Part shown: positions 1 to 44,120 of the stretch, in pieces | Layout of the letters: each line of letters begins with the position of its first letter | Position numbering within the stretch: the stretch's first letter is position 1 | Assembly: GCA_017994575.1 (NCBI GenBank) | Contig: JAGOKN010000016.1 | Location: forward strand, 1-44,120 | Source: Nitrosomonas sp. | Lineage (GTDB): Bacteria; Pseudomonadota; Gammaproteobacteria; Burkholderiales; Nitrosomonadaceae | Reading direction: 5' to 3' | DNA length: 44,120 nt | The notes under the pieces: generated by a model | The model's input: the letters and a program-made list of their open reading frames with translations, nothing else | Told to the model about the DNA's origin: nothing | Databases searched by the model: none | Made by a program: the position numbers and the translations under genes

Positions 1-319
1 GTAGAGGGAGTGTTTTATGTGCTGCGGTTAACTGGTGTGGAATAAAACGTGTGCCCATGGCGGTACGATTGCCTGATTCAGAACCATGCCAGGAAGCGGT
101 TCCAACTTCATTATATCCAGCAGCCGATCGTAAGGGATAATAAGTGATACCGCGCACTTTATAAGGCTTATTGTAGGGCGCATTTATGTTAGGCGCTCTA
201 TGACTACCTAATCCGGCTGAATCGGATGGCGCATGAGAAAACATTGAAGCACAACCGCCAAGTAGGCCGGATATGAATAACATAACCCCAATATGCTTGG
301 TATAGATGAAATGTTGCAT
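1..319 (-). CDS. rlpA: RlpA-like septal ring lipoprotein (5' part only)
   Basis: This is the N-terminal 106 codons of an RlpA-family lipoprotein, cut by the left window edge. The start is the ATG at 319. A hydrophobic stretch ends in a lipobox (LLGGC, Cys near residue 22), so it should be an outer-membrane lipoprotein. It is followed by the family landmarks PYKVRGITYYPL, GTASWHG, TAMGTRF and TAAHKTLPL of the double-psi barrel. RlpA proteins bind or cleave denuded peptidoglycan at the septum. The catalytic His (TAAHK) is present, but the Asp normally eight residues before it (the YD of GExYD) reads as Ile here (RFI). Activity as a lytic transglycosylase is therefore doubtful. The C-terminal half and any SPOR domain lie outside the window. 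Confidence 0.85.
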   Translation of the reverse strand, partial: MQHFIYTKHIGVMLFISGLLGGCASMFSHAPSDSAGLGSHRAPNINAPYNKPYKVRGITYYPLRSAAGYNEVGTASWHGSESGNRTAMGTRFIPHQLTAAHKTLPL

Positions 320-583
320 AGAAAAATCCTTGGATGCACAAGTTCTATAATAAACAGTAAGATTATAACGGTATCTTCCGGTGAATATCTATTTTAAAGC
401 TTCTAATGGCTATTCAACGCAACATAAAAATTTGAATTAATTCTACCTGACCATATTATCATCAGTCTCATACTTGAGAGCACGATTAGTAGGTGGCCTC
501 GTGCGAAACCAACAGATTTTTTGCGATGAAACAAGTTATTTGTAGGCTATTTTCCGATATATCTACTGAAAGAAGGATTGAAA
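320..583. promoter_or_regulatory. divergent intergenic region rlpA / agmatinase
   Basis: This 264-bp AT-rich spacer must hold both divergent promoters, but I see no convincing -35/-10 pair. A short inverted repeat (GCACGA at 480-485, TCGTGC at 499-504) lies about 80 bp upstream of the agmatinase start. The agmatinase Shine-Dalgarno AGAAGGA is at 571-577. Confidence 0.3.
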
Positions 584-1561
584 ATGATTGATGACAGTGA
601 CATCCAGATCGATGGCGCCATAGCACGTAATAGTCCTTATGGATTGTTGCGCGAGCCCACTTTTGCAGGAGTTCTTTCCTTCATGCGGCGTAATTACAGC
701 AAGGATCTTACTAATGCTGAGCTTGTTATCAGTGGGATTCCACTTGATTTGGCGGTGTCTTATCGCTCGGGTGCGCGTCTAGGGCCACAGGCGATTCGAT
801 TGGCTTCGGCGGAAGTTGCTTCGTTGAAGCCCTATCCCTGGGGCTTTGATCCATTCGAGAATCTGGCTGTGATCGATTTTGGCGATTGCTATCTGGATGT
901 TCATAATCCAATGACGATTCATGATGCAATCGTTGATCATGCGCGACATATTCTTAAATCTGATGCACGCATGCTGACCTTTGGTGGAGATCATTATATA
1001 ACTTATCCATTATTGAAAGCGCATGTCGAAAAGATTGGCGAACCGCTTGCGTTAATTCATTTCGATGCACATAGTGATACCTGGGCTGATGATAAATCCA
1101 GTTCACTGAATCATGGTTCAATGTTCTATAAGGCTGTGAATGATGGATTGATTGATCCCAAGCGTTCAGTGCAGATTGGTATTCGTACCTGGAATGATGA
1201 TTTTATGGGCATCCATGTTTTGGATGCTGCTTGGGTGCATCGGTATGGATCCGATGCAGTGATTGCAGAAGTTGAACGCGTAGTGGGTAATCATCCGGCT
1301 TATTTTACCTTTGATATTGATTGCCTCGATCCTGCTTTTGCACCTGGTACCGGAACGCCGGTTTGCGGAGGATTATCGACTGCACAGGCATTAGCCATTA
1401 TTCGTGGATTGACCGAACTCAATCTGATTGGCATGGATATCGTTGAAGTAGCACCGGCTTATGATCAAAGCCAGATCACTGCGCTCGCTGCAGCACATAT
1501 TGCCTGTGATCTAATCTGTCTGTTTGCAAAACGCAAGACAGATGGATTATTGAAGATCTGA
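584..1561 (+). CDS. speB: agmatinase-family ureohydrolase
   Basis: A 325-residue enzyme of the arginase/agmatinase/formimidoglutamase family. These enzymes hydrolyse a guanidino group with a binuclear Mn site, and agmatinase turns agmatine into putrescine and urea. All metal-ligand motifs are visible: GGDHYITYP near residue 136, HFDAHSDTW near 160, and FDIDCLDPAFAPGTGTP near 245. The length fits agmatinase. I chose ATG 584 because AGAAGGA (571-577) lies 6 bp upstream; the in-frame TTG at 578 would abut that site. Guanidinobutyrase or a related ureohydrolase activity cannot be excluded from sequence. The gene stands alone and faces the barrel-protein gene convergently. A urea-releasing enzyme would fit an ammonia oxidiser, but that is inference. 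Confidence 0.85.
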   Translation: MIDDSDIQIDGAIARNSPYGLLREPTFAGVLSFMRRNYSKDLTNAELVISGIPLDLAVSYRSGARLGPQAIRLASAEVASLKPYPWGFDPFENLAVIDFGDCYLDVHNPMTIHDAIVDHARHILKSDARMLTFGGDHYITYPLLKAHVEKIGEPLALIHFDAHSDTWADDKSSSLNHGSMFYKAVNDGLIDPKRSVQIGIRTWNDDFMGIHVLDAAWVHRYGSDAVIAEVERVVGNHPAYFTFDIDCLDPAFAPGTGTPVCGGLSTAQALAIIRGLTELNLIGMDIVEVAPAYDQSQITALAAAHIACDLICLFAKRKTDGLLKI

Positions 1562-1577
1562 TATATCGGTGTCAGAG

Positions 1578-1624
1578 CCAAGCTGGGCGAAACGAGGAGT
1601 GATTTCTGTGGTTTGCCAGCTTGG
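1578..1624. terminator. possible terminator between convergent genes
   Basis: A perfect 9-bp inverted repeat (CCAAGCTGG at 1578-1586, CCAGCTTGG at 1616-1624) separates the convergent agmatinase and barrel genes. The loop is long (29 nt) and there is no T-run, so the terminator role is tentative. Confidence 0.3.
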
Positions 1625-1677
1625 TTAGCAATGACTCGATGAGTGCTACATGAGTTGCTAGCTAGTTTCTAGCATCA

Positions 1678-2946
1678 TTAAAAAACATAGCGTAAATTAA
1701 GGCCGCCTCCCCAATCGGGACTCCGTTCCGAAAGACCTCTCAGACCATAAATATTGAGCCTGAAATTATCGCTGATCCGTTGTGAAACATAGATACTGAT
1801 ATCTCGGGTGTCTTGCAGTTTTACCGGTGATTGACCCATGTTGTAACTGGTTCCTATACTGGTTCTTGATGACAATTGGTAACCAATTCCGGCGGCACCA
1901 TATAGCACGTTATGAAAAGTTACCCCGGCTGGATTGCCAAGCACACGATAGCCAAAAGTTGCGCTTAAGATGAAGCGCGAGATTGTTTTATACAGATCTC
2001 CCTGAATGGCAAAATCGACCTGACCGGTTCCTAGATTCCGACTGGCGCTGGCAGTAGGAATTTTTAAGCGGGTTGTAATATCAAATCCAATACCAGTTGG
2101 TGCATGGTCGATTAAATTGTAGCTAAATGCTGTGATGATATCGCCTAAACCTGATTGAGAAGATGTGGTCGTAGATGATCCTCCTAAAGGTATACCTCCC
2201 GTGATCCCCGAGGCGCTAATCTTGCTCTGTCTTCCAGAGTTATCGCTTTCGCTGCCGCTGTTGTCGTCACCGCCTCCTCCGCTGCTGCCACTGTCGCTGT
2301 TGTCGTCGTCGCCTCCGTTGCCACTGCCGCTGTTATCGTCACCGCCTCCGCCACTGCCACTACCGTTGTTATCGTCACCGCCTCCTCCGCCGCTGCCACT
2401 ACCGCTGTTATCGTCACCGCCTCCTCCGCTGCCACTGCCGCTGTTGTCGTCACCGCCTCCGTTGCCACTGCCGCTGTTATTGTCGTCATCGCCCCCGCTT
2501 CCACTACCGCTGTTGTCGTCGCCACCGCCGCTGCCGCTCCCACCACCGCTGTTATCATCATCGTTGTTTGAACAATCATCGTTTTCTTCATCACAAACAA
2601 CAATACCGCCTCCACCTCCACCGATTAAACCTCCACCAATGTCACCACCACCGATGATTGATCCTCTGCCATCGATGCCACCAATTCCGGGGCCAAGCAC
2701 ATTGCCCGGTCCTGTAATGTTCAGAAAAGGAACGATGACTCGGAAAGTTGCGCGTCCATTATCGTAGCGTGCCGTGAAAGGTGCATACCAAATATCAGTC
2801 GATGTGGCGCCACCATAATTACCCGTTGTAAAGTCGGTTGCAGCACTAAAGCTTAATCCATTGGCAGCTGATGCTGTAGAAGAACCATAAGCAAATACTA
2901 GCAGCAGAGCTAAGCTTGTCTGCTTAAATAAAAATGTTGAGTGCAT
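1678..2946 (-). CDS. outer-membrane beta-barrel protein with Gly/Ser/Asp repeat linker
   Basis: A 422-residue secreted protein. From ATG 2946 it opens with a clean signal peptide (FLFKQTSLALLLVFAYGSSTASA). A TTG at 2985 would add 13 residues before the signal; neither start has a clear Shine-Dalgarno. Residues about 20-90 are followed by a Gly-rich run and a CDEENDDC cysteine pair. Then come roughly 110 residues of DDNSGSGSGGGG-type repeats. The last 170 residues look like an outer-membrane barrel of the MetA-pathway/phenol-degradation type (PF13557-like), ending in an aromatic residue (NLRYVF), as barrels do. The linker splits the barrel-like segments, so it may form a long acidic surface or periplasmic loop. 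The function is unknown. It is the distal gene of a minus-strand group with the DUF5666-like and DUF6502-like genes, 436 bp away from the nearest. Confidence 0.7.
   Translation of the reverse strand: MHSTFLFKQTSLALLLVFAYGSSTASAANGLSFSAATDFTTGNYGGATSTDIWYAPFTARYDNGRATFRVIVPFLNITGPGNVLGPGIGGIDGRGSIIGGGDIGGGLIGGGGGGIVVCDEENDDCSNNDDDNSGGGSGSGGGDDNSGSGSGGDDDNNSGSGNGGGDDNSGSGSGGGGDDNSGSGSGGGGGDDNNGSGSGGGGDDNSGSGNGGDDDNSDSGSSGGGGDDNSGSESDNSGRQSKISASGITGGIPLGGSSTTTSSQSGLGDIITAFSYNLIDHAPTGIGFDITTRLKIPTASASRNLGTGQVDFAIQGDLYKTISRFILSATFGYRVLGNPAGVTFHNVLYGAAGIGYQLSSRTSIGTSYNMGQSPVKLQDTRDISIYVSQRISDNFRLNIYGLRGLSERSPDWGGGLNLRYVF
2240..2565. repeat. coding minisatellite (Gly/Ser/Asp linker)
   Basis: About ten imperfect tandem units of roughly 27-36 bp, reading on the minus strand as DDNSGSGSGGGG variants. 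The near-identical units (for example the TTGTCGTCACCGCCTCC type) make slippage and copy-number change likely. Confidence 0.8.
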
Positions 2947-3382
2947 AAGAATTGGGTTTAATTTGCGTGATTTAATCAAATTCAAAGAGAGTATTTAATA
3001 ATCAATGGCAACACTTATGGATAATTGGGTGATGATAGATATCATGTTGATATATACGTTATTTCCTACAGGGTGATTTATTTTTTCTTACGCAGAATAA
3101 AGCTATCTGTTTGAAAAGTAAATAAGTATTTTTCCTGTTTTTATCTCAATATTTGCTTGGAAAGAAATGAATAGATATTCTTTGTGCGTTTTATTGGATC
3201 AAGGCAACCATGAGAAAAATATAGCGTGATGATAACTCTGGAGTTGAATGACAGGTACTAGAGATCTCTGGTCAAGGGCCTGGCAAATTCAGTTTAGATT
3301 CAGCCAAAGTAATAGAAATTTCAGTGTTAGTGTTTTTTCAAGCAGAGAAAAATTTCGTATTTAATTTTTGATCGCCGCTATT
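2947..3382. other. non-coding gap upstream of the barrel gene
   Basis: This 436-bp AT-rich stretch should contain the barrel-gene promoter and the 3' end of the DUF5666 transcript. I see no gene and no convincing terminator or promoter. The only oddity is a small perfect palindrome AGAGATCTCT at 3260-3269. Confidence 0.4.
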
Positions 3383-5002
3383 TTATCGATCTACATGGCG
3401 ATCATGGTGTTCTCTGTGATCGCGGGTCCTATCAGGTACATCGAAATCTCGTTGAATATCCCCATGATCACGCACTTTGTCTGATAAATCGTTATCTCGG
3501 AGATCGTTATTCCGATGATCATTAGGTCTATCTGAAGAATCAGGTTCTCTTGCTTTTTCAGGTTTGTCCACGAGATCTTTTTGATTATCTGTAGAAGATC
3601 CTGAATGATCTGATTTGTTATCATCTTTAAATGAATGCGATGAGTCTTTTGAGCGATGATCACTATCGGAAGAAGAGCTTTTGCCGGAATTATTATTAAT
3701 TTCCCGTTTTAAAGCTCCTTTGTTGTCGTCATCATGCTCACTACCGCTGCGATTACTTCCGTTTTCTTTATAAGATTGGGTTTCAAGCTCATTATCTGAA
3801 TTGTTCTTTTTATCTTTGCTATCGTTATCTGAAATGCTTCTGTCATTTCTCTCGATAATTTGAATGGGTGATTCATTCTTTAACTCAATGCGCTCTGCAA
3901 TAATGCGCTGATCAGCACTTAATCTGCCACTGACTTGGATGCGTTGATCAGGTCTGAGATCATTTCTTGCATTACCTGTAGTGATTGGCGTACTAGAGTC
4001 AAGTGTGACTATTCGATTGCCCAAATTCAATTCTTTGCCATTGAGCGTGTGAACGAATCCTTCGATCACAATATGCTCTACAGCTCCGATGCTTTTACGC
4101 ATTGGTTCCATTTGGATCTGTTGTGCTCGCAGATTATTGCCATCCCAATGACCAGATACCGACACTTCCATGCCCTGAGAAATAGCTGAAGGGAGCTGTT
4201 TCATATCTAAATTGATACGAGTGCCATTGATTTCAAATCCTTTAGGATCAATTTGCGCGGCATGGCCATTTACTCTGGCTTCTGCGAGAGGAGAGCTTGT
4301 TTCAATACGCGATGCCACGATGGTTCCGCTTGCAAGTCTGTGCCCGCTGACTTGAATCCAATCGCCGGTTTTTAAGTTTGCAAAATTTGCATGATCTTTA
4401 GACTGATCAATGTGGACCGTTTGACCTAAAACATGCATTTTCCCGTTTTCATGATTAATACCGGTAATAGGACCGACTGCTGCATGAATGACAGCAATGT
4501 TGCTTGCTTTAAGTTCAGATCCTGTGTCCATTGCGCGTGCGGCAACTACCTGTCCCACTGCTAGATCACGAGCTTTAGATTGACGACCATCCACTGAGAC
4601 TGGTGTATCGGAATCATAGTGTATTTCAACGCCATTGACACAGATACTGGCAAAGCCAGTAATAACGCCAATAACTCCAGTACCACCGATACCGCCATCG
4701 CTCGCAACATTTCCAGTGCCACCAATTCCTCCTTCAGGATGCCCCGTACCTCCAATTCCACCGTTGTGAATGCCAGTGCCACCAATACCCGCTTGAGGAG
4801 TACCTGTGCCGCCGATGCCAGATTGAGGGGATCCCGTGCCTCCTATGCCTGATTGAATGAGAGCTGCAGGATTAACTAACGAAGTATTCGATTCACAGTT
4901 GCTTTTTGCTAACGCGCTGACTGAGTATATCAATAGCAATGCAGCGATACTCAATAAATGAGCAATACTCAGATATATCGCTGTATATGAAATTTGTCTC
5001 AT
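3383..5002 (-). CDS. secreted DUF5666-like repeat protein with charged tail
   Basis: A 539-residue exported protein. I start at ATG 5002, which gives MRQISYTAIYL and a signal peptide ending near SVSALA; a TTG at 5014 is possible. Residues about 45-110 carry six GIGGTG motifs. These are followed by about four beta-rich repeats of the DUF5666 type (for example GFASICVNGVEIHYD, VGQVVAARA, LKTGDWIQVSGH, LRPDQRIQVSGR), resembling small OB-like barrels. The last about 160 residues are low-complexity and very rich in Asp, Ser, Lys, Arg and His. The function is unknown. The gene lies 28 bp downstream of the DUF6502-like gene and is probably cotranscribed with it. The His/Asp tail suggests metal or polyanion binding at the cell surface, which is only inference. 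Confidence 0.7.
   Translation of the reverse strand: MRQISYTAIYLSIAHLLSIAALLLIYSVSALAKSNCESNTSLVNPAALIQSGIGGTGSPQSGIGGTGTPQAGIGGTGIHNGGIGGTGHPEGGIGGTGNVASDGGIGGTGVIGVITGFASICVNGVEIHYDSDTPVSVDGRQSKARDLAVGQVVAARAMDTGSELKASNIAVIHAAVGPITGINHENGKMHVLGQTVHIDQSKDHANFANLKTGDWIQVSGHRLASGTIVASRIETSSPLAEARVNGHAAQIDPKGFEINGTRINLDMKQLPSAISQGMEVSVSGHWDGNNLRAQQIQMEPMRKSIGAVEHIVIEGFVHTLNGKELNLGNRIVTLDSSTPITTGNARNDLRPDQRIQVSGRLSADQRIIAERIELKNESPIQIIERNDRSISDNDSKDKKNNSDNELETQSYKENGSNRSGSEHDDDNKGALKREINNNSGKSSSSDSDHRSKDSSHSFKDDNKSDHSGSSTDNQKDLVDKPEKAREPDSSDRPNDHRNNDLRDNDLSDKVRDHGDIQRDFDVPDRTRDHREHHDRHVDR
4674..4855. repeat. GIGGTG coding repeats
   Basis: Six near-identical copies of a 30-bp unit that reads on the minus strand as GIGGTG plus four variable residues. 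The unit is recognisable on the plus strand as CCAGTGCCACCAATACC variants. Confidence 0.8.
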
Positions 5003-5030
5003 TCTGTTTAGCAAGTTTATTTTTAGCTCA

Positions 5031-5930
5031 TTAGCTATGCGGATTAGCTTCTATTTCAGCGGACTCTTCAGATTCAATGGGTTCACTGAAATAGTAGATT
5101 CCGAATGTCATGCGATGGTGTGGACCACTTTGCAGTACATCGTTTTTTTCTAGCTCTATGGCCTCTTTATTGATAGCAAGAAGAGATTCCATTCCCAAAA
5201 GTTCAGATCTCTCTGCAAGTAGCTTTACTGACTCTGCGCTTAATTTATCGTAATAAACGCTTCGCTCCAGAAATGGTTGACTGACGCCTAATAAATTATT
5301 GGTGGCCGCTGCGGCATGATCATGTAAGTTATGGCCAAAGTAGTAAACTTTTTCGTCAAAACCATTGGCTGGAATAAATGCTGCGGTGTTGAGGCATACG
5401 CAGTTATCGTCATCAAAGCGAGCGATGCCAAGTCTTAACCATTCGTCAAGAACAACGCGTGATCGAATATCACAACTCACGCTGGCAACTAACCCCTCAA
5501 AAGAAATATCCCCTCCTTTTTTAGTAAATCTTGGCAAAGGCTTGGGTTGGTTGTTTTCGTCAAGATAACGGGCATCACTTGTCCAAAGACTGACTAGTCG
5601 AGCGCCTAATGAAACAGCTTGCGGGATAGTTTCTATATTTGAACGCGCGCACTGACGTAATCGCTTGATATCTTTTCGGTGAATGCCAGTAAGCAAGCTC
5701 AAGTGGCTATCGGTGGAGGGCTTATCTCCGATTCTGAATTCCTTTTCTGCTACTTCCACAAAAATATCTTTCAGCACCTCAGATAAATAGGGAAAGGTAA
5801 TTCCCTTTGCCAGCATCAACTTAATGAATGGGCGTAATACTCGGCGTAGTGCAGAAACAAGCGTTAATGAGAGAGTAGAGTTAATTTGACGAACACCATG
5901 CATATAAATTATCGGGTAAGTAAGTGACAT
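5031..5930 (-). CDS. DUF6502-like protein, possible winged-helix regulator
   Basis: A 299-residue cytoplasmic protein with no signal peptide. Residues about 25-95 (LRRVLRPFIKLMLAKG, SEVLKDIFVEVA, LTGIHRKDIKRLR) have the look of a helix-turn-helix or winged-helix fold. I recognise this as the DUF6502 type, though not with certainty. The start ATG at 5930 lacks a Shine-Dalgarno. The predicted extended -10 on the minus strand (5952-5960) would leave a leader of only about 15 nt. It is followed at 28 bp by the DUF5666-like gene. It is a reasonable candidate for the protein that binds the four palindromic boxes in the divergent spacer, one of which is directly upstream. That link is inferred from position only. 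Confidence 0.6.
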   Translation of the reverse strand: MSLTYPIIYMHGVRQINSTLSLTLVSALRRVLRPFIKLMLAKGITFPYLSEVLKDIFVEVAEKEFRIGDKPSTDSHLSLLTGIHRKDIKRLRQCARSNIETIPQAVSLGARLVSLWTSDARYLDENNQPKPLPRFTKKGGDISFEGLVASVSCDIRSRVVLDEWLRLGIARFDDDNCVCLNTAAFIPANGFDEKVYYFGHNLHDHAAAATNNLLGVSQPFLERSVYYDKLSAESVKLLAERSELLGMESLLAINKEAIELEKNDVLQSGPHHRMTFGIYYFSEPIESEESAEIEANPHS

Positions 5931-5951
5931 AAGAAGTTATGTCTAAATATT

Positions 5952-5960
5952 ATTCTAACA
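5952..5960 (-). promoter_or_regulatory. extended -10 for the DUF6502-like gene
   Basis: On the minus strand the sequence reads TGTTAGAAT, a TGnTAGAAT extended -10, about 22 bp before the start codon. There is no good -35; the first operator box covers that position. Confidence 0.45.
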
Positions 5961-5963
5961 TAA

Positions 5964-5982
5964 TGTGGGAAAATTTTACACA
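5964..5982. promoter_or_regulatory. operator box 1
   Basis: TGTGGGAAAATTTTACACA is an imperfect 19-bp palindrome centred on 5973. It is the copy nearest the DUF6502-like gene and lies over the expected -35 region of its promoter. Confidence 0.6.
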
Positions 5983-6085
5983 TTGTGATGATTGTTTATA
6001 TTAGTAGTATAGGTGTTCTGTTGCAGAATTGCTGAATTATAATATAAGTATAAGATATATATGTGTATTTCTGACCTCTATAAAA

Positions 6086-6104
6086 TGTGTGAATATTTTA
6101 CACA
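6086..6104. promoter_or_regulatory. operator box 2
   Basis: TGTGTGAATATTTTACACA matches box 1 at 17 of 19 positions. It is flanked by AAA and TTT, which extend the dyad. It lies mid-way between the divergent promoters. Confidence 0.6.
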
Positions 6105-6245
6105 TTTCCTGATGGAAGTGCTGATTATGAGATTGGCTATATCAAGCAACTTATATACATAAAGATTGAAAAAATCAAATAACACAGATAATTAATAAGG
6201 AAATAATGGTATTGGTAGGTTATAAGAGAAATCTTACAGAGCTGC

Positions 6246-6274
6246 TTGACATGGGAAAATTTCCCACGTATAGT
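6246..6274 (+). promoter_or_regulatory. sigma-70 promoter of the cupredoxin-propeller gene
   Basis: TTGACA (6246-6251), a 17-bp spacer and TATAGT (6269-6274) form a near-consensus sigma-70 promoter. Transcription would start near 6281, leaving a leader of about 97 nt. Operator boxes 3 and 4 cover its spacer and its start site, so repression is expected. Confidence 0.75.
6250..6268. promoter_or_regulatory. operator box 3 in the promoter spacer
   Basis: CATGGGAAAATTTCCCACG contains the perfect dyad TGGGAAA-A-TTTCCCA. It fills the spacer between the -35 and -10 hexamers, the classic place for a repressor. Confidence 0.65.
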
Positions 6275-6282
6275 TTAACTAT

Positions 6283-6301
6283 CGAGGGAAAATATCACAC
6301 A
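6283..6301. promoter_or_regulatory. operator box 4 at the transcription start
   Basis: CGAGGGAAAATATCACACA shares the GGGAAAAT core and the CACA end of the other boxes. It begins 33 bp after box 3, about three helical turns, so two dimers could bind the same face of the DNA. Confidence 0.55.
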
Positions 6302-6377
6302 GATAAATGATGTGCATTTTGATGAATTTCCCCCGAGAAGTTGAGGGCAAATTTTTATTTTTTGAGGAGGGGATTTT

Positions 6378-8201
6378 ATGTTTAAAAATAATGATTTCAG
6401 GAAAGTTGTGAAAGCAATCGTTTCTGTATCGACAGTTTTGACTATTGCGTCAATCAATCATGCTGCTGCGGGAGATAACGAAGTTAGTTTTGAACTAACA
6501 GATAATCCAGGATCTTGGTTTGATACGGGTTCAGAGGTAGCAGGAAGTCGCTCTATTGCAATTGCATCACCTGGTGTGCGGGTCAAGTTTTCTGGCAATT
6601 CAAATACTGTGCATACAAGAAGCAGTTTGATCTTTCCAACGGGTGCCGCAAATATGCCATTTAATACAAAGCCTACAAAAGGTGGTGATGAAGTAACGCT
6701 GACCACGCCGGGCTTGTATGTTTTTACTTGTAGCATCCATCCTTACATGTTTGGTGCAGTGATTGTTGATAATCCAAATACAACTGGTTTAGATCTTGGG
6801 TCTTCCATTAGTTTGATCAATGGCATTACTGTTCCTACAAGTAGCGATCTGGCAACTCGCCTGCTGCGCACTTTCTTTATCGCAACCAATCCAGCTAATT
6901 GGCAAGACTACGCCAGTAATAATCCATGGCACATTACTTATCCTAATGTTGATGTGCGCGTCGATATTGGTGTGGTTAATCTACCGGATGTTTTGAATGC
7001 CCGATATGGCAATGATGTGTCATTAAGTGTACTGGAAAAACCTCAAACGCCCGCAATTGGTGAAATCTGGGTAGCTACTCAATTTGAAACCACCTCAGGA
7101 AAGGAAAAACCAGGTACCGTATCAGCTATTGATGGCGCTACTTGGCAAGTGACCCGTAAAGTAGCATTGCCTTCGATTGAAATGAATAATCCACACAATA
7201 TGTGGACTGATAAAAACCAAAATGTTATTTACGTAACGCAATGGTTTGATAAGAAATTAACCGTTTATGACCGCCAAACAGGTGCGCTGATTCGCAATGT
7301 ATCGGTCGGCGAAGCGCCAGCGCATGTCATGACCTTGACCGATTCAGATCGACTTCACATAACCAATAATGGTGATACGCGCACCGATTCAGTGATGGAA
7401 TTGTCTCCATTTGCAGCCAATGTACTGCGCAGAATTGATATTGGACGGGGTAATGCGCATGCGCATTGGATGAGCCATGATGGTAAAACCATGGTAACGC
7501 CTAATGTACTGACAGGCGACTCCACACAATACAATTTTCATACAAATCAGATTGAAGCCATTCTGCCGGTAAGCGGTCCTTTGAGTCATCCTCTGGCAAC
7601 AGGCATGATGCCGGACGCAAGCAAATATTATGTGGCTAATTTGCTGGATAGCACACTGGCCGTTGTGAACATGGATACGCATCAGGTTACTAAACATATC
7701 AATTTGATTGAAAACTATAACCCAGTGTCGGGCGAAATTGCTGGACCCGTAGGTGCACTGCCGATTCAAACGCCTGTTTCTCCCGATGGGAAAAATATGG
7801 TTACTGCCAATACACTGACCGGTACGATAACTATTGTTGATACCGGTACCGATGAAATGGTTGCCATGCTGCCTTGCGATCCCGGTTGTCACGGTGTGCA
7901 ATATGGTGCCAAGAAAGGAGGCGGCTACTACGCTTATGTTTCAAGCAAATTCTCGAACAGAATGCTAGTGGTTGATCCCGATCCTAATGGCGATGGAAAT
8001 CCAGTCGATGCCAAGATTGTAGGCAAGATTGGATTATTTTCAGCCAGCACCACAAAAATGGATGACAGCATTAAAGGTAATCCAGGCATGGGTGGACAAG
8101 GCATTCTGCCAATTCCTGTCGTGTATAACGGCTGGGTTCAGAATCTACCGGATGCTTGGAGTAAGCAATTGACTGCAGCGCAACAAGATCCAATTAAATA
8201 G
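6378..8201 (+). CDS. periplasmic cupredoxin fused to a His-rich beta-propeller
   Basis: A 607-residue exported protein with a strong Shine-Dalgarno (GAGGAGGGG) before ATG 6378 and a signal peptide ending near HAAAG (residue 32). Residues about 35-132 form a cupredoxin. The type-1 copper ligands are readable as His79, Cys118, His121 and Met124 (CSIHPYM, the short C-x2-H-x2-M loop of amicyanin). Residues about 225-590 are YVTN/NHL-like propeller blades (WVATQF, VYVTQWF, YYVANL, MVTANTL, YAYVSSKF). His residues recur at blade starts: 273, 316, 361/363, 404 and 505. C500-DPG-C504-H505 is a CX3CH motif, not a canonical CXXCH. The protein probably transfers electrons or handles copper in the periplasm, and a second metal site on the propeller is possible. 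The substrate is unknown. It is divergent from the DUF6502-like gene, under an operator-covered promoter, and 95 bp before the RTX-like gene. Confidence 0.75.
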   Translation: MFKNNDFRKVVKAIVSVSTVLTIASINHAAAGDNEVSFELTDNPGSWFDTGSEVAGSRSIAIASPGVRVKFSGNSNTVHTRSSLIFPTGAANMPFNTKPTKGGDEVTLTTPGLYVFTCSIHPYMFGAVIVDNPNTTGLDLGSSISLINGITVPTSSDLATRLLRTFFIATNPANWQDYASNNPWHITYPNVDVRVDIGVVNLPDVLNARYGNDVSLSVLEKPQTPAIGEIWVATQFETTSGKEKPGTVSAIDGATWQVTRKVALPSIEMNNPHNMWTDKNQNVIYVTQWFDKKLTVYDRQTGALIRNVSVGEAPAHVMTLTDSDRLHITNNGDTRTDSVMELSPFAANVLRRIDIGRGNAHAHWMSHDGKTMVTPNVLTGDSTQYNFHTNQIEAILPVSGPLSHPLATGMMPDASKYYVANLLDSTLAVVNMDTHQVTKHINLIENYNPVSGEIAGPVGALPIQTPVSPDGKNMVTANTLTGTITIVDTGTDEMVAMLPCDPGCHGVQYGAKKGGGYYAYVSSKFSNRMLVVDPDPNGDGNPVDAKIVGKIGLFSASTTKMDDSIKGNPGMGGQGILPIPVVYNGWVQNLPDAWSKQLTAAQQDPIK

Positions 8202-8296
8202 CCTATGTTGGATATAAATAGTATTCAGTATGGTCTATTGACGAGGAGCACCCGTAGTACTTTTATTTAATCAAAACTATCTATTAGGAGAATGAC

Positions 8297-9193
8297 ATGA
8301 GCTCAGGCGATGACGATTTAAATGATGATTCATCAAGCAGTCACAAACAATACACATTCACAATCGATAATGGCGTAGTGACCGCTTACTTTGAAGTTGA
8401 GAATGGAATAACCGAGCGGGAATCAATCGATAGCAGAGATTCCTTTGTGATCAACGGAAATCAGATTACTCATACCAAACAGACATCTGATGGACCGGAA
8501 GTAACCATCTTTTCCGATCCAGATGCGGATGGGTTTTACAAAGTCACTTCTGATTCCAATGATGATAATGGCAGACCTGGCGACGGTGACCACAAGGCTT
8601 ATAAATTCACCGTTGAGAATGGCAAAGTAGTCGCTGTTTTTGAACGTGATGATGGCGTGTGGGAGCAAAAATCAATTGATGACGATGGCACTGAAACTTA
8701 TACAGTTGAAAGTAATGGCGATGTGACCCGCACGGAAGTTAAACCTTTCGGCACAGAAATCACGCGTTATTCAGATACTGATGGCGATTTGGTTTTCAAT
8801 CGCGTTTCTGAACACTGGCAAAATGGACCCAATGCCCCTGGCAGTGGACATTTTGTGCTTGAAGATAATCTGAGATTTTCTCACTCTGATGATGACGATC
8901 TGATTGCGGTCCGTAGTGGTGAAGATTGCCATGGCGGCGGCGGATCCGATGATTTTGTCATTCGCGAGGCGGCGCATTTGCGCATCGCGGATTTTAATGG
9001 GAATGAAGACGACTCGCTGGTATTTGATACGGGATTGGGTCTTACCTCTGTGCAGCATCTGATAGGTTTTGTGACCGATGTTCATTATGAAGGTGAGGAT
9101 CTTATTGTCAGTTTTGGATCCGATGTGTCAATCACCATAGTCGGCCTACAGCCTGATCAAGCCAGTTGGGACAATGTCAGCGTTCTGAGCTAA
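8297..9193 (+). CDS. acidic RTX-like protein, probable type I secretion substrate
   Basis: A 298-residue, strongly acidic protein without an N-terminal signal. It is preceded by AGGAG about 8 bp before ATG 8297. Two tandem copies of a domain of about 80 residues are visible (YTFTIDNGVVTAYFEVENG and YKFTVENGKVVAVFERDDG), each ending in an Asp-rich turn (DPDADGFYKV, DTDGDLVFNRV). The C-terminal about 110 residues (GGGGSDDFVIRE, IADFNGNEDDSLVFD, then hydrophobic strands) look like a degenerate RTX repeat plus the C-terminal region of type I secreted proteins. Calcium binding and export by an ABC/MFP/TolC system are inferred. No dedicated secretion genes lie beside it, although an ABC exporter follows at 10511. 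It is probably cotranscribed with the cupredoxin gene. Confidence 0.55.
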   Translation: MSSGDDDLNDDSSSSHKQYTFTIDNGVVTAYFEVENGITERESIDSRDSFVINGNQITHTKQTSDGPEVTIFSDPDADGFYKVTSDSNDDNGRPGDGDHKAYKFTVENGKVVAVFERDDGVWEQKSIDDDGTETYTVESNGDVTRTEVKPFGTEITRYSDTDGDLVFNRVSEHWQNGPNAPGSGHFVLEDNLRFSHSDDDDLIAVRSGEDCHGGGGSDDFVIREAAHLRIADFNGNEDDSLVFDTGLGLTSVQHLIGFVTDVHYEGEDLIVSFGSDVSITIVGLQPDQASWDNVSVLS

Positions 9194-9207
9194 TACTCAA
9201 GCAAACT

Positions 9208-9241
9208 GAGGGGGCATTTTGTCCCCTCTACATCCTGTTTT
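9208..9241 (+). terminator. rho-independent terminator after the RTX-like gene
   Basis: The stem GAGGGG (9208-9213) / CCCCTC (9223-9228) has a 9-nt loop and is followed, after a short gap, by a T-run. It separates the operator-controlled pair from the next gene group. Confidence 0.55.
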
Positions 9242-9373
9242 TAAATTTCGCCCAATATTCCCACAGAATCATCATTCGGAAATAATTAATGTGAAGTGTT
9301 TTCATGATATTGGCAAAACATCTTGTGGTTAATTAGTCTCATCTTCTTAAATTTATCAATAAAGGAATTAAAA

Positions 9374-10447
9374 ATGGATATTTCATTCATCAGTCAAGAA
9401 CGCTTGTTGAATACCAAGCTTGCTTACACACCACGTAATTTGGATTTGGAGGGAGTGACCACTTTGTTGAGCGGCGAGGATGTGGTTCCCCGATCCGGTG
9501 ACATCGTGCTGGCGAAAGTCACCAAGATTGGCCATCATGCCGGATTAGAGTTGGCGCATGGTCGGCGCTCTGCTTTGTTTGTTGGGGATGAGATCGTCGT
9601 GTGCTACGGTCATCGCTATGCCCCCGATCAATTTGAAGCACAAGTACCACCCGACTTGGGGCCCTGCGATCTGGTGGCATCGGGCGGTGTGGCCGCGCGC
9701 ATGAATCTGCGTCATGCCAATACCAAAGCACCGACCAGCATTGAGCCTATTGGTTTACTGGCAAATGCTAATAATCAGCGTATCAATCTGAAAGATACGG
9801 CGCTACCCAAGCTGAATAGCTTATTTTCTCGCCCTTACACGGTCGGTGTGGTGGGTACCTCCATGAATGCCGGTAAAACAACCACGGCAGCTACGCTGAT
9901 TCGTGGTCTGACCAATGCAGGATTTAAAGTAGGGGCGGCGAAAGTGACTGGTACGGGTTCTGGCAGGGATACTTGGCTGATGACGGATGCCGGATCTAAA
10001 TTAACATTGGATTTTACGCATGCGGGTTATCCATCGACATATCTGGCAACCCCAGAACAGATTGATGGCATTATCGAAACCCTGGTCGCACATTTGAGTG
10101 TAGCTAAAGTGGATGCGATAGTCATTGAAGTGGCGGATGGGTTATTGCAGTGCGAAACAGCCGCATTACTCGATTCCAGGGTGTTTGCGAAAACGGTTGA
10201 TAGCGTGATTTTTGCCGCTGGAGATGCAATGGGTGCGGCAGCAGGGGTCGAATGCCTGCAACGGAAGAATTTACCGATTACAGCTGTCAGTGGGCGACTA
10301 ACAGCTTCTCCGCTGGCAATTATTGAAACAGGAAAAATCACTGGAATGCCTGTGCTCGATAAAGCCGCGCTCAGTTCCGAAACGATCGCCAAGGTATTGC
10401 AAATTTCCTCGCGAGTAAGTGGCATGCGAAATGCGGCAGCGAGATGA
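9374..10447 (+). CDS. P-loop NTPase, DUF1611-like
   Basis: A 357-residue cytoplasmic protein. ATG 9374 has AAAGGA 8 bp upstream; an in-frame extension to 9323 lacks one. The N-terminal about 150 residues form a beta-rich domain (SGDIVLAKVTKIG, RRSALFVGDEIVVCYGHRY). A P-loop VGTSMNAGKTTTA (about 160-171) follows, then a Rossmann-like SIMIBI fold (KVTGTGSGRDTW, AIVIEVADGLLQCE). The P-loop and its surroundings resemble DUF1611 and dethiobiotin-synthetase-like proteins, but I do not recognise the N-terminal domain. The reaction is unknown. It is followed at 63 bp by an ABC exporter gene, then by a hydrolase gene, so it may make or modify the exported molecule. That is inference from order. Confidence 0.55.
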   Translation: MDISFISQERLLNTKLAYTPRNLDLEGVTTLLSGEDVVPRSGDIVLAKVTKIGHHAGLELAHGRRSALFVGDEIVVCYGHRYAPDQFEAQVPPDLGPCDLVASGGVAARMNLRHANTKAPTSIEPIGLLANANNQRINLKDTALPKLNSLFSRPYTVGVVGTSMNAGKTTTAATLIRGLTNAGFKVGAAKVTGTGSGRDTWLMTDAGSKLTLDFTHAGYPSTYLATPEQIDGIIETLVAHLSVAKVDAIVIEVADGLLQCETAALLDSRVFAKTVDSVIFAAGDAMGAAAGVECLQRKNLPITAVSGRLTASPLAIIETGKITGMPVLDKAALSSETIAKVLQISSRVSGMRNAAAR

Positions 10448-10510
10448 GAGGATGATTCTCTGTCATAAATAGCATTATTCCTTTAATACTCTCTATTGTG
10501 GAAAGATAAC

Positions 10511-12217
10511 ATGAAAATACCACTCATACTGCATGGCTACCGTCGTACTCTGTTTGTGCGACTGGTGTCGAATGGATTGGCCCAGGCCGGGTTAGCAATC
10601 GGTACGGCATGGCTGGTAAAAGAAATTTTTGATGGTTTTCTTACTCCGGAGCACCTTGCAATCGATATGCGTGTGATCGCATTGGTCATGGGATTGGTAG
10701 TCATGGCTGCTTGCATCGGTTGGCTGCGTATGCGGGAACGAATTGATGCTGAATACATGGGACAGCATTATGCTTCCGAGGTTCGTATTCTATTGTATGA
10801 CTGCCTTAGTTCACTAACCCCTCGAACATTGCAGAAGCGCAGTCGTGGCGGTGTATCCCTGCGTTTTGTCGGCGATATGACATCGCTGCGGCGCTGGGTC
10901 AGCATGGGATTGTCGCGTGTGACAGTCGCCGGTGTTTCAACCGTATCCGCATTATTGATTTTGGGCGTGATTAATTGGCAGCTCACTTTGACAGTAACGG
11001 TATCGCTAGTGCTGGGTGCTTGGGTAACTTATTTATTCGGCAAGCGCATGCGTGCCGCTGCGCTGGAGTCGCGCCGATGTTTGGCCAATTTAGCCGCGAA
11101 TGTGAACGAAAAAGTAACCAGTATTGCAGTGGTGCAAGTGTTTGGCCAAGTGGATCGCGAGCGAGAACATATCATTCGTCAAGGTAAATATTTACAGGAT
11201 TCGATGGTCGCAAGAGCACGGGTAGCCGGACAAGTTCTCGGGGTTACGGAATTTTCAGTTGCGATGACGTCAGCAACAACCCTTCTGACTGGTGTTTTTG
11301 CAGTAGCGGCAGGAACTGCGAGCGTAGGTTCAGTAATTGCTGCGATCAGCATTGTCGGTATTCTTCTGCCCCCCTTACGTGATTTGGGACGAGTGCAGGA
11401 ATATTGGCATGGTGCTTGTATCGCGCGTGAAAAAATTAAAGAATTTTTGGATAGCCCTTCATTGGTTACACAAGTAACCAATGCTCCCGATTTAACTGTC
11501 AGAGAAGGACGTTTGGAGTTTAATGCGGTTAGCGTGACCGGTGGCCTTAATCAATTCAGCGGCACGATAGAGCCTGGTACAGTGGTAGCCGTAGTGGGGC
11601 CGAATGGCGCAGGTAAATCGACACTGTTGGCATTGGCGGCAAGATTGATAGATCCGCAAGCAGGGACAGTATTGCTGGATGGACAAAATTTGGCGGAGCA
11701 TAGTCTGGATTCTGTGCGGCATGCCATCGGCATGGCAGGTCCTGATTTACCCTTATTGCGCGGCACTATCGAAAGAAATTTACGTTACCGGTGGCGTAAT
11801 GCCCCGAATAAAGAAGTAGCCAGAGTGCGTGCACTCTGCGGCATCAATGAACTGTTAGCACAATTTCCGGACGGCATAAAAACGCGTGTCACCGAGGGGG
11901 GGCTGAGCATGTCGGTTGGCCAACGCCAGCGTATTGCTCTGGCACGAGCATTGTTGGGGAATCCCGCACTATTGCTGTTGGATGAAGTGGATGCCAATCT
12001 TGATTCAGAAGCGAATAAGGCGATAGATCGTGTGCTTGCGGAGCATCGGGGCACTGTCTTAATGGTAACGCATCACTTAAACCATATCATGGCTGCGGAC
12101 GTGATCTGGTATCTCGAAGCCGGCCGTTTGCTGGAAGTGGGTTCACCTGCGGAACTGTTATCGGGCAGTGGACCGACAGCACGATTTTTTGGGCTTGGCA
12201 AATCAGTCGCAATATAA
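10511..12217 (+). CDS. ABC exporter, fused permease-ATPase, atypical NBD
   Basis: A 568-residue half-transporter with an N-terminal membrane domain of about six helices (residues 1-310) and a C-terminal ATPase. I chose ATG 10511, with GGAAAG just upstream, over the TTG at 10496. The NBD has Walker A GPNGAGKST, Walker B LLLLDEVDANLD and switch His VTHH. The signature is MSVGQ rather than LSGGQ. The Q-loop position (IGMAGPDLPLLRGTI) lacks the usual Gln. It would work as a homodimer, or with an unseen partner, to export a small molecule or peptide. No peptidase domain is present. It lies between the P-loop gene and the hydrolase gene (5 bp to the next ATG), so these are likely one transcript. 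Confidence 0.85.
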   Translation: MKIPLILHGYRRTLFVRLVSNGLAQAGLAIGTAWLVKEIFDGFLTPEHLAIDMRVIALVMGLVVMAACIGWLRMRERIDAEYMGQHYASEVRILLYDCLSSLTPRTLQKRSRGGVSLRFVGDMTSLRRWVSMGLSRVTVAGVSTVSALLILGVINWQLTLTVTVSLVLGAWVTYLFGKRMRAAALESRRCLANLAANVNEKVTSIAVVQVFGQVDREREHIIRQGKYLQDSMVARARVAGQVLGVTEFSVAMTSATTLLTGVFAVAAGTASVGSVIAAISIVGILLPPLRDLGRVQEYWHGACIAREKIKEFLDSPSLVTQVTNAPDLTVREGRLEFNAVSVTGGLNQFSGTIEPGTVVAVVGPNGAGKSTLLALAARLIDPQAGTVLLDGQNLAEHSLDSVRHAIGMAGPDLPLLRGTIERNLRYRWRNAPNKEVARVRALCGINELLAQFPDGIKTRVTEGGLSMSVGQRQRIALARALLGNPALLLLDEVDANLDSEANKAIDRVLAEHRGTVLMVTHHLNHIMAADVIWYLEAGRLLEVGSPAELLSGSGPTARFFGLGKSVAI

Positions 12218-12222
12218 AACTA

Positions 12223-13092
12223 ATGATGTGGGGGGCAGCATTGATGATATTGCAGGCATCTTACGCTACGGGAATGGATATTATGCCACCGCGCTTAAAA
12301 CCGGTATTGGAGCGCGGAGTGGTATTGCAGCGCACTTTACGAACGGATACGCGCCAAAAGTATTTTCTTTATGTACCGCAGCGTGGTGGCAACAGTGCAA
12401 AAATTTTTGTGACCGTGCATGGAATTTCGCGCAATGCTATGGAACATGCCAGGAAATTTTCTGCTTTTGCGGAAAAATTTGGAGTGGTCATGATTGCGCC
12501 TTATTTCCCGTCAGAAGATTTTCCGGATTATCAGCGATTAGGCCGCAAAGGCAAACGCGCTGATATCATGCTTAATGAAATAGTATCTGAAGTTTCTGAA
12601 TTGACCGGAGCCAGCGCACACAAGCTCTATCTGTTCGGATACTCGGGTGGAGCCCAGTTTGTGCACCGCTATATGCTCGCTTATCCGGATCGCGTCACCA
12701 AAGTGGTATTGGGAGCACCGGGTTGGTATACCTTTCCCAATCCTACACTCAAATACCCGCGAGGCATTCAAGAATCTCGGAGTTTGCCTCAGATACAGTT
12801 CGATCCGGCCAAATTTCTGAATATTCCGGTGTGCGTGTTGGTGGGGGAAAAGGATAATCAGCGGGATGCCGAGCTCAATCAATCACCCCAAATAGATATA
12901 TTGCAAGGCAGAACTCGGATCGAGCGCGGTCAGCGGTGGGTGGATGAAATGATTTCCCAGGCAAGAACACAAGGACTATCAACAATTTATGCTTTTCGCC
13001 TGCTGCCTAATTCGCCACATTCATTTTCCATTAGTATGCGACGCGGCGGTATGGGAGAAAAAACTTTTGATTTCCTTTTTTCTGCAGAGTGA
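12223..13092 (+). CDS. alpha/beta hydrolase, esterase/depolymerase-like
   Basis: A 289-residue alpha/beta-hydrolase. The oxyanion-hole motif VHGISRNA (about residue 64), nucleophile elbow GYSGG (about 141), acid Asp in VGEKDN (about 210) and catalytic His in NSPHSF (about 267) are all visible. The fold and length resemble PHB-depolymerase/esterase-type enzymes that act on a soluble or short polymeric ester. The N-terminal MMWGAALMILQASYA could be a short export signal, so a periplasmic site is possible but uncertain. ATG 12223 begins 6 nt after the ABC stop and has no clear Shine-Dalgarno. Translational coupling to the exporter is likely. Confidence 0.75.
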   Translation: MMWGAALMILQASYATGMDIMPPRLKPVLERGVVLQRTLRTDTRQKYFLYVPQRGGNSAKIFVTVHGISRNAMEHARKFSAFAEKFGVVMIAPYFPSEDFPDYQRLGRKGKRADIMLNEIVSEVSELTGASAHKLYLFGYSGGAQFVHRYMLAYPDRVTKVVLGAPGWYTFPNPTLKYPRGIQESRSLPQIQFDPAKFLNIPVCVLVGEKDNQRDAELNQSPQIDILQGRTRIERGQRWVDEMISQARTQGLSTIYAFRLLPNSPHSFSISMRRGGMGEKTFDFLFSAE

Positions 13093-13197
13093 ACCGGTTT
13101 CATTCACCAAATCTCCACATCGACAATGCATTCAAGACGCACTCAACCGATGATTGGGTGATCGTTCCAAGATTCCGCAGATTTTATAGCACCTCAT

Positions 13198-14547
13198 ATG
13201 AAAATAACTATTTTAAAGGCGGCGATCTGCATAATGATTTGCGCTGTGTGGATGAGTGTTCATTCAACCGTGATTCATGCGCAGGAAGATACATCCGATC
13301 GTTCGATGAAGGTGAGCACAAAGAAAGCTTCCAAAGACAAAAAAACTAAAAAAAGAAAATCGGGTTTTTTCTTTGGTCATTCAGGAATGGGTATGCGCTG
13401 GGACAAAGGTGCCAACGAAGTCCGCCTCAGTGGATTTATGCAATTGGATTCACGCACTTATTTCGATGATACGGACGATTCGGGGCAAGACAATTTTATT
13501 TTGCGTCGAATCCAGCCATCCCTCGAGGTTAAATTAGGCAAGATTCATAGTTTCTATATTATGCCGAGTTTCACGTCGAATCCAGGTATTCTGGATGTCT
13601 ATGTGGAAAGTCAATTAAGCAAACCCTTTAATGTGCGCGTTGGCAAGTTTAAATCACCTTTTGGTTTGGAGCGCTTGCAGTCAGCAACTGCGCTGGCTTT
13701 TAACGAGCGCGCCTTTCCCACCAGTTTGGCACCCAATCGTGAGATCGGTGCACAGGTTTTTGGCGATATCCTGTGGGATACGACGCACTATCAAGTGGGA
13801 TTATTTAGCGGCGCAGTCGATAATAGTGCGGGTTTGCGTGATCATGTGATTAGTTCAAACCACAGCGGCATTGATTTTGTTGGCCGGGTTTTTTCCTACC
13901 CGCTAAGAAATAGCCAGCTTGAATTCATGCAAGGCTTAGGATTGGGTGTCGCCTATAGTTATGGCACTCAGCATGGCAATGCGCAAGCAGATGGTGCTAA
14001 CTTGCCCACTTTTCGCTCACCTGGTCAGCAAATCATCGCTTCCTATGTGGATGGCGCTTTTGCGGATGGGAGTCGACAAAGAATTTCACCGCAGCTGTAT
14101 TATCATCATGGCCCAGTGAGCGTTCTAGGCGAATATGTGATTTCCCGGCAAGATATAAAATTGGGCAATGATACTGACAAAATAACCAATGAAGCCTTCC
14201 AAATTCAGTTATCGTGGGTGGTATTCAATGGCGATGCTTCATTTCGCAGAGTGCGGCCCAAGGATCCGTTAGCAATGGATGACATTAGCACATGGGGTGC
14301 AGTGCAGCTGGTAACGCGTTATTCGGAATTGAATCTGGATTCCAATGCATTTGCTCATGGTTTAGTCAATCCGGATGATTCCGTCAAAAAAGCACAGGAT
14401 TTTGGCGTGGGCGTCAATTGGTATCTCAATCGTAATGTCAAATTACAGTTGAATTACCATCAAACCCACTTTAGCAAGGGAGCCGATGGCGCTGCTGATC
14501 GGCCGGAAGAAAAAATTCTGTTTTCGCGCATGCAAGTTGCATTTTGA
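13198..14547 (+). CDS. OprO/OprP-type outer-membrane porin
   Basis: A 449-residue porin of the phosphate-selective OprO/OprP family (PF07396-like). The signal peptide ends near VIHAQ, then comes a Lys-rich stretch of about 20 residues. The barrel begins at LSGFMQLDSRTYFDD and includes the family landmarks NFILRRIQPSLEVKLG, RVGKFKSPFGLERLQSA and LAPNREIGAQVFGD. The last residues end in Phe (MQVAF), as barrel proteins do. It probably passes phosphate or another small anion. It lies 105 bp after the hydrolase gene and may belong to the same unit, although a separate promoter is possible. Confidence 0.85.
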   Translation: MKITILKAAICIMICAVWMSVHSTVIHAQEDTSDRSMKVSTKKASKDKKTKKRKSGFFFGHSGMGMRWDKGANEVRLSGFMQLDSRTYFDDTDDSGQDNFILRRIQPSLEVKLGKIHSFYIMPSFTSNPGILDVYVESQLSKPFNVRVGKFKSPFGLERLQSATALAFNERAFPTSLAPNREIGAQVFGDILWDTTHYQVGLFSGAVDNSAGLRDHVISSNHSGIDFVGRVFSYPLRNSQLEFMQGLGLGVAYSYGTQHGNAQADGANLPTFRSPGQQIIASYVDGAFADGSRQRISPQLYYHHGPVSVLGEYVISRQDIKLGNDTDKITNEAFQIQLSWVVFNGDASFRRVRPKDPLAMDDISTWGAVQLVTRYSELNLDSNAFAHGLVNPDDSVKKAQDFGVGVNWYLNRNVKLQLNYHQTHFSKGADGAADRPEEKILFSRMQVAF

Positions 14548-14717
14548 GTTATCCGAGCGGCCTTGGCCGTGATGTGATTGAAAATGCTTGTTCGGCCCAT
14601 TTCATTTATTTTCTTATTGACAAACGTTTGTTTGAATTCAAAATAGATACGCTGACTGTGTTAGCGCATGCGCTATTATCAGCCTGAATCATTTTCATCA
14701 CTTTATAAAGGTGTTCT

Positions 14718-16010
14718 TTGGAAGATTTGCCGTTGCACATCATGCTGATTGCATTGGTGTTTCTGTTGATCTTGTCGGGCTTCTTCTCCTTGTCTGAAAC
14801 CAGCATGATGGCGATTAATCGCTATCGCTTGCGATATTTGGTCAAGCAAGGACATCGCGGCGCTCGCTTGACTGTCAAATTACTCGACAATACCGATCGA
14901 TTGCTGGGCGTCATTTTGCTTGGCAATAATTTACTCAATACAGCTTCTGCGACTTTAGTGGCGATCATTACGGCCACCTTTTTTGCACATGATGAGTTTG
15001 CATTATTCATTGGAACGATGAGCGTGACTTTTGCCATTTTGATATTCAGTGAAATTACTCCCAAAGTCATTGCCGCAGCTTATCCTGAGCGTATTGCATT
15101 AGCCGCAAGCTATGTATTGACGCCATTATTATTTATTTTCTATCCCGTTGTATGGTTCGTTAATTTGTTTGTGAGCGGATTGCTGATTCTGTTCCGGTTG
15201 AAGCCGAAAAAAGGTGAGCATGAGCAAAAAATCAGCATCGAAGAACTGAAAACACTGGTGCTGGAAGGAGGACATTTTATTCAGCACAAGCATCAAAGCA
15301 TGCTGGTGAATTTGTTTGATCTTGAAACCATCACGGTGGATGATGTGTTTGTGCCGCGCAGTCAAGTGGAGGCCATTGATTTGGATGCGGAGGATGATGT
15401 CATCCACGCACAATTATTGACTTGCCACCATACACGTATCCCCATTTATCGTGAGCGCATGGATAACATTGTCGGTATTGTGCATGTGCGCAAAGTTCTG
15501 AATCAGATGCAGAATGGCAAAATAACCGCAGATACGCTGGAAAAGGTGATGCGCAAACCTTATTTCATTCCATCAGGCACGCCTTTATTTTCTCAATTAC
15601 AGTTGTTTCAAGAAAACCAGAAAAGGGTGGGTCTGGTAGTTGATGAATATGGTGAATGGATGGGGTTGGTGACATTGGAAGATATTCTGGAGGAAATTAT
15701 CGGCGAATTTACGACGCATGCGCCGACGCAAAGCAGTGTTTTTCTGAAACAGGAAGATGGCAGCATCATTGTGGAAGGAAGCACTCTGTTGCGCGAATTA
15801 AATCGCAAACTTGACTTTCAGTTTCCACTGGATGGTCCAAAAACCCTGAACGGTCTTATTTTAGAGCATTTTCAGGATATTCCTGAGGCCGGTATTGGGT
15901 TGAATATTGCGGGTTATCCAATGGAAATTATTCAAACCAAAAACCGGGTTGTAAAAACCGTTAAAATTTTCCCTGCGCTGGCAGAAATAGAAGCCAAGGA
16001 TGTGGAGTAG
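14718..16010 (+). CDS. CorC/HlyC-family CNNM-CBS membrane protein
   Basis: A 430-residue inner-membrane protein of the CNNM (DUF21) family with three to four membrane helices in the first 150 residues (SGFFSLSETSMMAINRYRL, LLGNNLLNTASATLVA, FSEITPKVIAAAYPE). A CBS pair spans about 205-330 (VFVPRSQVEAIDLDAE, GLVVDEYGEWMGLVTLEDILEEIIGE), with a C-terminal CorC_HlyC domain from about 350. Relatives act in magnesium or cobalt efflux; the ion here is not shown. The start is TTG 14718, supported by AAAGGTG 5-10 bp upstream. The gene is monocistronic and followed by tRNA-Arg. Confidence 0.85.
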   Translation: MEDLPLHIMLIALVFLLILSGFFSLSETSMMAINRYRLRYLVKQGHRGARLTVKLLDNTDRLLGVILLGNNLLNTASATLVAIITATFFAHDEFALFIGTMSVTFAILIFSEITPKVIAAAYPERIALAASYVLTPLLFIFYPVVWFVNLFVSGLLILFRLKPKKGEHEQKISIEELKTLVLEGGHFIQHKHQSMLVNLFDLETITVDDVFVPRSQVEAIDLDAEDDVIHAQLLTCHHTRIPIYRERMDNIVGIVHVRKVLNQMQNGKITADTLEKVMRKPYFIPSGTPLFSQLQLFQENQKRVGLVVDEYGEWMGLVTLEDILEEIIGEFTTHAPTQSSVFLKQEDGSIIVEGSTLLRELNRKLDFQFPLDGPKTLNGLILEHFQDIPEAGIGLNIAGYPMEIIQTKNRVVKTVKIFPALAEIEAKDVE

Positions 16011-16149
16011 TCGTTGGGTTCTTTAGGCGAGCCAAGCATCAGTCTGAGGTTGGTAAAATGATTGCTATCGGTACAATCCCCGTTGGACGTGAGTGATAAA
16101 AGCAGTTATCCTGTCGCCGTCAAATGACATCAATAGTTTGTTCATCCAA

Positions 16150-16226
16150 GCGCCCATAGCTCAGCTGGATAGAGTACCGCCCTCCGAAGGCGGGGGTCGC
16201 ACGTTCGAATCGTGTTGGGCGCGCCA
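16150..16226 (+). tRNA. tRNA-Arg (anticodon CCG)
   Basis: A complete cloverleaf can be read: acceptor GCGCCCA / TGGGCGC, D-arm with AGCTCAGCTGGATAGAG, anticodon loop CTCCGAA, T-loop GTTCGAATC, and an encoded CCA end. It reads CGG codons. A short hairpin AAAAC/GTTTT followed by T residues (16227-16241) could terminate it. Confidence 0.95.
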
Positions 16227-16394
16227 AAACAAACGTTTTTTCTATTACCATTCTTGATTTTCACTCAGTTTTTTATTCAACAAGGTATACTCCGCAGGCG
16301 TGCAAAATTTCCAGTTTGCATGTCACATAGATTCCAATTCACTGCTGCATCCCCTATCATTCGTGCCATATCTGAACGGTTAGAGAGTATTTGA

Positions 16395-16994
16395 ATGTTT
16401 ACCGGAATCATACAAGCAATCGGTGAAATCACGCAGGTCCGACCTATCCAGGGAGACAACCAGACCGGATTGTGTTTGAGTATTTCCGCTGGGGAACTGG
16501 ATTTGAGTGATGTGATGCTGGGAGATAGTATTGCCGTGAATGGCGTTTGCCTGACGGTGACGACGCTAGCGGATCGTTTGTTTACTGTGGACGTTTCCCA
16601 AGAAACGCTCAGCTGCACACAAGGATTGGATCGTGTCGGTCAGCACGTCAATCTGGAGAAAGCCATGCGGTTGTCTGACCGATTGGGCGGACATCTGGTG
16701 AGCGGTCATGTGGATGCGATTGGCATAGTGGTTAAATTTGAGCCATCAGGCGAGAGTTTCTTATTGAGCGTGCAAACGTCGCAGTCGCTGATGCGATTTC
16801 TAGCACATAAGGGTTCGATAACCGTCAATGGCGTGAGCTTAACGGTTAATCAGATTGCGGGGGATGAATTTTCTGTTAATCTGATTCCGCACACTTTGGC
16901 GATGACCAACTTAAGTGAACTTGTGCCAGGTATGCATGTTAATCTTGAAACCGATATGTTGGCGCGCTATGTGGCAAGATTATTAAACGTTTAA
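16395..16994 (+). CDS. ribE: riboflavin synthase alpha chain
   Basis: A 199-residue enzyme that dismutates two 6,7-dimethyl-8-ribityllumazine molecules to riboflavin. The start [12 protein letters not shown] is diagnostic. Two lumazine-binding repeats follow, marked by [13 protein letters not shown] (about 47) and [13 protein letters not shown] (about 145), with [10 protein letters not shown] between them. It heads ribE-ribBX-ribH-nusB-thiL-pgpA, with 19 bp to the next gene. I looked for an FMN riboswitch in the 168 bp between the tRNA and this gene and see none. A TATACT -10-like hexamer is at 16286-16291 without a good -35. Confidence 0.95.
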
Positions 16995-17013
16995 GGCTAA
17001 ACAGAGAACATAC

Positions 17014-18114
17014 ATGAAAATCAGTGCTATCCAGGATATTATTGCTGAGCTGAAGCTGGGCAAGATGGTGATTCTTGTGGATGAAGAAGATCGTGAGAAT
17101 GAAGGGGATCTCGTTCTTGCTGCGGATTTCGTGACCGCGGAAGCCATTAATTTTATGGCTACGCATGGTCGTGGATTGATTTGCTTGACGCTTACCGAAG
17201 AACGCTGTCATCAGTTGGATCTGCCCCTCATGGTGTCGGCCAACCGTGCTCCTCTGGGCACCAATTTTACCCTGTCTATTGAAGCGGCCAGTGGTGTAAC
17301 TACAGGTATTTCCGCGGCGGATCGTGCACGCACCATACAAGTGGCGGTTAAAGCCGATGCCAAACCGGAAGATATTGTACAGCCAGGGCATATTTTTCCA
17401 TTGATGGCGCAAAAAGGCGGCGTTCTGGCACGCGCGGGTCATACCGAGGCGGGTTGCGATTTGGCCAGAATGGCGGGTTTGACCGCAGCCTCGGTGATTT
17501 GTGAGATTCTGAAGGAAGATGGCAACATGGCGCGATTGCCCGATTTAATCGAGTTTGCACGCAAGCATCAACTGAAAATTGGCGCCATTGCCGATCTGAT
17601 TGAATATCGCAGCCAAACGGAGAGTTTAGTCACACGAGTTGCCGAGCGCATGATTCAAACCCTGCATGGTGAATTCCTGCTCACAGCCTACCGCGACGAA
17701 ACAGCCCATACTACACACTTGGCTTTGGTCAAAGGCACAATAGATCCGGCTGCTGAAACATTAGTGCGCGTGCATGAGCCATTGTCTGTGATTGATTTGC
17801 TGGATATGCATGATAATACGCATTCATGGAGCATCCATGATGCGCTGAAATTGATTGCTGAAGCCGGACAAGGCGTAATCGTTCTCCTCCATCGCAAAGA
17901 AAGCTCGGCTAAATTGATTGAACGCATTCAATTAAAGGATTCGCACACCGCTGCTCCGATCAAGACAGATCTTCGTGATCATGGCATTGGTGCGCAAATC
18001 TTAAAGGATCTCAACGTCGGGAAAATGCGTCTGATGGCAACACCCAGAAAAATGCCCAGCATGACAGGGTTTGGCTTGGAAGTAACCGGTTACGTGGAAA
18101 CACACTCGCAATAA
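17014..18114 (+). CDS. ribB: 3,4-dihydroxy-2-butanone-4-phosphate synthase with degenerate GTP cyclohydrolase II domain (RibBX)
   Basis: A 366-residue protein. The N-terminal about 200 residues are a complete RibB ([38 protein letters not shown]), which makes the four-carbon unit of riboflavin from ribulose 5-phosphate. The C-terminal about 165 residues have the fold of GTP cyclohydrolase II ([47 protein letters not shown]). They contain no Cys cluster for zinc, so that activity should be absent. This is the RibBX arrangement known from several proteobacteria. A true RibA must be encoded elsewhere. Confidence 0.9.
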
Positions 18115-18173
18115 AATACAATTCTGATTGATCAGAAATAATCGATTAATCAATAGACTGATAGGAGTTTTAC

Positions 18174-18656
18174 ATGCCTTACTATGACAATATTCTGGAA
18201 TTTGAACCAAGCCTGGATGGGGCGGATTTGCGCATTGGCATTGTCATGAGCCGTTTTAATCTTGATATAGGGGAAGGATTGCTGAGTGCTTGCACGGCAG
18301 AACTTAAGAATAATGATGTGCAAGACTCGAATATACTGATCGCAACGGTGCCAGGCGCTTTGGAAATTCCTCTGACATTGAAAAGGATGGCGCTATCCGA
18401 TCAGTTTGATGCGCTGATCGCCTTGGGAGCAGTGATTCGTGGCGATACTTTTCATTTTGAAGTAGTTGCAAACGAATCTGCCCGGGGTTTAACTTTGGTG
18501 CAAATTGAAACAGAAATTCCCATCATCAATGGCATATTGACCGCTGACAATGATGATCAGGCGATAGCCCGCATGAGTCATAAAGGTGTGGAATGCGCTC
18601 AGGCTGCGCTGGAAATGGCTAATTTGCATATAAAGATTGATGAAATCGCTTTATGA
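18174..18656 (+). CDS. ribH: 6,7-dimethyl-8-ribityllumazine synthase
   Basis: A 160-residue lumazine synthase that joins the RibB product to the ribityl-aminopyrimidine. Clear motifs are VMSRFN (about 24), [12 protein letters not shown] (about 62) and [22 protein letters not shown] (about 88), including the catalytic His region. TAGGAG precedes ATG 18174. The stop overlaps the nusB start by 4 bp (ATGA). Confidence 0.95.
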
Positions 18657-19153
18657 TCAATACACTTATTGAAACGGACGCTATTAATAGCCAAAAAATG
18701 GAAAAACCTAAAAGCCGTAGACGGGTTGCGCGCGAGTTTGTTTTGCAGGGTATTTATCAATGGAAAGTAGCTGGAGGCTCTGCAAGTTTTATTGAGCAGC
18801 AGCTGCGGGAATCAGATGAATTCAAGCAAATTGACGAAAAGCACTTCATCAGCTTGCTGCATGGTGCGCTGAAGGATGTGGAAGGATTGCATGCAACTAT
18901 TCAACCCTGCCTGGATCGGCCTTTAATTGAGCTGAGTCCGGTAGAGTTTGCCATATTGTTATTGAGTACTTACGAGTTGATTCATCATCCGGAAATTCCT
19001 TATCGGGCTATCATCAATGAGGCGATAGAATTGGCCAAGACGTATGGTGGCAGCGATGGACATAAATATGTGAATGGCGTGCTGGATAAACTGGCCATTC
19101 GTTTGCGCACAGTTGAAATAGAAGCGCAAAGGTTGGCAAAAAACCAAAAATAA
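18653..19153 (+). CDS. nusB: transcription antitermination factor NusB
   Basis: A 166-residue all-alpha NusB, the partner of S10 in rRNA antitermination. Landmarks are [15 protein letters not shown] (about 23), [30 protein letters not shown] (split over about 100-130) and [11 protein letters not shown]. The ATGA overlap with ribH shows translational coupling, and the ribH-nusB order is widely conserved. Confidence 0.95.
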
Positions 19154-19165
19154 CCGTCAAACAGC

Positions 19166-20137
19166 GTGTGTTCCGAATTCGATATTATTCGCCGCTATTT
19201 CAAACGTCCTGCAACCAACGCTGTTCTGGGAATTGGCGATGATGCCGCGCTGATTGCATCCACAAGCCAAGCAGAATTGGCCATTTCAACCGATACCTTG
19301 GTGTGCGGCAAGCATTTCTTTGCTGATGCTGATCCTTACAAGCTGGGCTACAAATCCTTGGCAGTTAATCTATCGGATATGGCGGCAATGGGAGCAAAGC
19401 CTCGATGGGTACTGCTGGCCTTAACGTTGCCGGAGGAGTTGGTCAAACATTCTGAAACATGGCTGAGCGAATTCAGTGCGGGTTTCTTTGCGCTGGCGCA
19501 ACAGCATCATGTGGAACTGATCGGTGGTGATACGACATCAGGACCGCTCAATATTGGTGTGCAGATTGTTGGTGAAGTGGGTGCAGGTAAAGCACTGCGC
19601 CGCAGTGGCGCGCAATTGGGAGATGATATCTGGATCTCGGGTCAGATCGGTGATGCTGCTTTGGCGCTTAATCATGAACTACGGCGCATAACCCTGCAAT
19701 CCAGCGAACTGGAGCAATGCTTGCCCGCTTTGTTGACACCTACTGCAAGAATCGAATTAGGGCAACGCTTGATCGGTCTTGCGCATAGTGCGATCGATAT
19801 ATCCGATGGATTAATGGCCGATTTGGGACATATACTGACAAATTCAGAACAAGCCGCCTGCATTCATATTACCGACATACCGAGATCACCCACCTTGAAA
19901 AGATATTTGCATCAGTCTTTAGCGATACAGTGCTTGCTGGCTGGTGGAGATGATTATGAATTATGTTTTACAGCCCCTAAAATGAACCGAGGTAAAATAG
20001 AAGCATTGGCAATCGAACTGGCCATTCCACTCACCTGCATTGGCGAAATTGTGTCAGGAGAAGGATTGGTTGTGCAGGACGCCGAGGGCAATACCATTAC
20101 ATTGGAGACTAAAGGATATGACCACTTCAGTACCTGA
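19166..20137 (+). CDS. thiL: thiamine-monophosphate kinase
   Basis: A 323-residue kinase that phosphorylates thiamine monophosphate to the diphosphate cofactor. Motifs are GIGDDAALI (about 23), STDTLVCGKHF (about 41), LAVNLSDMAAMGAKP (about 65), ELIGGDTTSGP and GGDDYELCFTAP. GTG 19166 gives the usual start (EFDIIRRYF) 12 bp after nusB. Its 3' end overlaps pgpA by 20 bp. Confidence 0.95.
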   Translation: MCSEFDIIRRYFKRPATNAVLGIGDDAALIASTSQAELAISTDTLVCGKHFFADADPYKLGYKSLAVNLSDMAAMGAKPRWVLLALTLPEELVKHSETWLSEFSAGFFALAQQHHVELIGGDTTSGPLNIGVQIVGEVGAGKALRRSGAQLGDDIWISGQIGDAALALNHELRRITLQSSELEQCLPALLTPTARIELGQRLIGLAHSAIDISDGLMADLGHILTNSEQAACIHITDIPRSPTLKRYLHQSLAIQCLLAGGDDYELCFTAPKMNRGKIEALAIELAIPLTCIGEIVSGEGLVVQDAEGNTITLETKGYDHFST

Positions 20138-20666
20138 GATTTATGATTTGTCGAGCACCAAAACCACACACATTAAGCCGGATTTAGGCTTGATTTACAG
20201 CCATCCTGCTTATTTCATTGCATTTTCAGGTGGTTTCGGACTCAGCCAGATTGCTCCGGGCACGGTAGGGACGCTGGTTGCATTTCCATTATTTTGGTTA
20301 TTGAATCAGTACCTGAGTCCGGTTTATTTTTTATTGCTGATCGATCTCATGTTTATTGTGGGGATATGGGCATGCGGTCTCAGCGGGAAAGCACTTGAAG
20401 CTCCAGATTATGGAGGTCTGGTATGGGATGAGACGGTGGCTTTTCTTTTTGTGCTGTACTTTACTCCGGTTGATTGGGCATGGCAGTTAGCCGCGTTTGT
20501 GCTTTTCCGCTTCTTTGATATTGTCAAGCCTCAGCCTATTCGTTATTACGATAAGCATTTATCAGGCGGTTTTGGCGTTATGTTCGATGATATGGTGGCT
20601 GCATTCTTTACTTTGTTGTGCCTTGCCGGCTGGAAAGCCTGGGTGCTGTCTGAAGGATATTTTTAA
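20118..20666 (+). CDS. pgpA: phosphatidylglycerophosphatase A
   Basis: A 182-residue inner-membrane phosphatase that makes phosphatidylglycerol. It carries the PgpA landmarks FSGGFGLSQIAPGTVGTL (about 37), YGGLVWDETVAFLF, FRFFDIVKPQPIRYYDK and GGFGVMFDDMVAA, with three to four membrane helices. ATG 20118 has AAAGGA 2-7 bp upstream and lies inside the 3' end of thiL. It is the last gene of the operon; IS debris begins about 25 bp downstream. Confidence 0.95.
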   Translation: MTTSVPEIYDLSSTKTTHIKPDLGLIYSHPAYFIAFSGGFGLSQIAPGTVGTLVAFPLFWLLNQYLSPVYFLLLIDLMFIVGIWACGLSGKALEAPDYGGLVWDETVAFLFVLYFTPVDWAWQLAAFVLFRFFDIVKPQPIRYYDKHLSGGFGVMFDDMVAAFFTLLCLAGWKAWVLSEGYF

Positions 20667-20695
20667 TCCCAATCCTTCAGAATGCCCAGTTTGTA

Positions 20696-21440
20696 TTGTA
20701 GGAAAAGATTCCTGCACAACTGAGCAAGCGCTGTGTGTACGGATTGATGATCAAGGGTGCAACGGGAGCGGTCATTGATGCCATGCTGATTGAGTCAGCG
20801 GCACGGCCTAAAAAGACGATCACCCTGGAGGTGGATGCCGAAAAGGTAAGGCTGTTCAGTTTGAAGATGGCAGTCAGTCTGGAATCAGTTGTACCGAAGA
20901 ACACAGTGCGGATCCGGATGCGACCTGGCTAAAGAAAGGCAAGAAGTCGCAGTTTGGCTACCGCAGTTACCTGGTGGTGGACGCACAAGATGGTTATGTG
21001 CGGGGGATTCACACTGCCCCTGTCAACATTTCTAAGAAAGCAAAAGATCAAGAAGACCTCTGCATAACTGGCTTTATCGAATGCGTGAGCTCTGTAAGTA
21101 TTTGATTTAATTATGATGGAAATGAACAGAAAAGCTCAAAAACACAGTTATGCAGAGATCTCTCAAGAGCGCAATCATGCATCGCGCGTACAAGAACAAA
21201 CCGCTTTCGGTACGCCAGAAGCTGGCGAATCAATTGATCAGCAAAAAACGCCACATTGTCGAACAGTGTTTCGGCACAATCAAACACTTATTCAGAATGG
21301 GACGCGCCAGCTACTTCGGTACGGTAAAAGTCAACGCCCAAGTCATACTGAAAAGTATCTGCATGAATCTGAAAAAAGCAGCCAACAAAATCTTCGTAGA
21401 TCAACCATTAAGGGGAGCAATCCGTCCAAATGTTACGTAA
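20696..21440 (+). pseudogene. broken IS5-family transposase
   Basis: Three pieces of a DDE transposase in different frames. Piece one (to about 20850) reads GATGAVIDAMLIESAARPKK and includes the first Asp. Piece two (about 20848-21053) reads DPDATWLKKGKKSQFGYRSY and VVDAQDGYVRGIH after a frameshift. Piece three (about 21165-21440) reads AIMHRAYKNKPLS, KRHIVEQCFGTIKHLFRMG with the catalytic Glu, then KVNAQVILKSICMNLKKAAN. The N-terminus is gone, and the segment around the second Asp was lost where the MITE inserted. It cannot make an active transposase. Confidence 0.8.
21054..21162 (+). mobile_element. 109-bp MITE-like element, copy A
   Basis: A non-coding element with terminal inverted repeats (AGACCTCTGCATAACTG at the left, CAGTTATGCAGAGATCT at the right, 16 of 17 matching). 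It is flanked by TCAAGA on both sides (21048-21053 and 21163-21168), a likely target duplication. It interrupts the transposase remnant. Its ends resemble the IS ends (AGACCTCTGCACAACC). Confidence 0.75.
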
Positions 21441-21573
21441 GGGGGGAAAACTCCCCTAAAAAAGGAGAAAAACTTCACTTTCTACCAAAATGACGTGCAA
21501 TCAGCATCATTTGGAAATTTTTCTTTGTCACTACAGCTAAATTCTCGCGGTTGTGCAGAGGTCTTTAGTATTT

Positions 21574-21774
21574 CTAGCAGCACCGGTTTAATCTGCCTTT
21601 ACTACCGTAGCGGGCTTCCTGGCGTTCGCGGAAAAATTCCTCATATGACATCATCGACTGATCCGGGTGTGCTGTTTTCATGTGCTCGACATAAGTGCTG
21701 TATTCCGGCATGCCAACCATTAATCGCATGCTTTGTGAGAATTGGCGGAGGGTTTGGCTAATTTTGTGAATCAC
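21574..21774 (-). CDS. ybdD: YbdD/YjiX-family small protein
   Basis: A 66-residue protein of the YbdD/YjiX family (DUF466). The motifs RLMVGMPEYSTYVEHMKTAH and SYEEFFRERQEARYG and a terminal CysCys are typical. The start is GTG 21774, with GGAGA about 8 bp upstream. It lies 17 bp downstream of cstA. In Escherichia coli YbdD works with CstA in pyruvate uptake; the same pairing is expected here. The IS right end lies 9 bp beyond its stop. Confidence 0.85.
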   Translation of the reverse strand: MIHKISQTLRQFSQSMRLMVGMPEYSTYVEHMKTAHPDQSMMSYEEFFRERQEARYGSKGRLNRCC

Positions 21775-21791
21775 TGTTCTTTCTCCAGTAT

Positions 21792-23864
21792 TTATTTTTC
21801 GTTAGTAATATAAACAGGTGATAACTCAAAGGGCGCTTCTTGCGTGGTTGGAAGATGAGCGCTGCGTGCTAGCAGTACGGTTCTGATCCCGAAGCAAAGC
21901 ATACTGATTAGAACCAGCATGAACATGCCAGCCAAGGTTGTATTAACGTAGTCGTTAAAAATAACCTGCTGCATTTGCTCGATTGATTTTGCTGGCGCCA
22001 AGACTACGCCATCCATGATGGCATCTTTGTATTGATTGGCGTGTGCCAGGAACCCTATGCGCGGATTGTCATTAAAAATCTTATGCCAGGCCGCCGTGAG
22101 CGTGCAGACACTGACCCACGCCAGTGGAACGATAGTGATCCAGGCAAAATGGTCCAGCTTCATCTTAAACAGTACGCTGGTGCACAATATGAGTGCGATA
22201 CCCGCCAACATTTGGTTGGCAATACCAAACAGCGGCCACAAGGTATTGATTCCACCCAGTGGATCAACGACACCTTGATACAGGAAATACCCCCAGCCGG
22301 CAACGCACAGACCTGTGGCGACTAAGCTGGCGATGATGGAATCGGTGCGTTTCATTGCGGGAATGAAAGAACCCAGCAGATCCTGCAACATGAAGCGTCC
22401 CGCGCGAGTTCCGGCATCGACGGCAGTAAGAATGAATAATGCTTCAAATAAAATCGCAAAGTGATACCAAAAAGCCATCATGGCGGTGCCACCGACAACC
22501 TCCGATAGAATCTGCGCCATGCCGACTGCCAGCGTTGGAGCGCCGCCGGTACGTGAAATAATGCTGTGCTCGCCGACATTCTGCGCAGTTTGGGTAATCA
22601 TCTCAGGGGTCACATAAAATCCCCATTGGGATATGGTTTGTGCGGCCGACTCCGCCGTATTGCCTATGATGGCGCCTGGGCTGTTCATGGCGAAATATAT
22701 GCCCGGTTCCAATGTGGCAGCAGCCACCAAAGCCATTATGGCAACAAACGATTCCATCAGCATAGCGCCATAACCAATAAAGCGCGCATCCGTTTCCGAC
22801 TGAATCATTTTTGGCGTGGTGCCGGAAGCGATCAACGAATGAAAGCCGGAAATGGCGCCGCAAGCAACGGTGACAAACAAAAATGGAAACAGATCACCTG
22901 ACCAGACCGGGCCTGTGCCATCTACGAACTGAGTTAGCGCCGGCATTTTCAGCTCCGGTGATATCAGAATGACGCCGATGGCCAAGCCTACGATGGTGCC
23001 TATTTTCAGGAAAGTCGATAAATAATCGCGCGGCGCTAACAGTAACCATACCGGTAATACTGAAGCAATAAACCCATATGCGATGAGCGACCAGGTTAGT
23101 TGCTCGCCCGTCAAGGTAAAGATCGCAGCCAATGCTGCGTCTTCCTGCACATATTGTCCAACTACGATGGAGAGCATCAGTAGTGCAAAACCGATCAGTG
23201 ACACTTCACCAATTGCGCACGGGCGTAAATAGCGTGTATACAATCCCATGAATAAAGCGATCGGGATGGTCGCAGCGACGGTAAAGGTTCCCCAAGGTGA
23301 TTCGGCCAGAGCTTTTACCACGATCAACGACAGCACCGCCAGCAATACCAGCATGATGAAAAATGTGCCAATCATGGCGATCATGCCGGGAAAGTGACCA
23401 AGTTCGGATTTGATCAGATCGCCAAGTGAGCGACCATTGCGCCGCGTCGATATGAACAGTACGATGAAATCTTGCACCGCACCTGCAAACACCACTCCGG
23501 CCAATAGCCATAACATGCCGGGCAGATAGCCCATTTGTGCAGCCAGAATCGGTCCCACTAGCGGCCCTGCGCCGGCAATGGCCGCGAAATGATGGCCAAA
23601 CAACACATATTTATTGGTCGGCACATGATCTAACCCGTCATTATGCTTATAGGCCGGTGTCATGCGCGTGGCATCCAGTTTCAATACCCGATTTGCAATA
23701 AACAGACTATAGAAGCGGAAAGCGATGATGTAAACGCACACCGCCGCTATGACGATCCAGATCGCACCGATGGATTCACCCTGGTGCAAAGCGATCACAC
23801 CAAAAGCTGACGCGCCAGTGAGAGAAAATAGTATCCAGCCTAGTTTTTTGATTAGAGTGTTCAT
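21792..23864 (-). CDS. cstA: carbon starvation protein A, pyruvate/peptide transporter
   Basis: A 690-residue inner-membrane transporter of the CstA family with about 16-18 helices. The N-terminal landmark PTNKYVLFGHHFAAIAGAGPLVGPILAAQMGYLPG and the central FHSLIASGTTPKMI are diagnostic when read in parts. E. coli relatives carry pyruvate or peptides. The start ATG 23864 has only a weak Shine-Dalgarno. It is cotranscribed with ybdD. In a lithoautotroph it would serve uptake or recapture of pyruvate, which is inference. Confidence 0.9.
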   Translation of the reverse strand: MNTLIKKLGWILFSLTGASAFGVIALHQGESIGAIWIVIAAVCVYIIAFRFYSLFIANRVLKLDATRMTPAYKHNDGLDHVPTNKYVLFGHHFAAIAGAGPLVGPILAAQMGYLPGMLWLLAGVVFAGAVQDFIVLFISTRRNGRSLGDLIKSELGHFPGMIAMIGTFFIMLVLLAVLSLIVVKALAESPWGTFTVAATIPIALFMGLYTRYLRPCAIGEVSLIGFALLMLSIVVGQYVQEDAALAAIFTLTGEQLTWSLIAYGFIASVLPVWLLLAPRDYLSTFLKIGTIVGLAIGVILISPELKMPALTQFVDGTGPVWSGDLFPFLFVTVACGAISGFHSLIASGTTPKMIQSETDARFIGYGAMLMESFVAIMALVAAATLEPGIYFAMNSPGAIIGNTAESAAQTISQWGFYVTPEMITQTAQNVGEHSIISRTGGAPTLAVGMAQILSEVVGGTAMMAFWYHFAILFEALFILTAVDAGTRAGRFMLQDLLGSFIPAMKRTDSIIASLVATGLCVAGWGYFLYQGVVDPLGGINTLWPLFGIANQMLAGIALILCTSVLFKMKLDHFAWITIVPLAWVSVCTLTAAWHKIFNDNPRIGFLAHANQYKDAIMDGVVLAPAKSIEQMQQVIFNDYVNTTLAGMFMLVLISMLCFGIRTVLLARSAHLPTTQEAPFELSPVYITNEK

Positions 23865-24397
23865 TTATTTTTAAGAAGAAAGAAATATTTTTAAACTGGT
23901 GCAAAGTGGCTTTGCACAAACATCAAATAATAGATTTCGTTAAATCTTTTCTATTATCAATAGTTAGTTGGAAAAAGTCACTCTAGGATTTAACCATTAC
24001 TCTAGTGTGATGAGCACATACAAAAGCGATAGATGTTCTAGTTCCTCTATAACCTTGCATAGGATTGCAACCACTAGACTTTATTATTTTATGCATTTCA
24101 TAGCGAGCGAAGATGTACAAGTAAATTTTTATACCATATTTTGAAATTGACATCACTGATAATAAAGGAGGATCGACGATTGAGTTAGATTCTTAGGGAA
24201 GTGCTAATTAATTCGCTTTCTTAGACTATGCTATCATTATAATCAACGACTTGATCGCTAATAATTCTTGAGAATCGAATAAATCAGCGCTTCCTTAGAA
24301 AGCAATATTGTTTCTGGTGTATCAATCGTAACCTTCCTGAATATGGGATCGCTGTGATTTTTTGCACAGCTTATTCTGGAGTGAGTTAATAAAATCA

Positions 24398-24506
24398 GAG
24401 ATCTCTGCATAACTGTGTTTTTGAGCTTTTCTGTTCATTTCCACCATAGTTAAATCAAATGCTTACAGAGCTCACACATTTCACAAAGACAGTTATGCAA
24501 AGGTCT
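24398..24506 (-). mobile_element. 109-bp MITE-like element, copy B (inverted)
   Basis: The reverse complement aligns with copy A over all 109 bp without gaps, with 9 differences (about 92% identity). The inner 46 bp and right end are identical. Terminal repeats are GAGATCTCTGCATAACTG and CAGTTATGCAAAGGTCT. No clear target duplication remains. Confidence 0.75.
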
Positions 24507-24697
24507 CTTAGAAGTAGTGATCAGGATTTGGCCAATGTCGTCGTTAATGAGACTGCTGCTCTTATTGATGAATATTGGAATGGTGATGTGCAGGTTACTG
24601 GAAATTTAGACCTTAGCCTCTTAGGTTTGGCCGGTATTGCTTAATGGATTCCTGGCACAATTCATAGCTCTAAATTAATTTTTTCACCCTGCTGAAT

Positions 24698-24723
24698 ATC
24701 GCACTCGCAAGTGGGAGTGCGAT
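24698..24723. terminator. strong hairpin
   Basis: A perfect 9-bp stem ATCGCACTC / GAGTGCGAT with an 8-nt loop, 54 bp after the frame ending at 24644. There is no T-run on the plus strand, so it is a structural candidate only. Confidence 0.4.
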
Positions 24724-25213
24724 AAAAGTATAAAGTGCCAATGGGATTCTGAAGGTTGCTAGATTTAGAAATTTCTGAGAGACTTTTGTACAGTAGAAAT
24801 TTAGAAAGATCATGAATATAGTATAATGCTTGTTTAATCAGTATATTAAGATCTTTTTGTGAGCATTCCGGATTTTTATTTTACTTATCATGTCTGCTAG
24901 TGAAGTTACTGATCAAGAATTCGATCACTATATGCCGCAGGCTTCGCGCAGGAACAATGTGGTTCTAAATTAATGATAAAGGACTGAAAATCAGTATTAT
25001 TAATAGGATTAGACATTTCCCTTTATCTGTAGAATTCAAATCTAGAAATTCAATTTTTTCTTCTTTTCCGTCATTTAACTGAAAGTGAGTGGGTTCCGTA
25101 GTTAGTTTTTATGGAGCGTAAGCTTCCGTTGGAAAGAAAAGTACTTACTTTAAGGTTCTATCAATAAGCCGCTTAGAGATTATTAACTGTCTGATTTCCT
25201 ATATTTCATAATT

Positions 25214-26701
25214 ATGATGCTTCAAAACATTAAAAATAGGCTGGATGTGGTTGCAGTACTGCTGGTTATTATAGGTGTGGGTTTAATTCAGAGTTCTACG
25301 GTTTTGGGAGGCGATCAATCCTTATTCGTAGTGATTGCGCAATTGTTGGATTCGGGTAAAACCTTATATAAAGATCTGTTTGATTATAAACAGCCGGGGA
25401 TATTCTTATTTTATTTATTGGCTGGTAAAACTTTTGGTTGGAGCGATATCGGTATTCATTTATTTGAATTAGGGTACTGGATATTGTTTTCCCTGATTCT
25501 ATTTTCTTGCATAAGAAATTATTCGCTGTTTCGTGCTGATTATTTTAATAGCCTGCTGCCTTTATTCATTATCGGGGCATACTATGGTAACGCAACCATT
25601 TTTCATTTAACTCAATTAGAAGCATTAATCAATTTCCCTTTGTTTTTGATTGTTTGGCTATTAGATAGGGCTTATAAAACAGAAAGCGGACTGTTTGTGA
25701 CTTATTTGGTAATAGGTGTCCTGATCGGAATTGTTTTACTAAGCAAATTGGTTTTCAGTCCTATCATTTTTTTCTTTCTCCTCATTCATTTCATATTCAC
25801 TCTGAAAAGTAAGGATATTAAATATATCTTTGTCAAGCAGATCATCCCATTATGTATTGGGTTTGTCATACCTCTATCGGTTTTTTTATCTTATATTTTT
25901 ATTCATCAGATTGAGAATCTGATTGTGGATATTTATTTCAAAATTCCAACGAGCGTGATAGCACTGGAAGATCAGGTCGATCCTGATCGATTGCTTTCAT
26001 CTCTTAAATGGTTTATCAAAAAAATGCTCGTGCTCCTGTTACTTGCAGTGCTTGGAGTCTTCCTCATGACTAAAAAAGAATCACATTTTTTTAGTTTAAT
26101 CATAGCGTGGGGTGTGATAGGGTTTTTAGTGATACTGATGCAAAAAACTTCATGGTGGTCTTACCATTTCCAGCTATTGTATGTCCCCATCGGCGTATTT
26201 GCTGCCATAGGTCTGGACTTTGTTTTGTATCATTTTCTGCAAAAAGTTAAACCTAGTACACCACTGATCAAAGGCTTTTTGATTGTAACGATAGTGTCTC
26301 TGGTGTTTTTTAATCAAATGAATACGCTCTGGAAAGGCGCTGCTTCACAAAATAATACGAGATTATATAGTTTTGATTATGCGAGAGATGATGCTGCAAA
26401 AATCGTTCAGGTCATTAAAAAAGAAGATTCCATTTTTATATGCGGGAACCCGCGAATGTACGTCCTCTCATCTCATTTGCCTGAATTGAGCACGAATGGT
26501 TGGATATTGGAGTATTACCTTGATTATCAATGGGATGAATTCTACAATGAATTTAAGAACAAGCCTCCAACCTATCTTTTTGTAAAGAACGATTATGACA
26601 AACTCATTGAATCCAAACATGTAAAACTTTGGGAGTTGATGATGAAAGAATATTCTGAATTTGATTCAGTCGAAAATGGAAAATGGTATAAACGAATTTA
26701 G
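25214..26701 (+). CDS. GT-C (GT39-like) membrane glycosyltransferase
   Basis: A 495-residue polytopic protein with about 11 helices. Its first loop GGDQSLFVVIAQLLDSGKTLYKDLFDYKQPG (residues about 33-63, read in parts) carries the acidic catalytic motif of the PMT/ArnT-type GT-C fold. Such enzymes move a sugar from polyprenyl phosphate to lipid or protein at the outer face of the inner membrane. The C-terminal about 120 residues form a soluble domain (SIFICGNPRMYVLSSHLPE). The gene is AT-rich compared with the housekeeping genes and starts without a clear Shine-Dalgarno at ATGATG 25214. The acceptor is unknown. It stands before the glycan cluster, with 561 bp in between. Confidence 0.7.
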   Translation: MMLQNIKNRLDVVAVLLVIIGVGLIQSSTVLGGDQSLFVVIAQLLDSGKTLYKDLFDYKQPGIFLFYLLAGKTFGWSDIGIHLFELGYWILFSLILFSCIRNYSLFRADYFNSLLPLFIIGAYYGNATIFHLTQLEALINFPLFLIVWLLDRAYKTESGLFVTYLVIGVLIGIVLLSKLVFSPIIFFFLLIHFIFTLKSKDIKYIFVKQIIPLCIGFVIPLSVFLSYIFIHQIENLIVDIYFKIPTSVIALEDQVDPDRLLSSLKWFIKKMLVLLLLAVLGVFLMTKKESHFFSLIIAWGVIGFLVILMQKTSWWSYHFQLLYVPIGVFAAIGLDFVLYHFLQKVKPSTPLIKGFLIVTIVSLVFFNQMNTLWKGAASQNNTRLYSFDYARDDAAKIVQVIKKEDSIFICGNPRMYVLSSHLPELSTNGWILEYYLDYQWDEFYNEFKNKPPTYLFVKNDYDKLIESKHVKLWELMMKEYSEFDSVENGKWYKRI

Positions 26702-27262
26702 TATGTCATTATTGATATTAGTTTTTCGAATGTTCTAGCCATTTGCTTGTTTAACAAGCGACAAATACCCAGGAAATTAAACATCAATGGGTGCTTAACC
26801 GCAAAGGTTACCCATTTTGTGTAATTGCATTGAGAACTGAAATGTATCGATTTGGCAGGTGTTGATGATTCCCAACACTACTCAATCAACAGTTCTTTAG
26901 ATCTTGTCATGAAACAAGTTTAAATCTGGAAATAGCTACTTAATCCCAGCTTATTCGGGGTTTTTTCAGGACTTTTCTAGGATATTATTAGGACAATTGA
27001 CGTAAAAGACAAGTGAGGTATTCTGTTAGCATGTCTGCAATAGAAAAATAAAAAAGTACGTTCCATTTATGAAGTTAAGAGAGTGTGTTGTACAACTTTC
27101 TATTTATTTTCTGGCTATATATAGTTTCTGCCTCAGCATTAATACATTTTATGTAACGTATATATCATATGCGGTATGTAGAATTAACAAAAGTACCAAT
27201 TATTTATTGTATGTTTAAAAAACAAGCATTTAATTTTTATATATTCAATCATTAAGAATCCA
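26702..27262. other. 561-bp gap with several hairpins
   Basis: No protein gene is visible. The first half carries a palindrome GCTTGTT-T-AACAAGC (26745-26759) and the hairpin series described as a candidate RNA (26786-26967). The second half (to 27262) is AT-rich and presumably holds the promoter of the flippase-like gene. Confidence 0.4.
26786..26967 (+). ncRNA. candidate structured RNA ending in a terminator
   Basis: Four nested or successive hairpins can be drawn. AATGGGT/ACCCATT (26786-26792, 26810-26816) has an inner AACC/GGTT. AGAACTG/CAGTTCT (26833-26839, 26890-26896) encloses GTGTTG/CAACAC (26859-26864, 26873-26878). CTTGT/ACAAG is at 26903-26918. A last stem, about 26943-26961, is followed by T6. 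I recognise no known RNA family. It could also be a set of terminators for the upstream gene. Confidence 0.3.
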
Positions 27263-28243
27263 ATGATGGCAAAAAATCAATTTCAATGGACAGCGCTTGG
27301 CATCATAATCGGATTGGTCTTTCTCTGGTTTTCACTGCGTGATATTGATGTAAGCTCGGTTTTGGACAGCCTCGTGACAGTCAGGCCTTGGTCGGCTATC
27401 ATGGCTTTAACAGCTGGCATGTTATTCATGCTGATCAAGGCTTGGCGCTGGTCTGTCATATTGGGGCCGGTCGCTTCCATAGAACTACCGCTACTGCATT
27501 CTACGATTTATATCGGAACTGCAGCAAATCTGATTATTGTCCATTCCGGAGAAGTGCTCAGGGCTGCATTGGTTGGACGCAAATCACACGTCCCATCAAG
27601 TGCCATTCTTGCATCGATTGGAATTGAGCGAATCTTCGACTTCATGGTAGTGATTGTACTGTTTGGGGTTCTTCTGATTATAGATCCTCAGTTGCCAGAA
27701 TACGTTGCGGCGGCTGGATTTATTGCAATATTCATGGTTGTGGCAGGATTGATAGCCATTGTGTCATTGCTAGTACCCTCAAAAACCAGAAATCAATTGG
27801 CGGCACTGATTACTCGCCTTTTACCTGAATCGCTATCGGAAATGATCATAAGACAACTGAAACGGGGTCTCGTGGGTTTCTCAGCATTGGGTAGTCCATC
27901 TATAGTAATGAATACATTCTTGCTGTCCATCTTGCAGTGGAGCTGTATTGTTGGTTCCATTTGGCTATGCGCTGCTTCGGTTGGCTATGAGGCGACATTT
28001 TCAATGGCTATTACGGTATGGGTGTTGATGGTTATTGGTCTTACTTTACCATCCTCGCCAGCGCAATTAGGTACGACGCAATTAGCATTTACGCTGGGGC
28101 TCTCTCTCGCAAGTAACGAGACAGAGATCGCCTTTGCAGCTTCAGTTGTTTATACCTGTTGCGTGAATATACCTTACATGATTATTGGTGCGATATGTTG
28201 GTTGAGATCCGGCGGAATCAACATGCAGCCCAGAAAGATATAA
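27263..28243 (+). CDS. flippase-like membrane protein (LPG-synthase TM family)
   Basis: A 326-residue inner-membrane protein with about eight helices, of the lysylphosphatidylglycerol-synthase TM region family (PF03706-like; AglD/UPF0104 relatives). Landmarks are RPWSAIMALTAGMLFMLIKAWRW, NLIIVHSGEVLRAALVGRKS, ASIGIERIFDFMVV and LTLPSSPAQLGTTQLAF. Members often lie in glycan or lipid-glycan clusters and are suspected flippases. It opens the compact run that continues with wecB 27 bp downstream. Confidence 0.8.
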   Translation: MMAKNQFQWTALGIIIGLVFLWFSLRDIDVSSVLDSLVTVRPWSAIMALTAGMLFMLIKAWRWSVILGPVASIELPLLHSTIYIGTAANLIIVHSGEVLRAALVGRKSHVPSSAILASIGIERIFDFMVVIVLFGVLLIIDPQLPEYVAAAGFIAIFMVVAGLIAIVSLLVPSKTRNQLAALITRLLPESLSEMIIRQLKRGLVGFSALGSPSIVMNTFLLSILQWSCIVGSIWLCAASVGYEATFSMAITVWVLMVIGLTLPSSPAQLGTTQLAFTLGLSLASNETEIAFAASVVYTCCVNIPYMIIGAICWLRSGGINMQPRKI

Positions 28244-28270
28244 ATCCTTATTTTTACTAGCAGAGGCAGA

Positions 28271-29443
28271 ATGGCAATGGTTATAAAATCAGGAGCTAAT
28301 AGTAATAAAATGAGAACAATCCTTACACTCTTCGGTACTCGACCAGAAATCATCAAACTGGCGCCAGTAATTTGGGCACTAGAGCGACGCAGCGAAACCT
28401 GGAGAAGCGTGACGGTATCGTCTTCGCAGCATACTGATTTGCTTCGCCCTTTTATTCGCGAACTCGACATCAATGTTGATCACGATTTGGCGGTCATGAC
28501 GCCCGGGCAAACACCGAATGCTGTATTGGCGAAAGTAGTTACAGCCTTGGAACCATTGTTTTTGGCGGAGAAGCCTGATTTGGTTTTGGTTCAGGGCGAT
28601 ACCACAACAGCCATTGCGGGTGCATTGGCAGCTTTTTATGCGCGCATCCCCGTTGCGCATGTTGAAGCAGGTTTGCGCACAGGTAATCGCCTTAGCCCAT
28701 TTCCAGAGGAAATGAATCGTCGTCTTATTACTCAATTAGCAGACCTGCATTTTGCTGCTACTCCGAATAATGTTGACATATTGCTTGCTGAAGGGGTTAA
28801 GAAAGAGTGCATAGCACTGACGGGTAATCCGGTTGTTGATGCGCTCCAGCGCATCCTGGGACGTTCAACCGCTTCTCCAAAGCTTGCTCAATTACTTGAT
28901 AGCATTTCAGGTAAGCGTTTAATTGTGCTCACGACGCATCGCCGCGAAAATTTTGGGCAGGTAATGTCTTCACATCTAAAAGCTCTTCGGCGATTTGTAG
29001 AGCGACACTCGGATGTCGAACTTGTTTTTCCGGTACACCCCAACCCATCGGTGCGTACCACGGTTGATGCAGAGTTTTCTGATGCCGGACGGATTCATTG
29101 CATTGAGCCACTAGAATATACTGATTTCTTGCATCTACTTTCACGCGCATGGTTGGTGGCTTCTGATTCAGGGGGGGTGCAAGAGGAAGCACCTTCATTA
29201 GGTAAGCCGTTATTAGTGCTGCGCGATACGACAGAACGGCCCGAAGTTCTCGATTGCGGTGTTGGGCGGCTTGTCGGGCACTCAGGAGAGCGTCTTGAAG
29301 AAATGCTTGAGACAGCGCTTGTAGACGAATCATGGTTCGATACCGTGCGCACAACCAAAAATCCATTTGGTAAAGGTGATGCCGGAGAACAGATAGCATC
29401 AGCCATTGAGCAGTTTTTTATTACTAAAATAGGTGATGTTTGA
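28271..29443 (+). CDS. wecB: UDP-N-acetylglucosamine 2-epimerase, non-hydrolysing
   Basis: A 390-residue cytosolic enzyme that interconverts UDP-GlcNAc and UDP-ManNAc. Diagnostic motifs are LTLFGTRPEIIKLAPVI (about 17), VQGDTTTAIAGALAAF (about 97), HVEAGLRTGN, SPFPEEMNRRL, LTTHRRENFG and SDSGGVQEEAPSLGKP. ATG 28271 has AGAGG 5-9 bp upstream. ATG 28310, giving MRTILTLFG, matches the family start better but has a more distant AGGAG (28291). The stop overlaps the deacetylase start in TGATG. It supplies ManNAc-type sugar to the cluster. Confidence 0.9.
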   Translation: MAMVIKSGANSNKMRTILTLFGTRPEIIKLAPVIWALERRSETWRSVTVSSSQHTDLLRPFIRELDINVDHDLAVMTPGQTPNAVLAKVVTALEPLFLAEKPDLVLVQGDTTTAIAGALAAFYARIPVAHVEAGLRTGNRLSPFPEEMNRRLITQLADLHFAATPNNVDILLAEGVKKECIALTGNPVVDALQRILGRSTASPKLAQLLDSISGKRLIVLTTHRRENFGQVMSSHLKALRRFVERHSDVELVFPVHPNPSVRTTVDAEFSDAGRIHCIEPLEYTDFLHLLSRAWLVASDSGGVQEEAPSLGKPLLVLRDTTERPEVLDCGVGRLVGHSGERLEEMLETALVDESWFDTVRTTKNPFGKGDAGEQIASAIEQFFITKIGDV

Positions 29444-30429
29444 TGACTCAGATGTCTTTTGCCCAATCCAGCAAGCCATTGGCGAATTTATCATTAGATT
29501 TGGATAACGAGTGGGCCTACCTTAAAACTCATGAGGATCCGGTCTGGGAGTCTTATCCTTCTTATTTGAATGTCGTCGTTCCAAGGATACTTCAATCGCT
29601 TGCGTGTCGTAACCTGAGAATTACGGTATTTGTAGTCGGTCAGGATGCGGCTCTCGAATACAATCATGAAGCGCTAGCGCAAATTGCAAGAGCCGGGCAC
29701 GAAATAGGCAATCACTCTTTGCGCCATGAGCCATGGTTACACTTGTTTTCTGAGCATGACCTTGAGCAGGAATTGGCAGAGGCTGAACGGCACATCCAAG
29801 CGGCGACAGGCAAAAAGCCGACAGGCTTTCGTGGTCCTGGCTACAGTCAATCAGCTACTCTGCTGCGCGTATTAGCTAGACGTGGCTATGCTTATGATGC
29901 CAGTTCGTTGCCAAGCTTTATTGGTCCCATTGCGCGTGCTTATTATTTCGCCACGGGGAAATTTGATGCGGAGCAACGCGAGCGACTCAATCGTTTGTTT
30001 GGTAGTTGGAAAGATGGGCTGCGGCCACTTAAACCATATCGCTGGCGTTTTGACCAAACTTCCCTTTTGGAAATGCCTGTGACAACTTTCCCAGTCTTTC
30101 GTGTTCCTATTCATTTAAGTTATGTAATGTATCTGGCCGGGTTTTCGACGATATTGGCACAAGTGTATTTCAATACAGCGCTATGGACATGCCGATTGCT
30201 GGGGGTGGAACCATCGATATTGTTGCATCCACTTGATTTTCTGGGAGGCGAAGATGTACCTCGGTTGAAGTTCTTTCCTTCTATGGGGATGACCGGAAAA
30301 CAGAAAATTGTCGTCGTTGAGCGATGCCTCGATAGCATGGTTCGTCTTTTTGATGTGCGACCAGTTGGCGAGCATGCGGCTGTTGTTGCTGCTCGCAGCA
30401 ACTTGATGGATGTCAAACTAAGCGATTGA
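29443..30429 (+). CDS. NodB-type polysaccharide deacetylase
   Basis: A 328-residue carbohydrate esterase 4-like deacetylase. Visible motifs are LDLDNEWAY (about 18, the metal Asp region, unlike the usual TFDDG), GHEIGNHSLRHEPW (about 86, the HxxxH metal site) and GFRGPGYS (about 127). The C-terminal third (LLHPLDFLGGED) carries the His-containing motif typical of the family. It probably removes acetyl from an N-acetylated sugar on a lipid carrier or polymer. There is no signal peptide. It starts one base inside the wecB stop (TGATG), so the two are coupled. Confidence 0.85.
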   Translation: MTQMSFAQSSKPLANLSLDLDNEWAYLKTHEDPVWESYPSYLNVVVPRILQSLACRNLRITVFVVGQDAALEYNHEALAQIARAGHEIGNHSLRHEPWLHLFSEHDLEQELAEAERHIQAATGKKPTGFRGPGYSQSATLLRVLARRGYAYDASSLPSFIGPIARAYYFATGKFDAEQRERLNRLFGSWKDGLRPLKPYRWRFDQTSLLEMPVTTFPVFRVPIHLSYVMYLAGFSTILAQVYFNTALWTCRLLGVEPSILLHPLDFLGGEDVPRLKFFPSMGMTGKQKIVVVERCLDSMVRLFDVRPVGEHAAVVAARSNLMDVKLSD

Positions 30430-30463
30430 TGAGAAATTTGGTATTAAATGGTTAGGAGAGAAA

Positions 30464-31252
30464 ATGCTGGATAAAAAAATTACCGTCATGATGCCTGCAT
30501 ATAATGAGGAACAGGATCTTCCCGTATTGCTTGGTCGTATCCAGCGTGCTCTGGAAGGATGGGCCAACTATCGAATTCTTATTGTCGATGATGGTTCACG
30601 CGATAACACGGCGCAGATCGTACGCGATGCTGCGGCGCAGATGCCGGTGGAGTTGATACAACATCCGAGAAATATGGGGTTGGGCGCAGCCATGCGTACG
30701 GGACTCAATGCTGCGTCGCGCAGTAGTGATGTTGTAATCACGCTGGATGCGGATAACTCTCAAGATCCGGAATTAATGAAAAGTATGGTAGAGCGACTCG
30801 GAGAAGGTTTTGACGTGGTGATCGCTTCTCGCTTTCAACCGGGTGCTCAGGAAATCGGTGTGCCTGCGTTTCGGATACTTCTGAGCCATGTCGCAAGTGC
30901 TGGAATCCGCACGATAGTGGGTTATCCTGGTGTTCGTGATTATACTTGCGGATTCCGTGCTTATCGAGGTGAAACGTTGCGCAATTTAATCGATACATTT
31001 GGTGACGACAACTTCATACGCGAGAATGGTTTTTCCTGTATGTTCGAATTATTGCTGAATTTACGGGCAATTCGCGCTCGTATCTCCGAAGTGCCACTTG
31101 TTCTTCGTTACGACCTTAAGGAAGGCGCTAGCAAAATGCGCATTTTACGCACGATGTGGCGCTATGTTATTACCCTAACACGCGGCATGCTGCCGATTTC
31201 CTGGCGGGTATCATCAAAACTTGGAAAGCTTCCCAATGACAGCAATTCCTAA
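30464..31252 (+). CDS. GT2 glycosyltransferase, polyprenyl-phosphate type
   Basis: A 262-residue GT-A enzyme with ITVMMPAYNEEQDLP (about 6), IVDDGSRDNT (about 40), NMGLGAAMRTGL and TLDADNSQDPE (about 94, the DxD-type motif). It resembles dolichol-phosphate mannosyltransferase and bacterial Und-P sugar synthases, but lacks a long C-terminal membrane domain. It probably loads a sugar on undecaprenyl phosphate for the GT-C enzymes. AGGAGA precedes ATG 30464. Its 3' end overlaps the FAD protein gene by 17 bp. Confidence 0.85.
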   Translation: MLDKKITVMMPAYNEEQDLPVLLGRIQRALEGWANYRILIVDDGSRDNTAQIVRDAAAQMPVELIQHPRNMGLGAAMRTGLNAASRSSDVVITLDADNSQDPELMKSMVERLGEGFDVVIASRFQPGAQEIGVPAFRILLSHVASAGIRTIVGYPGVRDYTCGFRAYRGETLRNLIDTFGDDNFIRENGFSCMFELLLNLRAIRARISEVPLVLRYDLKEGASKMRILRTMWRYVITLTRGMLPISWRVSSKLGKLPNDSNS

Positions 31253-32591
31253 AGATACGAATGCATCCCTTGTGACGGGATCTCTTGATGCGGCATCAAA
31301 TATCGCAGTTGTGGGCGGTGGAATCGGCGGTTTAGTTGCTGCTTACTGGTTGGCTAAGGCAGGTGCGCGAGTCACTGTTTACGAAGCTTCAGATCAGCTG
31401 GGTGGTTTGGGGACTTTTTTTCAATACCGGAACGTCTCTCTTGAGCGGTTTTATCATTGCATGCTGCCTAGTGATCGACATCTGTTGGGCGTGCTGCGCG
31501 AACTTGATCTCGAGGATCATATTTACTGGAAAGAGACTAGTTTTGGGTTTATGCGCGATGGTCGCTTGTATGGTCTCAATACACCGTTGGAGTTGTTACG
31601 TTTCAGTCCTCTATCTTTTGTCGATAGAATACGTGTTGGTTTGACTGGCGTCTGGGGGAGTATTTGTTCATCTGATGGGCTGGATAATGTGACTTGCGTC
31701 GAGTGGCTGAGCCGACTATCTGGCCGTCGCGCCTTTGAAACCTTTTGGAAGCCAATGCTACAAGCCAAATTTGGCGATCGTTATCATGAAGTGCCTGCAC
31801 TCTGGTTTTGGACACGCTTTAACCGTGAAAAGGGCGGCGGGAAGCGTGAATGTAAGGGATATATTCGCGGTGGTTATCGGCGCATCATAGATACTTTGGC
31901 TCAATCGATTGAGGCACATGGTGGTACAATTAAACTTCAGGCGCCAGTGGAGAAGCTGGATCTGACAACGGATGATCGGCTAGTGATCAAGACTGCGCAC
32001 GGAAATACTCAAGAGTTTGATCGTGTTGTTGTGACAGCTCCTATCGGTTTCTTACGCAAAGCAATGGAAAACAGCCGATTAGCTCACGTAGCCGAAAAAA
32101 TTGACAGTGGAATCGATATGCAAGGTGTGGTGAACGCAGTTTTTATGCTGCGTCGCGGATTCACAAAGCATTACTGGGTTGCTGCAATCGATGATGAAAT
32201 TCCTTTTCAGGGCATAGTGGAAAGCACAACCCTGCTTGAGAAAGCCGATACTGCCGGAGTGCATCTGATTTATTTGATGAACTATGTACACAGGACAGAT
32301 CCGCGTTTCCATCAAAGTGACGCCGAAATTCTGCAAGCCTATATGAGCGGGCTAAAGCGGCTTTTCCCGGATCTTCAGGATGGCGATGTAATTGATCGAT
32401 TTGTGTTTCGTGCACCTTTTGTAGAACCGCTCTATACAACTGGTTTTCAACAGCGTAAACCACCGACAGTTCTACTTCCAGGAAAAATCTATCTGGCGAC
32501 AACTACTCAAGTTTATCCTGAGGTGACCTCGTGGAATGGCGCGGTAGGGTTGGTGCGAAAAGCGGTTGATGAACTGCTTCTTGCTAAGTGA
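31236..32591 (+). CDS. FAD-dependent amine-oxidase-like protein of a glycan cluster
   Basis: A 451-residue flavoprotein. An N-terminal dinucleotide fold VVGGGIGGLVAAYWLAKAG (about 24) and the following VYEASDQLGG place it in the amine-oxidase/protoporphyrinogen-oxidase/UDP-galactopyranose-mutase superfamily. FERFYHCMLPSD-like and KPMLQAKFGDRYHEVPA segments are common in members found beside GT2 genes. ATG 31236 has GGAAAG at 31223 and overlaps the GT2 gene. The substrate is not known; modification of a lipid-linked sugar is plausible. Confidence 0.75.
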   Translation: MTAIPKDTNASLVTGSLDAASNIAVVGGGIGGLVAAYWLAKAGARVTVYEASDQLGGLGTFFQYRNVSLERFYHCMLPSDRHLLGVLRELDLEDHIYWKETSFGFMRDGRLYGLNTPLELLRFSPLSFVDRIRVGLTGVWGSICSSDGLDNVTCVEWLSRLSGRRAFETFWKPMLQAKFGDRYHEVPALWFWTRFNREKGGGKRECKGYIRGGYRRIIDTLAQSIEAHGGTIKLQAPVEKLDLTTDDRLVIKTAHGNTQEFDRVVVTAPIGFLRKAMENSRLAHVAEKIDSGIDMQGVVNAVFMLRRGFTKHYWVAAIDDEIPFQGIVESTTLLEKADTAGVHLIYLMNYVHRTDPRFHQSDAEILQAYMSGLKRLFPDLQDGDVIDRFVFRAPFVEPLYTTGFQQRKPPTVLLPGKIYLATTTQVYPEVTSWNGAVGLVRKAVDELLLAK

Positions 32592-32801
32592 GTATGTCGA
32601 GAGATTGTCATTGACCTTATCACGTCGATAGTATAAGTGTCATGAAGCGGCATTCTTAATTTATACACAATAAATAACATTGGTACGTGCATGTGAACGC
32701 TATCTTGTACATTTTTTTGATACAGATAAATTAATCTTGCTGCACCTGAGTTTATATTGAAATTAATGCGGGCTAAGAGGGAAGAAGTATTTTGAATCCA
32801 A

Positions 32802-34610
32802 ATGGTAGCTAGCCATTGGGTGCTTGCCACAAGAGAGAGGGTTGTATTGAATTCCGAATTGCGCCAGTATGTGACTGGCACGCTTGATAGATTCTTGGCA
32901 TGGCGCTCTCTACGTACATTCTATGTGCTATCAGCCATTTTCTTCACCTCGCTTCTGTTTCATTTTGATTTGGTTCCATTGGAAGAAACACATTGGGATG
33001 CGCCGATTTATGTGGCGCTTTCCAAGCAAGCTGCAGAAACTAATCTGTTGACTAGTTATCGCCAGCACGCTCACGATATTCAACTCGGTCCAGGCGATGA
33101 ACATTGGCACTTCACGCGTATCGGGCATATTCTTTTGCTTGGTGAGGTTACTCGGCTATTCGGGAGTACTGAAAATGCACTAGTGGCAATGCAATGGCTG
33201 TATCGAACTTTCATGGCGCTGAGTGTTACGCTTTGTGTGGTATTTGGCTTACGCATCGTTAATCTATTCCGATCGATTAAACCCGATACTATTTGGTGGA
33301 TAGGCTACCTCTTTGCTGCTATCACCTATGTTGTTTCTGATGGCTATCGCGGACTTCAAGGTCATTTGCTTAGTGAGCCTCCAGCTTTCTTAATCTTAAT
33401 TCTCTTTGCTTTGGTATTGCTGAGAGCTGTTGAACGTCGATCTCTACTGATTGGTGCATCTGCTGGTTGTTTGTTATTTTTGTTATTTTTCATTCGAATT
33501 GATGCAGTTCTACCAGGTGTGGTTTTCTTGGCTGTATTGTTGGCAGCGCTAGTGATATTAAGAAAATTTGATGCCGTATCAAGTGCTCTCATGGCTGGTT
33601 TGGTTTCATTAGTTTTGTACTCTATATATGCATGGTGGTTTACACCGTTAGTTAATCCGCAAACCTTGGTGAATTTTTCCGCTGAGGCAAAGGAAATGTT
33701 TCTTGCATCACCAGCCCAGAATTTATTTGCGATAGGAATTGCTGGAGGATTGCTGTGGGTAGGTGCTTTGTCAGCAGTGCGGATGTGGCGTGACCCTGTA
33801 ATTTGTTTGTCAATAGTATGGCTTGGATTGGCATTGTTACCCATGGTGATCGACAGCTTGAATGGGCGCCTAATTCAAGCACGCATGGCCTTTTTTATTG
33901 TGCCACCGCTTTTGATCCTTGCCGGTGAGGGATGGAGTTGGATTTTACGTGAGGCCGTCACGCAGAGAAAGCTGCGTCCTTTAGCGGTGGCCCTGAGCTT
34001 AGTGGTGATCATGACATCGGTACCTTACTCGCTGATAATACAGGAATCTCGCAGCCTAGCGATTAACTACCTGCCACCCGAAATTAGTCAGTATCTATTT
34101 TCTTTACCGTCGAAAAATACTGCTACAGGATCGCTTGCCCCTCGATATGAAGATACAAGGTTGGGTTTGCTCGTGCGTCCAGTCTATGAACGTTGGACTT
34201 TGGAGTACTCAAAGGCTCGGCAAATAGGAGATTATTTGTATATTCCTGAGCGGCCAGCTTATTTGTTATGGTCCAGAGCTAAATTTCCAGGTCAACATTC
34301 ACTTCAGAATTACATAGGATTGTTTCGGTATTTTGGTAAGCAATACCCAGAGAATGCTGATATTGTAATGACAAAGCTACCCAATAGAGCCGATACCGAG
34401 CCTTGTACTACGCGAGTGCCAACCGATGCGGAGCCGATCGTGTTTTGCACGAATTTTCTTTCTTCAGATTTAGAGACTGCGCGAGAAAAAAGAATTCCTG
34501 TGTATGTGCTTGGTATTGATGAATATCCAATGCCAGATATGCCATCCTCTTTAGCACTCAAGGTTTTATTATCTGTGCCACCGTTTGTGTTGTACGAAAT
34601 TGCTGAGTAA
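32802..34610 (+). CDS. large polytopic membrane protein, GT-C-like
   Basis: A 602-residue membrane protein with about 11 helices, and a loop after the first helix carrying acidic residues (LEETHWDAPIYVALSKQA). This matches the layout of GT-C transferases such as GT39. The C-terminal about 160 residues are soluble (YEDTRLGLLVRPVYERWTLEY). I do not recognise a specific family. The start is uncertain: ATG 32802 lacks a Shine-Dalgarno, and a TTG at 32846 lies after GAGAGAGGG. It closes the glycan cluster, 210 bp after the FAD gene, and is convergent with rsgA. Confidence 0.65.
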   Translation: MVASHWVLATRERVVLNSELRQYVTGTLDRFLAWRSLRTFYVLSAIFFTSLLFHFDLVPLEETHWDAPIYVALSKQAAETNLLTSYRQHAHDIQLGPGDEHWHFTRIGHILLLGEVTRLFGSTENALVAMQWLYRTFMALSVTLCVVFGLRIVNLFRSIKPDTIWWIGYLFAAITYVVSDGYRGLQGHLLSEPPAFLILILFALVLLRAVERRSLLIGASAGCLLFLLFFIRIDAVLPGVVFLAVLLAALVILRKFDAVSSALMAGLVSLVLYSIYAWWFTPLVNPQTLVNFSAEAKEMFLASPAQNLFAIGIAGGLLWVGALSAVRMWRDPVICLSIVWLGLALLPMVIDSLNGRLIQARMAFFIVPPLLILAGEGWSWILREAVTQRKLRPLAVALSLVVIMTSVPYSLIIQESRSLAINYLPPEISQYLFSLPSKNTATGSLAPRYEDTRLGLLVRPVYERWTLEYSKARQIGDYLYIPERPAYLLWSRAKFPGQHSLQNYIGLFRYFGKQYPENADIVMTKLPNRADTEPCTTRVPTDAEPIVFCTNFLSSDLETAREKRIPVYVLGIDEYPMPDMPSSLALKVLLSVPPFVLYEIAE

Positions 34611-34646
34611 TCGATAGCGCAGTCAATTGAGTTTTTATCAGAAAAA

Positions 34647-35567
34647 TTAGTCTGATAGCGATAAGCGGGATTCATGTCTTAGCAGTTTATGATAAAAACC
34701 TAAGCGTTTGCTATGAATCTTTCCTTCCTGGGCGGCTAGAATCAATGCGCAACTAGGTTCGCTGACGTGGCGGCAATTATTGAATTTGCATTGCCCAATA
34801 TAAGGGTGGAATTCGATAAATCCCCAAGCCAAATTTTCATCCTTGATGTGGTTTAATCCAAATTCCTGGATTCCCGGCGAATCGATAATGTCGCTATCAG
34901 CGTCAACGTGATAAAGCTGTGAGTGGGTGGTGGTGTGACAACCAGAATCCAGTGCAACCGAGATTTCTGCAGTAGCTCGTTTGGCCTCCGGTACCAGTGC
35001 ATTGAGCAGCGTGGATTTGCCCATTCCCGATTGACCCGCCAATACACTGAGATGGCCTTTCAAGTAGGGCTGTAGGGCTGAAGTATCTTGGATGGCGCTT
35101 AACTGCAGCACCGGATAACCCAGATCTTTGTATAACGAGAGTATGTGCATTGCGGCCAAGGTAGGTTCCGCGAGATCGGCTTTATTGAGTACGATCAATA
35201 CCTCGATATTTTCACTTTCAACAGCGACCAGACATCGATTGATCAATTCTTCGCTGAAGCTGGGAATGGCTGCCACGACAATAATAATTTGCGTTACATT
35301 GGCGGCGATGATTTTTTCCTTGAAGGAATCACTGCGGTATAACAGAGATTTGCGTGGCTTTATGGCTTCAATGACACCTTGTCCTGAAGTGGTCAGTTGG
35401 CATTCGACTTGATCACCGCAGGTCACACCACCTTTTTTACCGCGCATGACGCAGGATACGATTTCACCCGTTTCAGTTTCAACTGAGTAGTGTCTGCCAA
35501 ATGCAGCCACAATCTGCCCATTCAAATGCTTTGCTGCGCGCTTTGAGGTATTTTGCCGGATACTCAA
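34647..35567 (-). CDS. rsgA: ribosome small subunit-dependent GTPase A
   Basis: A 306-residue circularly permuted GTPase that matures the 30S subunit. The OB domain (about 10-70) is followed by NKADL (G4, before G1 as expected), the P-loop GQSGMGKSTLLN and DSPGIQEFG (G3). The C-terminal zinc motif is C-x-F-NNCRHVSEPSC. The start is TTG 35567, overlapping the stop of the preceding gene (TTGA). It is the last gene of M48 peptidase–pterin dehydratase–rsgA. Confidence 0.95.
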   Translation of the reverse strand: MSIRQNTSKRAAKHLNGQIVAAFGRHYSVETETGEIVSCVMRGKKGGVTCGDQVECQLTTSGQGVIEAIKPRKSLLYRSDSFKEKIIAANVTQIIIVVAAIPSFSEELINRCLVAVESENIEVLIVLNKADLAEPTLAAMHILSLYKDLGYPVLQLSAIQDTSALQPYLKGHLSVLAGQSGMGKSTLLNALVPEAKRATAEISVALDSGCHTTTHSQLYHVDADSDIIDSPGIQEFGLNHIKDENLAWGFIEFHPYIGQCKFNNCRHVSEPSCALILAAQEGKIHSKRLGFYHKLLRHESRLSLSD

Positions 35568-35905
35568 ATCGTAAGCAGCTTGTCGATTTTGGCTGCACAG
35601 ATAAAATCATTTTCCGATAAACCGCTAATCGCATGCGTGGTATAGGTCACAACGCATTGATTGTAACCCACGATCATATCGGGATGATGATCTTCGCGAT
35701 GTGAAATCCATGCGACCGCGTTTACAAAGGCCATTGTTTGATAGTGATTTTTGAATGCATAGGTTTTACTGATTTGTTTATCCAGCGATTGCCAGCCAGA
35801 AATTTGTTGCAGCAAGGCAGATACTTGATCTGAAGAGAGTGGTGGAATACCTCCTTCACATGGTTTGCATTGTTTGGACGTTAAATCGCAGATCATATCG
35901 CTCAT
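35564..35905 (-). CDS. phhB: 4a-hydroxytetrahydrobiopterin dehydratase
   Basis: A 113-residue pterin-4a-carbinolamine dehydratase. The motif HREDHHPDMIVGYNQCVVTY is diagnostic. It dehydrates the hydroxylated pterin made by aromatic hydroxylases. In bacteria without these it may be a moonlighting protein. It overlaps the M48 gene (ATGA) and rsgA (TTGA), so all three are translationally coupled. Confidence 0.9.
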   Translation of the reverse strand: MSDMICDLTSKQCKPCEGGIPPLSSDQVSALLQQISGWQSLDKQISKTYAFKNHYQTMAFVNAVAWISHREDHHPDMIVGYNQCVVTYTTHAISGLSENDFICAAKIDKLLTI

Positions 35906-37158
35906 GATTGCCCCTGATTTTGTAGGTGAGCCACGCGAATGGCTGCTGGTGGATGAGAGTCGTAAAAAGCCGAATGCAATGGATCTGGAGTTAATGTGGC
36001 GGCATTGTCTTGATACAACTTGACCAGCGCATGAATCAGATCGTCAGCAGATGAGTTTTTTGCCGCGTAAGCATCCGCCTCAAATTCGTGTTTACGCGAA
36101 TAAATACTCGATAATGGGTGCAACAGAAAGGTAAATACCGGCATCACCAAAAAGAACAGCGTTAAGGCGACAGCAGTTGATGGTACGGCCGCATTGGATA
36201 CGCCCAATCCTTCATAAAACCAATGTTGGCCCATCAAATAACCGAGCATCCATAGAAATGCTAAACTCATGGCAAAAGAGGTGATGATTCGTTTAACCAC
36301 ATGGTGATGTTTGAAGTGCCCTAATTCATGTGCCAGTACAGCTTCAATCTCGCCAGGATTCAAGCGTGACAGTAAGGTATCGAAAAAAACAATCCGCTTG
36401 GTTTTTCCAAACCCTGTAAAATAAGCATTGCCATGATTGCTACGGCGCGAACCGTCCATCACAAACAATCCACTGGCGGTAAATCCACATTTATTCATCA
36501 ATTGCTCAATGCGGGTCTTAAGGGCGGCATCTTCCAATGGGGTAAATTTGTTAAATAGTGGTGCAATCCAAGTAGGATAAATTGCCAGCACAACTAAGTT
36601 GAAAGCGATCCATGCAAGCCAGGCATATAACCACCAGTTTTCTCCCATTTTTTCCATCAACCACAATACACAGAATAACAAAGGCGCACCCAGTAACAAA
36701 CCCAGTAGAGACTGTTTGATCAGATCAGTAAAAAACATGGTGCGGGTCATTTTATTGAAACCATATTGCTCTTCGATCACGAAAGTGCGGTAGTAGCTCA
36801 ACGGAACTTCAGCGATGCCCATAAGCAAGAATGTGCTGATAATCAGTGCCATGCCATGTGCTAAAGGATCACTCAACCAATTTGCCCAAGAACTATTTAG
36901 CGCGCTTAAACCGCCGCCCAAGGTAAAAATGAGCAACAGTGCAACCTGAAGCGCGACACCGGGATACCCAGTACGTGTTTTGGCACAGGTGTAGTCAGCT
37001 GCTTTTTGATGATCTGCCAGATTGATTTGGCTAGAAAATTTCTCAGGTACTGTATTTTGGTGCGCACGAATATGCCGAATATGCCGGGTTGCCAACCAAA
37101 TTTGGGTGAGTGTGGTAAGTGCTAAAGCGATGAGAAAGACCAATGTGAATGTATGCAT
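35902..37158 (-). CDS. M48 (Ste24-type) zinc metallopeptidase
   Basis: A 418-residue inner-membrane peptidase of the Ste24/CAAX-protease-1 type, with about six to seven helices. The zinc site is AHELGHFKHHHV (about 280), and the third ligand Glu is in EFEADAYAA (about 355). Such enzymes cleave misfolded or membrane-bound proteins. I start at ATG 37158 (MHTFTLVFLIALAL), although TTG 37164 is two codons upstream; neither has a good Shine-Dalgarno. It heads the coupled trio with phhB and rsgA and is divergent from orn. Confidence 0.9.
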   Translation of the reverse strand: MHTFTLVFLIALALTTLTQIWLATRHIRHIRAHQNTVPEKFSSQINLADHQKAADYTCAKTRTGYPGVALQVALLLIFTLGGGLSALNSSWANWLSDPLAHGMALIISTFLLMGIAEVPLSYYRTFVIEEQYGFNKMTRTMFFTDLIKQSLLGLLLGAPLLFCVLWLMEKMGENWWLYAWLAWIAFNLVVLAIYPTWIAPLFNKFTPLEDAALKTRIEQLMNKCGFTASGLFVMDGSRRSNHGNAYFTGFGKTKRIVFFDTLLSRLNPGEIEAVLAHELGHFKHHHVVKRIITSFAMSLAFLWMLGYLMGQHWFYEGLGVSNAAVPSTAVALTLFFLVMPVFTFLLHPLSSIYSRKHEFEADAYAAKNSSADDLIHALVKLYQDNAATLTPDPLHSAFYDSHPPAAIRVAHLQNQGQS

Positions 37159-37344
37159 GATCAATAGTTTTAAATTCTGAAATTTGGATTAATTTTGCAT
37201 CAAACGCTTGATGCAATGAGAGATTCTAATAATTAAACAGATTCATGGATTAATCAGTATGACTTCAATTTGTTTTGTAAGTGACGGACTGATGTCAATA
37301 TGACACAATTAACCGCATTGCATTCAAAAAATATAGAAATAATT

Positions 37345-37890
37345 ATGGCACAAGATAACAATAACCTCATCTGGGTTGATATGGAAATGACAGGCCTTAA
37401 TCCAGATACCGATCGGATCATTGAAGTCGCATTAGTGGTCACTGACTCGCAATTAAATACGATTGCGGAAGGGCCGGTTTTAGTTGTTCATCAATCCAAT
37501 GAAGTTCTGGATGGCATGGACAAATGGAATAAATCCACACACTCCAAATCGGGTTTGATTGACAAGGTGAAATATTCTCAATTGAATGAAGCTGAGGTTG
37601 AAGCGCAAATGGTTGAATTTCTCAAATTGCATGTCCCATCCGGTGTGTCTCCGATGTGTGGAAACTCAATCTGTCAGGATCGGCGTTTTATGGTGCGCAC
37701 GATGCCACAATTGGAAGCTTATTTTCATTATCGCAATTTGGATGTAAGCACTTTCAAAGAGCTGGTCAAGCGTTGGAAGCCGGAAATTGCGGCCGGTTTA
37801 ACCAAAGAGAGTAAACATGAAGCGCTGGCGGATATTTATGATTCGATCAATGAGCTAAAGTACTACCGTCAACATTTTATTGTTGCTTGA
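37345..37890 (+). CDS. orn: oligoribonuclease
   Basis: A 181-residue DEDD 3'-5' exonuclease that degrades two-nucleotide RNAs such as pGpG. It carries [20 protein letters not shown] (about 8, split), [11 protein letters not shown], and [18 protein letters not shown] 37345 gives MAQDNNN and the usual length of 181; an upstream in-frame ATG at 37300 would add 15 unlikely residues. Confidence 0.95.
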
Positions 37891-37976
37891 AAAATATCAG
37901 GACAGTATTCCTTGTTGACGTTGCAGCAAGCTGTTGTTTTCGAACTTTCCAAGCAAGTGCATTTCTAACAAAAGTT

Positions 37977-37994
37977 GGGAGGAAAAATCCTCCC
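37977..37994 (+). terminator. terminator hairpin after orn
   Basis: GGGAGGA (37977-37983) and TCCTCCC (37988-37994) form a 7-bp stem with an AAAA loop, between orn and the EF-hand gene. The following sequence has only a short T-run. Confidence 0.5.
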
Positions 37995-38026
37995 TTCTAC
38001 ATTCATTAATATTCAGGAGAAACAAG

Positions 38027-38398
38027 ATGCTTCATAAAAGACATTTGATTTCGGTGGCTATTGGTGCCATTTTCTTACTCACGCTCGGCGCAACATCAGT
38101 TTCTGCTGCGGATGCTGCTAAAGACGACGGACATCAACATCAAAGTGGGCAGGCTGCAGGTCACGGCGAGAAAAAATCTGATAATCATCACGGCCATCAG
38201 TGTCATGACAAAATGTCCGCAGTTGATCTAAATAAAGATGGCAAGATCAGCAAGGAAGAGTTTATGAAGCATCATGAAGCCATGTTTGATAAAAAAGATG
38301 CAAATAAAGATGGCTTCGTGGATGAATCAGAAATGCACAAGATGATGGATCATATGCATAAGCATGATCAGAAAAAAGAAGACGCTCATGCGCATTGA
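38027..38398 (+). CDS. exported His-rich EF-hand protein
   Basis: A 123-residue periplasmic protein. AGGAGA lies 5-10 bp before ATG 38027, and the signal peptide ends near TSVSAAD (residue 27). Residues about 30-62 are rich in His (GHQHQSGQ, HHGHQCH) and could bind metal. Two EF-hand loops follow, DLNKDGKISKEE (about 67) and DANKDGFVDESE (about 90), with standard Ca ligands. The tail is again His-rich (HMHKHDQKKEDAHAH). The role is unknown; calcium plus transition-metal binding is inferred. Confidence 0.8.
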   Translation: MLHKRHLISVAIGAIFLLTLGATSVSAADAAKDDGHQHQSGQAAGHGEKKSDNHHGHQCHDKMSAVDLNKDGKISKEEFMKHHEAMFDKKDANKDGFVDESEMHKMMDHMHKHDQKKEDAHAH

Positions 38399-38441
38399 AA
38401 TAAAAAATAAGCAAAATTAAGTCTTTAGCGGCGCAATAATG

Positions 38442-38479
38442 CTCTGACAGTACTTGGTATGCTGAAGTTACTGTCAGAG
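38442..38479. terminator. bidirectional terminator hairpin
   Basis: A perfect 11-bp stem CTCTGACAGTA / TACTGTCAGAG with a 16-nt loop lies between the convergent EF-hand and M16 genes. It may stop transcription from both sides. Confidence 0.55.
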
Positions 38480-38505
38480 ATCGAGATCTCAGTCATTCAA
38501 TGGAT

Positions 38506-39906
38506 TTAATGCCTCAATCCGCTCGGTACCTTGGCGGCTCGTTTTGGTTCCAGGGGTTGGGGATCCAGGACTGCCACTGTTAAACTATCATCATTAAAAT
38601 ATTTTTTGGCCACTTCGCGTATCTGTTCGGCTGTGACTGCTTTTAGTTTTTCCAAGATGGTGTCAATGTCGCGATGGGACAATCCAATGCTTTCCAAACG
38701 TCCAATCTGCATGGCTTGAGAATAGATTGAATCACGTTGATATACATGACCGGCAATGACCTGTGCTTTAACTCGATCCAATTCTTCCTGAGTGACGCCA
38801 TCCTTGATGATTTTGTCAATTTCGCTACGCAGTGCCTGCTCCAGATCGGCGACTGTTTTACCTGCCCGGGGCACAGCACTTAGAAAAAATATGCTCGGGC
38901 CGCGAGCCATTGCGTTATATCCAGCACCTGCTGAATTGGCAATTTGATTTTCACGTACCAATGTTTTATTAAGCCTGGCGGAAGCATGGCCATCCAAGAC
39001 ACTTTCCAATATTTCCAACGCATAAGGTTCCCAGTCCGCGGTCACATTTTTAACCACAGGCACATGATAACCCATGATGAGATAAGGTAATTCTGCCGGT
39101 GCTTTGACGGTAATGCGCTTAGTGCCAAGTTGCGGCGGCTCGTTTTGCGGTTTGCGGGCACTGATGGGTAATAATGGGCGAGCTTCAATGGTTCCGTAGT
39201 TCTTTTGTGCCAGTCTAAATACTTCCTTCGGATCGACATCGCCGACCACAACCAATACTGCATTGTTAGGTGCGTACCAGCGGTCATACCAGTCTTGGGC
39301 GTCTTCTACGCGCATATTCTCTAGATCATTCATCCAACCAATAATGGGGCTTTTGTAGGGATGTGATTGATAAGCCATCGCCATCATTTTTTCATACAAT
39401 AAGGAGCGCGCCTGGTCATCGGTTCGTAGTCTTCTTTCTTCCATCACAACTTTGATTTCTTTGGAGAATTCTTCCTCTGTCAAGATCAGGTTACGCATCC
39501 GGTCAGATTCCAATTCCATGGCCATGGGCAAGCTGCGTTTATGCAATTGCTGGTAATAAGCAGTGTAGTCATAGCTGGTAAAAGCATTTTCGCGTCCGCC
39601 GGCTGCGGCAATTTTTTTGGAAAATTCACCGTTAGGAACTTTTTCTGTACCTTTGAACATCATGTGTTCGAGAACATGAGCGACGCCAGTTACTCCATTG
39701 ACTTCATCGATACTGCCTGCTTTATACCAAACTTGAGTGACTACAACCGGTGAGCGATGATCTTGTTTTATAATTAGTTTCAAGCCGTTGTCGAGTAAAT
39801 ATTCATGCGTATTAGCTAATGCTGGCGCGGTGATCAGCAGGTGTGATATGAACAACAATCCAGAGAACGAAAAAAAGCGCAAAATAATACGATGATCAGG
39901 TTTCAT
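38506..39906 (-). CDS. M16 zinc peptidase (insulinase family)
   Basis: A 466-residue exported M16 peptidase. I start at ATG 39906 (MKPDHRIILRFF), followed by a signal peptide ending near APALA. An upstream extension to 40173 would read through the ftsY start region and is not credible. The inverted zinc motif HVLEH (about 78) and the downstream Glu in the EESKEIKVVMEERRLR-like segment are present, as is the second half with NSAGAGYNAMARGP. It is divergent from ftsY with 76 bp between the starts. Only one M16 gene is seen; members often work as pairs. Confidence 0.9.
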   Translation of the reverse strand: MKPDHRIILRFFSFSGLLFISHLLITAPALANTHEYLLDNGLKLIIKQDHRSPVVVTQVWYKAGSIDEVNGVTGVAHVLEHMMFKGTEKVPNGEFSKKIAAAGGRENAFTSYDYTAYYQQLHKRSLPMAMELESDRMRNLILTEEEFSKEIKVVMEERRLRTDDQARSLLYEKMMAMAYQSHPYKSPIIGWMNDLENMRVEDAQDWYDRWYAPNNAVLVVVGDVDPKEVFRLAQKNYGTIEARPLLPISARKPQNEPPQLGTKRITVKAPAELPYLIMGYHVPVVKNVTADWEPYALEILESVLDGHASARLNKTLVRENQIANSAGAGYNAMARGPSIFFLSAVPRAGKTVADLEQALRSEIDKIIKDGVTQEELDRVKAQVIAGHVYQRDSIYSQAMQIGRLESIGLSHRDIDTILEKLKAVTAEQIREVAKKYFNDDSLTVAVLDPQPLEPKRAAKVPSGLRH

Positions 39907-39982
39907 TTTTACTAACCCAAGTGTGTGTAAACAGAATAAAATTAAGCCTTGAGAATTCCAATGCATACTAGAGCCTACCAGA

Positions 39983-41017
39983 ATGTTTAGTTTTTTTAAA
40001 TCTAAAAAGAATCCTACGGATTCTGCTGAACCAGCGGTTATGCCTGATGCCGATGTTGAGTCCGGGTCCGAACCTGCAGAATCAACGAGTCTAGCCAGTA
40101 AACTCAAACAAGGCCTCACGCGAACCCGACAGAGCTGGGGGCAGCGATTATCAGGCTTGTTCGGCGGCGGCAAGATTGATGAAGAATTATATGATGAATT
40201 GGAAACTATTTTATTGACCTCAGATATTGGGGTTAATGCGACTCATCAATTATTGGAGAATCTGCGCAAGCAAGTAAAGCGTGATGCACTGACTGATTCT
40301 GCCCAGCTAAAACAAGCACTCAAAGAATTATTGATTGAAATGCTGGAACCCTTGGTTCAGCCATTGGATACCACTTTACACAAGCCTTTCGTCATTATGA
40401 TAACAGGGGTCAATGGCGTGGGAAAAACAACTTCCATCGGCAAGCTCGCTAAATATTTCCAGTCACAAGGTAAATCGGTATTACTGGCGGCTGGTGATAC
40501 GTTTCGTGCCGCTGCTCGTGAGCAACTCATCGTCTGGGGGGAACGGAATAATATCACGGTGATTGCGCCTGACAGTGATCCGGATAAAAAGAGCGATCCG
40601 GCTGCTGTGATTTTTGATGCCGTCAATTCTGCCAAAGCTCGTGGAATCGACATTGTATTGGCAGATACTGCGGGACGGTTGACTACGCAATTGCATTTGA
40701 TGGAAGAGATTAAAAAAGTAAAGCGTGTGATCGCTAAAGCTTTGCCGGAAGCACCCCATGAGGTATTGCTGGTACTGGATGCCAATACCGGACAAAATGC
40801 TATCGCACAGGTTAAAGCTTTTGATGAAGCATTGAATGTTACGGGATTGATTTTGACCAAGCTGGACGGTACTGCCAAAGGGGGTGTGGTAGCAGCCATT
40901 GCCGGTCAGTATTCCCAAGAAAATCCCCCTGCTTTGCGGTTTGTGGGCGTTGGTGAGGGATTGGATGATTTGAGATCTTTTGATGCCAGGGAATTTGTCG
41001 AAGCGATGTTTGATTGA
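39983..41017 (+). CDS. ftsY: signal recognition particle receptor FtsY
   Basis: A 344-residue SRP receptor GTPase. After a short acidic N-terminus (to about 32) come the NG domains: GVNGVGKTTSIGKLA (G1, about 139), DTFRAAAREQL, DTAGRLTTQ and TKLDGTAKGG. It is 44 bp from ftsE and probably shares its promoter. Confidence 0.95.
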   Translation: MFSFFKSKKNPTDSAEPAVMPDADVESGSEPAESTSLASKLKQGLTRTRQSWGQRLSGLFGGGKIDEELYDELETILLTSDIGVNATHQLLENLRKQVKRDALTDSAQLKQALKELLIEMLEPLVQPLDTTLHKPFVIMITGVNGVGKTTSIGKLAKYFQSQGKSVLLAAGDTFRAAAREQLIVWGERNNITVIAPDSDPDKKSDPAAVIFDAVNSAKARGIDIVLADTAGRLTTQLHLMEEIKKVKRVIAKALPEAPHEVLLVLDANTGQNAIAQVKAFDEALNVTGLILTKLDGTAKGGVVAAIAGQYSQENPPALRFVGVGEGLDDLRSFDAREFVEAMFD

Positions 41018-41061
41018 TCACTGTGATTTTTACTTTTGTCGTTTAGTTACATGGATATATT

Positions 41062-41715
41062 ATGATTAGCTTCAAAAATGTCTCCAAGCGTTATCCTGAT
41101 GGTTATGTCGCACTGAATAATATCGATCTCAGCGTTGAACCGGGTGAAATGGTATTTCTTACCGGTCATTCAGGCGCAGGTAAGAGTACGTTATTGAAAT
41201 TGATCGCTGCGATAGAGCGCCCTACTTCCGGCACGATTACGATCAGTGGGCAAAATATTGCTCAGCTCAAGCTGGGTGCAATTCCTTATTTGCGTCGTAA
41301 GATAGGTTTTATTTTTCAGGATCATAAGCTGCTATTTGATCGCAATGTGTTTGATAATGTGTTGCTGCCGCTGCAAATCGGTAGTTTTGAGAATCATATG
41401 ATAGTTAGTCGTGTGCGTGCTGCACTGGATAAGGTTGGCTTGTTAAAAAAAGAGAAATCTATGCCCATAGCATTATCTGGTGGAGAAAGGCAGCGATTAT
41501 GCATTGCCCGTGCTGTTGTCCATCGTCCGAGCATTTTGATTGCCGATGAACCGACGGGAAATTTAGATGTAGACTATGCCCGCGACATCATGGCAATGTT
41601 TACGTCATTTAATCAGGTGGGGGTCACGGTGCTGATTGCAACGCATGATGCTTCCTTGTTAGAGGATACTCAGCATCGCATTTTGTCACTCAAACAAGGG
41701 AAGTTGGCGGCATGA
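41062..41715 (+). CDS. ftsE: cell division ATP-binding protein FtsE
   Basis: A 217-residue ABC ATPase with GHSGAGKSTLLKL (Walker A, about 35), LSGGERQRLCIARA (signature, about 135) and LIADEPTGNLD (Walker B). It powers FtsX, which activates septal murein hydrolases. The stop overlaps the ftsX start by 4 bp (ATGA). Confidence 0.95.
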   Translation: MISFKNVSKRYPDGYVALNNIDLSVEPGEMVFLTGHSGAGKSTLLKLIAAIERPTSGTITISGQNIAQLKLGAIPYLRRKIGFIFQDHKLLFDRNVFDNVLLPLQIGSFENHMIVSRVRAALDKVGLLKKEKSMPIALSGGERQRLCIARAVVHRPSILIADEPTGNLDVDYARDIMAMFTSFNQVGVTVLIATHDASLLEDTQHRILSLKQGKLAA

Positions 41716-42623
41716 TACGTGCATGGCTGACTCAACACGGGTTTGTTTTCTTTTTAACCCTCAAGCGACTGATTGCTACACCAGTAACCAGTTTGCTCAG
41801 TGTCGTTGTTATGGGTATAGCACTAAGTTTGCCCACGGGCATTTACGTGTTAATGGAAAACCTGCAATCCATTTCTGGGCAATCAATCAATTCCCCGCAG
41901 ATGAGCCTGTTTCTCAAATCGGATGCCAAAAAAGACGATATAGACAAAATCAAGCAACGATTGGAGGAAAATTCACAGGTCGTTGATTTTCAGTTTGTTC
42001 CGAAGGATGTCGCACTTCATCAATTGCAGCAGAGTAATGGATTAACTGATATTACGACTCATCTGATTCGAAACCCGTTGCCTGATGCTTTTATTGTTCA
42101 TACATTAGAAAATACGCCTGAAGCTCTGGATCAATTGCAAGCAGTGATGCAGAAATGGTCAGAGATCGAATATGTGCAGTTTGATTCTGCCTGGGTCGAG
42201 CGCATGAACGTATTGCTTAAGCTGGGGCGTTTTGTTGTGTTGATGCTGGCGACTCTGCTAAGTATAGCGATTATTGCGATCATGTTTAACACGATCCGAT
42301 TACAGATTTTGACCAAACGGGATGAAATTGAAATTTCTAAATTGATTGGCGCAACTGATAGTTTTATTCGACGCCCTTTTCTCTACTTCGGTGCAATTCA
42401 AGGATTGGTTGGCGGTGTGGTCGCGTGGACTATTATTTCCTTCGGTATAGAAACGATGAATAAGGAACTTATTGAACTTGTTAAACTATATAACTTTGAT
42501 TTGTCACTAAAACATCTTTCTCTGGAAGATAGTATCAGCTTGCTATTATTTTCAGCATGGTTGGGGTGGCTAGGTGCGCGTTTATCGGTTGCAAGTCATC
42601 TTTGGCAAATTGAGCCCAATTAA
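41712..42623 (+). CDS. ftsX: cell division protein FtsX
   Basis: A 303-residue permease-like protein with four membrane helices (about 23-48, 170-195, 225-245, 268-290) and a periplasmic domain between the first two. Landmarks are VEYVQFDSAWVERMNVLLKLGR-type residues and NTIRLQILTKRDEIEISKLIGAT, typical of FtsX/MacB C-terminal modules. The ATGA overlap with ftsE indicates coupling. Confidence 0.95.
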   Translation: MIRAWLTQHGFVFFLTLKRLIATPVTSLLSVVVMGIALSLPTGIYVLMENLQSISGQSINSPQMSLFLKSDAKKDDIDKIKQRLEENSQVVDFQFVPKDVALHQLQQSNGLTDITTHLIRNPLPDAFIVHTLENTPEALDQLQAVMQKWSEIEYVQFDSAWVERMNVLLKLGRFVVLMLATLLSIAIIAIMFNTIRLQILTKRDEIEISKLIGATDSFIRRPFLYFGAIQGLVGGVVAWTIISFGIETMNKELIELVKLYNFDLSLKHLSLEDSISLLLFSAWLGWLGARLSVASHLWQIEPN

Positions 42624-42656
42624 ATAGAGTATTCGTTCACAAAACTTTTTAAATAT

Positions 42657-42683
42657 TTGGCACTCTCATTATCAGAGTGCTAG
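42657..42683. promoter_or_regulatory. CIRCE element (HrcA operator) upstream of rpoH
   Basis: TTGGCACTC-N9-GAGTGCTAG matches the CIRCE consensus TTAGCACTC-N9-GAGTGCTAA at 16 of 18 fixed positions. HrcA should bind here and repress rpoH in the absence of heat stress. Confidence 0.9.
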
Positions 42684-42686
42684 AAT
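42657..42686 (+). promoter_or_regulatory. rpoH promoter overlapping CIRCE
   Basis: TTGGCA (42657-42662), an 18-bp spacer, and TAGAAT (42681-42686) with an upstream TG (extended -10, TGCTAGAAT). The start site would lie near 42693. CIRCE covers the -35 to the -10, so HrcA binding would occlude the polymerase. Confidence 0.7.
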
Positions 42687-42745
42687 GGTATTAAAGATAT
42701 CAATGATAAAGAGTGAGCACAAATCATAATGAGGAGATTATTATA

Positions 42746-43594
42746 ATGACGAATGCTTTAACACTGCCCTCAATGGGAGGAAGTCTTGAAAGTTATATTC
42801 AGTCTGCCAATTCTTTCCCAATTCTTTCCCAAGAGGAAGAGAGTAGCTTGGCAAGACGTCTATGGAATCATGGTGATATTGAAGCTGCACAACAGTTGAT
42901 TTTGTCTCATTTGCGGTTTGTGGTTGCGATAGCACGCGGTTACAAGGGATATGGCTTGCCACAAGCTGATTTAATTCAGGAAGGTAATATTGGTTTGATG
43001 AAAGCGGTCAAGCGCTTTGATCCAGAACGCGGCGTGCGTTTGGTATCCTTTGCTGTGCATTGGATCAAAGCTGAGATTCATGAATTTATTATGCGTAATT
43101 GGCGTCTTGTTAAAATAGCCACAACCAAGCAACAGCGTAAATTGTTCTTTAACTTACGCAGCATGAAGCAAGGATTGGATACCATGAATCCGCAAGAAGT
43201 AGATGCAATGGCAACACAATTGGGTGTTAAATCTGAAGAAGTTGTGGAGATGGAAAAGCGTTTTAATGGTTCGGATATTTCACTGGAGCCTTTGTCTGAC
43301 GATGATGAAGAAGGTACTTATAGTCCAATTAGTTATCTGACTGACGGCTCAGAGCCATCAAAAATTTTAGAAAAAGAACAAATTAACTATCTGCGTGATA
43401 GAGGTTTGCAGCAATCATTAGATTGCTTGGATGATCGTAGTCGTCATATCATTGAGGCACGGTGGTTAAGAGAGGAAGATGCCGCTACACTCCATGATCT
43501 AGCGGATGAGTTAGGAGTATCGGCAGAACGTATCCGCCAAATTGAAGTCAAAGCGTTGCAGAAAATGCGTAGTGTCATGGGAGTAGCTGCGTAG
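42746..43594 (+). CDS. rpoH: heat-shock sigma factor RpoH (sigma-32)
   Basis: A 282-residue sigma-70-family factor for heat-shock genes. It shows region 2 (GLPQADLIQEGNIGLMKAVKRFDPERGVRLVSFAVHW in parts), the RpoH box QRKLFFNLRSMKQGL (about 130), and region 4 (LHDLADELGVSAERIRQIEVKALQKM). GAGGAG precedes ATG 42746 by about 9 bp; the longer frame from 42713 is not needed. The CIRCE element shows it is under HrcA control. Confidence 0.95.
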   Translation: MTNALTLPSMGGSLESYIQSANSFPILSQEEESSLARRLWNHGDIEAAQQLILSHLRFVVAIARGYKGYGLPQADLIQEGNIGLMKAVKRFDPERGVRLVSFAVHWIKAEIHEFIMRNWRLVKIATTKQQRKLFFNLRSMKQGLDTMNPQEVDAMATQLGVKSEEVVEMEKRFNGSDISLEPLSDDDEEGTYSPISYLTDGSEPSKILEKEQINYLRDRGLQQSLDCLDDRSRHIIEARWLREEDAATLHDLADELGVSAERIRQIEVKALQKMRSVMGVAA

Positions 43595-43639
43595 AAAATT
43601 ATTTCAAGTAACATTATTTTAGGCGATGTTTGGCAGTAG

Positions 43640-43732
43640 GGAGAGGTACCGAAGTGGTTATAACGGCGCTGACTCGAAATCAGTTGGTCAGGGTAACTTG
43701 GCACATGGGTTCGAATCCCATCCTCTCCACCA
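43640..43732 (+). tRNA. tRNA-Ser (anticodon CGA)
   Basis: A class II tRNA with acceptor GGAGAGG / CCTCTCC, an anticodon arm CTGACTCGAAATCAG with anticodon CGA, a long variable arm, T-loop GTTCGAATC, and an encoded CCA. It reads UCG. Confidence 0.95.
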
Positions 43733-43976
43733 ATATATTAATATAATCAATAAGTTATATACACTTTTTATTATCACCCAACAACCTAACCAACATCCCC
43801 AAAACAGTACTTTTTTAGACTAAACCGGTCTATAGCAATAAGAAAACCGTATGCTTCACGGATTAGTGAGAATTTAGTCTATTGCTACTCTCAACACGCT
43901 CAACCATTTGATTCGATGAAAGCATGCTTCCTTACTTTGCAGCTTTGTATTTGTCTTAATACGGCTCCCATTGTTA
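43733..43976. other. AT-rich spacer before the right-hand IS
   Basis: I see no gene or clear signal in these 244 bp. The stretch ends at the IS terminus at 43977. Confidence 0.4.
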
Positions 43977-44120
43977 AGACCTCTGCACAACCACGAGAAT
44001 TTAGCTGTAGTGACAGAGAAAAATTTCCAAATGATGCTGATTGCGCGTCATTTTGGCAGAAAGTGAAGTTTTTCTCCTTTTTTAGGGGAGTTTTCCCCCC
44101 TTATGTGACATTTGGACGGA
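43977..44120 (-). mobile_element. right end of an IS5-family element, entering from the window edge
   Basis: The terminus AGACCTCTGCACAACC (43977-43992) and the next 128 bp are the inverted counterpart of 21421-21564, with six differences over 144 bp. The remainder of the IS lies beyond the window. It may be an intact copy and the source of the transposase. Confidence 0.85.
44101..44120 (-). CDS. transposase C-terminus (partial)
   Basis: The last six codons of the IS transposase (RPNVT then TAA at 44103-44101), identical in protein to the end of the remnant at 21440. The body of the gene is outside the window. Confidence 0.6.

Follow-up and report, generated by a model that had tools for sequence, protein, structure and literature searches.

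The window analysed here, by which we mean the whole stretch of 44,120 nucleotides, is contig C71 of a 2.86 Mb Nitrosomonas genome. Its minus strand carries a gene of the DUF6502 family and, after it, genes for a DUF5666 protein and a probable outer-membrane barrel, and a beta-propeller gene is divergent from the DUF6502 gene on the plus strand:

1678..2985, minus strand: probable outer-membrane beta-barrel protein, third in the gene set; its position matches that of an annotated outer membrane beta-barrel gene in Methylocystis, and the likeness was judged by eye
3383..5014, minus strand: DUF5666 protein (PF18914, E 2.7e-31), adjoining the DUF6502 gene
5031..5930, minus strand: DUF6502 protein (PF20112, E 8.8e-30), the proposed regulator
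6378..8201, plus strand: cupredoxin-like and YncE-like beta-propeller protein (YNCE, E 1.4e-6; weak amicyanin match, E 0.024), the proposed target
8297..9193, plus strand: acidic protein, function not assigned, downstream of the propeller gene; similar-looking proteins, by eye, lie beside sites in relatives

The preliminary description of this DNA had called the protein encoded at 5031..5930 DUF6502-like, and it is indeed a member of that family, scoring 103.9 bits against PF20112 where the cut-off is 27 and covering profile positions 4-263 of 268. Among the best 80 of 562 loci confirmed by scan, the nearest named DUF6502 protein is 97% identical and comes from a Nitrosomonas MAG. The order DUF6502-DUF5666 recurs in many relatives and in Methylocystis, and Methylocystis iwaonis, which belongs to another class, has the same three-gene order, with an outer membrane barrel gene next in line after DUF6502 and DUF5666. 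The barrel-like protein of the window has no match in a Pfam search and carries a long GGGDDN-type repeat; a long reading frame opposite its gene (2165-2767) is probably spurious. The propeller protein scores 35.6 bits against the NCBIfam model of lactonase-type nitrous-oxide reductase, far under membership at a cut-off of 700, and other propeller models also match it.

Operator boxes and predicted promoters

Between the two divergent genes lie four boxes, together with the predicted promoter elements on which they fall. The operator consensus is YGTGGGAAAWTTTCCCACR.

5952..5960, minus strand (read from 5960 down to 5952): predicted extended -10 of the DUF6502 promoter, TGTTAGAAT, at offset 3 after box 1
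5964..5982: operator box 1, TGTGGGAAAATTTTACACA, matrix score 25.7, over the -35/spacer region of the DUF6502 promoter
6086..6104: operator box 2, TGTGTGAATATTTTACACA, matrix score 23.1, between both promoters
6246..6251, plus strand: predicted -35 of the propeller promoter, TTGACA, recurrent architecture
6250..6268: operator box 3, CATGGGAAAATTTCCCACG, matrix score 26.5, in the 17-bp spacer of the propeller promoter
6269..6274, plus strand: predicted -10 of the propeller promoter, TATAGT, recurrent architecture
6283..6301: operator box 4, CGAGGGAAAATATCACACA, matrix score 23.1, over the predicted start site and 33 bp from box 3

The preliminary description had reported four copies of a 19-bp palindrome here, and a check of the sequence finds each of them at these positions. 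That they form a real set of dyads is borne out by a position matrix made from 40 distinct sites of relatives, the window itself being excluded and the picking of sites being seeded with the window boxes: against the four scores listed, the next best place in the window reaches 11.8, and 100 shuffles of the window give 4 places of at least 18 in total, the best at 22.3. A loose string search of the window does no better than chance, with 5 matches against 3.9 expected and 37 of 100 shuffles reaching 5, because boxes 3 and 4 depart from the string, and the position matrix was therefore adopted. The dyad of box 2, around which no clear promoter was seen, is kept in a relative whose DUF6502 protein is 97% identical (L086).

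The predicted promoters bear out what had been proposed for the placement of the other three boxes. The propeller promoter has a spacer of 17 bp and 11 of 12 matches; box 3 fills this spacer and, as drawn, overlaps the final two bases of the -35, and box 4 starts 9 bp beyond the end of the -10, on the predicted start site. On the other strand the extended -10 follows box 1, which places this box over the -35 and spacer of the DUF6502 promoter; the -35 read there from the sequence is a weak TGTAAA. The register of box 3 is the same in relatives and at other targets: a search of 192 site-strand contexts (54 loci) for TTGAC(A/G)-like and -10-like hexamers placed so as to leave the box in a spacer of 17 bp gave 28 with at least 9 of 12 matches, and 0 or 1 in every one of ten shifted registers. 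Two of the 12 positions lie inside the box itself and favour the true register in this comparison, and orthologous sites do not count as independent. A proximal box with a -10 after it recurs in relatives too, and of the 70 loci that have a proximal box 18 show the extended -10 at the same offset, 15 of these 18 belonging to the Nitrosomonas group.

Since box 3 lies between the -35 and the -10 and box 4 over the predicted start site, while box 1 occupies the DUF6502 promoter, a bound protein would block the polymerase at both promoters, and this layout favours repression. One might suppose instead that DUF6502 binds the boxes and activates, or that it both activates and represses; the DUF6502 promoter has the poor -35 and extended -10 that activated promoters can have, and an activator might likewise make use of several boxes at one promoter. 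However, sites of the box 3 type fill the optimal 17-bp spacer of near-consensus promoters, for which no activator should be needed, and the predicted start site lies under box 4; we regard activation as unlikely. MerR-type regulators also bind an operator within the -35/-10 spacer, and their promoters have spacers of 19-20 bp and are activated by twisting; kinship with them was rejected on the spacing of 17 bp here, and Pfam finds no MerR domain. A terminator scan flags 6252-6266, which would allow box 3 to be an RNA hairpin or a terminator and not an operator; yet this segment lies upstream of the predicted start site, within the promoter, and the boxes recur in clusters at fixed spacings. 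The terminator-like call was rejected, and we give this reading practically no credence.

Conservation of the boxes beside DUF6502 genes

The preliminary description had staked its case on the boxes being conserved in relatives, and they are: sites lie upstream of DUF6502 in 19 of the 20 relatives whose upstream region was examined, a count made without one gene cut by a contig end (L022) and without two paralogues (L023, L024). The usual arrangement in relatives is two or three boxes at intervals of typically 27-29 and 32-35 bp, or else a pair separated by 58-63 bp; L018 and the window have a wider gap between the promoters, with boxes retained at each. The sole exception among the 20, the locus of genome G024 (L016), has DUF6502 without any site. 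The gene in the usual DUF5666 place is short there (116 amino acids), and this is possibly a decaying copy.

The named loci, taken as the best 80 of 562 confirmed by scan, extend this pattern. A site scoring at least 18 lies within 300 bp upstream in 24 of the 28 loci of the Nitrosomonas group and in 42 of the 52 loci outside it, with 0.03 expected by shuffling in either case; other tiles of the same loci gave 3 of 663 and 22 of 1208, respectively, and among the matches listed many of these other-tile sites precede neighbouring genes, such as the one in Pseudomonas that stands before DUF6502 and encodes a secreted-looking, glycine-rich protein. Nothing scoring at least 9 was found within about 400 bp in seven of the 80 loci (L099, L100, L112, L153, L156, L160 and L165); in L112, L153, L156 and L160, strong sites lie at a greater distance upstream. 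Two loci, L099 and L100, carry DUF6502 without any operator.

The operator persists where the divergent gene is a different one, and it accompanies DUF6502 in Pseudomonas, Azoarcus, Rhodoferax, Gallionellaceae and Methylocystis; Methylocystis iwaonis has three boxes, one of them weak at 10.9. The autoregulation that had been suggested for the DUF6502-like protein is thus supported by a dyad that lies in its own predicted promoter and is conserved with its gene. None of the three Rhizobium plasmids has the site; in two of them (L317, L319) DUF6502 and the gene next to it stand beside flagellar hook genes, with no recognisable operator. In L093 the same pair of boxes occurs twice, at 640-719 and 4788-4867, about 4.1 kb apart and, by eye, with a transposase-like frame between, which suggests a duplicated promoter segment.

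Distribution of the sites across genomes and candidate targets

DUF6502-positive genomes of the genus also hold clustered sites away from the DUF6502 gene. With a cluster taken as two sites within 80 bp and 150 first-look candidates scored per genome by the sequence model (G003, G004, G009, G014, G015, G025 and G036 being left out of candidate scoring), clusters occur in 15 of 17 DUF6502-positive genomes and in 0 of 13 negative ones, a difference for which the Fisher p of 1.8e-6 overstates independence, since the genomes are related and clusters at the DUF6502 loci were in the training set. Total places number 72 in positive and 5 in negative genomes, the latter being lone places in 4 of the 13; two of these, L210 and L211, by eye lie inside a long transporter-like frame, and the others are those of G001 and G035 and a second place in G012. 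In the positive genomes, the lone places L203-L206 and L083, within reading frames, are probably due to chance. By string search, five positive genomes had 10, 7, 9, 6 and 2 places; 16 negative genomes had 0-3 each, as against 0-2 for the reversed-pattern control there, and none of the 16 had a pair of sites. The positive genome with 2 matches (G016) is within the range of the negative ones.

These distributions also bear on the chance that the boxes belong to a familiar regulator such as CRP/FNR or TyrR. The CRP/FNR operator is TGTGA-N6-TCACA, and boxes 1 and 2, which start with TGTG and end with CACA, recall it; but their arms are 11 bp apart (TGTG-N11-CACA) against 8 for CRP, the core being TGGGA-N5-TCCCA, and clusters are absent from all 13 of the DUF6502-negative genomes. 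CRP kinship was rejected on this spacing, and we consider assignment to any such regulator very improbable.

The propeller gene was sought in 22 relatives of the genus, G023-G036 being excluded and the copies in G003 and G004 being cut at their start by a contig end. Close propeller homologues in four DUF6502-negative genomes (G022, G020, G011 and G018) have no site within 700 bp, in keeping with the view that the boxes go with DUF6502 and not with the propeller alone. Propeller and DUF6502 are on different contigs in two genomes: in G008 three boxes lie about 460-525 bp upstream of the propeller gene, before a small gene, and in G009 two boxes precede the gene for an acidic protein directly upstream, beyond the 700 bp scanned. 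No good site was found at the propeller copies of the DUF6502-positive genomes G016 and G006 or at the second copies in G005 and G008.

Many of the genes that adjoin sites encode secreted-looking or envelope proteins, including small signal-peptide-like, GH42-like, RTX-repeat and PEP-CTERM proteins and an alginate-export barrel; a LuxR-type response regulator and a glycosyltransferase are also among them. The divergent gene in G016 encodes a multihaem cytochrome and is followed by one for an MtrB/PioB barrel, and the nearest long divergent frame in G008, some 500 bp off, encodes a di-haem cytochrome c peroxidase. At the G016 locus (L085, 4278-7342) the cytochrome that the boxes precede is NrfB/MtrA-like, and together with the barrel it has the appearance of an extracellular electron conduit. 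The string search found 0 places in N. marina, 3 in N. ureae and 6 in N. oligotropha; eleven named genomes outside Nitrosomonas had 1-3 places each, and control there therefore looks local.

Operator spacing across the family

Of the 274 genomes sampled in the class, 76 carry PF20112, and none of 14 control genomes does. The first class-wide loci (30 given, 22 readable) yielded one weak matrix match, at 11.3; their dyads showed a variant with a spacer of six, and spacings from 2 to 11 were therefore tested on 86 genes, drawn from 102 listed matches after leaving out 16 that were fragments, extra pieces or the window's own gene. The exact core TGGGA-Nx-TCCCA was found within 250 bp upstream at x=5 in 11 and at x=6 in 21 of the 86 genes, and none was found upstream at x=2-4 or 7-11; at N5 and N6 the downstream control gave 0, as did four rounds of shuffling. 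Allowing at most one mismatch raises the counts to 15 for N5 and 32 for N6, or 47 of the 86, with 0-3 at other spacings, 0 and 1 downstream and about 1 in shuffles, and leaves 39 genes with no such site. At two mismatches N4 (23) and N7 (31) also rise, as expected for register neighbours.

Laid over the DUF6502 tree, the spacing needs two parsimony changes among 65 labelled tips, one of them a weak site in L165, so the split between N5 and N6 is, by parsimony, essentially one event. Just before the predicted recognition helix the N5 types have H84 in 71 of 71, and 33 of 34 N6 types have T, S, N or D; a link of residue 84 to operator spacing is suggestive only, because the correlation rests on one deep split and 20 other positions are also listed as differing. 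A different transcription factor that is usually inherited along with DUF6502 might be the one that binds the boxes, and the locus in G024, with DUF6502 present and boxes absent, would fit such an arrangement; yet the site accompanies DUF6502 across all five of the groups named above, from Pseudomonas to Methylocystis, and operator spacing tracks the DUF6502 tree, and we think it quite improbable. It is DUF6502 itself that we take as the best candidate for the binding protein, and that the four boxes are real operators for it we hold with considerable confidence.

The DUF6502 protein

A structure model of the window protein, built with 51 sequences, has a mean pLDDT of 82 and a pTM of 0.65, the five models ranging over 69-82. 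Predicted helices at 46-64, 74-81 and 85-97 include a candidate helix-turn-helix (74-97; pLDDT 95-96 at 71-90 and 73 at 91-100), which would provide the DNA-binding fold, and a winged-helix-like unit is predicted at 144-180 (pLDDT 87-96 at 141-180). Foldseek against the PDB, with the full and the trimmed model, gave no match at an E of 0.001 or below, and a sequence search of the PDB gave none. Weak Foldseek matches include many helix-turn-helix regulators, as well as HetR and TrpR, helical DNA-binding proteins that bind palindromes, at an E of about 1 or worse; such matches are not evidence of kinship. In Pfam at an E of 0.01 or below PF20112 is the sole match, with none to TetR, MarR, GntR, LysR or MerR families. 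Autorepressors of the TetR/MarR style have dyad operators inside divergent promoters, and DUF6502 resembles them in having a palindromic dyad over its own promoter and a divergent target; it differs in the lack of these Pfam matches and of any significant fold match.

Discussion

The best explanation of these patterns, judged from sequence, is that DUF6502 is a family of transcription factors whose members bind the boxes and are probably autorepressors. Each 19-bp dyad would be bound by a dimer or larger form of DUF6502, with the predicted helix-turn-helix around residues 74-97 as the probable contact, and since the distances between boxes, about 28 and 33 bp, come close to three helical turns, the bound proteins could sit side by side on one face of the DNA, from which we infer cooperative binding. 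Protein at boxes 3, 4 and 1 would then keep RNA polymerase from both promoters, so that DUF6502 likely represses its own gene and the divergent one until some signal releases it; control of the propeller gene by the boxes is what we infer from their placement. Electron-transfer genes among the targets suggest, as speculation, that the signal might be a redox or metal cue.

Beyond what the preliminary description saw, the boxes appear from their distribution to form a regulon and a family-wide operator. More tentatively, and with rather less than even confidence, we propose that DUF6502 founds a separate family of transcription factors, with a fold not close to that of any solved regulator and with TGGGA-N5-TCCCA and TGGGA-N6-TCCCA branches, and that it steers an envelope module made up of DUF5666 and an outer-membrane barrel, to which some Nitrosomonas would add electron carriers of the copper or haem type, an MtrAB-like conduit among them, the periplasmic redox state perhaps being the signal.

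Pfam describes PF20112 as a family of unknown function, while here a member is assigned a putative operator and candidate targets, and the plasmid annotations shown say simply 'DUF6502 family protein' or 'hypothetical protein'. In the one literature collection searched we found no mention of DUF6502, PF20112 or GGGAAAATTTCCC; DUF5666 is mentioned there. With sites before its gene in many proteobacteria, the DUF6502 family looks like a widespread regulator that is not described in that literature. An operator and a set of candidate targets make DUF6502, a family of no given function in more than a quarter of the sampled genomes of the class, directly testable, and the operator would offer a way into the equally obscure DUF5666 and into the envelope genes found with it in Nitrosomonas and the pseudomonads.
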